DNA of 64,000 nucleotides, taken from NCBI RefSeq assembly GCF_015207825.1, contig NZ_JADEWC010000009.1:1-64000 (forward strand), written 5' to 3'. The position numbers were made by a program, and so were the translations under genes. Positions within the stretch are counted from its first letter, which is position 1. Each line of letters begins with the position of its first letter. This DNA is from Cyanobacterium stanieri LEGE 03274. GTDB lineage: Bacteria > Cyanobacteriota > Cyanobacteriia > Cyanobacteriales > Cyanobacteriaceae. The notes below the pieces were generated by a model. That model ran no database searches, had not been told where the DNA came from, and worked only from the letters and a program-made list of their open reading frames with translations. Shown here one piece after another: positions 1-64,000 of the stretch.

Positions 1-135
1 TACTAATATAACTAACTCTCCTCAAAATGGCAACTTTTTCTCGAAACTTTTTTTCAACTTCTGTCACAACTGTTACATATTAAGGCTTTTGACCTTTCAA
101 TCTTTTTTTCTTTTCGCTGGGCATCGCTCACTTTA

Positions 136-1206
136 CTAATATAAATAGATGGTGATTAGGATAAGAATGGTGTTAATTAGATAAAAAATGCCCACTATTT
201 GGGTTTCTGTCCAGCCGCTTAGTTCGAGATGGTGGTGGATGGGAGCCATTTTGAGGAGTCTTTTGCCTTTTCCATTTTCGTCTTTGGTAGCTTTGTAATA
301 GGTGACTTGGGCAATGACGGAGATGGATTCGAGGAAGAAAAGCAGACTGATAATGAATAATGCCCAAAGATTTTGGCTTAAGAGTCCGATCGCACTTAGA
401 CTGGCACCAAGGGCAAGGGAACCTGTATCACCCATGAATACAGAGGCTTTGTTACGGTTGTGGAGAACAAACCCTAGACAAGCGCCACTGATGGCTAGGG
501 AGAAAACGAGTAAGTCGGGGTGGGTGTTACTTATTAATATACCGATACCTAGAAAGGCGATCGCACTTGTCCCCCCTGCTAAACCATCTACTCCATCGGT
601 GAGGTTGGTGGCATTACTTTCGGCGACGATAACAAAGGTAGCTAGAAACCAGAAGAAGAAACCGAGGGGCAAGATAATATTAAAAGGAAGGATGACGCTG
701 GTAATTTCTGGGGGCTGACTGTTTGCCATCCAAATACAGAATAAAACGGCAAAAAGAATTTGGAGGGCGAGTTTTTGCTTGGCTGTTAAACCGAGGTTAG
801 TTTTTTTTCGTAAAATTTGCCAATCATCTACCCAACCGATAAAGGCATAGGCAAAGGTAACGAGGGCGACGGCGATGGCATTACTAGAAAAGTTGGTAAA
901 AATTAAACCGACAATGATGGCGGTGGGAATGAAGAAAATACCTCCCATGGTGGGGGTTCCAGCTTTTTTGAGGTGGGAGGAAGGGCCATCTTCTTGGATG
1001 ATTTGACTGGCTTTGATTCTTTGTAGTTGAGGCACTATCACATAACCTAATGCCCCTGTGATGATAAATGAAGATAGAAAAGGATTAATTTGTTGAATAT
1101 TTAAAAAGCTAAGGGCGATCGCACCTAATCCGCAAGTTAAGAGAATAAGTAAAGTTACCCCTGTAGGATTAGTGAGGGAATTAGTAAATTTAGAATTAGT
1201 TTGCAT
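136..1206 (-). CDS. mraY: Phospho-N-acetylmuramoyl-pentapeptide transferase
   Basis: MraY transfers phospho-MurNAc-pentapeptide from UDP to undecaprenyl phosphate, giving lipid I, the first membrane step of peptidoglycan synthesis. The 356-residue protein is a polytopic membrane protein (about ten segments). Family motifs are visible: KKAGTPTMGG near residue 81, the DD pair in GWVDDWQ near 126, NLTDGVDGLAGG near 201, FMGDTGSLALG near 257 and the APIHHHLE histidine motif near 323. The ATG at 1204-1206 is the natural start. It stands alone and is divergent from the RNase Z gene across a 129 bp gap. Length and motifs are normal for the family, so the assignment is firm. Confidence 0.97.
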   Translation of the reverse strand: MQTNSKFTNSLTNPTGVTLLILLTCGLGAIALSFLNIQQINPFLSSFIITGALGYVIVPQLQRIKASQIIQEDGPSSHLKKAGTPTMGGIFFIPTAIIVGLIFTNFSSNAIAVALVTFAYAFIGWVDDWQILRKKTNLGLTAKQKLALQILFAVLFCIWMANSQPPEITSVILPFNIILPLGFFFWFLATFVIVAESNATNLTDGVDGLAGGTSAIAFLGIGILISNTHPDLLVFSLAISGACLGFVLHNRNKASVFMGDTGSLALGASLSAIGLLSQNLWALFIISLLFFLESISVIAQVTYYKATKDENGKGKRLLKMAPIHHHLELSGWTETQIVGIFYLINTILILITIYLY

Positions 1207-1335
1207 AGTCGATACTGATAGAAAATAAATTTATTATCGGTGGTTAGTTGTTTCTTGTCTATTTTTGTCAAATAAATTGTCCATGATGGAATGGTAAACT
1301 AGGATCAATCAAAAAGTATCAATAATATAGAAGTA

Positions 1336-2271
1336 GTGGAAGTAACTTTTTTAGGTACTAGTTCAGGAGTACCCACCAGATCGAGAAATGTATCCAGCGT
1401 GGCACTTAGACTAACCCAAAGGGGCGAAATTTGGCTATTTGACTGCGGGGAAGGTACTCAACATCAGATTTTACGCAGTGATTTAAAAACCTCCCAACTA
1501 AAAAAAATCTTCGTTACCCACATGCACGGGGATCATATATTTGGTTTGATGGGGTTACTGGCTAGTTGTGGTTTGGGCGCCCATGCGGAAAATGTGGAAG
1601 TTTATGGCCCCCCCGGATTAGATGCCTATTTAAAAGCCTGTATGAAATATTCTCAGACTTATTTCCCCTATGGTGTACATTTTAAAACTGTTTCCCCTGG
1701 GGTAATTTATGAAGATGATGAATATATAGTTAGTACAGAAATGTTAAAACATCGTGTTACTGCCTTTGGTTATCGTGTCAGCGAAAAAGATAAGGCGGGT
1801 AAATTTGATGTGGAAAAGGCGAAAAAGTTGGGGATTCCCAGTGGCCCTATCTATGGCAAGTTAAAAAAGGGTGAAACCATTACCCTTGATGATGGACGTA
1901 CTATTAACGGTTCTCAATTATGTGGCCCTACGGAAATTGGGCGTAAATTTGTTTATTGTACCGATACTGTATTTTGTGAAAGTGCGATCGCCCTTAGTGA
2001 AGATGCAGACGTACTAATCCACGAAGCCACCTTCGCCCACCAAGACGCTCAAATGGCCTTTGAAAGAATGCACTCCACCACCACCATGGCCGCCCAAGTC
2101 GCCCTCGCCGCTCAGGTCAAAAAACTCATTATGACCCACTTTAGCCCCCGCTATGCCCCGGGAAACCCTCTTCAATTGAATGATTTACTTAAGGAGGCAC
2201 AGGCAATTTTCCCTGAAACCATCCTCGCCCACGATTTCCTTAGTTATGAAATACCAAGACGAATTAATTAA
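1336..2271 (+). CDS. rnz: Ribonuclease Z
   Basis: RNase Z is the metallo-beta-lactamase-fold endonuclease that trims the 3' trailer of tRNA precursors. The 311-residue protein opens with the family N-terminus (VTFLGTSSGVPTR) and carries the zinc motif HMHGDHIFG near residue 63, a DTVFCESA stretch with a metal-ligand aspartate near 212, and a C-terminal THFSPRY histidine motif near 269. The start is GTG at 1336, chosen because it places the initiator exactly before the conserved first strand. It is transcribed alone, away from mraY. Just past its stop lies a short simple repeat. Confidence 0.96.
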   Translation: MEVTFLGTSSGVPTRSRNVSSVALRLTQRGEIWLFDCGEGTQHQILRSDLKTSQLKKIFVTHMHGDHIFGLMGLLASCGLGAHAENVEVYGPPGLDAYLKACMKYSQTYFPYGVHFKTVSPGVIYEDDEYIVSTEMLKHRVTAFGYRVSEKDKAGKFDVEKAKKLGIPSGPIYGKLKKGETITLDDGRTINGSQLCGPTEIGRKFVYCTDTVFCESAIALSEDADVLIHEATFAHQDAQMAFERMHSTTTMAAQVALAAQVKKLIMTHFSPRYAPGNPLQLNDLLKEAQAIFPETILAHDFLSYEIPRRIN

Positions 2272-2312
2272 TTGATAATTGAGAATGGAGAATGGATAAT
2301 GGATAATTACGG
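2269..2312. repeat. Degenerate GGAGAAT/GGATAAT heptamer repeat
   Basis: After the rnz stop codon the sequence runs through about five imperfect copies of a seven-base unit (TTGATAATT, GAGAATGG, AGAATGG, ATAATGG, ATAATTA). Comparable heptamer runs recur at 5553-5590, 14562-14592 and 58474-58503, always between genes. They resemble the short tandemly repeated repetitive sequences known from cyanobacterial genomes. No function is implied. Confidence 0.6.
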
Positions 2313-2400
2313 TAAATTGAAACAGTTTAATTTTTGGTAGAGAACCAAAATTGACTATCTATATTTCCGTAACACTTAATAATATGAGAATTAAGAACTG

Positions 2401-3732
2401 ATGACCATTGCGCGTACTATTTGCCTTGGATTTTTAGCAGTTATTTCCGTTGGCACATTACTGTTATTATTACCTTTTTCTACGGTTGAGCCGGGCTGGG
2501 GAAATTTTACCACTGCCCTTTTTACTTCTACTTCTGCGGTATGTGTAACGGGCTTAATTGTCGTAGATACTGGGAGTTACTATACTTTTTGGGGAGAATT
2601 ATTTATTCTTTGTCTTATTCAAATCGGTGGGTTGGGTTACATGACAACCACTACTTTTTTGATATTGTTAATCGGCAGAAAATTTGATTTTCGGGAAAAG
2701 TTAGCTATTAAAGAATCTTTTGATCGTCCTTTTCTCCATGGTAGTCAAAACCTTCTTAAATCCGTATTTGCCACTACCATTGCTTTAGAAACTCTGGGAA
2801 GCATCACTTTATTTTTGGTTTTTCAACAAGATTATGATAATCAACAAAGTCTTTGGTTAGCTATTTTCCATAGTATTAGTGCTTGGAATAATGCTGGATT
2901 CAGTCTGTTTGCAGATAGTTTAACTAGGTATCAAACTTCTATTCCTTTAAATATTATTATCTGTATTTTGATTATTTTTGGGGGGATTGGTTATCAGGTA
3001 ATTATCGAATTCTATTTATGGTTAAGGGAAAAGTTAGACACATCTAGCAAGAAAGAATACCGATTTTCCCTTAATTTTAGGGTAGTTATCAGCACTACTA
3101 TTTTTTTGTTATTGTTTGGGGCGATCGCCTTTTTAGTCACTGAATATAATAATCTGTTGGCTGAGTTTAACTTCAATGAAAAAGTAACTTTAGCGGTGTT
3201 TCAATCTGTAACTACTCGTACTGCGGGTTTTAATTCCATTGACTTAGGAGCAATGACCATTGCTAGTTTATTTCTTACCATTGGTTTTATGTTTGTGGGG
3301 GGTAGCCCTAGTGGTACGGCAGGGGGGATTAAAACTACTACTGTGCGCATTTTGTTTGAAAGTACCAAGGCGGTATTACAGGGTAAGCAAGATATTGTTA
3401 TTTATGAAAGGGAAGTCCCTTCGTCTCTAATTTTGAAGGCGATGGCGGTGGTGTTTGGTTCAACAATTACGGTGTTAGTAGTTACTTTTAGTATTTCTTT
3501 TATTCACCCTAATTTTAATTTTATTAATATTTTCTTTGAGGTGGTGTCTGCTTTTGCAACGGTGGGACTTTCCACGGGCATTACGGCTGATTTATCTGGT
3601 TCGGCTCAAGTTTTGATCATTTTAACAATGTATATTGGGCGAGTTGGAGTATTATTATTTATGTCAGCTATTTTGGGTGATCCTCGTCCCAGTCGTATTC
3701 ATTATCCAGAGGAAAATCTTTTAATCGGTTAA
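2401..3732 (+). CDS. ktrB: Ktr-type potassium/sodium uptake channel subunit KtrB
   Basis: This is the membrane subunit of a Trk/Ktr/HKT-family cation uptake system. The 443-residue protein has the repeated membrane-pore-membrane architecture: pore-loop segments are visible around SAVCVTGL (about 45), SAWNNAGFSLF (about 160), TTRTAGFNSID (about 271) and SAFATVGLSTG (about 384), each ending in the selectivity glycine. The SGTAGGIKTTT stretch near 305 is typical of KtrB. The ktrA gene starts 7 bp after its stop, so the two are almost certainly co-transcribed. In cyanobacteria this system imports potassium during osmotic adaptation; that role is inferred from the family. Confidence 0.93.
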   Translation: MTIARTICLGFLAVISVGTLLLLLPFSTVEPGWGNFTTALFTSTSAVCVTGLIVVDTGSYYTFWGELFILCLIQIGGLGYMTTTTFLILLIGRKFDFREKLAIKESFDRPFLHGSQNLLKSVFATTIALETLGSITLFLVFQQDYDNQQSLWLAIFHSISAWNNAGFSLFADSLTRYQTSIPLNIIICILIIFGGIGYQVIIEFYLWLREKLDTSSKKEYRFSLNFRVVISTTIFLLLFGAIAFLVTEYNNLLAEFNFNEKVTLAVFQSVTTRTAGFNSIDLGAMTIASLFLTIGFMFVGGSPSGTAGGIKTTTVRILFESTKAVLQGKQDIVIYEREVPSSLILKAMAVVFGSTITVLVVTFSISFIHPNFNFINIFFEVVSAFATVGLSTGITADLSGSAQVLIILTMYIGRVGVLLFMSAILGDPRPSRIHYPEENLLIG

Positions 3733-3739
3733 TATTATT

Positions 3740-4495
3740 ATGGCATCCAATCAACCTAATTCTGGTAGTAAGGGCGATCGCCCCAAGGGTATTTTTAGTC
3801 TTGATATTAGTTCGTTAAAATTTTTAACCAATTTACGAAAAGAAAGCCGTCAATTTGCGGTGATTGGTTTAGGCCGTTTTGGTAGGGCGGTATGTGAAAC
3901 TCTCTACAATATGGGTTATGAGGTATTGGGTACGGATGTGGATGAAAAATTAGTCGCCCAAGCCTTGACTGACAAAATAACTTCTAGCGCCCTTCAACTT
4001 GATTGCACCGAAGTAAATGCTTTACGGGAAGCTGGTATTTTTGAACTGGATACGGTGATAGTGGCGATCGGTAATTATTTAGAAGAAAGTATTATTACCA
4101 CCCTTAATGTCAAGGAGGGGGGTGTTAAATATGTGGTTGCTAAGGCTTCTTCTAGCACCCATGGCAAGTTATTAAAAAAAGTTGGGGCTGATTTGGTGGT
4201 ATATCCAGAACATGAAGCAGGATGCGAATTAGCTTATACTTTAACAAAACCAGGTATTTTAGACCGTTTTGAACTAGATCCTGATAATAGCATTGTAGAA
4301 GTTTCCATCCCTGAGGAATTTGACGGTAAAACCCTAGCAGAGATAAAAATTCGTAGTCGTTTTGGTTTAAATGTGTTGGCGGTGGGTAATGATGATAAGT
4401 TTGTGATTAATCCTCCTCCTCAGTTTGTTTTACAAAAGGGTTTATCTATGGTGGTAATTGGTTCTAATAGTGATATAAATCGATTACAAGATTAA
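3740..4495 (+). CDS. ktrA: Ktr regulatory subunit KtrA (RCK/TrkA domain protein)
   Basis: KtrA forms a cytosolic ring that binds nucleotide and gates KtrB. The 251-residue protein has a Rossmann-type RCK_N domain with the dinucleotide motif AVIGLGRFGRAV near residue 40, the acidic end of the second strand (TDVDE near 66) and an RCK_C/TrkA_C domain after about residue 165. It has a roughly 35-residue N-terminal extension ahead of the Rossmann domain that is rich in Ser, Gly and Lys; shorter KtrA proteins start near the Rossmann domain. The start ATG lies 7 bp after ktrB. Confidence 0.93.
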   Translation: MASNQPNSGSKGDRPKGIFSLDISSLKFLTNLRKESRQFAVIGLGRFGRAVCETLYNMGYEVLGTDVDEKLVAQALTDKITSSALQLDCTEVNALREAGIFELDTVIVAIGNYLEESIITTLNVKEGGVKYVVAKASSSTHGKLLKKVGADLVVYPEHEAGCELAYTLTKPGILDRFELDPDNSIVEVSIPEEFDGKTLAEIKIRSRFGLNVLAVGNDDKFVINPPPQFVLQKGLSMVVIGSNSDINRLQD

Positions 4496-4962
4496 AATCT
4501 GGCTCAATGTTTGTATGGCTTTGTGTGTAAATTAAACTATGATTCATCAGGAATGGGTTGAAGATGTATTTTTTATCCGAATAATCTTGTTCATAAGGGG
4601 CGATGGTTAACATGGGTAGAGTATGGACTTTGGCAGTATAAACAATAATTAGAATGAACAGATTATTGTTTAACCAAGGGAAAAAATATAGAAAAATGGT
4701 AGGAAATTATCAATAGTGTTTACTGGATGATTAGCTTAAAAACTCACAGGTTACAGGTTTAAAATACCAGCAGTCTATGTTAATTCTTTGATGGAACTAA
4801 ATACCAGAAAATTAATTAATATAAAGTTTTTGTAAATTTCTGAACCTGACACCCGATACCTTTACAAGACTATAAATTTTATCCCGAACTCAGGTTAATT
4901 AGTTGCAGTGCATTGAGAGCAAATCTGGGGTAAACTAGAATCGATTTTAGTTACGGAGACAA
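4496..4962. other. Intergenic region between ktrA and recR
   Basis: About 470 bases with no convincing gene. It contains a 23-codon open stretch from the ATG at 4540, which I cannot assign, an inverted repeat (arms 4640-4649 and 4662-4671, 10 bp perfect, 12-base loop) and a copy of an inverted-end repeat (4747-4862). The recR leader occupies the last bases. Confidence 0.6.
4747..4862 (-). repeat. MITE-like dispersed repeat, family B, copy 1
   Basis: One end reads CAGGTTACAGGTTTAAAA and the other, on the opposite strand, GGTGTCAGGTTCAGAA, so the ends are imperfect inverted repeats. The reverse complement aligns along most of its length with 49094-49208, including the shared core AACTxTAxATTAATTAAT. 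It encodes nothing. It looks like a small non-autonomous element, but no matching transposase is present in the window. Confidence 0.6.
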
Positions 4963-5565
4963 ATAGCTATTTATACTGCCCCCCTCGCTCGTTTAATAGA
5001 GCAATTACAAAAGTTACCCGGTGTAGGGCCAAAAAGCGCTCAAAGACTCGCATTACACATCCTCAAACGTCCCGATAAAGACGCAGAAAATTTGGCTCAA
5101 GCTATTTTAGATGCTAAAAGAAGAGTCGGTTTTTGTCAGCGGTGTTTCCATCTCTCAGCCGAACCTATTTGTAATATTTGTAGTAATCCTAATCGTGATG
5201 AGACAATCATATGTGTGGTAACAGATTCTAAAGACGTAATTGCCTTAGAAAAAACAAGAGAGTATCACGGTAAATATCACGTTTTAGGGGGTGTTATTTC
5301 TCCCATGGATGGCATTGGACCAGAACAACTTAATATTACCCCATTAGTAGAAAGGGTAAGCCGAGAAAAAACCCAAGAAGTGATATTAGCTATTAATCCC
5401 AGTGTGGAAGGGGAAACCACCACTCTTTACGTGGCACAGTTATTAAAGCCTTTTACTAGGGTTACTCGTATTGCTTTTGGTTTACCCATGGGAGGAGATT
5501 TGGAATATGCTGATGAGGTAACTTTAGCTAGGGCTTTGGAAGGACGTAGGGACATTGACAATTGA
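4963..5565 (+). CDS. recR: Recombination mediator protein RecR
   Basis: RecR works with RecF/RecO to load RecA on gapped DNA. The frame encodes 200 residues, the usual RecR length, with a helix-hairpin-helix ([15 protein letters not shown], about residues 16-30), a C4 zinc finger (CQRC...CNIC, about 55-70) and a Toprim domain ([13 protein letters not shown], near 80). The conserved N-terminus ([13 protein letters not shown]) lies upstream of the first canonical start, a TTG at 5092 that would delete the HhH. In this frame a stop at 4948-4950 is followed only by CGG, AGA, CAA, ATA, GCT, ATT. The best start is therefore ATA at 4963, four bases behind a GGAG (4955-4958); ATT at 4969 is second choice. 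Gene identity is firm; the start codon is the uncertain part. Confidence 0.9.
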
Positions 5566-5590
5566 CGGTGGACAATGGACAATTGAAAAG
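5553..5590. repeat. Short GACAATTG-type simple repeat
   Basis: Around the recR stop codon the sequence shows imperfect tandem copies of a seven- to eight-base unit (GACATT, GACAATT, GACGGTG, GACAATG, GACAATT). The last few codons of recR are part of it, so the repeat may have altered the C-terminus slightly. Related units occur at 58474-58503 on the other strand. Confidence 0.55.
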
Positions 5591-5708
5591 GTTTTAGGTG
5601 TTCGCCTTGTGTACTCTATTTCTCAACTTCCTTATCGGTGGATATTTATCTGGGATTTGGGGGTAAGAGAATTTTTATTTAAGGTATTTTTATTTTAATT
5701 TATTGGTT

Positions 5709-5969
5709 ATGAAAAAGTATTCTGTCCGTGTATATGTGACTTTAAGGGCTTCTGTACTGGATACAGCGGGAACGGCTGTGGAGTCTGGCTTACATCAATT
5801 GGGTTATGATGGTGTTGAGGGGGTGCGCATCGGCAAATATATTGAGTTGAATTTAACTGCTGAAAATGAGGAAAAGGCTCAAGCTGATTTACATCAAATG
5901 TGTGACAAACTTTTGAGTAATCCTGTTATTGAAAATTATCGTTTTGAGTTAAATCCTCTGGAGGCATAA
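5709..5969 (+). CDS. purS: Phosphoribosylformylglycinamidine synthase subunit PurS
   Basis: PurS is the small subunit that bridges PurL and PurQ in the three-part FGAM synthase of purine synthesis. The protein is 86 residues from the ATG at 5709 and matches PurS in size and pattern (YSVRVYVTLRASVLDTAG, GYDGVEGVRIGKYIEL, CDKLLSNPVIENYRFEL). An in-frame TTG at 5703 would add only two residues. purQ follows after 3 bp, so the two form an operon. Confidence 0.95.
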   Translation: MKKYSVRVYVTLRASVLDTAGTAVESGLHQLGYDGVEGVRIGKYIELNLTAENEEKAQADLHQMCDKLLSNPVIENYRFELNPLEA

Positions 5970-5972
5970 ACT

Positions 5973-6650
5973 ATGAAGTTTGGTATTGTTGTTTTCCCTG
6001 GTTCAAATTGCGATCGCGACGTAGCCATGGTAACCGATGGGGTTTTTAATCAACCTACTCGTTTTGTTTGGCATCAAGATACTGATATTGATGATCTTGA
6101 TATAATCGTTGTTCCAGGGGGATTTAGTTATGGGGATTATCTTCGCTGTGGTGCGATCGCCCGTTTTTCCCCCATTATGAATAGTATTATTAAACACGCA
6201 GAAGCGGGAAAATTTGTTTTAGGCATCTGCAATGGTTTTCAAGTTCTCACCGAAGCAGGATTATTGCCCGGGGCGCTCATCCGTAACCGAGATTTACACT
6301 TTATCTGTGATCAAGTTCCTGTCAAAGTAGAACATAATAACTCTATCTGGACAAAAAAATATTCCCCCGATGAAGTAATTCGTTTACCCATCGCCCACGG
6401 AGAGGGCAACTACTATGCCGATGAAGATACCCTCAAGGAATTAGAAGATAATAGTCAAATTTTATTCCGCTACTCCAATGAAAACGGTGATATTAACCAA
6501 CAATCTAACCCCAATGGCTCATGTCACAATATTGCTGGTATTACCAACAAACAAGGTAATATTTTAGGAATGATGCCCCACCCTGAAAGGGCAAGTGACG
6601 AAGGACTAGGATTTATGGACGGTAAAAACCTATTTGCAGGACTTTGCTAA
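5973..6650 (+). CDS. purQ: Phosphoribosylformylglycinamidine synthase glutaminase subunit PurQ
   Basis: PurQ is the class I glutamine amidotransferase subunit that delivers ammonia to FGAM synthase in the fourth step of purine synthesis. The 225-residue protein begins KFGIVVFPGSNCDRD. It has the nucleophile elbow GICNGFQ (Cys near residue 85) and the C-terminal catalytic pair in MMPHPERA (His/Glu near 203-205). It is 3 bp downstream of purS and likely translationally coupled. A palindromic repeat follows after the stop. Confidence 0.97.
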   Translation: MKFGIVVFPGSNCDRDVAMVTDGVFNQPTRFVWHQDTDIDDLDIIVVPGGFSYGDYLRCGAIARFSPIMNSIIKHAEAGKFVLGICNGFQVLTEAGLLPGALIRNRDLHFICDQVPVKVEHNNSIWTKKYSPDEVIRLPIAHGEGNYYADEDTLKELEDNSQILFRYSNENGDINQQSNPNGSCHNIAGITNKQGNILGMMPHPERASDEGLGFMDGKNLFAGLC

Positions 6651-6655
6651 TTACT

Positions 6656-6717
6656 GAATGAACTACCGTTAACCGTGTAATTAATTACACGGTGGGCGAG
6701 GATACAATCTATTTATA
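6656..6717. repeat. Palindromic dispersed repeat, family C, copy 1
   Basis: Contains the perfect 20-base palindrome CCGTGTAATTAATTACACGG (6673-6692) preceded by TGAATGAACTACCGTTAA and followed by GGTGGGCGAGG. The same arrangement occurs at 56428-56476, and a variant with CCTTGCAAT arms at 28458-28512. The flank TTTATAACGAATTATCCGA (6711-6729) is also found at 28381-28399. The palindrome could end purQ transcripts, but no T-run follows it. Confidence 0.6.
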
Positions 6718-6784
6718 ACGAATTATCCGACCTTGAGATAAAAGATTACAAAATGTGATCCCGAACTCTGGTTACTTACCCCCC

Positions 6785-7939
6785 TTAACTAGGAATCATT
6801 TCATTTTTTAAGGCAGAATCTTCGGAAACATCAAAACTATTTAACAAAAGTTTGCCCGAATCAGATTGCTCAATTTGATTGATGATAAATTGAATCATCG
6901 GTTTAGCGATGGTACATTCTAACTTGCCATCTTCATGGTAAACCCGTTCACTGGAAATAGCTTCGGCGATGGGTAATTGATTACAATAACCATAAAAAGA
7001 ACAACTACGACAGTTTTCGGCACGATCTTTACGCACGGAAATAGTATGTTTATATTCGGCACTTTGTTTAATATCCGACAATGATTGACGAAAAATATTG
7101 CCCATCAAACCATCAGGGGAGTAAGCATCTCCATGGCTATAAACATCCCCATTGGTATTGACAATATAAGCCCATTCTTCCCGCTGAGGATCATAAATAG
7201 CCTGTCTTGCCCCTGCTAAATAACGCACTGCGGCTTTAAAATAATCCCAGATGGGTAAAACTTTGATGTTAGTGGGTTGAGCAAATTGAGCCTTGGCTAC
7301 TGCTTGAAGGGCTTTTACAGTTTCTTCGTGGCTCACTAAAATAGGTTCAACCCTTGGGGGTGGATCGTTATGGCTAAAAATGGGTAACATTCTATAGTTA
7401 ATATGCAGGTCATTATAAAACTCATAGCTAGGTAAGACATAATCGATATTTGCTCCGTGAAGTACCATAATGGCGGCAAAAGGAATTTTTCTATCTATCA
7501 GTCGTTGCATATTGTCCAAGACTCGATCTTGAGAGTCATTTCCTTTTATATCTACTCTTTGATTACCGAATACATCAAAGGAGATACCTAGGCTGATGTC
7601 TAATTCTTCTAATAAGTCTAGGGTGGCATCGGAAATCTGTACTAGGTTACTTTGTACGCCGTTGTTATATTCTAAGCCTTCTGCATCTAAATATTTACGT
7701 TGTAGTTCTTTAAAAGCCCGTAAATAACTGTGGGGTAGTAGTAGGGCTTCTCCTCCGTGTAAAACAAAATTGGCGGTTCTATTTTCTGGGGGTTGTGATT
7801 TTAAGTAGGTGGCTAAATTACGGAAGAAAAAATCTAATCCCTCTAAGGGCATTCTTTCTTTGTTGTTTAATTCTTCGTACTCGTAACAGTAGTTACAACG
7901 TAGGTTACAAAGTTTACTCAATTTCATGACAAAGTGCAT
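6785..7939 (-). CDS. Radical SAM/SPASM peptide maturase, possibly cyclophane-forming
   Basis: A 384-residue radical S-adenosylmethionine enzyme. The cluster motif CNLRCNYC (CxxxCxxC, residues 12-19) sits almost at the N-terminus and is followed by YEYEELNNKERMPLEG, the layout seen in SPASM maturases of ribosomal peptides. The C-terminus has a SPASM-type cysteine cluster (ENCRSCSFYGYCNQLP, near residues 309-324, and a further Cys near 353) for auxiliary Fe-S clusters. The start is secure: AGGAGG lies eight bases before the ATG. The gene lies 80 bp behind the Trp-motif protein on the same strand, so it probably modifies that product. I see similarity to the GrrM/OscB and FxsB types but cannot decide the subfamily. 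Confidence 0.85.
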   Translation of the reverse strand: MHFVMKLSKLCNLRCNYCYEYEELNNKERMPLEGLDFFFRNLATYLKSQPPENRTANFVLHGGEALLLPHSYLRAFKELQRKYLDAEGLEYNNGVQSNLVQISDATLDLLEELDISLGISFDVFGNQRVDIKGNDSQDRVLDNMQRLIDRKIPFAAIMVLHGANIDYVLPSYEFYNDLHINYRMLPIFSHNDPPPRVEPILVSHEETVKALQAVAKAQFAQPTNIKVLPIWDYFKAAVRYLAGARQAIYDPQREEWAYIVNTNGDVYSHGDAYSPDGLMGNIFRQSLSDIKQSAEYKHTISVRKDRAENCRSCSFYGYCNQLPIAEAISSERVYHEDGKLECTIAKPMIQFIINQIEQSDSGKLLLNSFDVSEDSALKNEMIPS

Positions 7940-8019
7940 TTTTTATCCTCCTAATTTATTAAAGGTCATGGAAAATAGGAGAAAAAGCCAGGGTTTCTCC
8001 TATCGTTTTAGTATTTAAG

Positions 8020-8721
8020 TTATCGACCAAAATTAGGGTTAATGTTGTTTTGAGGGGTGGTGTTAAATCCTCCTGGTCGAACTGGTGGTCTTAGGGGACT
8101 GTTGGGATCTACGGGGGTTATAATACGGGGAGAGGTGCGATCGTTGTTTATTTGAATCCGATCAAAGCTATCTCTTACACGGGGAGTGCTATTATTATTT
8201 TCTAGGGTACGACGCATTTGGTCATCTCCACTGGCATCCCTTTCCCAAGTGCCTCCTTCTCTCCAACCTGCTTCCGACCAGGGGCCTGCGTCAGGGCCTT
8301 GAGCCCATGTACCTCCTTCGTTCCAGCTTTGACTAATGAGGTTACAGTTAACGATGCAGTCTTTGACTACTTGTCTATTAGTTATTGTGCCATCTTGAAC
8401 GGTGAGGATTTCTCCGTTGGCAAATCGATAAAATCCATCTTGTAAGGGGGTGCGCATAGCGTTTTCGTCTATCTGATAGGCTCGATCGCCTTCTAGTTGA
8501 ATTAGACTTTCTTTTATTTCTTTTACTTGTAAGCTAGGGGCGATCGCACTTTCATCCCTAGATAGGGTTGTATTTTTTGCCGATGCAGATTGAACTATAC
8601 TTTTATCTAAAACTTGAAGTAGTTGACCTGCTAAGCCACTCTGGTGAGCAACGGAAAAACCCGCCACGGCCACTAGGGCAAGAACTATATTTTGAGATTT
8701 GTTATTGGGAGTTTTATCCAT
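8020..8721 (-). CDS. Trp/Gly-motif peptide, putative substrate of the adjacent radical SAM enzyme
   Basis: I do not recognise this 233-residue protein by family with certainty. It has a hydrophobic N-terminal segment (about residues 11-33, signal or anchor), a middle region with CIVNC (Cys122, Cys126), then a short block with five tryptophans (W133, W139, W148, W153, W159) containing WNEGGTW and WREGGTW. The tail (170-233) is rich in Arg, Asn and Pro and looks disordered. Position directly upstream of a SPASM radical SAM gene and the repeated aromatic-Gly motif suggest a ribosomally made, post-translationally modified substrate, as in cyclophane-forming systems; that is inference. It could also be an ordinary exported protein. 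Confidence 0.6.
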   Translation of the reverse strand: MDKTPNNKSQNIVLALVAVAGFSVAHQSGLAGQLLQVLDKSIVQSASAKNTTLSRDESAIAPSLQVKEIKESLIQLEGDRAYQIDENAMRTPLQDGFYRFANGEILTVQDGTITNRQVVKDCIVNCNLISQSWNEGGTWAQGPDAGPWSEAGWREGGTWERDASGDDQMRRTLENNNSTPRVRDSFDRIQINNDRTSPRIITPVDPNSPLRPPVRPGGFNTTPQNNINPNFGR

Positions 8722-8848
8722 AATGTATCAAATATATTAAAAGCATTGTGAAAATGTTAACACATATTGATTACGATGATGAATTGTTGTTAAGTGCTTT
8801 AATATTTATTTTTAAAGAATAATCGCACTTTTTTTCATTTTTATCTGA

Positions 8849-9844
8849 TTAATTATTTGATGAATTAGATCTTACTTGATCGGCATAATCTTTTGGTTTA
8901 ATTTTTTTATTAGTTTGAAAGATAAATTGGTTAATTTGATAAGGTAAATAGGATAAAGTTTTTCCTATTAAGCTACGATTAGATAAGCCTAAAACTTCTT
9001 CTGCTTCTCTAATTAATCTTCTTCCTTCTTTATTTTGATTATTTTCAATCATTCTCAATCCTAAACATAAATTAATATCTGCGAGTTTTTTATGCCTAAT
9101 TTGTTCTATATTTTGTTGAGCAAAATTATAGGTTTCCAAACAATATTTTTTTGCTTTGAGAAAGTGTAAATTCTGTTTTAAACTATTTTGTTGTCCATGG
9201 AAACGATATTCCATTAAAAATTCAGGTAAAAAATAACCATTCTTCCCTGCTATTGCCATTCTCACTAAAAGATCAAAATCTTCACAACCATCAGCTAAAG
9301 GATTCATATAATCTACTTTTTTTAATGCTTGATAACGAAATAAAGTAGAACCAACTTGTAAACTTTGTAAAACAAAAGTTTGATAAATTAAATCGTCAAT
9401 TACACCTTCTTTTAATTTACTTTTTCCCCATTTATCAGAGTTTTCTTTTGTGGCAATTTCATTTCTATTACTATTAGCATCTATAACCCAATGGTTTGTA
9501 CAAACAAAGTCAACATCTTTATTTTTATCCAAAATCGCAACTGTTTTGGTTAAAAAATCAGGGGTTAAAGCATCGTCATCATCAAACTTAATAAAATATT
9601 CGCCCGTAGCATTTTCAAAACCAGAGCGCATATTTTTACTACGTCCAATATTATTTTTATGACGAATATATTTTATGCGATTATTTTGAAAATTTTTAAC
9701 TATTTGTGCAGTGTTATCCGTTGAACCATCATCACATATAATTAGTTCAAAATCTGAGTAAGTTTGACTTAAAACACTGTTAACAGAATACTGTAAATAA
9801 TCAGATCTATTATATGTAGGGATACAAACACTAACTTTAGGCAT
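8849..9844 (-). CDS. Family 2 glycosyltransferase
   Basis: A 331-residue GT-A fold glycosyltransferase. It starts with the typical PKVSVCIPTYNRSDYL and has the nucleotide-binding acid in ICDDGSTDNT (near residue 37), a DDDD motif in IKFDDDDALTP (near residue 90) that would hold the metal and sugar nucleotide, and a YRFHGQQNS segment near 210 common in GT2 enzymes. No membrane segment is evident, so it is probably cytosolic. Donor and acceptor cannot be read from sequence. It is divergent from another glycosyltransferase (9936-11138), suggesting a small surface-polysaccharide or protein-glycosylation locus. Any link to the peptide cassette downstream is unproven. Confidence 0.88.
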   Translation of the reverse strand: MPKVSVCIPTYNRSDYLQYSVNSVLSQTYSDFELIICDDGSTDNTAQIVKNFQNNRIKYIRHKNNIGRSKNMRSGFENATGEYFIKFDDDDALTPDFLTKTVAILDKNKDVDFVCTNHWVIDANSNRNEIATKENSDKWGKSKLKEGVIDDLIYQTFVLQSLQVGSTLFRYQALKKVDYMNPLADGCEDFDLLVRMAIAGKNGYFLPEFLMEYRFHGQQNSLKQNLHFLKAKKYCLETYNFAQQNIEQIRHKKLADINLCLGLRMIENNQNKEGRRLIREAEEVLGLSNRSLIGKTLSYLPYQINQFIFQTNKKIKPKDYADQVRSNSSNN

Positions 9845-9935
9845 AATTAGATTCAGATGATGATTTTATGATTATAATAACCAAAATCTCTTTAATTATT
9901 AATAGTAATATAAGTGCGATCGCCCTTAATTGTGC

Positions 9936-11138
9936 ATGAAAATCTTAATAATATCTAACACCTTCCCCTACCCTCAAACTAAAGGAGGTACTCACTGTCG
10001 TAACTTTAATCTCATCGATTATCTTAGAAAACATCATCAAGTGACATTAATTACCCAACAAACCCCCGATGTCAAACCAGAAGAAGTTAACGAATTAAAA
10101 GAAATTGTTCAAGAATTAGTCATCTTTCCGTCTAAACCACCTTCAAAAACCAGTATTTTCAATAAAATAAAGCGTTTTACCGATTTTATTATCCAAGGTA
10201 AGCCCCCCAGTGTAATGGCAAACTATTTGCCAGAAATTCAACAATGGATTGATGATGCCGTCAGCAAAAATAAATTTGATTTAATAGCAGGAGAACATAC
10301 CGTTAATGAAATTTATATTAGACCAGAATGGAAAAACAAAATTTCTACTCTCATAGACATACATAGTTCAGTGTATCGCACCTGTCAAGATCAACTCGCC
10401 ACAAAAACATCAGAAAATCCCTGGCGCGATCGATTGAATAAACCACTACTATATCGTTATGAAAAAAATTACTGTCAAAAATTTTCTAAAATAATTGTCA
10501 CCACCAAAGAAGATAAAGCAACCATCAACCAACTATCCCATCGAAAAGATATTGAAATTATCCCCAACGGAGTAAACTTAGATATGTTTCCCTGCCGAGA
10601 AAATACCATCACCGAACATACCCTAATGATTGCTGGTGGTATGGATTATATTGTAAATGCTGATGGGGCTTGTTTTTTCGGCTTAGAAGTTTTCCCCTTA
10701 ATTCAAGAAAAATATCCTCGAGCAAAATTATTGATAGTAGGCTCTAAACCAACACAAGCAGTACAAAGTTTGTCTAAAAATAATAGTATTATCGTTACTG
10801 GCAGAGTTCCTTCTATGGTTGATTATCTTCATCAAACAACCATTTCCGTTGTACCCCTTCGCAGTGGCTTTGGCATGAAAATAAAAACTCTCGAAGCCAT
10901 GGCCGCGGGAATTCCTGTGGTAGCAAGTGACAGAGGTTTAGAAGGATTAACGGTGGACAATCCTCTTTGTGCCTTAAGGGCGAATACCATTGATGAATAT
11001 GTTAAACAAATCAGTAAATTATTCGATAATAGTGATTTAAGACAAGAAATAGCGTATAATGCTCGTAAAATGATTGAAAACCATTACACTTGGGAAAAAG
11101 CCGCCATGGGCTATGAAAAAATTATCACGGGGGAATAA
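9936..11138 (+). CDS. Family 4 (GT-B) glycosyltransferase
   Basis: A 400-residue retaining-type glycosyltransferase. The N-terminal Rossmann domain shows the GGTHCR acceptor-side loop (about residue 17). The C-terminal half has IIPNGVNLDMFP (near 208), ILIVGS-type strands and the donor-site stretch SGFGMKIKTLEAMAAGIPVVAS (about 308-329) with the GT4 acidic residue. The ATG at 9936 gives the usual KILIISNTFPYP start; a TTG two codons upstream is less likely. A HIP1 site lies only about ten bases before the start codon. Substrates unknown. Confidence 0.88.
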   Translation: MKILIISNTFPYPQTKGGTHCRNFNLIDYLRKHHQVTLITQQTPDVKPEEVNELKEIVQELVIFPSKPPSKTSIFNKIKRFTDFIIQGKPPSVMANYLPEIQQWIDDAVSKNKFDLIAGEHTVNEIYIRPEWKNKISTLIDIHSSVYRTCQDQLATKTSENPWRDRLNKPLLYRYEKNYCQKFSKIIVTTKEDKATINQLSHRKDIEIIPNGVNLDMFPCRENTITEHTLMIAGGMDYIVNADGACFFGLEVFPLIQEKYPRAKLLIVGSKPTQAVQSLSKNNSIIVTGRVPSMVDYLHQTTISVVPLRSGFGMKIKTLEAMAAGIPVVASDRGLEGLTVDNPLCALRANTIDEYVKQISKLFDNSDLRQEIAYNARKMIENHYTWEKAAMGYEKIITGE

Positions 11139-11224
11139 CTTCAACACACCATAAAATTAACTGTACACCCCTCCTAGAAAAATTGTTTCTAACCCCATTT
11201 AAATCGTGATAAAGTAGAATGTGT

Positions 11225-11230
11225 TATAAT
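11225..11230 (+). promoter_or_regulatory. Candidate -10 element for gyrB
   Basis: TATAAT with a TGT just upstream, 69 bases before the gyrB ATG. No good -35 match is seen at the expected spacing, so this is a weak call. Confidence 0.3.
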
Positions 11231-11292
11231 TTTTGATAAAAATATCATTCAACAAAAAACAAGGCAGACTATAGCCTTAACAAGGGGAATAG

Positions 11293-13236
<1,944 letters not shown>

Positions 13237-13262
13237 GATTAGTCATCTTGAACCACTCCCAG

Positions 13263-13283
13263 CCCCTCCTTACAAAGGAGGGG
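13263..13283. terminator. Hairpin between convergent gyrB and moeB
   Basis: CCCCTCCTT and AAGGAGGGG form a perfect 9 bp stem with an ACA loop, lying between two convergent genes. There is no following T-run on either strand, so it may act as a bidirectional transcript end or RNA stabiliser rather than a classical intrinsic terminator. Confidence 0.5.
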
Positions 13284-13310
13284 AGAATTGAGGGTCTTTC
13301 TTTGGTGAAG

Positions 13311-14489
13311 TTAATATTGAGGTACGGAAGAATCAACTTCTTCACTCCAAGCCGCAATACCGCCTTTCACATTAATTCCCTCAATTCCTGCTTCTTTGAG
13401 GATATTAAGAGCCTTGGCAGAGCGTCCACCCAATTTACAATGGGCAATTAAACGTTTATCTCCCATCAACTCCTTAACTTTTGCTACTCCGTCACCATCT
13501 TCAATGTCAGGTAAAGGAATTAAGGTTGCATTGGGAATTTTAGCGATTTGATACTCGTTAGGATTACGTACATCAATTAATACATAATCATCGGCATCAC
13601 TATCCAATAACTCTTTTAACTGGGTTACGGTCATTTCCTGTAACTCAGCTTCGCTTTCACTGGCTTGGGCTGCTGCTTGGGGAATACCACAAAATTGTTC
13701 ATAGTCAATGAGTTTTTCAATGACGGGGCGCACAGGATTAGGACGTAATCTTAATTCCCTAAATTTCATGCCCATGGCATCATAGAGTAATAATCTACCA
13801 CTTAAGGTTTTGGCAGGATCGACCCCTAAAATAATTTTAATGGCTTCGGTGGCTTGGATTGTACCGATAATACCACATAAAACCCCTAAAACTCCTCCTT
13901 CGGCACAGGAAGGAACCATCCCCGGCGGTGGGGGTTCGGGATATAAGTCACGGTAGTTGGGGCCTCCCTCATAGTTAAATACGGTGGCTTGTCCTTCAAA
14001 ACGGAAAATAGAGCCGTAAACGTTGGGTTTATTTAACAATACACAGGCATCGTTGGTGAGGTAACGGGTGGGGAAATTATCTGTACCGTCAATGATTACG
14101 TCGTAGGGTTCAAGAATTTTGAGGGCATTTTCTGAGCTAAGACGGGTTTCGTACAAGTCCACCTGACAGGTGGGGTTAATTTCTAAAATACGATTTTTGG
14201 CGGATTCAATTTTGGGTTTACCTACCCATGAAGTACCGTGAATTACTTGTCTTTGGAGGTTGGAATGATCGACTACGTCAAAATCTACTATACCAATCCG
14301 CCCAATACCGGAGGCGGCTAAATATAATAAAAGGGGTGAACCTAATCCCCCCGTGCCTATACAGAGTACACTCGCTGCTTTGAGACGTTTTTGCCCTTCC
14401 AATCCGACTTCGGGCAAAATGATGTGTCGTGCATAGCGTTCGTACTCATCTTTATTCAGTTCTATAGAGTCTAAATTAGGATTGAGCAT
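13311..14489 (-). CDS. moeB: MoeB/ThiF-type adenylyltransferase with C-terminal rhodanese domain
   Basis: This 392-residue protein activates the C-terminal glycine of a ubiquitin-like sulfur carrier (MoaD or ThiS) by adenylation. The ATP site GTGGLGSPLLLYLAASG (near residue 47) and the adenylation aspartate region IDGTDNFPTRYL (near 132) are present. Residues from about 285 form a rhodanese domain (YVLIDVRNPNEYQIA) with the active-site loop AHCKLGGRS (Cys near 353), able to carry a persulfide. The fusion is the usual cyanobacterial arrangement. Whether it serves molybdopterin, thiamine or both cannot be told here. Convergent with gyrB. Confidence 0.92.
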   Translation of the reverse strand: MLNPNLDSIELNKDEYERYARHIILPEVGLEGQKRLKAASVLCIGTGGLGSPLLLYLAASGIGRIGIVDFDVVDHSNLQRQVIHGTSWVGKPKIESAKNRILEINPTCQVDLYETRLSSENALKILEPYDVIIDGTDNFPTRYLTNDACVLLNKPNVYGSIFRFEGQATVFNYEGGPNYRDLYPEPPPPGMVPSCAEGGVLGVLCGIIGTIQATEAIKIILGVDPAKTLSGRLLLYDAMGMKFRELRLRPNPVRPVIEKLIDYEQFCGIPQAAAQASESEAELQEMTVTQLKELLDSDADDYVLIDVRNPNEYQIAKIPNATLIPLPDIEDGDGVAKVKELMGDKRLIAHCKLGGRSAKALNILKEAGIEGINVKGGIAAWSEEVDSSVPQY

Positions 14490-14561
14490 TTTTAAATTTA
14501 ATGTTAGCAGAAATTTTTTCTGTAAGTGATCATTTTAACAAATTTCCAGCTAGGGGGTTAA

Positions 14562-14592
14562 TGGAGAATGAAGAATGGAGAATTAAGAATTA
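14562..14592. repeat. Degenerate GGAGAAT heptamer repeat
   Basis: Units GGAGAATG, AAGAATG, GAGAATT, AAGAATT follow one another between moeB and chrA. Same type as the run after rnz. Confidence 0.5.
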
Positions 14593-14672
14593 TTTTTTTA
14601 CTTTACGGATTTTAAACTTTAGATAATGTTCGTCTATTAATATCAGATTGTTTATGTCATCAAGTTTGATTA

Positions 14673-15836
14673 ATGAACTCTGAATCTAATTCCCATAGTA
14701 AAGCCACTGATCTCAAAGAGTTAGCCATGGTTTTTTTTCGTTTAGGTGCGATCGCCTTCGGGGGCCCTGCGGCACATATTGCCATGATGGATGAGGAAAT
14801 TGTTCAGAAAAGAAAATGGATTACTAGGGAAAGATTATTGGATTTATTAGGAGTTACTAATTTAATCCCCGGCCCTAATTCCACGGAGTTAGCCATTAAT
14901 ATTGGTTTTGATAGGGGAGGCTGGAAAGGTTTGATTGTGGCGGGTTCGGCTTTTATTTTTCCTGCCATGGTCATTGTCTGGATTTTGGCTTATATTTATG
15001 TACAGTATCAAGCCCTACCCCAAGCTCAATGGTTATTGTATGGCATCAAACCTGTGATTGTGGCGATTATTCTTCAGGCACTGTGGAAGTTAGGCAAAAA
15101 AGCCGTTAAGGATAATGTGACGAAGGTGACGGGAATTTTGGCGGTGGTGGCCTTTTTTTTTAATATCAACGAAATTCTGATTTTATTAATTGTGGGCTTG
15201 GGGGTAATGGTTTATAAGGAAAGACATCGCTTTAATTTTCGTAATGCTTGGGTAGCACCGATGACAATTTCTCCTTTTCTCGCCCAAACTAATGTTAGTG
15301 AAAGTGTTACTTCTCCTTCTGGATGGGGGGTGTTTTTATTTTTCCTCAAGGTAGGCTTTTTTTTATATGGTAGTGGCTATGTGTTATTGGCTTTTTTACA
15401 AAATCAATTAGTAGAACAAAATCAGTGGCTTACCTCTGAGCAGTTGATAGATGCCATCGCCATTGGGCAATTTACCCCAGGACCTATTTTAACTACGGCA
15501 ACTTTTATCGGTTATCTTTTGGCAGGAAATATGGGCGCTGTGGCCGCCACTGTGGGCATTTTTTTACCTAGTTTTCTGGTTGTTTTAATTATTAATCCTT
15601 GGGTTGACAAATTGAGAAATTCGCCCCTTACTGCTTCTCTCCTAGATGGAGTAAATGTGGCATCCTTGGGATTGATGGCAGGGGTAACTTATATTTTGGG
15701 TACAGAGGCGATCGTTGATGGGATTACTGTTACCATGGCAATAACTGCGACTTTCTTGGTATTTCGTTATAAATTTAATTCCCTGTGGTTAATTTTGGCA
15801 GGGGCATTAATTGGATTAGTGGTTAATTTACTCTGA
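14673..15836 (+). CDS. chrA: Chromate transporter family protein
   Basis: A 387-residue CHR-family membrane protein with two homologous halves, each about five to six membrane segments. The first half has FRLGAIAFGGPAAHIAMM (from about residue 22) and NLIPGPNSTELAINIGF; the second repeats the pattern with FLKVGFFLYGSGYVLLAFL and AIGQFTPGPILTTATFIGY. Family members export chromate, sometimes using sulfate gradients; the true substrate in this organism is unknown. It is flanked by a moeB gene on the other strand and a dispersed repeat. Confidence 0.9.
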   Translation: MNSESNSHSKATDLKELAMVFFRLGAIAFGGPAAHIAMMDEEIVQKRKWITRERLLDLLGVTNLIPGPNSTELAINIGFDRGGWKGLIVAGSAFIFPAMVIVWILAYIYVQYQALPQAQWLLYGIKPVIVAIILQALWKLGKKAVKDNVTKVTGILAVVAFFFNINEILILLIVGLGVMVYKERHRFNFRNAWVAPMTISPFLAQTNVSESVTSPSGWGVFLFFLKVGFFLYGSGYVLLAFLQNQLVEQNQWLTSEQLIDAIAIGQFTPGPILTTATFIGYLLAGNMGAVAATVGIFLPSFLVVLIINPWVDKLRNSPLTASLLDGVNVASLGLMAGVTYILGTEAIVDGITVTMAITATFLVFRYKFNSLWLILAGALIGLVVNLL

Positions 15837-15875
15837 GGGTTGGTTGGGCGAGGTAAAATGAAGTTAGAGAAATCA

Positions 15876-16004
15876 GGCATTGCTTAATCATGGTATGAAA
15901 TATAATTGAATGACGGTAAAAATTGAGATGTGAAAATCTTATCACTGTTCCCCGTTCCCTATTCCCTGCCCCCATGAGAAATCATATTTAAAATCAGCAA
16001 TGTC
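15876..16004. repeat. MITE-like dispersed repeat, family A, copy 1
   Basis: Begins GGCATTGCTTAATCATGGTATGAAA and ends, on the other strand, GACATTGCTGATTTTAAATATGAT, giving imperfect inverted ends around a core that contains the phrase CTGTTCCCCGTTCCCTATTCCC. Four further copies or fragments occur at 28523-28649, 44949-45084, 48970-49052 and 53814-53935. Non-coding. Confidence 0.65.
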
Positions 16005-16034
16005 GGAAATTATTATAATTGTTAAAAAAATAAA

Positions 16035-16922
16035 ATGACTCAGACTATAGATAATCAAAAATATCAGGCAATTTTAGCTCCTAATTCTGAAAATATTACC
16101 TTTGATAGTAATGGCTTAAATGATTTTTTGCAGGAAACTTTTGCCCTGACTAAGCGTCTTTTCATTCAGTTACAGCGTCGTCCTTCTACCCTTGTGGCGG
16201 GGGTTATTCAACCTTTTATGTGGTTAATTTTATTTGGTGCTTTGTTTTATAATGCCCCTCAAAGTTTATTTGGTGATGATTTTAGTTATGGGCAGTTTTT
16301 AGCCCCCGGCATCATCGTTTTTACGGCTTTTTCTGGGGCTTTGAATGCTGGTTTACCCATTATGTTTGATCGAGAATTTGGCTTTTTAAATCGGCTATTA
16401 GTCGCCCCCCTAGCCTCTCGATTTTCCATTGTGGCCGCTTCGACTATCTATATTATTAGTCTTAGTTTGATTCAAACCGCTGTAATTATTACCGCCAGTG
16501 CTTTTATTGGGGCTGGTTTACCTAGTTTTGCTGGGCTAAGTGCGATCGCTCTTATCACCTTTTTGATCGTCTTAGGAGTAACAGGATTAAGTCTAGGACT
16601 AGCTTTTGCCCTACCCGGACATATCGAATTACTCGCCGTAATATTTGTAATTAATCTACCCCTATTATTTGCCAGTACAGCCCTCGCCCCCATGGCATTC
16701 ATGGCAAACTGGTTACAAATCATCGCCAGTCTAAACCCCCTAACCTATGCTATCGAACCCATCCGCTATATTTATCAAAATGGTGATTGGAACTTAGCTA
16801 GTATAGTGGTTAATACCCCTTGGACAGAAATTAACTTCGGCGTTGTACTACTGCTACTCTGTGCCTTTGATGCTCTCATTCTTCTGGCCATTAAACCCCT
16901 ATTAAGCCGTCGTTTTGCTTAA
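16035..16922 (+). CDS. ABC-2 type transporter permease (DrrB-like)
   Basis: A 295-residue permease with six predicted membrane segments, an N-terminal cytosolic stretch of about 35 residues and the ABC-2 signature region (LAPGIIVFTAFSGALNAGLPIMFDREFG, from about 95). This family exports drugs, lipids or polysaccharide precursors with a separate ATPase. No ATPase gene adjoins it in the window, so the partner must be encoded elsewhere. A small secreted protein follows 35 bp downstream and may be co-transcribed. Confidence 0.85.
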   Translation: MTQTIDNQKYQAILAPNSENITFDSNGLNDFLQETFALTKRLFIQLQRRPSTLVAGVIQPFMWLILFGALFYNAPQSLFGDDFSYGQFLAPGIIVFTAFSGALNAGLPIMFDREFGFLNRLLVAPLASRFSIVAASTIYIISLSLIQTAVIITASAFIGAGLPSFAGLSAIALITFLIVLGVTGLSLGLAFALPGHIELLAVIFVINLPLLFASTALAPMAFMANWLQIIASLNPLTYAIEPIRYIYQNGDWNLASIVVNTPWTEINFGVVLLLLCAFDALILLAIKPLLSRRFA

Positions 16923-16957
16923 TCATCAACATCAATCAACATTAGGAATAATTAATC

Positions 16958-17293
16958 ATGAAAAACAAACTTGTATATACAACCCTTCTTAGCCTAGGTT
17001 TAGTAATGGGCTATGGTAATCTAGCCTCTGCCCAAAACATCAATTCCAACCAAGACGACATTTTTCAATCCAACGAACAAAACTCCCTCTATGGAGATAG
17101 TATTAACCCCATGCAACTAATTCACAACGCTAACATGATGAATCGCATGAGTGGTGCGCCTTCCCCCGAAGAAAGAGGCAATAATATTCGTAATGCAGCC
17201 CAAAGTTTTAGGGAAAGACAACTACAGAGAATGATGGAAATGGAAAAACAAAACAACAACTCTGGAGAAGTCAAGCTAGAAAACGAACTTTAA
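16958..17293 (+). CDS. Small secreted protein of unknown function
   Basis: A 111-residue protein that I do not recognise. It begins with a clear signal peptide (positive start, hydrophobic LVYTTLLSLGLVMGY, cleavage expected after LASA at about residue 25). The mature part is hydrophilic, rich in Asn, Gln, Met and Arg/Glu, with a probable helix RERQLQRMMEMEKQ near 87-100. It lies 35 bp behind the ABC-2 permease on the same strand. It could be an extracytoplasmic partner of the transporter, but this rests only on position. Confidence 0.7.
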   Translation: MKNKLVYTTLLSLGLVMGYGNLASAQNINSNQDDIFQSNEQNSLYGDSINPMQLIHNANMMNRMSGAPSPEERGNNIRNAAQSFRERQLQRMMEMEKQNNNSGEVKLENEL

Positions 17294-17390
17294 TATCAAC
17301 CTTACTTGGTGATAATCTTTATAAGTATTAGGGCGATAATAATTGAATTATCCATTATTCATCGCTAATATTAAGTTCTGATAAATTTTT

Positions 17391-17418
17391 ACAATAAAAT
17401 TCCCCCAGAATTGGGGGA
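17391..17418 (-). terminator. Probable intrinsic terminator of the PIN/TRAM gene
   Basis: Reading the minus strand, TCCCCC-AATTCT-GGGGGA forms a hairpin (17401-17418) followed by ATTTTATTGT. It lies about 40 bases past the stop of the minus-strand gene and also separates it from the convergent small secreted protein gene. Confidence 0.5.
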
Positions 17419-17456
17419 TTTAGGGAGCGAAACAATAATAAGGATTCATCCTAATT

Positions 17457-18542
17457 TTAATATTGATTCACCGTAGAACTATTGGTTTTTGCAAAAATCA
17501 TTCTACCTGCTGAAGTTTGTAAAGCGGAAGTCACCGTAACCCTTAATTCTTCCCCTACATGATCATTAGCATCCTCCACCACTACCATAGTACCATCATC
17601 TAAATAACCAATACCTTGGCTTGGTTCTTTTCCATTCTTCAAAATTTTCAAATCGATATAATCCCCTGGTAAATAGATAGGGCGAATGGCTTGGGCTAAA
17701 TCATTGATATTGAGAATCAGAATTTTTTGTAAACTCGCCACCTTACTTAAATTAAAATCATTGGTAATGAGAGTGGCATTAATATCATGGGCAAGATGTA
17801 ATAATTTTGCATCTACCGTTGCGACATCTTCGTATTCTTCCGGGTGAATCACAATGGTATCAGGGTATCTTTCTTGCATTTGATTGAGAATGTCTAACCC
17901 CCTGCGCCCTCTGACTCTTTTTTGGTCATTGGTTGCGTCAGCTAATTGTTGTAATTCCTGTAAGATAAACTGGGGTACTAAAATTTGTCCTTCAATAAAT
18001 CCTGTATCCAATAACTGTTGAATACGTCCATCAATAATACAGCTAGTATCAAGAATTTTGGTAGCTACGGGTTTTAAAGTGCCTTCTGCCACTAGCATTG
18101 ATTCGATACTGTTAGGGTTGATTAACCTTAAAAAAGTTCTGCCATGGGTGTCGGCAAGGGATACCCCCAATACGGCAAAAATCACACTACCGAGTATTGC
18201 CAACATGGGTTTGAGGAAACTAAATTCGCTGGGAATTGGTAGAAGGAAAATAGGTGCTAACATTAGGTTTGCTAACAATAAACCCAGTACCAAACCGATC
18301 GCCCTTGTTATAATAACTTCAATGGGAGTGTTTCTGATTCTTTGTTCTAAACGACGGTAGGTAGTTTGAGCCACTAAACCCATGGCTAAACCAATGATAG
18401 ATGAAAAACCTGCGGCTAACCATCTTAGGGCTTGAATGTTGGAAACTTGTCCTTGAATTTCACCTGGTAAAACTTGTACTATGTCAAAGCCTACCCCAGC
18501 AAAGGCAAGAACAAATATAAAAATAATAATAGCGTCAATCAT
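17457..18542 (-). CDS. Membrane-anchored PIN and TRAM domain protein
   Basis: A 361-residue protein of the PIN/TRAM (YacL-like) family. Four hydrophobic segments fill about residues 1-130. A PIN nuclease fold follows, with the first acidic residue in KILDTSCIIDGR (near 163-169), a middle acidic cluster and TLITNDFNLSKVASL (near 256). The C-terminal TRAM domain (LKNGKEPSQGIGYLDDGTMVVVEDA, about 303-327) probably binds RNA. Family members are thought to act as membrane-linked ribonucleases. It starts with ATG at 18542; the 600 bp upstream region carries no gene. Confidence 0.88.
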   Translation of the reverse strand: MIDAIIIFIFVLAFAGVGFDIVQVLPGEIQGQVSNIQALRWLAAGFSSIIGLAMGLVAQTTYRRLEQRIRNTPIEVIITRAIGLVLGLLLANLMLAPIFLLPIPSEFSFLKPMLAILGSVIFAVLGVSLADTHGRTFLRLINPNSIESMLVAEGTLKPVATKILDTSCIIDGRIQQLLDTGFIEGQILVPQFILQELQQLADATNDQKRVRGRRGLDILNQMQERYPDTIVIHPEEYEDVATVDAKLLHLAHDINATLITNDFNLSKVASLQKILILNINDLAQAIRPIYLPGDYIDLKILKNGKEPSQGIGYLDDGTMVVVEDANDHVGEELRVTVTSALQTSAGRMIFAKTNSSTVNQY

Positions 18543-19141
18543 AATAAATAGTGTTATCCTTGTTTGGATACAGATAGTTAATTATATCTTTCCATCAGCA
18601 GTGCCTTTAATTATTCGGCAAAGTCTTAATCTATTTTAACTTTTCATCGTAATTTCAGAAGTTCGGTTATCTTTTCTGGTTTAGGTTTAGTGAAGGTAAC
18701 ACTTTTTGTTAGTCAGTGGTTTTAAGTTCGACTAATTCCTTCTAACAACATAATATTTATCTATTTTCCCTACAGTAATTTATCACGATGGTAATGTTTT
18801 TTTTCAATAAATATAAGTAAAATTTACTTGATAATTAGTTAAATTATTAGTTGCTGATGATAAATATTATAATATACGAATAATTATTCAAAAAACATAT
18901 TGCTTATTATTTTAGGCTGTTATTAATTATTTTTCGTTGTTTCTGTTATTGGGATTATTAACAAAATAAATATTTCAGTAAATAATATTCATCTTTTATA
19001 AAAAAGTACGGATAATTATAATGAGTTTTTATTAATGATAAAATATCGTTTTATAGTTGAGAATTTTAGATTAAGGGTGTAAAATTTAGGGATAATTAAA
19101 TTTTAGGCTACAACAACAATTGCGATTAAGGTTATTAGATA
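18543..19141. other. AT-rich intergenic region between divergent genes
   Basis: About 600 bases, very AT-rich, between the divergent PIN/TRAM and DUF3153 genes. I see no open reading frame with coding character, no RNA gene and no copy of the dispersed repeats. It presumably holds both promoters; I cannot pick them out with confidence. Confidence 0.5.
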
Positions 19142-19888
19142 ATGAAAACTATTTTACGAAGGTTAATTTTATTTGTTGTTTTAATTGTTTTTCTGACGGG
19201 CTGTGTGCGTTATGATGTGGGGGTGAATTTTTCTCAAGCTAATAATGGTACGATTATTCAACATATTAAATTAGGTGAACAATTAACCAGTTTTAGTGAA
19301 GGGGAAGGGAATGCTTGGTTGAATGGTATTCAAAAACAGGCGTTGAGTTTACATGGAAAGGTAAAAAGATTATCTGCTGAAGAATTGGTAGTTACCATTC
19401 CTTTTAATAATGGGCAAGATTTGGTAGATAAGTTTAATCAATTTTTTGTTTCTGGGGTTGATGCTTCTGGTTTAACTCGGGCGCGGGGCGAAAGTCTGTT
19501 GGATTTAGATGCTAGTATGAGTATTCAACAAAATAATGGGATTTTCTTTGAGCGCAATGTGTTACATTTTTCGGCGGATTTAACTCCTTTGGGGGTGGTT
19601 TCCGATGAGGGTAATATTATTATTTCGTCTGGTGATTTGATTAATTTACAGTTAAATTTTAATTTTCCTTGGGGCGCAAAGTTAGTGACTAATGATTTTC
19701 CTACTTGGCAACGGGGAGAAGATAATCAATATCATGTTACTTTGAAAGCCGGGCAGGTTAATGATGTGAGGGCTATTTTTTGGCTACCTAATTATATCGG
19801 TTTGGGGGCAGTAGCGATCGCCCTTTTTACTCTTTTGGGTTTTATCCTCAAATATCCTGAGTCTCTCAAATCCCTTAAAAAAAGTTAG
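19142..19888 (+). CDS. DUF3153-type lipoprotein
   Basis: A 248-residue envelope protein. The N-terminus is a lipoprotein signal with lipobox VFLTGC (Cys near residue 21). The middle is beta-rich, and a hydrophobic segment (IGLGAVAIALFTLLGFILKY, about 220-239) anchors the C-terminus, so it is probably held to the membrane at both ends. This matches the cyanobacterial and plastid DUF3153 family, whose role is not known to me. It is followed convergently by menE with 41 bp between. Confidence 0.8.
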   Translation: MKTILRRLILFVVLIVFLTGCVRYDVGVNFSQANNGTIIQHIKLGEQLTSFSEGEGNAWLNGIQKQALSLHGKVKRLSAEELVVTIPFNNGQDLVDKFNQFFVSGVDASGLTRARGESLLDLDASMSIQQNNGIFFERNVLHFSADLTPLGVVSDEGNIIISSGDLINLQLNFNFPWGAKLVTNDFPTWQRGEDNQYHVTLKAGQVNDVRAIFWLPNYIGLGAVAIALFTLLGFILKYPESLKSLKKS

Positions 19889-19929
19889 CTTTTAATTATT
19901 TTCAACACCCCTGAATATCTTATCTTTAA

Positions 19930-21252
19930 TTAGATAGTGATCATTTTTTCTAGGTAGCCATAATTTACTTTACCCTGAGGATTACGGGGAATTTTATCGA
20001 CTTTTAACCATATTTTTGGTATTTTATAATGACTAAGATGCGATCGTAATTTATCCTTCATGCTATCTAAATTATATAGTTCATTATTTTTAACAATGGG
20101 TACATATATGGCACAAATAATTTGTCCCCAATAATCATGGTTTTTACCAATAATAACTACATCCTTCGCTAACCCTATTTTGACAATTAATTCTTCTATT
20201 TCTAAGGGGTGAACATTTTCCCCTCCTGAAATTATTTTACGACTATTACGACCAACAATATGTAAATAATTATCTAAGTCAAAATAACCTAAATCATCAG
20301 TTTCAAAACTATCATAATCTTGATAATTAGGATAATATCCCTTAAACAAAGACGTACCCCTAATGGTAATTTTACCAATTCTTTCTTTTTCTGATTCTAT
20401 GCTAATTTTAGCATGGGGCAAAACCCTTCCACTACCCTTTTGATGAGCAAAAAAATCATCTGGTTTTAAAATGGTTATCCCTGAAGCTGTTTCCGTCATA
20501 CCATAGGTTAGAGCAAGATTTATTTGTTTAAATCTACATATATTTTGTAAGTTTTGAGAAGTGTGACAACCCCCCACCAAAACTGTTTTAAATTTTTTTA
20601 ACCAACTAGAATTATTGTTCAAAAAAAAATGTAATTGTGTGGGTACAAGAGAAATGAAAAAGTCTTGATAATTAATGTTTAAAGGAACTACTTTTTTTAA
20701 TATAGAATAGTCATGAATATGTAATTTTCCCCTAGTTATAAAAGCTCTAACAATTTGCATTAAGCCACTGACATGACAAAGGGGAAGACAACAAAAACAA
20801 TTAATCTTTTCTTCTTGCCAAAAATCTCTAAATCCCATGGCTGAATTGCTCAGGGTTTCCCATGTGTGAATGGCAAATTTTATTTTGCCTGATGTTCCCC
20901 CGGTGGGAATCATAATACCTTGATATTGATGATGATTTTGATGATTATTATATTCTTTTTCTATATTTTCACTAAAGAAGAAGTCAGGTTTTATTAATTC
21001 AGTAACTTGCTCTAATTCTTTTCTTTTCCATTGGGGATTAATTAAAACAATAGATGATTTAGTTACCAGGGTTGCTAAAAAGATACTGATAAATTGTTGG
21101 GGATTTTTTGTCGATAAACAGATAATTTTAGATTGCTTTTTGTTATTTTTATTAATTTTATCAACGTAGTAGCTTGTCTGACCTTGCAAAAATATTTTTT
21201 GGTTATTATAGGTGCAGTTATTTTCAAATTCTTTTAATTGTTCTAATATCAT
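19930..21252 (-). CDS. menE: 2-succinylbenzoate-CoA ligase
   Basis: Acyl-adenylate-forming enzyme that makes o-succinylbenzoyl-CoA on the route to phylloquinone (vitamin K1), the photosystem I cofactor. The 440-residue protein has the P-loop-like GIMIPTGGTSGKIKFAIHTW (near residue 135), the YGMTETASGIT motif (near 254), the DDLGYFDLD aspartate region and the hinge GRNSRKIISGGENVHPLEIE (near 333-352). Ligases of this superfamily are often longer; the short length suits MenE. No other men gene is nearby, so the substrate rests on size and family resemblance; another small acyl-CoA ligase is possible. Confidence 0.85.
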   Translation of the reverse strand: MILEQLKEFENNCTYNNQKIFLQGQTSYYVDKINKNNKKQSKIICLSTKNPQQFISIFLATLVTKSSIVLINPQWKRKELEQVTELIKPDFFFSENIEKEYNNHQNHHQYQGIMIPTGGTSGKIKFAIHTWETLSNSAMGFRDFWQEEKINCFCCLPLCHVSGLMQIVRAFITRGKLHIHDYSILKKVVPLNINYQDFFISLVPTQLHFFLNNNSSWLKKFKTVLVGGCHTSQNLQNICRFKQINLALTYGMTETASGITILKPDDFFAHQKGSGRVLPHAKISIESEKERIGKITIRGTSLFKGYYPNYQDYDSFETDDLGYFDLDNYLHIVGRNSRKIISGGENVHPLEIEELIVKIGLAKDVVIIGKNHDYWGQIICAIYVPIVKNNELYNLDSMKDKLRSHLSHYKIPKIWLKVDKIPRNPQGKVNYGYLEKMITI

Positions 21253-21597
21253 AAAAAATCTATTGAGCTAAGAAAAATAAGATTTTTTTGACAACTTAAT
21301 AGGCGATTGATTAATAAAAATTGATACCAATTATTTTAAGTTAATTTATCTTTTTGTAGTGTAAATTTTTTTAAATAAAATACTATTTTATGGATAGACT
21401 AGCATAGTCTATATTATGTTTATTTTATAGTGGAAACCTATGTTTTTTAAATTTTTGTAAGAAATAATTATTAAATATATAAATATAATTATGAAATAGT
21501 TAAAGCTAATAAGTCAATAATCAGAGTAATTTTTGTAACTATTTTTAACAAAAAAAAGGGGGACAACGTCCACCCTTAAAATAAGAAGGTTGATAAT
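21253..21597. other. AT-rich intergenic region between def and menE
   Basis: About 345 bases, over 75 percent AT, holding the def terminator near its right end. Both neighbouring genes run on the minus strand; the left part probably contains the menE promoter. No gene or repeat copy seen. Confidence 0.5.
21550..21575 (-). terminator. Intrinsic terminator of def
   Basis: On the minus strand GGGTGGAC-GTT-GTCCCCC pairs with one bulged base and is followed by eight T residues (21550-21557). It lies about 20 bases past the def stop codon. Confidence 0.8.
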
Positions 21598-22158
21598 TTA
21601 AGAAATAGATCTAACAGCATTAACATTTAAGCCTTGCTTAGTCAATTCTTGGGTTAGAGCAAGGTTATTTTTGATTCTATCGACAAATAAAATCCCTGTA
21701 AGATGATCCATTTCATGTTGTATTACTCTTGCCATCCATCCCGATGCTTTAATTCTTTGTTTTTTACCGCTTAAATTCTTGAATTCTACTTCAATTTTTG
21801 AAGGGCGGGTGACATCGAGAAAAACATTAGGTATGCTTAAACATCCTTCCTCTAGGACGCAAACTTCCTTGCTATATTTTTTGATGACGGGGTTAATCAT
21901 AACAAGGGGAGGATAATTCTCATTATCAGGCTGAAGATCAACTACGATCATTTGTTTATTAACTCCGACTTGGGGAGCTGCTAAACCGATGCCATTTTCA
22001 GCGTACATGGTTTGAAGCATTTTTACCGCTAATTCTTTCACTGATTCATCAATTTTGGCGATGCGTTTAGCGTTTTGTCTGAGAACTTTATCTCCTAATA
22101 TATGTAGTTGTAACGGTGCTTTTACTTTCTCTTTTTCGACAACTAATGTATTGGTCAT
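21598..22158 (-). CDS. def: Peptide deformylase
   Basis: Removes the formyl group from nascent proteins. The 186-residue metalloenzyme has all three family motifs: GIGLAAPQVG (near residue 56), EEGCLSIPN with the metal-binding Cys (near 101) and QHEMDHLTG with the two metal-binding histidines (near 144-148). It reads alone with its own terminator. The upstream tab2 gene is on the same strand 100 bp away. Confidence 0.97.
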   Translation of the reverse strand: MTNTLVVEKEKVKAPLQLHILGDKVLRQNAKRIAKIDESVKELAVKMLQTMYAENGIGLAAPQVGVNKQMIVVDLQPDNENYPPLVMINPVIKKYSKEVCVLEEGCLSIPNVFLDVTRPSKIEVEFKNLSGKKQRIKASGWMARVIQHEMDHLTGILFVDRIKNNLALTQELTKQGLNVNAVRSIS

Positions 22159-22258
22159 AGTTTAATTTTTTATGCTAAGGTTAACAAGTCTCTTTTCTTT
22201 GATCATAAAACATTGTTGTATTGATGTTGAAATGGTGGGGGTGATGGGCAAGGATATA

Positions 22259-23128
22259 TTATGACTCTTGTTTGAGTAACCAAAAACCTTCAAAGGATTC
22301 TGAGTCTGGAGAAGATTGAATGGCAAGGAAATGGACTCCATGGGCTTGTTGTTTGGTATTTTCAAAGCCTTCCCCTTCGGCTAGGGTTTTGTCATCGGTG
22401 AGGTTAGCTAATATCCAACTGTCGCTGACTCCTGTTTCTAGGCAAATGCGGGGAAATTGTCCTTTTTCTAGGCGTAGATAGCCTAACTCTAGCCCAGACA
22501 TCCAAGCGGCGAGGGGTAATGCTCGTTTTGAGAAGATAATTAAGCCTGGGATTTTGGTATTTTCTTTGATGTTAGCAAGGGAGAGGGGAAATGCTTCACC
22601 AAATGCGATCGCCCACTGGTTCATATCTTGAAAATCATCACTACCCAGAGAGACTAAAGCCCATTTATCGGTGCGATCGCCCTTAACCGCATCGGGTAAA
22701 CTAATGGCATTACCTTGGGGATATTGTACCGAAGCAGTATTTTTAGGCGCTTGGTAACCCTCTTGATGGGGATAAAAATCAACCTCCCTTTCATCCAACC
22801 AACGATTGAGGGCATAGGTGTGACGGGAAGGAAAAACAGGAATACCAGCATCATCACAGGCTTTGATGATCATATTATTCATTTGACGGCGAAAAAATCT
22901 AATTTTACTAGGAGTTTCCCCCGCTTTTTCCATGGCAGAGGCGATCGCACCTCCTAAAGTGATAGAATTAACGTCACTATTAGAGCAAAACTGAGAATAG
23001 CGAAACAAAGAATTATAATCACTATCAATATCCGTCGGACTTTCGCAAATCAAAATTTCCCAAAGTTTTTTATTATTTTCATCAAAAATTGGACGTGAAT
23101 AAAAATCTAACTCCCAAATTCTTCCCAT
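22259..23128 (-). CDS. tab2: Tab2/Atab2-type RNA-binding protein
   Basis: A 289-residue protein matching the Tab2/Atab2 (DUF1092) family: it opens GRIWELDFYSRPIFDENNKKLWEILICES and contains the FFRRQMNNMI and PSRHTYALNRWLDEREV stretches and the C-terminal GVHFLAIQSSPDSESFEGFWLL motif typical of the family. In algae and plants the homologue binds mRNA of photosystem reaction centre proteins and promotes their translation. The cyanobacterial role is presumed similar. Upstream lies a 16-base tandem repeat. Confidence 0.9.
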   Translation of the reverse strand: MGRIWELDFYSRPIFDENNKKLWEILICESPTDIDSDYNSLFRYSQFCSNSDVNSITLGGAIASAMEKAGETPSKIRFFRRQMNNMIIKACDDAGIPVFPSRHTYALNRWLDEREVDFYPHQEGYQAPKNTASVQYPQGNAISLPDAVKGDRTDKWALVSLGSDDFQDMNQWAIAFGEAFPLSLANIKENTKIPGLIIFSKRALPLAAWMSGLELGYLRLEKGQFPRICLETGVSDSWILANLTDDKTLAEGEGFENTKQQAHGVHFLAIQSSPDSESFEGFWLLKQES

Positions 23129-23178
23129 ATTAATAAATTTTTAAAATAAAACAAACAATATTATCAACTTAGTATCAT

Positions 23179-23232
23179 ATCACCCCCACTCCTCATCACC
23201 CCCACTCCTCATCACCCCCACTCCCCATCACC
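23179..23232. repeat. Three-copy 16-base tandem repeat
   Basis: The unit ATCACCCCCACTCCTC repeats three times (23179-23226, last copy with one change) with a partial fourth. It lies between the divergent tab2 and ABC transporter genes. The C-rich strand contrasts with the AT-rich surroundings. No spacers, so not CRISPR. Confidence 0.85.
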
Positions 23233-23392
23233 ATAATTAAATATTTATAAGGGAAAGATGTTATTTCGGATAATCTCACCTATAATTAGCCCTAGAAAAA
23301 CTAGACCATAGATTGTATATTTACAAAAAACTATACTAACTCCAACAATCTACCAGAAATATATAAAACTAATTGCTCAAGATAAATAAATC

Positions 23393-26300
23393 ATGGTATA
23401 TACTCTAGGTTCAGTAGAAGAATTTATCGCTACTGTAGCGCCCTTTGATCGTCTTTCACCCAGCGAAATAAAACAACTAGCCCAAGAATTTAACCCCTTA
23501 AAATATGAAATGGGGCAAATCATGCTAGTCAAAGATAAAATTCCTCCCTACATTTCTATCATATATGAAGGACAAGCCCGTTATATCGGTTACGATCCTC
23601 GTACCAGTTTACCCCTAAGTTTAAAACTAATTAGCCATGGTAACGTCATCGGTTGGCAAAGTTTGATGAGGGGTTTTGCCTGTGAAACGGCGATCGCCTC
23701 TACCCCCGTAGTAGCCCTCACCCTCGCCAGGGAGAAATTTTTAAACCTACTCCAACAAAAACGGGAAATTAAAGAATATTACCAAAATACTCCCGGATTA
23801 ATCGAAATTTTTGATAGCCTAGGTTATCAACTCAGCCATCGTGCCACAGGGGAAGGAAACCTGAAAATATTGAGTCAAGAAGCCCTGAAAACATCCCAAG
23901 TAACCCACCTAGAAAAAGGGAAAATAAATAGCCTACCCCCGGCCCCCGAAGGACATATCTGGTGCTTTAGTGGCGGTAAAATTCAAAACCTTTCCATCGG
24001 CGCCACCGTCAACCCCCGAGAAACCCTAGAAGCTGATACCGAAATAAGGCTAGTATCCCTCGATATTACCCTCATTGAATCAGCCCATAGTAATAGCGTC
24101 GAGGCTCGTGACAACGGCTCAACACCAGCCCCCACAGAAAATAAAGACGATCCCTGGCAAGACAATAAAACTCCCTCTCCCTCAAGGGAGCAAAACCCCC
24201 CCGTTACCCCTGAAATCCTCATGGACGAGGATAATATTCCCCAGGCCGATAACAGCATTTTACAAGAGCAACCCCAAAACCTATTTAAAGAACCCAAACA
24301 AGCCCTTAAAAGTTATCCCTATTTTTCGGGGAGAAGTGAGGCAGACATCGGAATTGCCTGTTTTCGGATGTTAAGTAAATACTTTAATATTCCCTACAAA
24401 GGTGATATTTTGACTAGGGTGATTAAACAACAAGTGGAAAACAATGGTGCTTTATCCCTTGATGTGTGCGGTGCGATCGGTGAATTATTAGGCTTAACCA
24501 GTCAATTAGTAGAAGTTCCCGCAGGGGCATTTGCCAGACTAGAAGCCCCCATATTAGTCAAACTAGAAGATTCCCTCGTCGTCATCTACGCTACAGGGGA
24601 CAAAACCATCGTCGTAGCAGATCCCACCCTCGGTAGAGTTAGGGAAATGAAAACCATCAGTTTCCTAGAAAGATGGGGACAAAAAGGCAAGGCCTTACTA
24701 CTGAAAAAAAATAAAGAAACCGCCCAACAAAAATTTGGTTTAAATTGGTTTATTCCCTCCCTAATTAAATTTAAATGGATGTTAGTGGAAGTGTTTATCG
24801 CCTCCTTCTTCGTCCAACTCTTTGCCCTCGCCAATCCTTTAATGATTCAGGTAATCATCGATAAAGTAATTGTGCAAAATAGCCCCGATACCCTGCAAGT
24901 ATTAGGGATTTTCCTTGTGGTTCTCGCCGTTTTTGAAGCCATTCTCAGTACCCTGCGCACCTATTCCTTTGTGGATACCACCAACCGCATCGATATGGCC
25001 TTGGGTTCAGAAATCATTGACCATCTTTTGAGATTACCCCTGAGGTACTTTGAAAAACGCCCAGTGGGGGAAATTTCGACCCGTATCAACGAGTTAGAGA
25101 ACATTAGGTCATTTTTGACAGGAACAGCCCTAACCGTGGTGTTAGACGCTGTTTTCTCGGTGATTTATATTGTGGTAATGGTGATTTATAGCCCTACCCT
25201 TACCCTCGTATCCATGGGTATTATTCCCATTTTTATTGTTTTAACCTATATCTTTTCTCCCTTGATTCGTCGTCAATTGAGAGAAAAAGCAGAACGGAAC
25301 GCCGAAACCCAATCTCACTTGGTGGAGGTGATGTCAGGGATTCAAACCGTTAAGGCTCAAAATATTGAATTAAGATCCCGTTGGGAATGGCAAGAACGTT
25401 ATGCCCGTTATGTGGGTACAGGATTTAGGACGGTGATTACTCAAACCTTAGCGGGTTCGGCTAGTAACTTTCTCAATCAACTTTCTCAACTATTGGTGTT
25501 GTGGGTAGGAGCTTATTTGGTATTACAGGGAGAGTTAACCCTAGGGCAATTAATTGCTTTCCGTATCATTGCGGGTTATGTAACTTCCCCCATTTTACGC
25601 CTTGCCCAACTATGGCAAAACTTCCAACAAACAGCCTTATCCCTAGAGCGTTTGGCAGATATTGTTGATCATCCCCAAGAGGGTGAGGAGGATCGGGATA
25701 ATATTCCTATGCCGAGTATTGAGGGTAATTTGAAGTATGAAAATGTTTGTTTCCGTTTTAAACCTAATACTCCTTTACAGCTTAATAATGTTAGCATTGA
25801 ATTCCCCGCGGGTACTTTTGTGGGTATCGTCGGCGAAAGTGGAGCGGGTAAGAGTACCCTAACCAAATTGGTGGCAAGACTTTATGAACCTGAGTCGGGA
25901 AGAATTATGATTGATGGTTATGATGTTAACCGAGTGGAGTTATATTCTTTACGTCGTCAAATTGGGGTTGTACCTCAGGAGAGTTTGTTGTTTGAGGGAA
26001 CTATTATGGATAATATTGCCCTGACAAATCCTGATGCCACCACTGAAGATATTATTGAGGCCGCTAAAATTGCTGTGGCCCACGAATTTATTATGAATTT
26101 ACCCAATGGTTATAATACAAGGGTAGGAGAGAGGGGGGCATCTTTATCGGGAGGACAAAGACAGCGCATTGCGATCGCCCGTTCGGTGTTGCAAAATCCT
26201 CGGATGTTAATTTTGGACGAAGCCACCAGCGCCCTTGACTACAATACAGAAGCTCAAGTATGTCAAAATTTGATCTCTGCTTTTAGCGATCGCACCGTAT

Positions 26301-26458
26301 TATTTATTACCCACCGTCTGGGCACGATCAAAAACGCTGATACCATCGTGGTGATGGATAAAGGAACAATCGTAGAAGTGGGCAGTCATGAAGAATTGAT
26401 GGAACTACACGCCCGTTACTACTACCTATATCAACAACAACTAAAAACCGAAGTATAA
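23393..26458 (+). CDS. Type I secretion ABC transporter with inactive C39-like domain (HlyB-like)
   Basis: Inner-membrane ABC exporter subunit of 1021 residues. Domain order: a cyclic-nucleotide-binding-like fold (about 15-150), a linker, a C39 peptidase-like domain (about 308-430), six membrane segments (about 460-760) and an ATPase with Walker A GESGAGKST (814-822), signature LSGGQ (918-922) and Walker B MLILDEA (938-944). The peptidase-like domain has Ile319 where the catalytic Cys should be (SEADIGIACF) and lacks the usual His (EDSLVVIYA), so it should bind rather than cleave cargo, as in HlyB. The HlyD-type partner follows 68 bp downstream. Cargo unknown; no RTX gene is in the window. 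Confidence 0.9.
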   Translation: MVYTLGSVEEFIATVAPFDRLSPSEIKQLAQEFNPLKYEMGQIMLVKDKIPPYISIIYEGQARYIGYDPRTSLPLSLKLISHGNVIGWQSLMRGFACETAIASTPVVALTLAREKFLNLLQQKREIKEYYQNTPGLIEIFDSLGYQLSHRATGEGNLKILSQEALKTSQVTHLEKGKINSLPPAPEGHIWCFSGGKIQNLSIGATVNPRETLEADTEIRLVSLDITLIESAHSNSVEARDNGSTPAPTENKDDPWQDNKTPSPSREQNPPVTPEILMDEDNIPQADNSILQEQPQNLFKEPKQALKSYPYFSGRSEADIGIACFRMLSKYFNIPYKGDILTRVIKQQVENNGALSLDVCGAIGELLGLTSQLVEVPAGAFARLEAPILVKLEDSLVVIYATGDKTIVVADPTLGRVREMKTISFLERWGQKGKALLLKKNKETAQQKFGLNWFIPSLIKFKWMLVEVFIASFFVQLFALANPLMIQVIIDKVIVQNSPDTLQVLGIFLVVLAVFEAILSTLRTYSFVDTTNRIDMALGSEIIDHLLRLPLRYFEKRPVGEISTRINELENIRSFLTGTALTVVLDAVFSVIYIVVMVIYSPTLTLVSMGIIPIFIVLTYIFSPLIRRQLREKAERNAETQSHLVEVMSGIQTVKAQNIELRSRWEWQERYARYVGTGFRTVITQTLAGSASNFLNQLSQLLVLWVGAYLVLQGELTLGQLIAFRIIAGYVTSPILRLAQLWQNFQQTALSLERLADIVDHPQEGEEDRDNIPMPSIEGNLKYENVCFRFKPNTPLQLNNVSIEFPAGTFVGIVGESGAGKSTLTKLVARLYEPESGRIMIDGYDVNRVELYSLRRQIGVVPQESLLFEGTIMDNIALTNPDATTEDIIEAAKIAVAHEFIMNLPNGYNTRVGERGASLSGGQRQRIAIARSVLQNPRMLILDEATSALDYNTEAQVCQNLISAFSDRTVLFITHRLGTIKNADTIVVMDKGTIVEVGSHEELMELHARYYYLYQQQLKTEV

Positions 26459-26526
26459 AAAATATTTCCTCAGTCGTGGCTTAACCCTCGGCTGACTCCT
26501 CAATTAACCCTATCTAAGCAAAAACT

Positions 26527-28245
26527 ATGCAATCTACAGATAATCGAAATTCAGGTCAAGAAAATCTTTTACGACGGGATGGCAGAGCCGAAACCCCTGA
26601 GAGCGAACAAAAAAACATTAACCTAGATACCTCTGGTTTTGAAAAAGGAGTTATTCTCAAACAATCTAGGGTATGGTCACGGGCGATCATCTGGAGTATC
26701 ATGAGCGTCACTGTCTTCGCTGTTTTATGGGCTTATTTTGCCAAAATTGAACAGGTGGTGGCGGCCCGGGGCCAACTCAGGCCAGAAAAATCGGTACAGG
26801 AAATCCAAGCCCCCATCAATGGGGTGGTTAGTAGAGTAAATGTGGAAGATGGTCAAAGAATTGAGGCCGGAGATCCCCTCTTGGTGTTTGATTCGGAGGC
26901 CTCGGAGGCTCAATTAGAGTCTTTACTTAGTATTCGAGAATCTTTGGTTAAGGAAAATCGCTTTTATCGGGGTTTGACTAACTCTCGTTTTAGTACCTCC
27001 ATGGTGGAACAAAATTTGATGGATTTGGAAATAGATCCCGATATTCAAGCCTTAGCTCTTAATCGTGCTTCCATTGTGGAAGAAATTCAATTTTATGAGT
27101 CCCAAATCGGCAGGGCTAGTGGCAATAATCTTAGCCCAGAACAAGCCTCCCGCCTAGCGGCAGCTAATAATGAGTTAGATTCCCGCGCCCAGATTGCACA
27201 GTTGAAAATTAGTCAGTTAGAGCGCCAAAGAAGCCAAAATAGCACTCAGTTAAGGGATGCTCAATCACAGTTGAATAACGATCGCACCATACTACAACAA
27301 ATTAAAAGTCGTAATCAAGAGGCGATCGCCCGTGCCGAAGAAAGTTTAAAAATTGATGAAGATATTCTCGCTAATTTTGCTCCCCTCTCCGCAGAAGGAG
27401 CAGTATCTAGGGTACAAACGGATTTACAAAGACAAAAAGTCCAAGATCGTCAAGCGGCCTTGATTGAACAAAGAAGCAACGGTAGAATTGAGCAAGAAAG
27501 ACAAGAACAACAAATTCAATCCCGCCTAGCTCAAATTGAACAACTTCAAGAAGAACAAGCAAGGATTAATTTAGAAATTTCCCAAGCCCAACAAGAATTA
27601 CGTAACACCGTTTCCGTCAGTGAAAGTGATGTGCGCGATCGTTTAGCTGGAAATAATCAACGACTATCAGAAATTGATAGTCAACTTAACCGCATTATTG
27701 TGGATAACGAAAAAAGAATTGCCGAACTCAATAGCCAAATCAGTTCCGCCCAACAAACCCTACGTTATCAAGAACTCAAAGCCCCCGTATCAGGTACAAT
27801 CTTCGACCTCCAAGCTAGTCCTGGTTTTGTTCCCCGTAGTGGTATCTCTGAACCTCTCTTAAAAATAGTACCCGATCCTAGTCCCGATAATCCTCTAATT
27901 GCCGAAGGATATGTTACCAACCAAGACATCGGTTTTGTACAAATTGGGCAACAGGTGGACGTAAGAATTGATAGTTTCTCTTACAGTGAATTTGGCGACA
28001 TTAAAGGCACAGTGGAGTTTATTGGCTCTGATGCCCTTCCCCCGGATCAAACCTATAATTTCTACCGTTTCCCTGTCAGGGTAGAGTTAGAGGAACAAAA
28101 TTTGGTGGTGCGGGGTAATCCCGTTGATTTACAGGCGGGGATGTCTGTTAGCTTGAATATTAAGGTTCGAGAAAATAGAAGTGTCCTAAGTCTATTTACG
28201 GAGTTATTTAGTAAGAAGGTTGATAGTTTAAGGCAAGTACGTTAA
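26527..28245 (+). CDS. HlyD-family secretion adaptor
   Basis: Periplasmic adaptor (membrane fusion protein) of 572 residues that links the ABC exporter to an outer-membrane channel. A cytosolic N-terminus of about 50 residues precedes one membrane segment (about 55-76). A biotinyl-lipoyl half domain (VQEIQAPINGVVSRVNVEDGQ, near 90-112), a long coiled coil rich in Gln, Glu and Arg (about 120-420), the second lipoyl half (ELKAPVSGTIFDLQA) and a beta-barrel HlyD_D23-type end follow. The length of the coiled coil is suited to docking a TolC-like protein. Ends in a clear terminator. Confidence 0.92.
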   Translation: MQSTDNRNSGQENLLRRDGRAETPESEQKNINLDTSGFEKGVILKQSRVWSRAIIWSIMSVTVFAVLWAYFAKIEQVVAARGQLRPEKSVQEIQAPINGVVSRVNVEDGQRIEAGDPLLVFDSEASEAQLESLLSIRESLVKENRFYRGLTNSRFSTSMVEQNLMDLEIDPDIQALALNRASIVEEIQFYESQIGRASGNNLSPEQASRLAAANNELDSRAQIAQLKISQLERQRSQNSTQLRDAQSQLNNDRTILQQIKSRNQEAIARAEESLKIDEDILANFAPLSAEGAVSRVQTDLQRQKVQDRQAALIEQRSNGRIEQERQEQQIQSRLAQIEQLQEEQARINLEISQAQQELRNTVSVSESDVRDRLAGNNQRLSEIDSQLNRIIVDNEKRIAELNSQISSAQQTLRYQELKAPVSGTIFDLQASPGFVPRSGISEPLLKIVPDPSPDNPLIAEGYVTNQDIGFVQIGQQVDVRIDSFSYSEFGDIKGTVEFIGSDALPPDQTYNFYRFPVRVELEEQNLVVRGNPVDLQAGMSVSLNIKVRENRSVLSLFTELFSKKVDSLRQVR

Positions 28246-28260
28246 TTTTTTGATATTTAT

Positions 28261-28284
28261 GGGGTTATTTTAACCCCTTTTTTT
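28261..28284 (+). terminator. Intrinsic terminator of the type I secretion operon
   Basis: GGGGTTA-TTT-TAACCCC forms a 7 bp stem followed by seven T residues, 16 bases after the stop codon of the adaptor gene. Confidence 0.85.
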
Positions 28285-28289
28285 ATAGT

Positions 28290-28412
28290 TATATCAAGTT
28301 TGCTTGATCACTTACAAATTAGGTTGAGGTTTTAGGTGACGGCTTAGAGTTTATTGGTGGGGCAACTGGGATAGAATCTGTTTATAACGAATTATCCGAA
28401 CTTTATATTAAT
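28290..28412. repeat. Dispersed intergenic repeat, family D, copy 1
   Basis: From ATCAAGTTTGCTTGATCACT through TTAGGTTGAGGTTTTAGGTG to TTGGTGGGGCAACTGGGAT. The reverse complement of 36303-36416 matches it with a central insertion, and a fragment (GGTTAGGTTTTAGGTGACTG) is at 31283-31302. The following TTTATAACGAATTATCCGA is shared with 6711-6729. Non-coding. The region 28246-28676 holds only the terminator and repeat copies of three families. Confidence 0.55.
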
Positions 28413-28457
28413 CCATATTGGAATCATAGCAAGTACAATTTAGAAAATATGTCATCA

Positions 28458-28512
28458 TTCGCCTTGCAATGAATTACAAGGCTAACAGTCTATCGTTCAA
28501 TAAATTGAACTA
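28458..28512. repeat. Palindromic dispersed repeat, family C, variant copy
   Basis: Two palindromes in tandem: CCTTGCAATGAATTACAAGG and GTTCAATAAATTGAAC, joined by CTAACAGTCTATC. Copy 56428-56476 has the same two palindromes in the opposite order (ATTCAATTTATTGAAT then CCGTGTAATAAATTACACGG), i.e. this copy lies in the reverse orientation. Confidence 0.6.
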
Positions 28513-28522
28513 AGGTATATTT

Positions 28523-28649
28523 TGATTCATGGATTTAGTATCAAACATTATTGAATAACACTAGAAATTAAGACATTAAAATAGTATCACTATTGCCTGT
28601 TCCCCGTTCCCTCCCTCAATCAAAAATCATGCCTTAATTCACCAACGCC
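28523..28649. repeat. MITE-like dispersed repeat, family A, copy 2
   Basis: Right end reads, on the other strand, GGCGTTGGTGAATTAAGGCA. The core AAACATTATTGAATAACAC and CTGTTCCCCGTTCCCTCCCT matches the copy at 44949-45084 closely; the left terminal repeat is degenerate. It ends only about 30 bases before the murD stop. Confidence 0.6.
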
Positions 28650-28676
28650 AAAAATATTATCCTTAACTCAAGTTAA

Positions 28677-30035
28677 TCAGTGAGCATTAACCAAATGACG
28701 AAAGTCTTCCCCCCGCTCCTCAAAACTATTATATTGATCGAAACTAGCACAGGCAGGAGAAAGTAGCACTACCTTAGCGCAGGTTTCCTGAGCCAATGTT
28801 TGAGCTGTAGTGATGGCATTAGCCATATCACCCACTTTGTAATAATAATTATATCCTTCGGCTTCTAAACGAGAAGCGAACAAATCCGAGGCTTCCCCAA
28901 TTAACAACACGGCCTTGCACTTTTGTTTAATTACGTTTATCCAAGCCTTATCATCCCCCTCCTTAGCTTTACCCCCAGCAATGAGAATAACGGGGGAATT
29001 CACCGATTCTAAACCTACTTGGGCGGCATCGTAGTTGGTGGCTTTACTGTCGTTGATATAATCTACCCCGTTGATGGTTTTAATTAACTCTAAACGATGG
29101 GCTACCCCTGTAAAAGAAGTAATGGTATGGGCGATCGCACTTTTACTAACCCCTACTAATTTAGCGGCGGCGACGGCTAATAATAAATTTTGTTGGTTAT
29201 GACAACCTACCATTTTAAAGAGGGAAATGGGGGCTATTAATTCCCCGAAAGCCACAATCCAACTATCTTGCAAAAAAACTCCTCGACTTTCATCACCGAT
29301 CAAAAAATCTTTTCCTTTAACACTGGTCCAGTAGGAGTTTTTCCAAGATCTTTCTAATCCCATATTATATATATATGGGTCATCACCGTTAAAAATTTTT
29401 GAATCAGAGCGTTCTAAAAGACTTGCTTTAATGTTAGAGTAATTACCGATGGTTTTATGACGCTCTAAATGATCAGGGGTGAAAGTCGTCCAAATACCGA
29501 TACTAGGAGCTAATTCCCGACTTGATTCTATTTGATAACTACTAATTTCGGCTACCACCCATTGGGGAGGATTTTCCAAGGATTCTAGGGCTAATTCCGA
29601 GGCGGCATAGCCGATATTTCCACAGGCAGATGTGTTGATATTTCCTGCTTTTAACATGGCTTCGACAAGGGCGGTGGTGGTGGTTTTACCGTTAGTGCCT
29701 GTGATGCCAATCCAAGGAAAAGAGTTTAAATATTGCCATGCTAATTCCATTTCTCCGATGGTGGTGATGCCTTTTTCTCTTGCTTCTAGGAGGATAGGTA
29801 TATCCCAAGGCACTCCGGGGCTAACAACGATTAATTCAGGGAGATTATGGGGGTTTAGGGGCAGATTTTGTCCTAATTCAACGGTAATATTTTCTTGGGC
29901 TAATTCTTGCTTAATTTGACGAAAACTATCCGATTCACGGGCATCATAGATGGTTACTTCTTTACCTACTTTCTTGAGTAGTTTGGCTGCGCCGATGCCT
30001 GATTTACCTAAACCGATAATCTCTACTTTTCCCAT
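28677..30035 (-). CDS. murD: UDP-N-acetylmuramoylalanine-D-glutamate ligase
   Basis: MurD adds D-glutamate to UDP-MurNAc-L-Ala in cytosolic peptidoglycan synthesis. The 452-residue protein has the N-terminal Rossmann motif GLGKSGIGAAKLL (near residue 8), the ATP P-loop GITGTNGKTTTTALVEAM (near 113), the central-domain TPDHLERH (near 200) and the YINDSKATNYDA motif (near 325) with the C-terminal LSPACASFDQYNSFEERG. All are diagnostic. Length is normal. It stands by itself; mraY, an enzyme of the same pathway, lies 27 kb away. Confidence 0.97.
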   Translation of the reverse strand: MGKVEIIGLGKSGIGAAKLLKKVGKEVTIYDARESDSFRQIKQELAQENITVELGQNLPLNPHNLPELIVVSPGVPWDIPILLEAREKGITTIGEMELAWQYLNSFPWIGITGTNGKTTTTALVEAMLKAGNINTSACGNIGYAASELALESLENPPQWVVAEISSYQIESSRELAPSIGIWTTFTPDHLERHKTIGNYSNIKASLLERSDSKIFNGDDPYIYNMGLERSWKNSYWTSVKGKDFLIGDESRGVFLQDSWIVAFGELIAPISLFKMVGCHNQQNLLLAVAAAKLVGVSKSAIAHTITSFTGVAHRLELIKTINGVDYINDSKATNYDAAQVGLESVNSPVILIAGGKAKEGDDKAWINVIKQKCKAVLLIGEASDLFASRLEAEGYNYYYKVGDMANAITTAQTLAQETCAKVVLLSPACASFDQYNSFEERGEDFRHLVNAH

Positions 30036-30078
30036 GCAAGTGATCTTGGTACGATGTCAACTTTATGATTGTACCGTT

Positions 30079-30630
30079 TTATCTCACTTTTTTTCTATTT
30101 TTATCCCATGCTTTTTGCGTTTCTTTAAGCCATTTTTTGATACGTAAATCGAGGGAAAATCCTCTTTTTGTTTGTACTATAATTGTTTTTGAGGTGCGAT
30201 CGTGAAATGCTTGATTGTAATCTTCATCGGTAAGGGCTGTAAAACCATCAATCATGATGGGGGTTAAAAATAGCAATAGGGAGATAAAGTTACGAAAATT
30301 AATCTTTAGCCCTATCATGGCTAGAAATGCTATTATGCTGATGATAATTTCTCTTTTGGTGAGATTGGCAAGGGATGGACGACGTTTTAATTCCGCATCA
30401 ATTACTTTTAAATCAAAGGCCCATTTTCCTAGACTTTGCCCCTGATTTTTATCTACTACAATCACCCTTAAGACTAACCATAACAGCACAAAAACAAGAA
30501 ATTCGGCAAACACATTGGTAACAAGGGAAGATATTAACCATACTAAGACAAAATCGACCAAAAAAGCGTATGCTCGTCTTTCGGGGGGGGCTTTTGGTTT
30601 TCTCCTAATCAGGGATTCTTCTTGATACAT
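30079..30630 (-). CDS. RDD family membrane protein
   Basis: A membrane protein of 183 residues from the ATG at 30630; a TTG at 30687 in the same frame would add 19 residues that look uncharacteristic. The first membrane segment carries the RDD-type pattern (PPERRAYAFLVDFVLVWL) with Arg and Asp in the usual places, and the GQSLGKWAFDLKVID motif near residue 85 is typical of RDD proteins. Four or so membrane segments, then a basic C-terminal tail (about 145-183). Function unknown. It lies 43 bp upstream of murD on the same strand and may share its transcript. Confidence 0.8.
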   Translation of the reverse strand: MYQEESLIRRKPKAPPERRAYAFLVDFVLVWLISSLVTNVFAEFLVFVLLWLVLRVIVVDKNQGQSLGKWAFDLKVIDAELKRRPSLANLTKREIIISIIAFLAMIGLKINFRNFISLLLFLTPIMIDGFTALTDEDYNQAFHDRTSKTIIVQTKRGFSLDLRIKKWLKETQKAWDKNRKKVR

Positions 30631-30760
30631 GGTGAGGGTTTTTTGGGTTACTTGCCATGTATTTAGTATAGGTGATTTTTTGTTCAACCTATGGGGGAAA
30701 CACTTTTTTTGTGGTGTTGGGTTTTGTTTCCTCCACCCAACCTAGTAGGCAAAATGGTGT

Positions 30761-31096
30761 TTAATTCCAACCTTTTTCGGCTTGGGATAAGACGTAACTG
30801 GCTACGTCTTCAATTTGTTGATTATCTAAACGCCCTAGGAATGATGGCATAGCTGCTTTTCCTTTGTTTACCTGATTGATAATTTTTTCGAGGGAATACA
30901 TATCATATTTTTCTAAGTCTGATTTTTGCAGGGTTTTGGCTGGGTTGACTACGTTTCTACCACCCATATGACAAGATGCACAGTTGGCACTAAAAATGGT
31001 TGCCCCTTTGCTAATATCTCCTGCTAGGGCGGGGGAGGGCAAGGAAAAGCTAATGAAGGTTATTAATAGTAAAATTAGGGTAAAAATTTTTTTCAT
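30761..31096 (-). CDS. petJ: Cytochrome c6 (cytochrome c553)
   Basis: Lumenal electron carrier between the cytochrome b6f complex and photosystem I, replacing plastocyanin under copper shortage. The 111-residue precursor has a Sec signal peptide (about residues 1-25, ending SPALA), the haem-binding CASCH (near 39-43) and the family C-terminal half with [28 protein letters not shown], whose Met is the axial ligand. Length and pattern are those of petJ. No copper-regulatory site could be identified upstream. Confidence 0.95.
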
Positions 31097-31424
31097 TTTT
31101 CTTACGGTTTTTTGTTTCTTTCCCTATTTTTGATTACTCTAACTTTTAATGTCAAAAGACGATTTGTCAATGTTTGAGCTTTTGTAATTATTCTTTACAA
31201 TTGATTTCAAATAATGTTTATTAGGATTAGAAGTTGTACTAAATCTTGTTTTAACCCCGATTGGGGATAATGTAAATATTGGTTAGGTTTTAGGTGACTG
31301 GTTGCAGGTTATGGTTTATTAATTGTCCATTGTTTAAGAAAGATTTGATATTGGTTATTAACATTCAGTTTGAATCATGAGTTATCAAAAAAATAACCTG
31401 AAATGGACTATTATTTATGGGGTG
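31097..31424. other. Intergenic region between the DUF4330 gene and petJ
   Basis: About 330 bases between two minus-strand genes. It holds the petJ promoter region on the left, a family D repeat fragment (31283-31315) and a TTAATTGTCCATTGTT simple-repeat remnant (31318-31333). No gene or terminator was recognised. Confidence 0.5.
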
Positions 31425-31964
31425 TTAAGGGGCGCTGATAACATCAATTACTGTGCCTCGGAAGTTGTAGCGGGGGTTATCTAATTCTAAGACTGTGCCG
31501 ATTTTAACTTTTTGGTTGGCGATAACATAGCCATCGTTGGTGGTTTGCCCGTTACCTGTCATGGTTAAAATCATATCAACGCTATTTTTTACTATGGGGC
31601 GTGGATCTAGTTGTGCAATTACGCTACCATCAGGCTGGGTAGCTGCGACGTAATTGGGTAATTCTTGGGCTGATTCAATGAGTAGTTTTCCTGCTGGTTC
31701 GTTTCTGACGATGACGTTTACTTCGGTGTTATCATTTAATTCGGCGATGGTTTCGTCTGAATTTCTGGTGTTTAATCCTCTGACAATAAGGCTGACTTGT
31801 ACTTTCTCACTACTGCTATTGCCTCCTGTCACTTGGGCAAGAGAGCCTGTGGCACCTGGTACAATGAATATGCCAATTATTACTAATAGTATGACGGCGA
31901 TCGCCCCTAAGTCAAGAATGTTTAATTTACCAAATAAACGACCTTTACCATCGATAATTTTCAT
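31425..31964 (-). CDS. DUF4330 membrane-anchored protein
   Basis: A 179-residue protein of the DUF4330 family found in cyanobacteria. The N-terminus KIIDGKGRLFGKLNILDLGAI leads into one membrane segment (about 18-36). The rest is extracytoplasmic and beta-rich, with a long Gly/Ser/Asn linker near 45-55. No catalytic motif is apparent. Function unknown. It is the downstream neighbour of the WD40 gene (80 bp gap, same strand) and may be the last gene of an mgtE transcript. Confidence 0.75.
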   Translation of the reverse strand: MKIIDGKGRLFGKLNILDLGAIAVILLVIIGIFIVPGATGSLAQVTGGNSSSEKVQVSLIVRGLNTRNSDETIAELNDNTEVNVIVRNEPAGKLLIESAQELPNYVAATQPDGSVIAQLDPRPIVKNSVDMILTMTGNGQTTNDGYVIANQKVKIGTVLELDNPRYNFRGTVIDVISAP

Positions 31965-32044
31965 ATTTATTTTCTCTACACCGTAAAACTTAAAATATTA
32001 TATCTCAATCGATGTTTGGTAGTAGGCTACTTTCTTATCTTTGA

Positions 32045-33568
32045 TTAATTAATGGTTGTTTTGGTTTGTTGCCAAATTTTTATGATGCCGTCAATGCCTC
32101 CGGCGGCGAGGATTTCTCCATCATGGGAAAGGGTTAGGGAAAAAATACGATTATCTTCACTAATTTTAAGATGTCCTAATTCTTTACCTGTGGCACAATA
32201 CCAAATTTTGAGGAAACCATCTACCCCCACGGTATATAGTAATTGATCATCGGGATGAAATGCTATATCCATTATTTGTCCATGATGCCCTTGGAGTTGA
32301 AGGGTGGGGGATACTTCTTGGAAAAGAGTAAAAATGGAGGGTGGTAAGTACCAAATTTTAATATCTCCGTTGGCACAACCTGCGGCTACATATTCCCCTG
32401 AGGCACTAATGGAAATGGATTCTAAGGAGATGAGATTATCTACTAGCAGGGCTAATTTACGGTTACTATTTATTTCCCAAACTGAAATGGTGCCATCTCC
32501 TCCTCCACTTACCATAATGCCTATTTCATCATTAAGGGCGATCGCATTTATTGCCCCACTATCATCATAACAAGTATCAATTAAAGTACCTTCTATTAAA
32601 TCCCATTTTTTTAAAGTTTGATCATAACTACCACTAATTAAAAAGTTATTTTCTGGAGCAATTTCTAAACCATGAATTGAACCAGTATGTTCACTTAAAA
32701 TATGTTCTAATTTAAATTTTAAGGATTTTTTACCCTTTTTTTCTAAGGACCAAATTTTAACATCTTGATCTAAACTTCCCGTGGCAATACCATGATCTAA
32801 ATAATTATTTAAATGGGTAGCAACGGTAACTAGTCCTTGCTCTGAGCCTTGTATGGCATCTATTTCTAAACCATCTTCTAAGGACCATAATTTTAAATAT
32901 TGATCCCAAGAAACACTGACTAAATATTGTTTATCCATGGTAATACTCATATCCGTTACCGATTGATTATGAGCTTCAATAACATGAATACATTTCCAAG
33001 CAATTTTAGGGGGAGAATCGTAGTTATATTCTGGTAATTTTTGCTTAATTATTTCAGGTTTTGGTAATTTAATAGTATCATCGTTATCGGAACTATTACT
33101 ATAATTTGAGGAGTCAATATAAGGTAACTTTTGTTCAATTACCGAGATTCTGTCTAATAAATTATTGCCATTTATATAATCAATCATACTACTTACCGAC
33201 TGATTGATGCTTTCAACGTCTTTTTGTAAACAAGCAATGATTTCATTTTCAGATAAACCCATTTTGCCACTGGATAAGGTGCGCTGGTTCAAGGAATTAT
33301 TATTAATTAATATATCTATTCTGCTATTAACTTCTAATAATTTTTCTGAGAATTTTTTTAATTGAATATTAAGAGCCGCTGCGATTCTTTGCTTATTTCT
33401 ATATTCTAAAGACTTACGATTAATGATATTTAAAATTAAAACTATTGCAACGACAAAAACTACCCAAAAATTGTCTGACCAAGGATTATTTACAAGGAGT
33501 AAAATTAATAAAACAAAGGTGGTAATATATTCCCCAATTTCCCACCAAGTCAAACTCTTAAAAATCAT
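32045..33568 (-). CDS. Membrane-anchored WD40 repeat protein
   Basis: A 507-residue protein with two closely spaced hydrophobic segments at the N-terminus (about 9-47), a helical stretch (about 55-150, probably coiled coil) and seven WD40 repeats (about 195-505) each ending near KLWSL, KIWSL, KKWDL, SVWEI, KIWYL, KIWYC and KIWQQ, which should close a seven-bladed propeller. The propeller is a docking surface, not an enzyme. It starts 9 bp behind the mgtE stop and is surely co-transcribed with it, so a link to magnesium transport or membrane organisation is possible but unproven. Confidence 0.85.
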   Translation of the reverse strand: MIFKSLTWWEIGEYITTFVLLILLLVNNPWSDNFWVVFVVAIVLILNIINRKSLEYRNKQRIAAALNIQLKKFSEKLLEVNSRIDILINNNSLNQRTLSSGKMGLSENEIIACLQKDVESINQSVSSMIDYINGNNLLDRISVIEQKLPYIDSSNYSNSSDNDDTIKLPKPEIIKQKLPEYNYDSPPKIAWKCIHVIEAHNQSVTDMSITMDKQYLVSVSWDQYLKLWSLEDGLEIDAIQGSEQGLVTVATHLNNYLDHGIATGSLDQDVKIWSLEKKGKKSLKFKLEHILSEHTGSIHGLEIAPENNFLISGSYDQTLKKWDLIEGTLIDTCYDDSGAINAIALNDEIGIMVSGGGDGTISVWEINSNRKLALLVDNLISLESISISASGEYVAAGCANGDIKIWYLPPSIFTLFQEVSPTLQLQGHHGQIMDIAFHPDDQLLYTVGVDGFLKIWYCATGKELGHLKISEDNRIFSLTLSHDGEILAAGGIDGIIKIWQQTKTTIN

Positions 33569-33577
33569 TGCCTTCTC

Positions 33578-34978
33578 CTAAAATGGTAATAAAACACGGG
33601 CGATACTAAAATAAATTAAAACCCCTAAAACATCCACCGCTGTAGTGATAAAAGGGGCAGACATCAACGCAGGATCTAATCCTAAAGAGCGAAATAAAAA
33701 TGGTAATGCCGAACCTGCCACTGAAGCTAAAACGGCGATCGCAACTAAACTAAATCCTACCGTAATACATACCATTAAATCCTGATTTGTTTGAGGTAAA
33801 AAATAAGCCCAAACTGTAGCCAATAAACCTAATATTAAACCTAATATTAAACCAGCGATCGCCTCACGAAAAATAATTTTTTTAGGTCCATAATCATTAA
33901 CTTTATCAGTGCTTAAACCCCTAATTACCACCGTAGAAGATTGAGTACCAATATTACCCCCCGTGCCAATTAAAAGCGGAATAAAAGCCGCTAACACCGT
34001 TACCCTTGCTAATATATCCTCCTGCGCCCCAATGATGCCCCCTGTTACCGTATTAGTCAAAAGTAATACCAACAACCAAACTACCCTTCTCCTCGCCACT
34101 ACAAACAAATTAGTTTTAAAATAACTATTATCTCCATCCGACTGCACCGCCCCAAGGGCGTAAATATCCTCCGTCGCTTCCTTCTCGATAATATCAATAA
34201 CATCATCCACCGTCACAATACCCACCAAGCGTAATTCCTTATCCACCACAGGCACTGCCAAAAAATCATACCTTTGAATCAATCTGGCCACTTCCTCTTG
34301 ATCCATATCGGTGTTAACATAAACAATCTCTTTAGTCAATACCTTATCAAGGGTATCATCAGGAGAACTAACAACCAAATCCCGCAAAGAAACAATGCCC
34401 AAAAGATGGCGAGAAGCATCGGTAACATACATATAATATATTAATTCCGAAGCCCTTGCCTCCGAGCGAATTTTTTCGAGGGTTTGTCCTACGGTTAAAT
34501 TTTCCTTCAAAGCAATATATTCGGGCGTCATCATCCGCCCTGCGGTATCTTCCCCATATCCAAGAAGTAGATTTGTGGCTTGTCTTTCCTCTGGGCTAAG
34601 TTGCTCTAAAATACGACTAACCACCGCAGCGGGTAATTCATCAAAAAGTTTTGCCCTATCATCAGGAGACATTTTATCAACAATATCCAAGACTTCCTGA
34701 CGTTTAAATTCTTGAATCAAAGATTGTTGGCTATTATAGTCTAGGTGTTCGTAAACATCAATGGCTTCAGTTTTATTCAGTAGTCGAAAAGCAATTAGTT
34801 TTTGAGTTTCGGGTAAATCGCCGATGGCTTCGGCAATATCTACTGGTTGCACTGGTAATAATAATGATTTTGCCCCTTCGAGATTATTTGCATCTAACAT
34901 CAATCGCAGTTGCGAGTTGAGTAATTCTCTCAATTCATGGCGAGAATCTTGTTTATTGATGGTTATATTATCACTCAC
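33578..34978 (-). CDS. mgtE: Magnesium transporter MgtE
   Basis: Mg2+-gated channel of 466 residues. An N-terminal superhelical MgtE_N domain (about 20-140, ELPAAVVSRILEQLSPEER) precedes two CBS domains (about 150-275) that sense cytosolic Mg2+, a plug helix and five membrane segments (about 300-466) with GTGGNIGTQSSTVVIRGL (near 352) lining the pore. The start is GTG at 34978 behind GGGAGG. The WD40 gene follows 9 bp downstream. No M-box-like leader was recognised in the AT-rich upstream region. Confidence 0.94.
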   Translation of the reverse strand: MSDNITINKQDSRHELRELLNSQLRLMLDANNLEGAKSLLLPVQPVDIAEAIGDLPETQKLIAFRLLNKTEAIDVYEHLDYNSQQSLIQEFKRQEVLDIVDKMSPDDRAKLFDELPAAVVSRILEQLSPEERQATNLLLGYGEDTAGRMMTPEYIALKENLTVGQTLEKIRSEARASELIYYMYVTDASRHLLGIVSLRDLVVSSPDDTLDKVLTKEIVYVNTDMDQEEVARLIQRYDFLAVPVVDKELRLVGIVTVDDVIDIIEKEATEDIYALGAVQSDGDNSYFKTNLFVVARRRVVWLLVLLLTNTVTGGIIGAQEDILARVTVLAAFIPLLIGTGGNIGTQSSTVVIRGLSTDKVNDYGPKKIIFREAIAGLILGLILGLLATVWAYFLPQTNQDLMVCITVGFSLVAIAVLASVAGSALPFLFRSLGLDPALMSAPFITTAVDVLGVLIYFSIARVLLPF

Positions 34979-35538
34979 CTAGTTCCTCCCTTAATAGTTG
35001 ATACGATAGTCACTGAATGTTTATTCTAGCCAATGTTGACCATTCTGGAAATTTTTCTAAAATATAGTAATGGCTAATTATTATACAAATATTTAAATAT
35101 TTTTTTTCTGATTCGATCTGTAATCAACGACACAAGTAATACGACTATATGTGCTAAAAATGATTATATTAAATGAATGTTGGATAATTATGATTAATGA
35201 GTAACTAAATCAAAGTATCCATAAAAATATATTTAGAATATTAGTATTAAAGTTAATTTTAAAAAGTAATAATCAATGAAATTAAAATAAATAATGCTAG
35301 GTTATCTACTATTTATGTGAGTATTTTTAATTGTTACCTTAATATAAAATAGCTAGTATAATCAAATTAACTTATTTAACATAATATAATATTCGTATAT
35401 TTTTCTTGCTAAAAATAATGATCATTTGATCATTTACAACAAATATTATCTAGTTCAGCAGGTTTTTATTATGTAATGTTAAGTTTATAAAAAAAAGATA
35501 ATAATGTCAAGTTTATTGATATTAATAGTTAAATATCC
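34979..35538. other. AT-rich intergenic region between mgtE and the J-domain gene
   Basis: About 560 bases of very AT-rich DNA between divergent genes. No gene and no copy of the dispersed repeats is seen. It contains a perfect inverted repeat at 35417-35434, listed separately. Confidence 0.5.
35417..35434. promoter_or_regulatory. Perfect inverted repeat upstream of the J-domain gene
   Basis: AATGATCA-TT-TGATCATT is an 18-base perfect palindrome 105 bases before the J-domain gene. It has the size and symmetry of an operator for a dimeric regulator, but AT-rich DNA yields such palindromes by chance fairly easily. Confidence 0.3.
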
Positions 35539-36297
35539 ATGGAATCCATAAATCAATATTACGAAATTTTGGGCATAGATATAAATGCTGATATTAATGA
35601 AATTAAACGAGCATATCGCAAGTTAGCGAAAAAATATCATCCCGATTTAGTTAATCAAAATATTCAAAAACAAAAAGAAGCTGAGGAAAAATTTCAAATT
35701 ATCACTAATGCTTATCATCAAATTAAGTCATATGTAGAAGATAATAATTTAGAAAAATCAAACATAGTTCTTCAATGGGATATAAATAATCAAGAAGTCA
35801 ACGCAAATTTGTATTACAATTTAGGGGCGCTCGAGGCAGAAGCAGAAAACTGGGAAGATGCAATACTATATTTTAATCAGGCAATTAAGCTCAATTCTAA
35901 TTTTTTAAATGCTTATTATTATCGTGCCGCCGTGTTGGAAAAGTTAGGTTTGCAATTACGTGCTAATGCTGATTTATCAACGGCTGAAAATCTTAAGATT
36001 AGATTAGAAAATGTTTCTTTTTCCAATGATTATGAAAATAATATGACCATTCGTAAGGGTAAAAAGTACGGATATTCTTCCCGACTTCGCCATGGGTTTT
36101 CTGGTAATAATAAAAACCAATTTATTTCCCGTACATCCTATAAGAAAAATTTTCGGTATGGTTGGTATATTATGATCATCTTTGTGTTGTTTGTCTCTTT
36201 TACTGTGGCGATAATAAACAGTCAATCGGAAAATAATAACCGTGATTCTTCTCAATTAGATGAGTTATATCAAGTTCGGAAAATTCTTTATAAATAA
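35539..36297 (+). CDS. J-domain and TPR membrane protein
   Basis: A 252-residue protein. Residues 6-70 form a DnaJ-type J-domain with helix [16 protein letters not shown], the HPD tripeptide that stimulates DnaK ATPase. Two TPR units follow (about 92-155: [35 protein letters not shown]). Near the C-terminus is one membrane segment ([18 protein letters not shown], about 212-229). It lacks the Gly/Phe and zinc regions of true DnaJ, so it is a type III J-protein that could recruit DnaK to a membrane site through its TPR domain. Client unknown. Confidence 0.85.
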
Positions 36298-36302
36298 ATC
36301 GT

Positions 36303-36416
36303 ATCTCAGTTGCCCCACCATTACTATTATCCACCGTGTAAGTATTGATAATAAATAATTAATAAAATCTAACCTGTCACTTGAAACCTCACTCTAATTT
36401 ATAAGTAATCAAATTA
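36303..36416. repeat. Dispersed intergenic repeat, family D, copy 2
   Basis: On the minus strand it runs from TTTGATTACTTATAAATTAG through GAGGTTTCAAGTGACAGGTT to ATGGTGGGGCAACTGAGAT, matching 28300-28380 apart from an internal insertion that includes TTACACGGTGG, a piece of family C. It lies between convergent genes. Confidence 0.55.
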
Positions 36417-36422
36417 CCGCAC

Positions 36423-36446
36423 AAAAAAAGGTGGGCAAGGCCCACC
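36423..36446 (-). terminator. Intrinsic terminator of apcE
   Basis: On the minus strand GGTGGGC-CTT-GCCCACC forms a perfect 7 bp stem followed by seven T residues, about 30 bases past the apcE stop. Confidence 0.9.
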
Positions 36447-36476
36447 CTAGAATTTACTTACGAAACCAATTAAAAT

Positions 36477-39224
<2,748 letters not shown>

Positions 39225-39424
39225 TTATTTTAAAACTTTGTTTTTTAATCAATTCATTCCATATAGATTAAATCTTTTTGGGCTTTCTTAGGAGTTTTAT
39301 TAAGTTTTGTTTCATTTTTTACCGACTCTAAGCAATACTAGATAAGGGAATGGGCAATTAGGTGTCAGGTTTCAGGTAGCGGGTGGCAGGATGATGTCAG
39401 GGGGGTGATTATGTTAGTTTTCCA

Positions 39425-39811
39425 TTATTTCACACCATGTTGAGAACGGTAGGTTTCTAGTCTTTTACCGAATAGCTGATAACGGTTATCTCTAATCATG
39501 GCATAAAGGCGATCGCCCATACCCTTAGCCAAAGGCAATCCTTGATAGATATTAACAAACCAAGCACCATAGGGCAAAATTTGGGCAATTTCTTCGGCCG
39601 CATCACTTCCTTGCCACCGTTGATTGTTTTGTGTGTCAATCAAAATCATTCCTTTCTCACAATCACAAGAATTCACCTGTACCGATTGCAAAACCTGCTC
39701 ATCTTGCATGGGAGTATATACAAAATTCCGACCTTGATCAAAACTTTCTAATAATTGCACCAAATTAGTACATAGATTGCAATTACCGTCATAGATTACA
39801 TGGTATCTCAT
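39425..39811 (-). CDS. DUF393 (YuxK-type) thiol oxidoreductase-like protein
   Basis: A 128-residue protein beginning RYHVIYDGNCNLCTNLVQLL, the DUF393 pattern with a CxxC pair (residues about 11-14) resembling a thioredoxin-like redox motif. The C-terminal part (AWFVNIYQGLPLAKGMGDRLYAMI) fits the family. The biochemical role is not established. It is divergent from the aldo/keto reductase gene with only 57 bp between start codons, so the two may share control. Confidence 0.82.
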   Translation of the reverse strand: MRYHVIYDGNCNLCTNLVQLLESFDQGRNFVYTPMQDEQVLQSVQVNSCDCEKGMILIDTQNNQRWQGSDAAEEIAQILPYGAWFVNIYQGLPLAKGMGDRLYAMIRDNRYQLFGKRLETYRSQHGVK

Positions 39812-39868
39812 GGGCTTTTGTTATAATTTTTGATATATCGCAATAATTCTTAATATTACCAATTATCC

Positions 39869-40837
39869 ATGACTACCGATAACATTACATTAACCAAAAA
39901 GCTAGGAAATACAGATATAGAAGTATCAGCCCTCGGTATAGGCACATGGGCTTGGGGAGATTCTTTTTTCTGGGATTATGGCAAAACCTATGGCAAAGAT
40001 GACATTGAGGAAGCCTTTAAAGCAACGGTGGCAGGGGGTGTAACTTTTTTTGATACGGCTGAAGTGTATGGTAATGGTAAATCAGAGCAACTTTTAGGGG
40101 AATTTTGTCAGGCAACCGATCAAAAAATTGACATTGCCACTAAATACGCTCCCTTTCCTTGGCGCTTATTTGGCGGTTGTGTAGCCGATGCCCTCACTCA
40201 AAGTTTAAAAAACCTTCAGATGGACTATATTCCTCTTTATCAGGTACATTGGCCTTTTATGCTCATGGGTCAGGAAACCTTGATGAATGCCTTGGCAGAT
40301 GAGGTAGAAAAAGGTAGGATAGGGGCGATCGGGGTTAGTAACTATTCCGCCGAAGAAATGAAAAAAGCTAGTGAAATTTTAGGCAAAAGAAACATCCCCC
40401 TAGCAGTAAATCAAGTCAAATATTCTTTACTTACCCGCAAAATCGAATCAAAAGGTATTCTTAAAACTGCCCAAGAATTAGGGATAACCCTTCTTGCCTA
40501 TAGCCCCCTAGCCCAAGGGTTACTCACGGGAAAATATAACCTTGATAACGCGCCCAATCCAGAAGGGGCAAGAAAACTAGATTCCCGTTTTAGTGCAAGT
40601 GGTTTAAGCAAAATTACCCCCGTACTCGAACTTTTAAAACAACTCGGGGAAAAATATCAGAAAACCCCTGCTCAAGTATCTTTAAACTGGTTAATGGGGC
40701 AAGAAAATGTAATACCTATCCCCGGGGCGAAAAACGCTAAACAAGCCAAGGATAACACCGGGGCTTTGGGGTGGAGTTTAACCACCGATGAGATAGCACA
40801 ATTGGCAGAAATTACCCAACCTTGGCTCAAATCCTAG
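39869..40837 (+). CDS. Aldo/keto reductase
   Basis: A 322-residue NADPH-dependent TIM-barrel oxidoreductase. The catalytic tetrad can be placed: Asp in FFDTAEVYGNGKSE with Tyr five residues on (near 66-71), Lys in IATKYAP (near 95) and His in YQVHWPF (near 129). The cofactor site IPIPGAKNAKQAKDN (near 284) is of the usual kind. Related cyanobacterial enzymes act on aldehydes and methylglyoxal; the actual substrate is unknown. Confidence 0.9.
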   Translation: MTTDNITLTKKLGNTDIEVSALGIGTWAWGDSFFWDYGKTYGKDDIEEAFKATVAGGVTFFDTAEVYGNGKSEQLLGEFCQATDQKIDIATKYAPFPWRLFGGCVADALTQSLKNLQMDYIPLYQVHWPFMLMGQETLMNALADEVEKGRIGAIGVSNYSAEEMKKASEILGKRNIPLAVNQVKYSLLTRKIESKGILKTAQELGITLLAYSPLAQGLLTGKYNLDNAPNPEGARKLDSRFSASGLSKITPVLELLKQLGEKYQKTPAQVSLNWLMGQENVIPIPGAKNAKQAKDNTGALGWSLTTDEIAQLAEITQPWLKS

Positions 40838-40955
40838 AGGTGTGAAGGGCTTACCAGCTTTTGGTTAATGGGAAAATGATTATAAAAGGTTAATTATTTA
40901 TTCTCAATTAACCTTACATTTTTTCTATTCTGTATCCTTGTTTGGACACATTTTA

Positions 40956-41381
40956 TTAACACTTAATACCTTTTTTTTCATCAAGGGCATCGGCTTCTTT
41001 TTTCAACATTGCCAATAAACGATAGTTTTCATTAGTTTGGGCAACTTCCATACGACGCTCTAAATTACGACGTAAATTGGCTTGATGGATGATGGCTAAG
41101 TTAGACTTTGTTTCCTCGCTAACAATGGTTTGGGTAGATAAATTTTCTTCTGGTTGGGCTTTTGCGTCATGGGGAATGAAGTAGGGTTGAGCGTTAGGGT
41201 TACTACTGTAGGCGATGCCACGATATTTTAAATAAATTTTAGGTTGTAGTTGGGGAATATGTCTAGGTAATTTTCGATGACATTCTACCCCTCTATATTT
41301 TCCTAATACATCTCCTTCTTTTACTTCTAATAAGGCTGTTTCGCTAGGTTGATGTTTATTTCCTCTATAGGACATTTTCAT
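40956..41381 (-). CDS. DUF4278 domain protein
   Basis: A 141-residue hydrophilic protein. It contains the short DUF4278 motif twice: MSYRG at the N-terminus, LGKYRGVECHRK near residue 27 and LKYRGIAYSSNP near 52. The C-terminal half is helical and charged (LRRNLERRMEVAQTNENYRLLAMLKKEADALD). Such proteins are common in cyanobacteria; the function is not known. It stands alone on the minus strand. Confidence 0.75.
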   Translation of the reverse strand: MKMSYRGNKHQPSETALLEVKEGDVLGKYRGVECHRKLPRHIPQLQPKIYLKYRGIAYSSNPNAQPYFIPHDAKAQPEENLSTQTIVSEETKSNLAIIHQANLRRNLERRMEVAQTNENYRLLAMLKKEADALDEKKGIKC

Positions 41382-41704
41382 TTATTGATACCTCTTACAA
41401 TCTATCTAAAAATTTATTTATTAATCATTCACTGTGGCTCTTGGGGTTGTTTTATCTGCACATTTTCAAGAGTTTTTGACACCACTGATCATATAGTTCC
41501 TTTACGGAGAAACTATTTTTTTCCTTATATTCAATTTAGCATCTTTTAAATAAGTTGCATTTTTTCTGTATCAATCGTTACAATAAATGCTATTTTTTGT
41601 TTTATTTTGTAATAAGATGAGGATTTGTTGACATGGGGCCTGTGGTTCATTGTTGGTGGTGGTGAGATATACTGGTACTACTATTTTTTGTAAGTCGTGG
41701 GTGT
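41382..41704. other. Intergenic region upstream of the ftsW operon
   Basis: About 320 bases between divergent genes. Apart from a candidate promoter at 41555-41584 there is nothing recognisable: no repeat copy and no coding-like frame. Confidence 0.5.
41555..41584 (+). promoter_or_regulatory. Candidate sigma-70 type promoter of the ftsW operon
   Basis: TTGCAT (41555-41560), an 18-base spacer and TACAAT (41579-41584) lie about 120 bases before the ftsW start codon. Confidence 0.4.
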
Positions 41705-42874
41705 ATGTTTCATCATCTAATTCCTATTTATGATAATGAGGTTGAAAATTGGTGTTTTGAGGCAAGGCTAGTGAGGTGGTTAACCTTTATTTGGTTATCT
41801 CTGGGCCTGGTTATTCTATTTTCGGCATCTTATCCTGATTCTCTGACGGAGAATGGCAATGGGTGGTATATTTTCTTGCGACAGGTGGTGTGGATTTATA
41901 TTGGCTTGATGGCGAGTAAGGTAGTGTATCGGATACCCCTCAAACAGATTTTAAAATATTCCCCTTATATTTATGGATGTGTTTTAGTTTTAGTTTTAGC
42001 TACTATTTTAGGTTTTGGGCAAGAGGTTAATGGCGCTGAAAGATGGTTAAATTTGGGGATTGTACAGATTCAACCTTCTGAACTTTTAAAGCCTTTGATA
42101 GTGTTACAGGGGGCTTATGTTTTTGCAACGTGGAATCATAAAACATGGACTTTTAAGGGTGTTTGGTTGGTTGTTTTTGCCATGAGTTTGGTGGCTATTT
42201 TGATTCAACCAAATTTAAGTACAACGGCTTTATGTGGTATGACTTTTTGGTTAATAGCGGTGGGAAGTGGTGTGCCTGTCATCCAACTTTTTGGGGTAGC
42301 TGTATCAGGATTAGTAATGGCTTTGATTAGTATTGCTCTTAATCCTTATCAAATGCTCAGGATAGCATCTTTTCGAGATCCTTGGTCAAACCTTGAAGGA
42401 AGTGGTTATCAATTGGCTCAAAGTCTTATTGCGATTGGTTCTGGGCGATTGTCGGGAGTTGGTTTTGGCATGTCTCAACAAAAATTGTTTTATCTTCCTT
42501 TCCAAGATACTGATTTTATTTTTGCTGTTTTTGGGGAAGAGTTTGGGTTCATAGGGGCGATCGCCCTTATGCTTTTTTTAGCCACCTATGCTACCATGGG
42601 CTTGATTGTAGTCTTAAAATCTAGTCACCCCATCAATAAATTAGTAGGCTTGGGTGTTATCGTAATGTTAATCGGACAATCTCTCATTAACATCGGAGTA
42701 GCGGTGGGAGGCTTACCCACCACGGGTGTACCGTTTCCTATGTTGAGTTATGGCGGAAGCTCAGTGTTAAGTAGTATTTTATTAGCATCCCTTCTCATGA
42801 GGGTAGCCATAGAGGTTGAACCACAGGAAAAGATAATTTCTGACTATAATCAACAATTAAGCCCAAAAAAATAG
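41705..42874 (+). CDS. ftsW: SEDS-family peptidoglycan glycosyltransferase, FtsW-like
   Basis: A 389-residue polytopic SEDS protein that polymerises lipid II, FtsW at the division site. Ten membrane segments are predicted. Family landmarks are AERWLNLGIVQIQPSELLK (near 116-134), DPWSNLEGSGYQLAQSLIAIGSGRLSGVGFG (near 224-254), DTDFIFAVFGEEFGFIGA (near 271-288) and GGLPTTGVPFPMLSYGGSS (near 340-358). FtsW and RodA are hard to tell apart without alignment; the long N-terminal cytosolic stretch and the YGGSS ending suit FtsW. It starts a tight operon of four genes. Confidence 0.88.
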   Translation: MFHHLIPIYDNEVENWCFEARLVRWLTFIWLSLGLVILFSASYPDSLTENGNGWYIFLRQVVWIYIGLMASKVVYRIPLKQILKYSPYIYGCVLVLVLATILGFGQEVNGAERWLNLGIVQIQPSELLKPLIVLQGAYVFATWNHKTWTFKGVWLVVFAMSLVAILIQPNLSTTALCGMTFWLIAVGSGVPVIQLFGVAVSGLVMALISIALNPYQMLRIASFRDPWSNLEGSGYQLAQSLIAIGSGRLSGVGFGMSQQKLFYLPFQDTDFIFAVFGEEFGFIGAIALMLFLATYATMGLIVVLKSSHPINKLVGLGVIVMLIGQSLINIGVAVGGLPTTGVPFPMLSYGGSSVLSSILLASLLMRVAIEVEPQEKIISDYNQQLSPKK

Positions 42875-42887
42875 CTTAATCAGCACC

Positions 42888-43721
42888 ATGGAAGATATAA
42901 AAATCGCCTCGGATAATACCATCGAAAACTATATCCAACGAGTCACGGAATTATGTCAGTCGGGGCGCAAAACCCCTTCCCCCCAAGAATTAGAAAAAAT
43001 AGTCTCAGAAGTTGGTATAACCGCCGAAGAAATCTCCCTTGCCCAAACCCAATCCCAAGCAAATTTCGCTAGGGCAAAGGGTTACATTAGTTTACGCCAT
43101 TGGGATGATGCCATCGGGGAATTAGAAGAAGGACTGGCTTTCGACCCATATAATATAAGTATGATTCATTGTTTAATTTCGTCATATTTTGGACGTTGGC
43201 GAGAAAATCATCATCCAGAAGATGAGCAACGAATTAGGAAAAGAATCAAGCAATGTTTAGAAATAAAACCCGATGATGAGGAAAGTTTACAACTTTTAGG
43301 TAAATTAACTCAATCTATCAAAAATAGACAATTAATTAATTTAAGTCTGGGGTTATTGGGTATTTTATCTATCGGCACAATGATTGGATTATTTACCCTG
43401 AATAGGATTTCCCTTGATTTTTTGAATAACAACACCGATGAAAAAATCGAAAATATGGAAAGTAATTTACGTAGTCAAATGAGAAGATTAGATAACGAGA
43501 GTATTCGGCGTAGCCAAGATTTATCTCAAAAAATTATTAATCAAGAAAATATGACTCATAGTTTTTATAACAGAATCAGGGAGTTAGAGCAAATAAATCA
43601 AAAACTACAAAATGATAATCAGGTACTATTACAAAATAATGATAACTTAAATAAAAGATTAGAAATTGTTGAACAACAAATGCAACAATTAGAGCAAGAA
43701 AATATTATCTTACCAGAATAA
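42888..43721 (+). CDS. TPR and coiled-coil membrane protein of unknown function
   Basis: A 277-residue protein that I do not recognise. Residues about 1-145 are helical with TPR-like repeats (ARAKGYISLRHWDDAIGELEEGLAFDP). One membrane segment follows (LINLSLGLLGILSIGTMIGLF, about 154-174), then a coiled coil to the C-terminus (about 190-277, many Gln/Asn/Leu heptads). This places a TPR domain on one side of the membrane and a long coil on the other. It lies 13 bp after ftsW and 6 bp before tsaB, so a role in cell division or envelope assembly is a reasonable guess only. Confidence 0.7.
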   Translation: MEDIKIASDNTIENYIQRVTELCQSGRKTPSPQELEKIVSEVGITAEEISLAQTQSQANFARAKGYISLRHWDDAIGELEEGLAFDPYNISMIHCLISSYFGRWRENHHPEDEQRIRKRIKQCLEIKPDDEESLQLLGKLTQSIKNRQLINLSLGLLGILSIGTMIGLFTLNRISLDFLNNNTDEKIENMESNLRSQMRRLDNESIRRSQDLSQKIINQENMTHSFYNRIRELEQINQKLQNDNQVLLQNNDNLNKRLEIVEQQMQQLEQENIILPE

Positions 43722-43727
43722 TTTGCA

Positions 43728-44354
43728 ATGAAAGCAACTATCGCCCTACACACCACCAGCCCAGAATTAGGTATTACTTTGGTGGATAAGGAAGGTCACA
43801 AAAAGTCTCAAATATGGAATTTAGGTAGAAATTTAGGAAAAGAATTACATCAAATATTAACAGATTTTATTAACCCTTTAACATGGCAAGATTTTGAATT
43901 TATTGGAGTAGCAAAAGGACCTGGTAGTTTTACAAGTACAAGGATTGGGGTAGTTACGGCTAGGACGATTGCTCAACAGTTAAATATCCCTGTTTATGGA
44001 ATTTCTACCCTGAAATCTTTGGCTTGGCAAGAAGGGCAAAGGCATAGGGCAGAAATAATGTTAGTCCAAATGAGAGCTAATAACGAGGAAGTTTTTGGCG
44101 GTATTTATAAGTTAAAAAATAAGGCTAATTTCTCGGTTGTGGTTGGAGATAAAATATATAAAAATGATGATTGGAAAAATATAATTAAAGAATATGAAAA
44201 ACAGTATGGAGAAGATTTATTAGTGGTGGTTAGTCCACAAAATTTAGGGGAAAATAGTGATAGTGTTTTAAGTTTAGCTCGTCTAAAATATGAGCAAGAA
44301 TGTTTAAATCGTGTTTTTTCTTCTTGGGAAGGCTTAATTCCTTTTTATCAATAG
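43728..44354 (+). CDS. tsaB: tRNA threonylcarbamoyladenosine biosynthesis protein TsaB
   Basis: TsaB is the non-catalytic partner of TsaD in making the t6A37 modification of ANN-decoding tRNAs. The 208-residue ASKHA-fold protein has LHTTSPELGITLVD at the start, the diagnostic GVAKGPGSFTSTRIGVVTAR (near 64-83) and ISTLKSLAWQ. Length is normal for cyanobacterial TsaB. It is the third gene in the ftsW unit with 6 bp spacers on each side. Confidence 0.93.
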   Translation: MKATIALHTTSPELGITLVDKEGHKKSQIWNLGRNLGKELHQILTDFINPLTWQDFEFIGVAKGPGSFTSTRIGVVTARTIAQQLNIPVYGISTLKSLAWQEGQRHRAEIMLVQMRANNEEVFGGIYKLKNKANFSVVVGDKIYKNDDWKNIIKEYEKQYGEDLLVVVSPQNLGENSDSVLSLARLKYEQECLNRVFSSWEGLIPFYQ

Positions 44355-44360
44355 GTTACT

Positions 44361-44918
44361 ATGATCAAGAAAATATTGCCCTTAGTTGTGATTCTCACTA
44401 ACTTAGCTAGTATATCAGCTCAGGCTCAGATCACTCCTTCCCCTGTTAATCAAGATTCGAGAGTGCCATGGTCGGAGGTTGTTAACGATCCCTTTGATGG
44501 TAAGATTGTGTATGATAAGGATTTTGGCTCAAATCATGCCACTGTCAGTAGTTGGACGAGGAATTATATTAAACTTAGCTATTTTCAGAGAGAACAAGAA
44601 ATAGTTTCTTATCGTAATGTTAGACGCACTAGGCAAGTATGGCGTAAAGATAAATATGTGGAAGAGGTATATTGGGAAAGAGAGCCGATTTATCGTAGTT
44701 ATTGGCTGAGTGATAGTCCTGAGCAAATTTTATTTGCCATTGATGGGGTAGTGTATAGGTATGATGGTGATGTGGTTTCTGATGAGTTAGCCAGTGCGCT
44801 CGCTAATGCCCCAGAGGGTAATATGAGAATACGTTTGGTATGGCAAAACCAGCGCACCCAGGATGTGATGATTGGGGGAGGCACTGTGAAGGCATGGAAG
44901 GAGGTTTATGGGAATTAG
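44361..44918 (+). CDS. Exported protein of unknown function
   Basis: A 185-residue protein with a signal peptide (about 1-22, IKKILPLVVILTNLASISAQA). The mature part is rich in Tyr, Trp, Arg and acidic residues, for example RRTRQVWRKDKYVEEVYWERE (near 93-112), and looks like a small beta-rich domain. I cannot assign a family. Spacing of 6 bp after tsaB makes it the last gene of the ftsW operon. Confidence 0.7.
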   Translation: MIKKILPLVVILTNLASISAQAQITPSPVNQDSRVPWSEVVNDPFDGKIVYDKDFGSNHATVSSWTRNYIKLSYFQREQEIVSYRNVRRTRQVWRKDKYVEEVYWEREPIYRSYWLSDSPEQILFAIDGVVYRYDGDVVSDELASALANAPEGNMRIRLVWQNQRTQDVMIGGGTVKAWKEVYGN

Positions 44919-44948
44919 GATAAATGGGAAATATTTTTTTGTTTTAGT

Positions 44949-45084
44949 GGCATTGCTGATTTTGAGTATGAAACATTATTGAATTACACAAAAAACTAAG
45001 ACTTCTAAATATTATAACTGTTCCCTATTCCCCGTTCCCTGTTCCCTTCCTCAACAAGAAATCATACTTTAATTCACCAACGCC
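44949..45084. repeat. MITE-like dispersed repeat, family A, copy 3 (best preserved)
   Basis: Left end GGCATTGCTGATTTTGAG, right end on the other strand GGCGTTGGTGAATTAAAG: inverted repeats of about 23 bases matching at most positions. The 136-base element contains CTGTTCCCTATTCCCCGTTC and no open frame. It sits between the convergent exported-protein and ruvA genes, ending just before the ruvA stop. Confidence 0.7.
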
Positions 45085-45087
45085 GTT

Positions 45088-45729
45088 TTAGTTAATATCG
45101 GCGGATAGGTGGGAAATTGCCCTTCTAATCCATTCCTCGACCATGGTATTTTTGAGTAAGATATTATCTTGACTAATGACAGAAATAGCCTGTTGAATTT
45201 CATCGTTAGTGTAGCCTAGGGCTAGGAGAGTCATTTCTAAGTCAGCTAGGATGTCGGCGGGGGGAGAAACTCTTTCTTGATTGACGTTGATTCCTGCTTC
45301 AATGCGCCATTGGGAAAGTTTTGTTTTTAATTCTAGGGCGATTCTTTCGGCGGTTTTTTGTCCTACCCCCGGGGTTTTGGATAACATTTTAATGTTACCT
45401 GTAACGATGGCTTGAACTAAATCTTCTAACCCTAAAGTATCGATAAGGGCGATCGCACTTTGAACCCCAATACCAGAAACCCCTATCAATTGACGAAATA
45501 AATCCCGTTGGGCAGTGGACATAAAACCATATAAAATTTGTTGGTCATCTCGAATCTGTAAATGGGTAAAAATCTGTAAACTTTTAATTTCCTTGGCCTC
45601 AATTTCCCTAGCAAAACGGGAAAAAATTTGAATTTCATAACCGATATTATTAACCTCCAATACCAGCATAATTCGTTTATTATGGCTTCTGAGAATAGAA
45701 ACCACCTCACCCCGAAGAAAATTAATCAT
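45088..45729 (-). CDS. ruvA: Holliday junction branch migration protein RuvA
   Basis: RuvA binds Holliday junctions and loads the RuvB motor. The 213-residue protein has the N-terminal OB domain (INFLRGEVVSIL), two helix-hairpin-helix motifs (LIGVSGIGVQSAIALID near 80 and LSKTPGVGQKTAERIALELK near 115) and the flexible C-terminal domain III that contacts RuvB (ALGYTNDEIQQAI). The start overlaps the ispF stop by one base (TAATG), indicating translational coupling with ispF. Confidence 0.95.
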   Translation of the reverse strand: MINFLRGEVVSILRSHNKRIMLVLEVNNIGYEIQIFSRFAREIEAKEIKSLQIFTHLQIRDDQQILYGFMSTAQRDLFRQLIGVSGIGVQSAIALIDTLGLEDLVQAIVTGNIKMLSKTPGVGQKTAERIALELKTKLSQWRIEAGINVNQERVSPPADILADLEMTLLALGYTNDEIQQAISVISQDNILLKNTMVEEWIRRAISHLSADIN

Positions 45730-46208
45730 TAACTAACAGATTCTAATAAAACAACCGTATAAGCACAGATGGCCTCCTCCCTACCAATGGCATCTAGCTT
45801 TTCATTAGTGGTAGCCTTAATACTAATTTGGTCTGAATTAATGTTCATAGCCCGTGCTAAACTGTCAATCATAGCAGGTAAATGGGCTTTTAGCTTAGGA
45901 CGTTCGGCAACAATTACATTATCCATGTTAACCACCGTCCAACCCCGTTGCAAAACTAACTGATAAACCTCCTTTAACAACTTAATACTATCTGCCCCAG
46001 CCCATTGAGGATCAGTAGGAGGAAAATAATGACCAATATCACCCAAACTTAATGCACCCAATAAAGCATCCATAATAGAATGGGTTAAAACATCCGCATC
46101 ACTATGGCCTAAAAGTCCGAGGGAATGTTCAATTTCGACACCCCCGAGAATCAACTTGCGTCCTTCCACTAGACGATGTAAATCATAACCATTACCAATT
46201 CTAATCAT
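45729..46208 (-). CDS. ispF: 2-C-methyl-D-erythritol 2,4-cyclodiphosphate synthase
   Basis: IspF makes the cyclic diphosphate in the MEP isoprenoid pathway, which feeds carotenoids, phytyl chains and quinones. The 159-residue protein shows the zinc ligands GYDLHRL (Asp, His near 8-10) and the [18 protein letters not shown] motif (near 35-52), plus the C-terminal [17 protein letters not shown] signature. It lies upstream of ruvA and overlaps it by one base. Confidence 0.97.
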
Positions 46209-46258
46209 TTAGTTTTTTTTGTTTGCTAATAACTGCACCCCTAGTATTTTAGCCAAAA

Positions 46259-48883
46259 TTAGCCCGAAACCATGAGTAAGTCTAAACCTTGCTCAAAAAT
46301 TTTGTCAATGGGTAACATTTGATGGTCAGAAGTCATCATTTTATGATCCTTGGTGGCTTTGATGATAGCACCATTTTCCAACTCATATTCAAATATCTCT
46401 TGCTCTCCCCTATCATGCCACTGGGCGATCGCCTGAGTATATACAAAACCGTTTTGATCTACACTATAGACCGTACACTGAATTTGTTCCTCAACAATTT
46501 TACTAATGGGCAAAACCCCATATTCCACGGTCAAAATTTCCGTATCATAACTCAAGCAATACTCCGCAAACTTAACCATCTGGTCAAATAAACTCTCAGC
46601 AATTTCCTTAGATACCCCATTTTTCATTGAACCATCGATAAACTTTTCTTGGTGCTTGGCCATCTCCGCCGCCTTTTTCTTACCCATGGCACGACGCAAT
46701 AAATCCGCTTCTCCGAGGGAATAACCAGCCAAATCCTGAGCCATTTTCATAATTTGCTCTTGATACACCAATACTGCATAGGTTTCTCGGAGAATAGGTT
46801 GTAACAAGTCATGTTCGTAGGTGATAGGCTCTCTACCATGTTTACGATTAATAAAAATGGGGATTAAACCAGCATCCAAGGGGCCAGGGCGATAGAGGGC
46901 CAAAATAGAGGAAATATCCTCAATGCCTGAGGGTTTCAAATCCCTAACAATTTGTTTCATACCATCGGACTCTAATTGAAATATTCCCTGTAAATCTCCC
47001 CTTTCCAAAAGATTATGGGTTTGTGCCACATCTTGGGGTAACTTTTTACTTGTACCCTTTGCCAAAATTTGTAGGGCTTTTCTTTCCCCTAGGGGTAAGT
47101 CATCGACGTTGATTTCAATGTTACGATTAAGTTTAATTAGCTCCGCTGTTTTTTGGATGGTGGTTAGGTTTCTTAAGCCCAAAAAGTCCATTTTGAGAAG
47201 CCCTAAGGACTCTAAGTCTTCCATGAAATATTGGGTAATGACTGAGCCTTCGTTATTTTTTTGTAGGGGAACTATTTCGTCTAATGGCTCACTGGAAATA
47301 ACTACCCCCGCCGCATGAACTCCAAAGGTTTTATTCATTCCTTCGATGCGCATGGCCATATCTAACCATTTTTTAACCCGTGGTTCGTTGTCGTACCTTT
47401 GTTTAAATTCGGGGGTCGGGCTGTCGTCGGATACCATGACTTTTAACTTGGTAGGTTTTCCCCTAGCTACGGGAATCATTTTGGCCATTTCATCGGCTTC
47501 GGCGTAGGGGACATCTAACACCCGAGCAACGTCTTTTAAGACGGCTTTGGACGTCATTCTGTTAAAGGTGATAATTTGGGCTACTTTATCTTCTCCATAT
47601 TTGGCGGTGACGTATTTGATCATTTGATCTCTTTTATCGATACAAAAGTCGGTATCAATGTCGGGCATGGATTTACGTTCGGGGTTTAAGAAGCGCTCGA
47701 ATAGTAGTCCGTGGTGGACGGGGTCAATGTTAGTGATACCAAGGGCGTAGGCGACTAATGATCCTGCGGCTGAACCTCTGCCTGGGCCTACGGGGATATG
47801 GTTATCTCGGGCATATTTGATGTAATCCCAAACTACGAGGAAGTAGGTGCAAAAGCCCATTTGTTCCATCATCCGTAGTTCGTATTCTAGTCTTTGTCTA
47901 TATTCGGGGGTGATCTCGCTTTTTTGCTTACAGTTGAATCTTTGCATTAAGCCTTCCCAGGTGACGGCTTCGAGGTAGCTTTCTGGGGTGTGTCCGGCGG
48001 GGATGTCAAAGTTGGGGATTCTTGGTTCTCCAAGGACGTTATAAGGTTTTATTTTGTCGGCAATTTCGAGGGTAGTGGCGATCGCCCTGTCTATGATTTC
48101 TGGTTCGAGATGATCTCTAAATAGTAGTTTCATCTCGGCTTCGGATTTGAGGTATTCTGTGCCTGAATAACGAAGTCTTTTTTCTTCGTCGATGCTTTTT
48201 TTGGTGTTAATACATAGGAGAGCGTCATGGGCTTCTACGTCGTTGCAGGAGAGAAAATGAGAATCGTTGGTGGCGATGATTTTGATGTTTAATTCTTGAC
48301 TGATTTTGGCTAATTCTACGTTAACGATTCGATCTTGTCTTGAGCCATGATCTTGAATTTCGAGGTAAAAATCATCTTTAAATATTTTTTGATACCATTT
48401 GGCTACGTCTCTGGCTCTTTGGTAGTCACCTTTAAGGATGGCTTGGGGAATTTCGCCCCCTAAACAGGCACTTGTCAAGATTAAACCTTCGTGGTATTGC
48501 TCTAGTAGTTCTTTGTTAATACAGGGGCGGGAAAAGATACCTGAACCTTGCATCCCGTGTAGGTGGGAAATGGTGGTTAGTTTGACGAGGTTTTTATATC
48601 CTTGTTTGTTTTTGGCTAGGACTATTTGATGATATTTTTTGATGCCTCGATTTTTCTGGGTTATGTCGCCGTTGATGACGTACATTTCGTTACCAATGAT
48701 TGGTTTTATGGGTTTGTTGAGGCAGTTTTTGATTAGTTGAATTGCTCCATACATTACTCCATGATCGGTAATGGCGATCGCGGGCATTTCTAGTTCTACG
48801 GCTTTTTCAACGAGGGATGGAATTTGGGATGCTCCGTCTAATAAGCTATAGTCGGTGTGTATGTGTAAACCAACAAAGGACAT
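46259..48883 (-). CDS. dnaE-N: DNA polymerase III alpha subunit, N-terminal half with split-intein N fragment
   Basis: The 874-residue product is the N-terminal extein of the replicative polymerase (775 residues) joined to a 99-residue intein fragment. The start ATG at 48883 gives [17 protein letters not shown], the PHP domain start; an earlier ATG (48934) would add 17 residues. The polymerase palm shows [16 protein letters not shown] and [10 protein letters not shown], the catalytic aspartates. At KFAEYC the frame enters the intein at Cys776 (codon 46556-46558): [14 protein letters not shown], then a block with ATKDHKMM. It ends LDLLMVSG. As in Synechocystis and Nostoc, trans-splicing with a separately encoded C fragment should restore full DnaE. 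That partner is not in this window. Confidence 0.96.
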
Positions 48884-48969
48884 TTTATCAAGGGGAATGG
48901 GGAACGGGGAATGGTTCAACAATTCATGAACCATAGATACAGTATAATGCCAAATCTGATTTAGAAAAT

Positions 48970-49052
48970 GGCGTTGCTGATTTTAGGTATGATTTTTAAT
49001 TGAGGAAGGGAACGGGGAACGGGCAATAGTGATACTATTTTAATGTCTTATT
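48970..49052. repeat. MITE-like dispersed repeat, family A, truncated copy 4
   Basis: Begins GGCGTTGCTGATTTTAGG and matches the reverse complement of 28523-28649 almost base for base through GGCAATAGTGATACTATTTT, then stops at TGTCTTATTA; the distal end is missing. Confidence 0.65.
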
Positions 49053-49093
49053 AACTGATGCTACGCAAAAAAGATAATTAGTTCTTGGTTTGA

Positions 49094-49208
49094 GGTGTTA
49101 GGTATCAGGTTCAAAAATTTAGAACAACTCTACATTAATTAATGGTCTTATTTTCACTTTCCCAATAACCTCATAAAAACTATTCATATTTTTAACCTGC
49201 CACCTGCT
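49094..49208. repeat. MITE-like dispersed repeat, family B, copy 2
   Basis: Begins GGTGTTAGGTATCAGGTTCA and ends TTTTTAACCTGCCACCTGCT; aligns with the reverse complement of 4747-4862 over about 110 bases. Directly abuts the truncated family A element. Confidence 0.6.
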
Positions 49209-49264
49209 AAAAAAATATGAGTACCTAACATCAGTTATTAATTAAATCTGCTAATCCTCAATTT

Positions 49265-50896
49265 TTATTTTTTCTGGAGAGAGATATTAATATCAATTTG
49301 GCTAGTGTTAGGGTCATTACTAGAGCTGGTAATGGCGATTCCTTTGAGGGCGTTAATAATTTGTTGGCTTTCAGGGGGGGCATTTTCAAAAAGTGTGGGG
49401 TCGAATTCGTTGAGAATATTAACGGTTTTTTCTATATCAAAATAAACGTAGCCAAAGTTATTTTGGGGAAGGGTTTGGGTAGTTTGGGTATAGTTTTGGC
49501 TGTTGGTTAGGGGGGAGTTATTATTAATGGTATTATCGATATTTTCTTCTTGACTTAAGTTGAGGAATAGTTTATTATTTTCAAACCAACCATAGGATAA
49601 TAGTTGTCCTTCTGGGGTAATCCATTTAGTAGTTGGAATGCCGTTATTTTCTTCTTTTTCTATGGTTAAAAATTGATCAAAACTGGCTATTTCTTCTAGT
49701 TTATTGAGGGTGGTTTCTCCTAAGGTGCGATCGCCCGTTTCCATTAAAAATAGTCCCTTAAAACCAGTATCAGCGAAGGAATTATTTTCATTAAGAGATA
49801 AACCGAAAGCAAATTCTCCATCTAACCAAGCAAAAATATCATCTTGTAAATTAAGATTTAAAGCATTTTGGGTAAAAGATTCTAAAAGGGAAATAGCCTC
49901 ATCTAATTCAGGAATTAATTGACGATTTAATTCTACCTGTTGCCAAATATTTTTCAGGGCAATGCCATCAACCATAAAAATAACTTCATCGGAAATATTA
50001 TTAACTAATCCATGGGTGGTAGTAACATTTATTTCTGAAGGTAAAGGTTGGGATAAACCAACAACGGTGCTAAGATTAAGACCATGATCTTGAATATTAA
50101 GGGTAGTGGCGGTGGTTTCAATCACAGGTATTTCTATAGACTCTGGTAATTCAAAAGATTCTAGTAATACATCATCAATAAAGTAACTATAGTCAGTGAT
50201 ATAAACTTGAAATAAAGGATTACTTTCGGTTAACTTTTGGTTGGTGGCTTCGTTGGCTTGTTTAACTTGGGCAACGGATTCGGCACCCCGATAAGTATCA
50301 ATAACTTGTTGAATAACGGTTTCCCCATTACCCATCACCAATTGACTACCAAAAAAAGTAAACCAGATACCTTGGGGATTGTCTGGGGTGGTAAGTTGAT
50401 AGGTAGTGATATTCTGATATTCACCTTCGGTTATTTCCATTTCGGGATTATCTTTCATTTTGTTGAGAAAATCCCTTGCTTTGAGTTTATTTTTGATCCC
50501 TGCTACTACACTAATATTAGGCTCAGAAATATCCTCTACATTGGGTAAAAAAGCTATCATCAACCCCCCCAACCAAGGCTCAATATCTTCTTGATAGTTA
50601 ATGGGGGTTTCCCCTTGGGCTAATTCATCTTGCCATTGTTGCCATGTTTCTTCGATAACTTGTTGAGCATTAAAAGTGTCGAATTGCTCGAGTTGTTGCC
50701 AATCATTAATGTCGGTGGAGATAAAACCTGTGGCGACGGCATCGGCGGGAATTACTTGCGCCCCTCGTAGGGGTGTTAATTCTTCCCCTAATAACATTCT
50801 ACGTCCAAAATAATAACCTAATCCACCCCCTACTAAAATCAGTAGAGAAATGCCTAAACATCCAATCCCTAGTTTATTTTTTTTCTGTACTGTCAT
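49265..50896 (-). CDS. DUF3352 domain membrane-anchored protein
   Basis: A 543-residue protein with a short basic cytosolic start and one membrane segment (LGIGCLGISLLILVGGGLGYYFG, about 8-30); the rest is extracytoplasmic. The layout (RGAQVIPADAVATGFISTDINDWQQLEQF, then repeated WLDGEFAFGLSL and GNGETVIQQVIDTYRG stretches) matches the DUF3352 family of cyanobacteria. No enzymatic motif. It probably forms a two-domain repeat structure in the periplasm. Function unknown. Confidence 0.78.
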   Translation of the reverse strand: MTVQKKNKLGIGCLGISLLILVGGGLGYYFGRRMLLGEELTPLRGAQVIPADAVATGFISTDINDWQQLEQFDTFNAQQVIEETWQQWQDELAQGETPINYQEDIEPWLGGLMIAFLPNVEDISEPNISVVAGIKNKLKARDFLNKMKDNPEMEITEGEYQNITTYQLTTPDNPQGIWFTFFGSQLVMGNGETVIQQVIDTYRGAESVAQVKQANEATNQKLTESNPLFQVYITDYSYFIDDVLLESFELPESIEIPVIETTATTLNIQDHGLNLSTVVGLSQPLPSEINVTTTHGLVNNISDEVIFMVDGIALKNIWQQVELNRQLIPELDEAISLLESFTQNALNLNLQDDIFAWLDGEFAFGLSLNENNSFADTGFKGLFLMETGDRTLGETTLNKLEEIASFDQFLTIEKEENNGIPTTKWITPEGQLLSYGWFENNKLFLNLSQEENIDNTINNNSPLTNSQNYTQTTQTLPQNNFGYVYFDIEKTVNILNEFDPTLFENAPPESQQIINALKGIAITSSSNDPNTSQIDINISLQKK

Positions 50897-50966
50897 TGTT
50901 TTTTACCGACTTTTCCCCTCATGGTATCAATTTTTTTGGTCATGGGTGGAAAACCTAATAATAGTT

Positions 50967-52214
50967 TTACATTTGTCCGTCTCCGACTACGATTTGTTTT
51001 AGGGTGGTAAAGGTTTCAAGGCTAATTAATCCTCGGCGATGCCCTTTTTGGTTGGATACCCCTAAAAATACGGAGTTACTTCCCTGTAGGTAACGATAAA
51101 AGCGGGGGGATGAGTTGATATAAACTAGGGCGCTGTCGGCTTCCATGGCAAAGGTGCGCCCTTCTTGGTAGGAGTCGGTAACTAGACAGTTGGCATGACC
51201 ACTGCTATGCTCGTTTATATAGGCGATCGCACTTTGTAGATCATCTGTACGTCTAAAGGCAATGGTTTTTGTTAAAAAAGGTTCATACCATGAGGATTCT
51301 TTGACGGGGTTAAGATAATCGGGGAATTCTTCCACTAGAGATGGCTCACCTTTAAGGATAAAATCATTTTCTTGGAGGTGGCTAAATAGACGGGTAATAG
51401 AGGTGGATTTTTGTTGGCTGTTAATTAATACTTTTTCAATGGCATTAACAGGATCTGGTAAGCTATCATGGCTATCTATAATTACTGACTTTACTATATC
51501 AAGATCACTGGATAAAGACCAGTATAAATAACAATTACCCATGGCTGATTTTAACACGGGGGCGGTGGCCATTTCTGTTACTTGTTGTATTAAACTAGGA
51601 CGTCCGTAGGGGATAATTAAATTTAAGTATTGATCTTGAGTAATTAAATCTTGGATAGAATAACCTTGTTCTGAGGGTAAAAATTCGATACAACTAGGGG
51701 GAAAGTCGGCTTCTTCTAGGGCTACTTGTAATATTTGTGAAATGATGGTGTTAGTATTACTTGATTCACTACCGCCCCTCAAAATCAAACTATTTCCTGT
51801 TTTGATGGTTAATCCTGCGGCGATAATGGCTAAATCGGGTAAGGCTTCATATACCATGGCAATTACCCCTAAGGGCATCAATTGGGAGTAGTTTTGACAG
51901 TAGGTAACTTGGTAGGGGGCGTTAATTACTTTTTGAAAAGGATCGGGTAATTCTGCTAAAGTTTTTAATATCTCTACTGCGGCTTCTAGTCTTTGGGGGG
52001 TGAGTTTTAGCCAATCTAGGATTAAGTCTGGCACTGACATTTCTCGACTAATTTCTAAATCGAGGGTGTTTGCTTGTAAGATGTCATCGAAACATTCTTC
52101 TAGTTTTTCTGCCATTAATGATACGGCTAAGGAGCGCTCGATGCCTTTTGCTCGGCTCATTTCGAGAAATGCTTGGTGGGCTTTTTTTACCCTTTTTTCA
52201 ATGGATTCTGTCAT
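50967..52214 (-). CDS. proA: Gamma-glutamyl phosphate reductase paralogue
   Basis: Aldehyde-dehydrogenase-fold enzyme that reduces gamma-glutamyl phosphate to glutamate semialdehyde in proline synthesis. The 415-residue protein has PLGVIAMVYEALPDLAIIAAGL (near 116), KTGNSLILRGGSESSNTN (near 139) and the active-site Cys in MGNCYLYW (near 224). The last third diverges from classical ProA: the usual NASTRF-DG and GAEIGIST-like phrases appear as INSSPRFYRYLQG and FLGVSNQKGHRRG. Cyanobacteria can carry two ProA-like genes, and this looks like the less conserved type. The activity is likely but not certain. Confidence 0.8.
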   Translation of the reverse strand: MTESIEKRVKKAHQAFLEMSRAKGIERSLAVSLMAEKLEECFDDILQANTLDLEISREMSVPDLILDWLKLTPQRLEAAVEILKTLAELPDPFQKVINAPYQVTYCQNYSQLMPLGVIAMVYEALPDLAIIAAGLTIKTGNSLILRGGSESSNTNTIISQILQVALEEADFPPSCIEFLPSEQGYSIQDLITQDQYLNLIIPYGRPSLIQQVTEMATAPVLKSAMGNCYLYWSLSSDLDIVKSVIIDSHDSLPDPVNAIEKVLINSQQKSTSITRLFSHLQENDFILKGEPSLVEEFPDYLNPVKESSWYEPFLTKTIAFRRTDDLQSAIAYINEHSSGHANCLVTDSYQEGRTFAMEADSALVYINSSPRFYRYLQGSNSVFLGVSNQKGHRRGLISLETFTTLKQIVVGDGQM

Positions 52215-52242
52215 AGAATTTGTGATTATAACCTAAACAATT

Positions 52243-52629
52243 TTAATACCTGTATGGCAATAAAAGTATGATTAATACGGAGGAGATAATCATCATAGTG
52301 GCTAATACCCATGGAAGTGAACTTATGAGCGAAAATACTAGGGATAGGGAAGTTATGCCAATGGTAAACCAGACTAGGAATAGTAGGTAGTTTTTGGAGA
52401 TGCCTTGGCGGTGTAATACCCATTTTTTACCATTCCAAGACCATTTTTTTTTGTAGGGTGATAAATCTACTACGGGTTTTAGGTATTTATGTTCTTCCTC
52501 TGTGACAAATATTTGTTGACATTCGTTACAGCCTAGGGCTTCTGTTAGGGTGATGGGTTGTAATTTTCCCTCTCGGCGACAAGGGCAGGGATATTCACAT
52601 TTTAGGTCGATTGGTTGTTCTTTAAACAC
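52243..52629 (-). CDS. Conserved membrane protein with N-terminal zinc ribbon
   Basis: A 128-residue protein starting at GTG (52629). The N-terminal half has two CxC or CxxC pairs (CEYPCPCRREG near 11 and LGCNECQQIF near 33) that can form a zinc ribbon. It then has the basic-aromatic stretch KKKWSWNGKKWVLHRQ and two membrane segments (about 82-102 and 105-124). Function unknown. It lies 28 bp upstream of proA on the same strand and may be co-transcribed. Confidence 0.75.
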   Translation of the reverse strand: MFKEQPIDLKCEYPCPCRREGKLQPITLTEALGCNECQQIFVTEEEHKYLKPVVDLSPYKKKWSWNGKKWVLHRQGISKNYLLFLVWFTIGITSLSLVFSLISSLPWVLATMMIISSVLIILLLPYRY

Positions 52630-52729
52630 TCAAGCCCCTCTTTTTTCCTATTAATCTTTTTTTTGTTTATTTTAATGCAGAATTTTGTATAGTATTTATT
52701 TTAAGGTTATTTTTTAAGGGCGATCGCAC

Positions 52730-53182
52730 ATGACCGATTTTTTTCAATTTGAAGCTGATTTCGTAGAATCTTTACGCTGTATTCCTTTAGTGGTAAGAAT
52801 GAAATTGGATACCTGCGGAGTTAAACTAAAACTTGACCATTGGCATCAATTCACCCTTGAAGAAAGGGAAATATTAGTAAATAAACCTTGTAAGACTTCT
52901 TCTGAAGCTATGGAATATGCTAATTTTTTACAAGATTTAGTACATAGCAAAACAGGTAATTACGCTAAAAATTTAGAAATTGACTCTCATCCATTATGGC
53001 AACAAAAAGATAATATACCACCACAAATTTTAGAAAAAGCACAGGAATTTGATCTAAAATTAAATATTAATCAATGGAATAATTTAAGCGATTTACAAAG
53101 ATTTGCCTTAATAAAACTGAGTCGCCCTAGCCATGAAAATCGTAATTTTTTACCCGCACTCCAAGAATTTAATTTGGTGTAA
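52730..53182 (+). CDS. Nitrate reductase associated protein
   Basis: A 150-residue cytosolic protein matching the cyanobacterial nitrate-reductase-associated family (FFQFEADFVESLRCIPLVVRMKLDTCGVKLKL near the N-terminus). Two halves look homologous: each has a KLxxxxWxxLxxxQR-like stretch (LDHWHQFTLEERE near 46 and LNINQWNNLSDLQR near 109). Family members sit near nitrate assimilation genes in other cyanobacteria; none is nearby here. A HIP1 octamer lies immediately before the start codon, where the ribosome site would be. Confidence 0.85.
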   Translation: MTDFFQFEADFVESLRCIPLVVRMKLDTCGVKLKLDHWHQFTLEEREILVNKPCKTSSEAMEYANFLQDLVHSKTGNYAKNLEIDSHPLWQQKDNIPPQILEKAQEFDLKLNINQWNNLSDLQRFALIKLSRPSHENRNFLPALQEFNLV

Positions 53183-53224
53183 TTAACTAGGAGAACATAA
53201 AACTAAAATTATTTATTTTACAAA

Positions 53225-53806
53225 ATGAATCCTATTCTTTTAATTCATGGCTTTATGGATAGAAGTATTGTTTTTGATCAAATGTTATCCTATTTAGTCA
53301 ATGAAGGTCATAATGTTCATACAATAGATTTAACTCCCCGTTATGGTACGGCAGATTTAAAAGTATTAGCTCAACAAGTAAAGAAATATATTGATGATAC
53401 TTTTAATAAGGAAGAAAAAATAAATCTACTCGGTTTTAGTATGGGTGGTTTAGTTACCCGTTACTATTTACAGAGATTGGGTGGTGTGGAAAAAGTCAAT
53501 AAATATATTAGTATTTCTGCCCCTAATAATGGAACTTTTACAGCCTATTTTTTACCCTTTGTAGGTATAAAACAAATGCGTCCCCGTAGTGACTTTTTAT
53601 TAGATTTAAATAAAGATATAATTAGTGAGTTAGATAAAGTTAAATGTCTGTTTTTATGGACTCCTTTTGACTTGATGATTTTCCCTGCTCAAAGTTCTAT
53701 CATGGCATCATTTAACGCAGAAACTATTCCCGTATTAACCCATAAATGGATGGTAAGTGATGATCGGGTATTAGAGAGAATTAATCTTTTTTTAAAGGAT
53801 GAATAG
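53225..53806 (+). CDS. Lipase-like alpha/beta hydrolase
   Basis: A 193-residue alpha/beta hydrolase of the bacterial triacylglycerol-lipase kind. It begins ILLIHGFMDRSIVFDQM with the HG oxyanion element, and has the nucleophile elbow GFSMGG (Ser near 75) and SISAPNNGT. The acid is probably Asp in the FLWTPFDLMIFP region (near 146) and the base His in LTHKWMVSD (near 174). No signal peptide, so cytosolic. Substrate unknown; it could act on galactolipids or be a general esterase. It follows the nitrate-reductase-associated gene by 42 bp. Confidence 0.82.
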   Translation: MNPILLIHGFMDRSIVFDQMLSYLVNEGHNVHTIDLTPRYGTADLKVLAQQVKKYIDDTFNKEEKINLLGFSMGGLVTRYYLQRLGGVEKVNKYISISAPNNGTFTAYFLPFVGIKQMRPRSDFLLDLNKDIISELDKVKCLFLWTPFDLMIFPAQSSIMASFNAETIPVLTHKWMVSDDRVLERINLFLKDE

Positions 53807-53813
53807 ATTTAAT

Positions 53814-53935
53814 GGCGTTCGTGAATTAAGATATGATTTTTAGTTTAGTTTGACAATAGGCAATAGAAATAATAGTTTTAATACTGTATATTTACTGTAA
53901 TTCAATAATGTTTTATCCTCAAAATAAGCAATGCC
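53814..53935. repeat. MITE-like dispersed repeat, family A, copy 5
   Basis: Begins GGCGTTCGTGAATTAAGATA and ends AATAAGCAATGCC, so both ends retain the inverted motif. The core carries AATTCAATAATGTTTTATCC, which on the other strand is the AAACATTATTGAATTA of the copy at 44949. It lies between the convergent lipase and cofG genes. Confidence 0.6.
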
Positions 53936-53966
53936 TATTCAATAATAAATACCATTGTAAAATATC

Positions 53967-54896
53967 TTAATTACAAAGAATTTTTAAGCGACTAAAAGTT
54001 TCTTGATAATATTGAGGATAAACAGGTAATCGAGGTTTTAAAATCCAACCATGGTTTAATAAAGTATTCTTTAAATCGGTTAAATTATCATGGCTATAAT
54101 TGGGGTTAACTTCGTCTTTAGGTACAATTCCTCCTAGATCTCTTACTCCTAATTCTAAACATTGAATTAAGACTTTTTCATCTTGAATTAAATTAGGTGG
54201 AATCTGAACAGTGATATTATTAGGAAGAATTTTTTTTGCATTATTAATGGTTTCTAATAAGTCTAAATTATTAAAATTATTTTGTAAATAACTATCCTTA
54301 CTACCTTTAGAATAGGGTTGTAATATTACTTCTTGAATATGTCCATATTTTTCTTGTATAAGGGCGATCGCCCTTATACTTTCCATACGATCAAAAGATG
54401 ATTCCCCAATCCCTAATAGAATACCAGTAGTAAAAGGAATTTGTAACATCCCTGCCCATTCTAGTTGTTGTAGCCTCAATTGTGGAACTTTGCTAGGGGC
54501 AAAACGATGGACAGTATCTAGTAAACTGGGGTTAACCTGTTCCACCATCAAGCCCATAGAGGCATTTACCGTCTTTAATAAAGCCATTTCTTCATAACTC
54601 AAAGGGCCCACATTGCTATGGGGAAAAAAGCCCATAGAAAGTGCTAAATGGGCAATATCATAAATCCTCTTTAACCAATCTTTACGCCTGTTAGACTGAG
54701 GATGCACTTCACCACTAAGGATAAGGATTTCCGTAACTTCCTTACCCTGTAAACTGGTTAAAATTTCCCTTGCCTTATCTAAAGTTAACCATAAATCCTG
54801 TTTTGGATCGGTGCGAAAATTACAGTAACTGCAACGATTAAAACATTCATAGGTTGGCACAAGGGTAAAAGCAGGGCTATAGGTTACTAGGCGCAT
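53967..54896 (-). CDS. cofG: FO synthase subunit 1 (7,8-didemethyl-8-hydroxy-5-deazariboflavin synthase)
   Basis: Radical SAM enzyme that, with CofH, makes the deazaflavin FO from tyrosine and a pyrimidine. The 309-residue protein starts LVTYSPAFTLVPTYECFNRCSYCNFR with the CxxxCxxC cluster motif (near 18-25), followed by TEILILSGEVHP (near 55), MGLMVEQVNPSLLD and GILLGIGESSFDRMESI (near 158), all characteristic of CofG. Cyanobacteria use FO as the antenna of a photolyase rather than full F420. cofH is not in the window. Confidence 0.92.
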   Translation of the reverse strand: MRLVTYSPAFTLVPTYECFNRCSYCNFRTDPKQDLWLTLDKAREILTSLQGKEVTEILILSGEVHPQSNRRKDWLKRIYDIAHLALSMGFFPHSNVGPLSYEEMALLKTVNASMGLMVEQVNPSLLDTVHRFAPSKVPQLRLQQLEWAGMLQIPFTTGILLGIGESSFDRMESIRAIALIQEKYGHIQEVILQPYSKGSKDSYLQNNFNNLDLLETINNAKKILPNNITVQIPPNLIQDEKVLIQCLELGVRDLGGIVPKDEVNPNYSHDNLTDLKNTLLNHGWILKPRLPVYPQYYQETFSRLKILCN

Positions 54897-54992
54897 TTTT
54901 TGATCATTGGTTTTACACTCATTTTATTATATATAGTCTTAAGTTTTATCTTAATTTTACTATCTCGAATAACCAAAGTTTTTATATAGAAA

Positions 54993-56294
54993 ATGTCTAA
55001 ACAAATTATCACAGATGCCTTATTAGCCGATATTTTATCTGTCTCCCGTAGCACTGTCGAAAAATGGAAAATAAAGGGTAAAATAAAACCATCAAAAAAT
55101 GGTCAATATTGTTTAGAAAACTTACAACATTTTGAGCCAATAAAATCTATGATTAATTCTCAATGGGAAAAACAACAAAATATAAATCCCTTGAGAAAAT
55201 ATCAATCTATAGAACTTTTTGCGGGGGCAGGTGGTTTAGCCATTGGTTTAGAAAAAGCTGGTTTTGGTGCGATCGCCCTTAATGAAATAGATAAAGACTC
55301 ATGCAAAACTTTACGTTTAAATCGTCCTAATTGGAATGTCATTGAAAAAGATATTAGTAAAGTTAATTTTGCTAATTATAGTAGCTATGATATTGATTTA
55401 TTATCAGGGGGGTTTCCTTGTCAAGCATTTTCCTATGCCGGAAATAAATTAGGATTTGAAGACGTAAGAGGGACACTTTTTTTTGAATTTGCAAGGGCTA
55501 TTAAAGAGTTAAAACCAAAAGTTTTTTTAGGAGAAAATGTTAAAGGTTTATTGAACCATGATCAAGGAAAAACCTTAGCCACCATTAAAACTGTAATTGC
55601 TGAATTAGGGTATGTTTTAATAGAACCAAAAGTATTAAAAGCTATTTTTTATCGTGTACCTCAAAAACGAGAAAGATTATTTTTAATTGGCATTAGAAAA
55701 GATCTATTTAAATATACCAATTTTATTTGGCCAGATCCTTTTTTCAGAATTATGACTCTAAAAGATGCCCTAAAAAAAGGAGATTTATATGATCAAGATT
55801 GTCCTCCATCTCTTGGTCAAAATTACCCCAACAAGAAGCAAAAAATAATGGAAATGATTCCCCCTGGTGGTTGCTGGATAGATTTACCCGAAGACTTGAA
55901 ACGAGAATACATGGGTAAAAGTTATTTTTTGGGGGGTGGGAAAACGGGCATCGCCAGAAGGTTATCTTTTGATTTACCCAGTTTAACCTTAACTTGTTCC
56001 CCTGCCCAAAAACAAACGGAAAGATGTCACCCCCAGCAAACTAGACCCCTCACCATTAGAGAATATGCTAGAATCCAGACATTTCCTGATGATTGGCATT
56101 TCACGGGTTCAATAAGTAGTCAATATCGCCAGATTGGTAATGCTGTACCTGTTAATTTAGCTTGGGCTTTGGGTAATCAATTGGTGGCAGTGTTAAACCA
56201 AATTGAAAATAGAGTGGAGCATATTAATAAAAGGGTTAATATTGCTGAAAATAGTGGTCAAATGAATTTATTTGATTTTTATTCCACGGTTTAA
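54993..56294 (+). CDS. DNA cytosine-5 methyltransferase with N-terminal helix-turn-helix
   Basis: A 433-residue enzyme that transfers methyl groups to C5 of cytosine in a specific DNA site. The catalytic motifs are in order: I ELFAGAGGLAIGLEKAG (near 70), IV GGFPCQAFSYAG with the nucleophilic Cys (near 141), VI ENVKGLLNHDQG (near 181), VIII QKRERLFLIG (near 225) and X QIGNAVPVNLAWALG (near 391). Residues 1-55 form a separate helix-turn-helix (LADILSVSRSTVEKWKIKGKIKPSKNG) resembling excisionase or MerR-type domains. No restriction endonuclease gene adjoins it, so it looks like an orphan. The target is unknown; HIP1 (contains CGATCG) is one hypothesis. Confidence 0.93.
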   Translation: MSKQIITDALLADILSVSRSTVEKWKIKGKIKPSKNGQYCLENLQHFEPIKSMINSQWEKQQNINPLRKYQSIELFAGAGGLAIGLEKAGFGAIALNEIDKDSCKTLRLNRPNWNVIEKDISKVNFANYSSYDIDLLSGGFPCQAFSYAGNKLGFEDVRGTLFFEFARAIKELKPKVFLGENVKGLLNHDQGKTLATIKTVIAELGYVLIEPKVLKAIFYRVPQKRERLFLIGIRKDLFKYTNFIWPDPFFRIMTLKDALKKGDLYDQDCPPSLGQNYPNKKQKIMEMIPPGGCWIDLPEDLKREYMGKSYFLGGGKTGIARRLSFDLPSLTLTCSPAQKQTERCHPQQTRPLTIREYARIQTFPDDWHFTGSISSQYRQIGNAVPVNLAWALGNQLVAVLNQIENRVEHINKRVNIAENSGQMNLFDFYSTV

Positions 56295-56427
56295 ATAATG
56301 TTAATTAAACTTTGTTCCAATTCAAGTTAGAAGAACAAATCTGATGAGTAAACTTTATTATTACCCACCGTATAATATCAAGTTCCCTTGATTATTTACA
56401 AACTAGCAATATCAATGTCCTAATTCA

Positions 56428-56476
56428 ATTTATTGAATGAATTACCGTTAGCCGTGTAATAAATTACACGGTGGGG
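56428..56476. repeat. Palindromic dispersed repeat, family C, copy 3
   Basis: ATTCAATTTATTGAAT, the linker GAATTACCGTTAG and the near-perfect palindrome CCGTGTAATAAATTACACGG (56452-56471) followed by TGGGG. Between convergent genes, so it could form a transcript-end hairpin for either. Confidence 0.6.
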
Positions 56477-56526
56477 CTAAAACATTCGCTTTTACTAAAT
56501 CATGATCCAGCGCCCCTTAACCGTTA

Positions 56527-58275
56527 TCAATAATGAGTGCCAGATTTACGATGATGTACCGCAGTAATACCATCATCCTTAAGCAATTTACCAGCCTTGG
56601 CGATCGCATACATAACCCAATGATCACCACATTCGAGGCGATTTTTTACCTCACATTCCACATAGGCAAGGGCATTATTCAAAACAGGGCTACCATTGTC
56701 TGCCACATCATGATCAATATTAACAAAACGATCTTCCCCCGGGGCAAAGGGTTTGAGAAAATGCTTCATCAACTCCACATATCTGCCTTCCTCAAGGATA
56801 TTGAGGGCAAAACAACTACCAATGGGTAACAAAGACTCGATCGCCCTTTCCTTTGCCACTGCCACCGTTAAACCGGGGGGGTTAAAAGTAGCCTGAGATA
56901 CCCAAGAAGCCACCATGGCGCCCTTGATTTCATCCCTTTGGGTGGTGACAATACACAACGAACCCACTAAACGCCCCAAAGCCTGTTCAGTTCTGGCGGT
57001 GAGGGAATTAGCGGCGGCGGATTCCTTCGATTTGAGAGCCTTTTTACGTTTTTTCAGGGCTTGGGCGAAATCTGTACCCGCTTCCTCACAGGTTTTTAAC
57101 ACCGCTTCAGTGGGTTTAAACTTGACTCGGATGGTATCAAAACCAAAACGATAACCCCCATCTTTGAATTTATTTTCTAATAAATCGATGGCCTCTCCAC
57201 TCCAACCAAACGAACCGAATGCCCCCACTAATTTATTCTTATCGGCGTTGGCAAGGGCTATACCGAGGGCGCTTTGGATTTGGGTAGGGGCGTGGCCGCC
57301 GAGGGTGGGAGACCCGAATATGAAGCCGTCACAGCCTTGTATGGCGTTTTTAATTTCCTCACTTCCCGCAAATTCAGCGTTAATGGATTCTACCCTTACC
57401 CCTGCTTTGGTGATGCCACGGGCGATCGCATTGGCTAGGGTTGCTGTGTTACCATAGGCGGACGCATAAACAAGGGCAACGTTAAGAGTCTGATTTTTTT
57501 GGACTTCCAACCACTGTTGATATAACCCTGTTAATTCCGTCAAACCATAACGCACCAAAGGGCCATGGTTAGTGGCATAGATGAAAGACTCTTTTTCCTT
57601 CACCTTCTCTATGGCTTTACTTATTTGCGTGGCATAGGGCGCAATGACACAATCGAAATAATGTCTTCTGTCTTCTTGGTAGATACTCCAACCCTCGTCC
57701 AAAATTTGATCACCGCACACATGGGCTGAAAATAATTTATCGGTGTAAAATACTTTGGTCTGATTATCGTAGGTTAAAAGTTGGTCAGGGTAACGGGGAT
57801 TAGGGGTGGTAATGAATTCTAGTAAATGTCCTTTGCCTAAATCTAGTTGTAGGTCATTTTTGACGGCGGTAATATTGAGGGGATTTTTGCTGAGGGTTTC
57901 TTGATAGTTATTCTCGAAAATGGTTTGTAGAGATTTTGCCCCCGTGTTGGAGATAATAATATTAATTTGGGGGGCTTTTTGCACTAGGGTATTAATGGTT
58001 ACTGCTCGATTGGGGTTGATATGTCCTAAAATGAGATAGTCAATTTTTTCTAAATCAACTCTTTGCTCTAGGGCATCTAAAAAAATCTCGGTAAAGGATT
58101 CCCCGGGAGGATCAAACAGGGCGGTTTTTTCTGCTTCAATGACAAAAGAATTGGCGGTAGTGCCTCGATTTAAGCCGTATTCTACCTCGAATTTGAGTCT
58201 ATCCCAAGTACGAGAGCGAAATACCCTTGTGTTAAGGGCGATCGGGGTAATTTGAACATCTTTTGATTTTGTCAT
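56527..58275 (-). CDS. Flavodiiron protein, Flv1/Flv2 type
   Basis: A 582-residue cyanobacterial flavodiiron protein of three modules: beta-lactamase-like (about 1-250), flavodoxin-like (about 260-410, VALVYASAYGNTATLANAI) and flavin reductase-like (about 430-582). Such proteins reduce oxygen to water, drawing electrons from photosystem I. The diiron site is altered: at the canonical HxExDH position it reads H85-I-N-P-N-R90, and the later ligand positions show FITTPNPRYPD and YTDKLFSAHVCGD. These replacements mark the Flv1/Flv2 branch, which works as a heterodimer with an Flv3 or Flv4 partner. Single-gene setting favours Flv1. The partner is not in the window. Confidence 0.88.
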   Translation of the reverse strand: MTKSKDVQITPIALNTRVFRSRTWDRLKFEVEYGLNRGTTANSFVIEAEKTALFDPPGESFTEIFLDALEQRVDLEKIDYLILGHINPNRAVTINTLVQKAPQINIIISNTGAKSLQTIFENNYQETLSKNPLNITAVKNDLQLDLGKGHLLEFITTPNPRYPDQLLTYDNQTKVFYTDKLFSAHVCGDQILDEGWSIYQEDRRHYFDCVIAPYATQISKAIEKVKEKESFIYATNHGPLVRYGLTELTGLYQQWLEVQKNQTLNVALVYASAYGNTATLANAIARGITKAGVRVESINAEFAGSEEIKNAIQGCDGFIFGSPTLGGHAPTQIQSALGIALANADKNKLVGAFGSFGWSGEAIDLLENKFKDGGYRFGFDTIRVKFKPTEAVLKTCEEAGTDFAQALKKRKKALKSKESAAANSLTARTEQALGRLVGSLCIVTTQRDEIKGAMVASWVSQATFNPPGLTVAVAKERAIESLLPIGSCFALNILEEGRYVELMKHFLKPFAPGEDRFVNIDHDVADNGSPVLNNALAYVECEVKNRLECGDHWVMYAIAKAGKLLKDDGITAVHHRKSGTHY

Positions 58276-58473
58276 ATTATACTCAGGGTTTAATATTTTT
58301 TTATGGGGAGTAAAAATTAATTTTATTTTTTATCGATATTTTCTATTTTATCTTCTAACTCTCACCTGTCTCTAACTTATCAGCAAGAGGAGGGAATTAA
58401 TATCAACTAGGAGGAATTCTTTGCCATCTAAATTCCCCGATTTCGAGGTACTTCAATAATCAACAACATAAAA

Positions 58474-58503
58474 AAATTAATTGTCAATTGTCAATTGTCC
58501 ACT
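58474..58503. repeat. TTGTCAA-type heptamer repeat
   Basis: TTAATTGTCAATTGTCAATTGTCCACTG contains three TTGTCAA or TTGTCCA units directly before the GIY-YIG start codon. The complement of the units at 5553-5590. Confidence 0.6.
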
Positions 58504-58510
58504 GTTATTT

Positions 58511-59095
58511 ATGGAATACAAAACGAACAAAAATCAACAACTAAGTTTATTTGAACCTTCTGCCACTTATCAGTTTAAAAAACCATCTTTAAACCAAGAA
58601 TATAAGATGAGTGATAATTATCTACAAAGTTGGAAAAAAAGAATTTATAATTATCAGCAAGAAGCGAAAAAAGAGCAGATAAAGCAAACTAATTTATTAA
58701 CCTCTGAAAATAATATAACATGGGATACAGACAATTTTGATCCTTTTTCTATCCCTACCCATACAGATCAATTTTATAATTTACCTAAATATAATGAGAG
58801 TGAAAGTTGTTTATATTTTATTTTAGATACGGAATTACCTTTATTACTTTATGTGGGGGAAACAAAATTATCACCCTATCAAAGATGGTTAAATCATGAC
58901 TGTAAAAGTTACATTCAAAGATATATTGAACTTCATCGTCAATATAAAATTACTACTACGGTGCGATCGGCTTTTTGGTGGGGTATTTCTCCCGAACGTC
59001 ATATCAGACAAAGGTTAGAGCGAGATTTGATTCTTAAGTGGCGATCGCCCTTTAACAAAGAATCATGGCAACATTGGGGACAACCATTTAAATAG
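58511..59095 (+). CDS. GIY-YIG domain nuclease-like protein
   Basis: A 194-residue protein. Residues about 100-180 form a GIY-YIG fold: YFILDTELPLLLYVGET supplies the two tyrosine motifs, RWLNHD the arginine, and LERDLILKWRSPFNKESW the glutamate and asparagine of the active site. The N-terminal half is Gln/Lys-rich without a known domain. The ATG at 58511 is preferred; an upstream TTG lies inside a simple repeat. This nuclease fold is used in repair, intron homing and some restriction enzymes. The methyltransferase 2.2 kb upstream is separated by a flavodiiron gene, so an R-M pairing is not indicated. Confidence 0.8.
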   Translation: MEYKTNKNQQLSLFEPSATYQFKKPSLNQEYKMSDNYLQSWKKRIYNYQQEAKKEQIKQTNLLTSENNITWDTDNFDPFSIPTHTDQFYNLPKYNESESCLYFILDTELPLLLYVGETKLSPYQRWLNHDCKSYIQRYIELHRQYKITTTVRSAFWWGISPERHIRQRLERDLILKWRSPFNKESWQHWGQPFK

Positions 59096-59128
59096 GTATT
59101 ACTCAAAAAATGTAACCATGAAAATAAA

Positions 59129-60652
59129 TTACGCATTAATTTCCCCATCTCGATTAAATTCTAACTCTTTTAAAATATCACCCTTCATCGACTCCAAATC
59201 AGACTGTAACTTTTTCTTACTTACCATAGCTTGACGCTTATCCGCAATATTTAACATCTTACTAACCGACACCCATTGTTTAATATTTGTCCTTTGTTTA
59301 AGCATAATTTTAAAAGGTAAAAAATTAACACATCGGTTAGACTCATTAAGAGGAAAAAATAAAAGATAATATTTTTTTGAATCACTTAATAAATCAGCAA
59401 TTTGTTGACCCATATTAGTTTTTAAATCTAAATAACAGGGTAACCAACGCGCCCCCAACTCAGGACTATATAAAATACTTAACCAAAGAATCATCGGATG
59501 AGGATAACTTTGAAAAATAAATCGATTGTAGCGAACATTCTCCATTCTTTCCTCAATATCATCACCATCCAACATCGTACAAAGAGTAAGAATTTGCTCA
59601 TCATTAAACTTAGTCACCCGAGGAAAAACTATTTTTTGTTGAGGTTTATTCTTCGGCCATAAAGTATTTAATAAAAAAGAATCTTTATTTTGTTTTTTGT
59701 CCTTATTCGTATTAGTAAATAAATAGGTAGTTTGACTACTATTAGACTCAGAAAAATTACCAAGATTGAAATTTTTTCGAGCAATTAACTCTAATCTTTG
59801 TCTAATTTCCCCCACATTTTGTGGCCTCAATCGGGGAATTTTTTTCAAACATTGCATAACTAATTCCCTTAATTCCCTAGGAATATCCAATGCTGAAGGT
59901 AAGTCATTAGGAGGAATTTCCACATGAGCTTTGTACCATTCTCCCACCGAATTATGCTCTAATTCCCAAGGCAATTTTTTAGCCAACATTTCATACATAA
60001 TGATACCCAAGCTATAAATATCAGCACGATTATCAACATCATTACCCTGTAATTGCTCAGGGGAAGCATAACGAGGAGTACCCGCAAATTCCTCCTCCCG
60101 ATGCTGAGAATCTTCTTGACTTAACTTAGCAATACCAAAATCAAGAACTTTAATTTTCTCCCTACCATCATCACCATCAACCACAAAAACATTAGTAGGT
60201 TTTAAATCTCGATGAATCACAGGACAAACCTTACCCAGAAAAATAATACCATTGTGGGCAGTTTCTAAAGCAAAACAAATTTGACGGGTAAGATGAAAGA
60301 AAGTTTCTAAGGATATTTCATGGAATTCAATAAAGTCCGCTAGATTTTCCCCTTCTAACAACTCCATCACATAAAATGGTATTTTATTTTGGTCAATACC
60401 ATAGTCACTTACCCTAACGATATTAGGACACATTTCTGAGAGTAAAGCACTGATGGTGGCTTCCTGCTGAAATCTATCAATCATTTTCATATCATCAAGA
60501 GCCTTTGCCAAAATTTTTACTGCCACAGTATTTTGACGGGAAACCGTATCTTTGGCTCGATATACCTTTCCCATTGCTCCTGTGCCTACTATTTCTAGCA
60601 GTTGATAGCGTTGTACTAGCAGGTTTTCGGCTGATGACTCCTTACTGTTCAT
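59129..60652 (-). CDS. Serine/threonine protein kinase
   Basis: A 507-residue Hanks-type kinase. The N-terminal kinase domain (about 12-275) is complete: Gly loop VGTGAMGKVYRAKD (near 18), VAVKIL lysine (near 46), the catalytic loop HRDLKPTNVFVVD (near 150), the metal site DFGIAKLSQ (near 173), the GTPRYASPEQL activation segment and DIYSLGIIMYEML. The C-terminal 200 residues have no membrane segment and no recognised sensor (PASTA or similar) but form a conserved-looking helical region. Target and signal unknown. Closely follows, on the opposite strand, the GIY-YIG gene. Confidence 0.92.
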   Translation of the reverse strand: MNSKESSAENLLVQRYQLLEIVGTGAMGKVYRAKDTVSRQNTVAVKILAKALDDMKMIDRFQQEATISALLSEMCPNIVRVSDYGIDQNKIPFYVMELLEGENLADFIEFHEISLETFFHLTRQICFALETAHNGIIFLGKVCPVIHRDLKPTNVFVVDGDDGREKIKVLDFGIAKLSQEDSQHREEEFAGTPRYASPEQLQGNDVDNRADIYSLGIIMYEMLAKKLPWELEHNSVGEWYKAHVEIPPNDLPSALDIPRELRELVMQCLKKIPRLRPQNVGEIRQRLELIARKNFNLGNFSESNSSQTTYLFTNTNKDKKQNKDSFLLNTLWPKNKPQQKIVFPRVTKFNDEQILTLCTMLDGDDIEERMENVRYNRFIFQSYPHPMILWLSILYSPELGARWLPCYLDLKTNMGQQIADLLSDSKKYYLLFFPLNESNRCVNFLPFKIMLKQRTNIKQWVSVSKMLNIADKRQAMVSKKKLQSDLESMKGDILKELEFNRDGEINA

Positions 60653-60817
60653 TGTTGCTAATCACTTTATTGAATTATTTCATTATTATATATTTTCGTT
60701 CACCATTTAAGACTCAATTAGAATCGGTATTAAGTTTTGTATGATGGGAAGATCAATTTGAATTATTTACCTTTGATATTAGTTAATTTTTTGAGAAAAA
60801 ATGGCAACTATAAAACA

Positions 60818-60823
60818 TATAAT
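60818..60823 (+). promoter_or_regulatory. Candidate -10 element of the HLIP gene
   Basis: TATAAT 65 bases before the HLIP start codon. The only -35-like hexamer nearby (TTGAGA at 60791) is too far away (21 bases), so the promoter may depend on an activator. No clear HLR1 (RpaB) site was recognised. Confidence 0.4.
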
Positions 60824-60887
60824 GTTAAGATGTTTACGAAACTTAATATTTTATTGAGTTAAACAATTATTAAAGGAGATTACCATT

Positions 60888-61058
60888 ATGGCAAAGACCG
60901 AACCTACCACCACCCCCAAAATAGAAGATCCTAAATTTGGTTTTAACACCTACGCCGAAAAATTAAATGGTAGAGCGGCGATGATCGGATTTTTAATCAC
61001 CCTCGGCATTGAATATGCCACTGGTCAAGGTTTATTATCTTGGCTTGGTTTAGTATAA
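60888..61058 (+). CDS. hli: High-light-inducible protein (Hli/Scp family)
   Basis: A 56-residue one-helix protein of the chlorophyll a/b-binding superfamily, which binds chlorophyll and carotenoid and protects photosystem II assembly under stress. The helix carries the signature AEKLNGRAAMIGFLITLGIE (residues 23-42) with the chlorophyll-ligand pattern ExxNGRxAMxGF. The N-terminus (about 1-20) is hydrophilic, Thr/Pro/Lys-rich, the C-terminus short (GQGLLSWLGLV). AGGAGA lies a few bases before the ATG. Single gene with a terminator at 61084. Its size explains why it can be missed by length-limited gene calling. Confidence 0.95.
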   Translation: MAKTEPTTTPKIEDPKFGFNTYAEKLNGRAAMIGFLITLGIEYATGQGLLSWLGLV

Positions 61059-61083
61059 GTTGACGATAATGAGAACTAGAGTT

Positions 61084-61109
61084 AAGGGGATTTTTCCCCT
61101 TATTTTTTT
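61084..61109 (+). terminator. Intrinsic terminator of the HLIP gene
   Basis: AAGGGGA-TTTT-TCCCCTT forms a 7 bp stem followed by A and eight T residues. It overlaps the stop codon and last codons of the convergent nth gene (stop at 61100-61102). Confidence 0.85.
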
Positions 61110-61750
61110 TGGTTTTTTTTGTAGTCTGAGCAAAGATGAATCAGTTGACACATATCACATTGGGGCTTTCTAGCGTTACATACAGCCCTACCATGGTAAA
61201 TAATACTAATGGAAAAGTTTTCCCATTCTGGTTGGGGTAACAGTTTCATTAAATCTTTTTCAATTTGTATGGGTTGACTATTTTTGGTTAATCCTAGACG
61301 GTTACTAAGTCTTTTTACATGGGTGTCCACCGTTACCCCTTCAATGATACCAAAAGCATGGGCTAGAACTACATTAGCGGTTTTTCTGGCTACCCCCGGT
61401 AAGGTTAATAATTCTTTCATGGTTTGCGGTACTTCTCCGTTAAATTCCTTGACTATTTTGAGACAAGTGCCCTGAATATTTTTGGCTTTATTACGGAAAA
61501 AACCTGTAGAACGGATCAAGGTTTCCACTTCTTCTCTATGCGCGTGGGCAAGGCTAGGGGCATCGGGAAATCGGGCAAACAAATTGGGGGTTACTTTATT
61601 TACTCTTTCATCGGTACATTGAGCCGAAAGGATAGTAGCTACTAGCAATTGTACGGGGGTTTGATAATCGAGGCTACAGGTAGCATCGGGGTAAAGGGTT
61701 TTGAGGATAGATAGTATTTCTTGTGCTTTTCTTTTTTTGGTCAGTCTCAT
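61100..61750 (-). CDS. nth: Endonuclease III
   Basis: DNA glycosylase/AP lyase that removes oxidised pyrimidines. From the ATG at 61750 the protein has 216 residues, normal for the family; a TTG at 61765 would add five. The helix-hairpin-helix LPGVARKTANVVLAHAFG (near 108-125) contains the catalytic Lys, and VDTHVKRLSNRLG the catalytic Asp. The [4Fe-4S] loop CNARKPQCDMCQLIHLC has the C-x6-C-x2-C-x5-C spacing (near 192-208). The 3' end overlaps the terminator of the convergent HLIP gene. Confidence 0.96.
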   Translation of the reverse strand: MRLTKKRKAQEILSILKTLYPDATCSLDYQTPVQLLVATILSAQCTDERVNKVTPNLFARFPDAPSLAHAHREEVETLIRSTGFFRNKAKNIQGTCLKIVKEFNGEVPQTMKELLTLPGVARKTANVVLAHAFGIIEGVTVDTHVKRLSNRLGLTKNSQPIQIEKDLMKLLPQPEWENFSISIIYHGRAVCNARKPQCDMCQLIHLCSDYKKNQKK

Positions 61751-61784
61751 GGTGGGTGTTAACAAAGGTTACTTTAATTTTGCA

Positions 61785-61818
61785 CAAAAAAGGGACTTAA
61801 CAATATGTTAAGCCCCTT
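61785..61818 (-). terminator. Intrinsic terminator of ftsH
   Basis: On the minus strand AAGGGGCTTAACA-TAT-TGTTAAGTCCCTT pairs over 13 bp with one G-U, followed by a run of T residues. It starts 34 bases past the ftsH stop and lies just upstream of nth, so the two genes are probably separate transcripts. Confidence 0.85.
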
Positions 61819-61851
61819 GGAATTTTAGTTAACTTTGAAAATATCTAGGAA

Positions 61852-63699
61852 TTAGACGATCGCAGCCATTTTCACATCACTACTATTAAGGATTTCCTGT
61901 AATTCGTCAGCTTCAACGGTTTCTTTTTCCACTAACATGGCGGCTAATTTATCAAGGATAGGACGATTTTGAACTAAAACGTCTTTTGCTCTTTGATAAG
62001 CTCTTTCTACTAATTGGGTCACTTCCTCATCAATAGTGGCCGCGGTGGTGTCTGAGAAGTCACGATCTGAGGCGATGTCTCTACCCATAAATACGTTACC
62101 ACTCTGACGACCTAAGGCAACAGGACCAAGGCGATCGCTCATACCGAAACGAGTAATCATTTGACGGGCAACCCTTGCCACCTGTTGTAAGTCATTGGAT
62201 GCACCAGTGGTTACTTCTTCTTCACCGAAAATGATTTCTTCGGCAATACGTCCTCCAAGGGCTACAGCCATTTGATTTTGTAAGTAGGAGCGAGAATATA
62301 ACCCTGATTCCATACGATCTTCACTAGGAGTAAACCAAGTGAGTCCTCCTGCACGTCCACGGGGGATAATACTAATTTTTTGGACTGGGTCATAGTCAGG
62401 CATCAAAGCACCCACAAGGGCGTGTCCTGCTTCATGGTATGCCACGAGGGTTTTACGTTTTTCGCTCATGACACGATTTTTCTTCTCAGGGCCGGCCAAT
62501 ACACGGTCGATGGCGTCGTTAACTTCATCCATAGAAATTTCAGTCAGGTTACGACGGGCGGCCAAAATAGCGGCTTCGTTGAGCAGGTTGGAAAGGTCAG
62601 CTCCTGTAAATCCGGGAGTACGACGGGCAATTTTTTCCAAATCCACGTCTTTGGCAAGGGTTTTACCTTGGGCGTGAACTGATAAAATTTCCGCTCTGCC
62701 AGAGAAGTCGGGGCGATCAACCACTACTTGACGATCAAAACGTCCTGGGCGTAATAAAGCGGAGTCGAGAACGTCAGGACGGTTGGTGGCAGCGACAATG
62801 ATAATACCGGTGTTGCCTTCAAAACCATCCATTTCGGTGAGAAGTTGGTTCAAGGTTTGTTCCCTTTCATCGTTACCACCCCCTAAACCGGCACCTCTTT
62901 GGCGACCTACGGCGTCAATTTCATCGATGAAGACGATACAAGGGGCGCTCTGTTTGGCTTGTTCAAACAAATCACGAACCCGAGAAGCACCAACCCCGAC
63001 AAACATTTCTACGAACTCAGAACCAGAGATGCTGAAGAAAGGAACTCCTGCTTCCCCTGCTACCGCTTTGGCAAGGAGGGTTTTACCTGTCCCTGGAGGC
63101 CCTACCAAAAGAACCCCTTTAGGAATTTTTGCACCAATGGCGGTAAATCTTTCACCGTTTTTGAGGAAGTCCACCACTTCGGTAAGTTCTAGTTTGGCTT
63201 GTTCAATCCCTGCTACGTCGGCGAAGGTAACTTGGGTTTGGGGTTCCATTTGTACTCTGGCTTTGGATTTACCAAAGTTCATAGCCTGAGAACCAGGGCC
63301 GCTGGATGCACGGCGAAGAAGGAAAAATAAACCGACTAAAAGCAATACGGGGAAGAAAAGACTGCTGATGGCTCTAAACCAGAAACTGTCATCACTTTGG
63401 GGAACTACAGAAATATCAACTCTATTTTCCGAGAGAATATCAACTAATTGGGGGTCGTTAGGTAGGTTTACTAAAAACCTTTGTCCATCCCTTGCGGTGG
63501 CAATGGCCTGGGTGCGATCGGCACTCAATTGTACTCTTTCTACTCGACTGCCTTCTACTTCATTAATAAATTGACTATATTTCCAGCTCGACTGTTGTTC
63601 TTGTGGGCGATCTAAAAACGCTGTGGCTAAGGCTACGACGACTACTGCAAGTATTGCATATAGTCCGACGTTACGCCATTTTTTATTTTCTTTGCTCAC
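61852..63699 (-). CDS. ftsH: ATP-dependent zinc metalloprotease FtsH
   Basis: Thylakoid or plasma membrane AAA protease of 615 residues. Two membrane segments (about 9-27 and 108-127) enclose a lumenal or periplasmic domain. The AAA ATPase has Walker A GPPGTGKT (near 200), Walker [17 protein letters not shown] and the SRH region [19 protein letters not shown]; the zinc protease motif is HEAGH (near 422). The start is GTG at 63699, eight bases behind AGGAGG. Cyanobacteria have four FtsH paralogues; general size and sequence suit the photosystem II repair type (FtsH2-like), but that subtype is not proven here. Confidence 0.95.
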
Positions 63700-63880
63700 T
63701 TATGGATAGCCTCCTTTAAATTTATATTCTTATTTTATCAATGGGTCTTGATAATAAATGAGAGCTTTTTTGCTACTGTTTTTTATTTGTTATTTCTATG
63801 TTAACTTATGTTACGGATTTTTAAAGTTTTTCTAATAAATCTTTCTGGTTTAAAGTGTTCAAAAAAACCACTTTGCCCCC

Positions 63881-63909
63881 TTGTCAATTGGAGAGATAAA
63901 AGTTATGAT
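63881..63909 (+). promoter_or_regulatory. Candidate promoter of the tmRNA gene
   Basis: TTGTCA (63881-63886), a 17-base spacer and TATGAT (63904-63909) precede the mature tmRNA 5' end by about 13 bases, in keeping with a short leader removed by RNase P. Confidence 0.6.
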
Positions 63910-63922
63910 GAATATATATCAA

Positions 63923-64000
63923 GGGACTGTAACGGTTTCGACAGGTTAGTGAAAGCTGACCCGTGATACAGGTCGAGAGTGAATCTCCTCTCGTTAATCA
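63923..64000 (+). ncRNA. ssrA: Transfer-messenger RNA, 5' part (cut by window end)
   Basis: tmRNA rescues stalled ribosomes and adds a degradation tag. The sequence GGGACTGTAACGGTTTCGAC starting at 63923 is the conserved 5' acceptor-arm strand and D-like region, and the following CGTGATACAGGTCGAGAGTG and TCTCCTCTCG continue as in other cyanobacterial tmRNAs. The tag-coding part and the 3' end lie beyond the window. Cyanobacteria of this group usually have a one-piece tmRNA. Confidence 0.93.

Follow-up and report, generated by a model that had tools for sequence, protein, structure and literature searches.

A radical SAM/SPASM maturase and its tryptophan-repeat partner in Cyanobacterium stanieri: a candidate two-gene system for three-residue cyclophanes

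Maturases of three-residue cyclophanes join an aromatic carbon at position i to the beta carbon of residue i+2; in the available text of PMC11002830, XncB links Trp to Arg or Asn, OscB links Trp to Asn or Asp and MscB links Phe to Ser. In such triceptide systems a radical SAM/SPASM maturase adjoins its precursor. The cyanobacterial GrrM/OscB enzymes and their GrrA/OscA partners (TIGR04261/TIGR04260) are of this kind, with a radical SAM/SPASM protein beside an exported precursor that carries repeated aromatic-X-X motifs, and FxsB, YhhB, AmcB and XyeB are radical SAM/SPASM enzymes too, cyclophane-forming by NCBIfam name. Trp residues are also the targets in the dynobactin and darobactin systems (DynA, DarE, DarW), where, as described in the available text of PMC9055067, the precursor DarA consists of a core and then a follower, DarE was found by measurement to contain a total of two [4Fe-4S] clusters, and residue numbering runs to 58. 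A survey of IPR023867, the broad enzyme family to which the present enzyme also belongs, by Kostenko et al. 2022 reported further unassigned RiPP pathways with Aro-Xaa-Asn and related motifs (PMC9062424); its available text names Asn for these clusters, not Glu or Gln as found here, and the family described below could be among them.

Here, we analysed a 64,000-nucleotide stretch of the Cyanobacterium stanieri LEGE 03274 genome (the window), in which an original prediction from the letters of the sequence had placed a radical SAM/SPASM RiPP-type pair. Its gene layout was confirmed from open reading frames and sequence: a 233-residue substrate, a 384-residue enzyme, an 80-bp spacer between them (7940-8019), an AGGAGG ribosome-binding site and, upstream of the pair on the same strand, a family 2 glycosyltransferase (Pfam). 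The features are as follows.

6785-7939, minus strand: radical SAM/SPASM maturase gene, 384 aa (open reading frame, domain matches, tree, fold model).
6914-7012, minus strand: reduced SPASM cysteine set, C310-x2-C313-x5-C319 ... C342, four cysteines kept in 30 of 30 rows.
7886-7909, minus strand: radical SAM motif CNLRCNYC, residues 11-18, cysteines kept in 30 of 30 clade rows.
7947-7952, minus strand: AGGAGG ribosome-binding site of the enzyme, 7 nt before its ATG.
7974-8004, minus strand: 11-bp hairpin between the two genes, with a stem as long in 1 of 200 shuffles.
8020-8721, minus strand: substrate (precursor) gene, 233 aa (open reading frame; relatives have a homologue upstream of their enzyme gene).
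8152-8178, minus strand: VRDSFDRIQ segment after the core, residues 182-190, follower-like, with similar hand-picked segments in group A.
8233-8331, minus strand: core, residues 131-163, five W-X-[E/Q/R] units (sequence; pLDDT below 50).
8344-8358, minus strand: CxxxC pair C122 and C126 before the core (from the sequence; G056a and G388a1 have it, G388a2 does not).
8374-8514, minus strand: small beta domain, residues about 70-116, the best part of a poor model and a candidate leader or recognition domain.
8578-8721, minus strand: export-type N terminus, residues 1-48, with a hydrophobic stretch, SGLAGQLLQVLD and A-x-A (SASA before K) (alignments A3 and A6).

A tryptophan-bearing precursor gene lies upstream of the enzyme, on the same strand and 12 to 412 bp away, for all 17 enzymes of group A in the tree described below and for the Nannocystis locus L061. 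When neighbouring ORFs within 5 kb were clustered at 16 loci, the enzyme family was present in 15 and the substrate family in 14; the next-commonest family occurred in three and the remaining families in two. This comparison left out Richelia; loci under two identifiers were counted once throughout (L032/L048, L045/L078, L052/L079, L053/L081 and L036/L055), while the Bradyrhizobium precursor, with its unrelated N terminus, and the Nannocystis genes, lost by the ORF filter, were read by eye outside the clustering. The glycosyltransferase was rejected as a cassette component, being common to 2 of the 16 loci (the window and its nearest relative), and no transporter or peptidase family common to the loci was found among these ORFs. 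A tandem array in the genome G054 comprises two enzymes and five substrate-like genes, one of which is truncated and lacks Trp. Some substrate proteins contain two beta-domain-plus-core units.

With the window protein alone as the query, the enzyme was detected at 1e-40 in 10 of 386 genomes of the phylum; a first scan of genome contigs with a single-protein query had given no match. Profile A2 at 1e-60 detected it in 14 of 388 genomes of the order, comprising eight strong matches (group A, E 2.6e-185 or better) and six weak ones (group B). Profile A6, made of the substrate N terminus and beta domain, matched eight of 388 order genomes, the same eight that carry the group A enzyme; the two genome draws were of equal size and shared their handles. 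As A2 and A6 were each built with sequences from seven of the eight genomes found, distant cases elsewhere may be missed by these counts. Because enzyme and leader occur in the same eight genomes and no other family in more than three of 16 loci, the pair appears to be a genuine unit of enzyme and substrate, and a substrate widespread without its enzyme, which would have spoken against the original prediction, was not what we observed. Named relatives include those from Nodularia, Calothrix, Richelia, Nostoc, Rivularia and Plectonema; beyond these, a Bradyrhizobium uaiense protein is 50% identical and Nannocystis proteins are 34-37% identical. Plasmids, searched at 1e-30, and phages, searched at 1e-20, gave no match to the enzyme, and we found no report of this maturase family in an open-licence library. 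The enzyme-substrate pair is rare, and it has no specific NCBIfam model.

The enzyme matched Radical_SAM (4e-14) and SPASM (1.2e-5) in Pfam, and its SPASM domain scored above cut-off in both PF13186 (25.9 versus 21.5) and TIGR04085 (27.6 versus 27). Searched against NCBIfam release 20.0 it had 55 related models, and among the best 25 of these 55 no specific maturase family was above its cut-off. The original prediction had associated the enzyme with GrrM and FxsB, a kinship that did not hold: GrrM/OscB (TIGR04261) scored 80.4 bits against a curated cut-off of 310 and FxsB (TIGR04269) 75.7 against 370. The models closest in score were anaerobic sulfatase maturase (TIGR03942; 110.4 against 349.45), which was top by a hair, DynA (109.7 against 450), DarW (100.5 against 650) and DarE (92 against 650), all far below cut-off, as were AmcB (76 against 425), YhhB (69 against 445), PapB (55.5 against 340) and XyeB (31.5 against 450). 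Four further clade members, each searched alone, likewise reached no maturase cut-off among the best 25 models each, and all 14 members of A4 matched the DynA, DarW and DarE models each at 1e-10, with DynA giving the best E-value. The window enzyme is thus a member of none of the tested families (GrrM/OscB, FxsB, DynA/DarE, sulfatase maturase).

In a tree of 38 rows, the window enzyme fell into group A (17 rows, support 96/94), which Nannocystis joined on a long branch with support of 100/100; the frame-shifted Nannocystis locus L060 was left out of the tree and of all counts. The more distant group B (12 rows) was not a single clade, and GrrM (8 rows) was separate, at the tip of a long branch. 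True GrrM was present at 1e-60 in 27 of 148 order genomes and was not found at that threshold in the window's genome (G000), G056 or G054.

The radical SAM motif and C-terminal cysteine cluster of the original prediction were both borne out. Across 30 rows (groups A and B and Nannocystis), the fully conserved cysteines were the three of the radical SAM motif plus C310, C313, C319 and C342; additional cysteines occurred in single rows or subgroups, and the GrrM pattern was different. The full SPASM set comprises seven cysteines for two auxiliary clusters. The window enzyme does not have this set: outside the radical SAM motif, C310, C313, C319 and C342 are the only ones present. In an alignment to anSME, the anSME cysteines of the first auxiliary cluster fall on non-cysteines of the window enzyme. 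Together with the anSME ligand set, this suggests that the enzyme carries one auxiliary Fe-S cluster rather than two. The structure model of the enzyme (mean pLDDT 87) best matched anSME (4k36) among solved structures, followed by ChlB (9gm3), a sactipeptide-type thioether maturase (5why) and SuiB, with anSME and ChlB the best matches in fold and sequence. The model also resembles enzymes of other chemistry, which counts against a cyclophane reading. Pfam revealed no docking domain in the enzyme besides radical SAM and SPASM.

The substrate begins with the predicted hydrophobic segment, and a GLxxQLxxxLD segment lies between this stretch and a conserved A-x-A whose A48 is invariant in all 18 rows of A6; the Nannocystis substrate repeats the pattern (GVADHLLSSLG...AHA). 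Possible membrane anchoring, which had been suggested for the substrate, is not favoured: the substrate is better taken as a probable exported protein, with putative cleavage at the signal-peptidase-like A-x-A site. The beta domain has 10-residue pLDDT means of 67-83 over residues 71-120, within a model whose overall mean is 49, and is modelled as five short strands; G96 and Y98 do not vary in any of the 18 rows of A6. Fold searches with this poor model gave a best Z of 3.4 and no Foldseek match at 0.001, which is in itself no sign of a new fold. Between beta domain and core, C122 and C126 would probably form a disulphide after export. The substrate (P0002) matched no NCBIfam family up to E 1, and the GrrA/OscA precursor family TIGR04260 had no match in the window's own genome at E up to 1.

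All five Trp of the window substrate lie in the core, which is predicted to be disordered (pLDDT below 50), and the five-Trp block with WNEGGTW and WREGGTW was found as predicted. Its units are, in order, W-N-E (W133-E135), W-A-Q (W139-Q141), W-S-E (W148-E150), W-R-E (W153-E155) and W-E-R (W159-R161). Every one of 21 rows from enzyme-bearing cassettes has Trp; in 18 of these the Trp all follow the beta domain, and in the other three, which are closely related, one Trp sits at the edge of the domain. Two paralogues away from the enzyme (G388 and G056) have no Trp at all. Downstream of the core, a matrix of 13 hand-picked follower segments of group A gave leave-one-out scores of at least 12 in 11 of 13 (Bradyrhizobium 4.6, Rivularia 5.6). 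As its 60 control ORFs still contained some substrates, this control is weak: one ORF scored 27.3 and five scored at least 7.

We next quantified the residues that follow Trp in a count set of 21 rows (23 rows less the near-duplicates Richelia and G022, including the two Trp-less paralogues and leaving out the truncated Trp-less ORF L031:10816-11124). At position +2 of 53 Trp we found E 17 times, Q 16, R 7, D 6, L 3 and W, C, K and M once each, with N at none. E, Q, D or R thus occupied +2 in 46 of 53 cases against a shuffle mean of 16.8, with none of 5000 shuffles as high, although the rows are related and the 53 Trp are not independent trials. At other offsets these residues were far less frequent (15 at -2, 7 at -1, 17 at +1 and 10 at +3, each of 53, and 7 of 52 at +4). 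Glu and Gln together accounted for 33 of 53, and the residue between Trp and +2 was varied. The seven exceptions were WKL, WEL (twice), WSM, WEC, WLW and WNK. Between the window and G056, all five Trp and all five +2 residues were kept even though two of the five middle residues had changed; a lack of Trp conservation, which would have told against the original prediction, was not seen. The Bradyrhizobium core follows the rule in four of four cases (W-T-Q, W-G-Q, W-A-Q and W-N-R) and the Nannocystis core in two of three Trp. In contrast, 10 GrrA-like ORFs from the same order had N or D at +2 in 70 of 76 Trp or Phe and E or Q in none, a count that leans to N/D because these ORFs were chosen by an N/D motif. 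Three-residue cyclophanes would be expected in both systems; the present one differs in enzyme score, tree position and cysteine pattern, in using E/Q/D/R without N, in a core that is not Gly-rich and in the beta domain of its precursor. Of the original prediction, the RiPP-type pairing, the Trp block as the likely target and a subtype distinct from GrrA are all supported.

Together, these data suggest that the pair is probably a minimal two-gene RiPP-type cassette, in which a new maturase family ties Trp into three-residue cyclophanes within an exported precursor. The core has the aromatic-X-acceptor pattern of triceptide systems, with acceptors partly unlike those of PMC11002830, and it is this fit to the i/i+2 geometry of known maturases, here with Glu, Gln and Arg as acceptors, that leads us to propose five Trp cyclophanes. 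In the model, precursor would be made in excess over enzyme by way of the spacer hairpin. The enzyme would dock on it in the cytoplasm, probably by the beta domain and perhaps by the VRDxF segment, and 5'-deoxyadenosyl radical chemistry would link each Trp ring to its +2 residue (Glu, Gln, Asp or Arg) at the beta carbon; for the window protein, five three-residue cyclophanes and a loss of 10 Da would be expected. The modified protein would then leave by the Sec route, be cut near A-x-A and, once beyond the membrane, function as a rigid peptide or protein rich in Trp. Docking by the beta domain leaves the Bradyrhizobium precursor unexplained, as it has no recognisable beta domain. We are more tentative about a narrower version, that an undescribed reduced SPASM family with a single auxiliary cluster forms Trp-Glu and Trp-Gln cyclophanes in long Sec-exported precursors on a folded beta leader. 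The cores ride on quite different leaders, which combine a signal with the beta domain in Cyanobacteria and Nannocystis, are short in Bradyrhizobium and consist of a signal alone or a Nif11 leader in group B, so that on this version the enzyme may read core and follower rather than leader. It is possible, but we would not rely on it. If the proposal is true, this would be a maturase family for which NCBIfam release 20.0 has no specific model among the best 25 of 55, and Glu and Gln would become Trp-cyclophane acceptors, neither being named in the available text of PMC11002830. It would also represent a simple two-gene cassette. Its natural cores vary from one unit to five, some with Cys and some without, and occur singly or in tandem, so that co-expression could directly test how substrates are recognised and acceptors chosen.

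A Trp repeat need not be modified, and the core could be a folded or binding element, with the enzyme acting on something else, perhaps as a sulfatase maturase (its top model by a hair). Outside enzyme-bearing genomes the only substrate match was a weak one in G389 (E 0.0067), where a 152-residue membrane protein of a different family carries the block AWQESGRWREGGESGSWSE; neither Pfam nor NCBIfam gives this family a confident name. Proteins of this type occur in five of 60 relatives (G389 and four others), and a AWQESGRWREGGESGSWSE-like block was kept in both homologues read out. None of these five genomes is among the 14 in which the A2 search of 388 order genomes detected the enzyme, nor was it found in G389 (67% complete) at 1e-10. 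A Trp-X-Glu block that exists without a detected enzyme is by itself no proof of modification, and the beta domain bears a weak structural likeness to choline-binding repeats (Z about 3, not significant). However, the present substrates are set apart by their pairing with the enzyme, whose leader partner shares the same eight of 388 genomes, and by a +2 rule that persists in very different cores, including that of Bradyrhizobium. As the core is also not predicted to fold and the sulfatase maturase cut-off of 349 was not reached, we regard an unmodified repeat as unlikely.

Other modifications of the same core must also be weighed. Cysteines follow Trp in several cores (W-L-Q-Y-C, W-I-E-C, W-V-Q-C), and the enzyme matches both the PapB model and a solved thioether maturase (5wgg), as would suit a sacti- or ranthipeptide-like enzyme that forms thioethers on core cysteines and uses Trp for recognition. 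Yet all 21 enzyme-cassette rows have Trp, whereas six of them (G388a2, G064, G022, Calothrix, Plectonema2 and Bradyrhizobium) have no Cys after the beta domain, which makes thioether chemistry less likely, and the PapB score is far below cut-off; we consider this reading improbable. A daropeptide-like enzyme, making Trp-O-Trp ethers or longer-span links from Trp to other residues, would fit the presence of DynA, DarW and DarE among the best-scoring models, as well as the two [4Fe-4S] clusters of DarE and the core and follower of DarA, both of which resemble what we propose here (available text of PMC9055067). All three models nevertheless stay below cut-off, darobactin precursors are much shorter than the present ones, and the loci share no transporter or peptidase gene. 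As W-x-W occurs once among 53 Trp (in G388a1) and is missing from the window core, a Trp-Trp ether is unlikely; with +2 residues that are mostly polar or charged, we give daropeptide-like chemistry little chance. Cyclophane formation at +2 remains our preferred reading.

The spacer hairpin may partly terminate transcription or mark a 3' end, which would yield more precursor than enzyme. Taken as a whole, the spacer has only a modestly low folding energy, equalled by 13 of 200 shuffles. Among 15 loci, 10 had a longest spacer stem that no more than 10 of 200 shuffles equalled, with differing sequences, and in five the stem was not unusual; this test left out Richelia, the second unit of G054, the spacer between the G388 substrates and the Bradyrhizobium spacer of 12 bp. 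Promoter matches were no more numerous than in shuffles, and terminator matches numbered 3 versus 1.9.

In the more distant group B (Calothrix, Nostoc and others), precursors have leaders that are simple signals or of Nif11 type (one was tested for Nif11, the others assigned by eye) and Phe/Trp-X-acidic motifs, with E, D or Q at +2 in 16 of 27 Trp or Phe counted. Several loci contain a hydroxylase-like partner gene or fused domain, two of which gave no Pfam match when tested. Most group B precursors end in a sequence like P-S-A-V-D-x-F. Judged by eye, a C-terminal signal looks common to groups A and B, but the group A follower matrix did not bear this out: only one of 14 group B precursors scored clearly above shuffles, that of Calothrix 7103 (2 of 500).

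Comparison of genes next to the cassette (substrate gene plus maturase) across 16 loci revealed few common neighbours.

L045:7191-7652, L050:7185-7616 and L051:4656-5600, YHGS-type protein of Calothrix, Plectonema and Bradyrhizobium, encoded beside the cassette
Window 8849-9844, family 2 glycosyltransferase adjoining the cassette
L034:2617-8106 and L040:7540-13641, very long, mutually related proteins (1829 and 2033 aa) near the cassette
L051:5620-7179, group A enzyme (the window enzyme's tree group) and 122-aa precursor with a Trp core, Bradyrhizobium uaiense

As the YHGS-type protein, for which Pfam gives no confident family, was common to 3 of the 16 loci, it is suggested to be a third gene held in common in this lineage. 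The B. uaiense precursor has neither a signal nor a recognisable beta domain, and the group A cassette probably reached this species through horizontal transfer. The glycosyltransferase was found only in the window and its nearest relative (2/16 loci). The very long proteins, from two genomes of different families, appear TamB-like by eye.

Substrate-like genes also occurred in an array or apart from an enzyme, and a similar Trp block was seen in a different, membrane protein family.

L031:6531-13743, tandem array comprising two near-identical enzymes and five substrate-like genes, of which one is truncated
L041:7005-7634 and L042:7423-8025, paralogues of the substrate that have no enzyme gene beside them
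L043:7743-8198 (G389) and L118-L121, membrane protein family with a Trp block

Within the array, leader-core units were duplicated inside single proteins. The L041 and L042 paralogues contain no Trp, yet keep a Y-C-x-G-G-x-C core; perhaps they are unmodified or modified differently. The membrane proteins (5 of 60 relatives, all in genomes without detected enzyme) conserve an AWxESGxWREGxESGxW block, read in three members. This block is similar to the core of the window substrate and possibly represents a folded motif.

Among the more distant group B maturases, a hydroxylase-like protein with HLDSWD...IHD motifs was seen by eye, fused to the maturase or following it.

L036:7172-11544 (same record as L055), L052:7181-8092, L053:7218-8129, L059:7264-8151 and L058:7157-8107, group B maturases with the hydroxylase-like protein

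Two of these hydroxylase-like proteins, when searched, had no Pfam match. The protein is a possible second tailoring enzyme acting on Nif11 or signal-type precursors.
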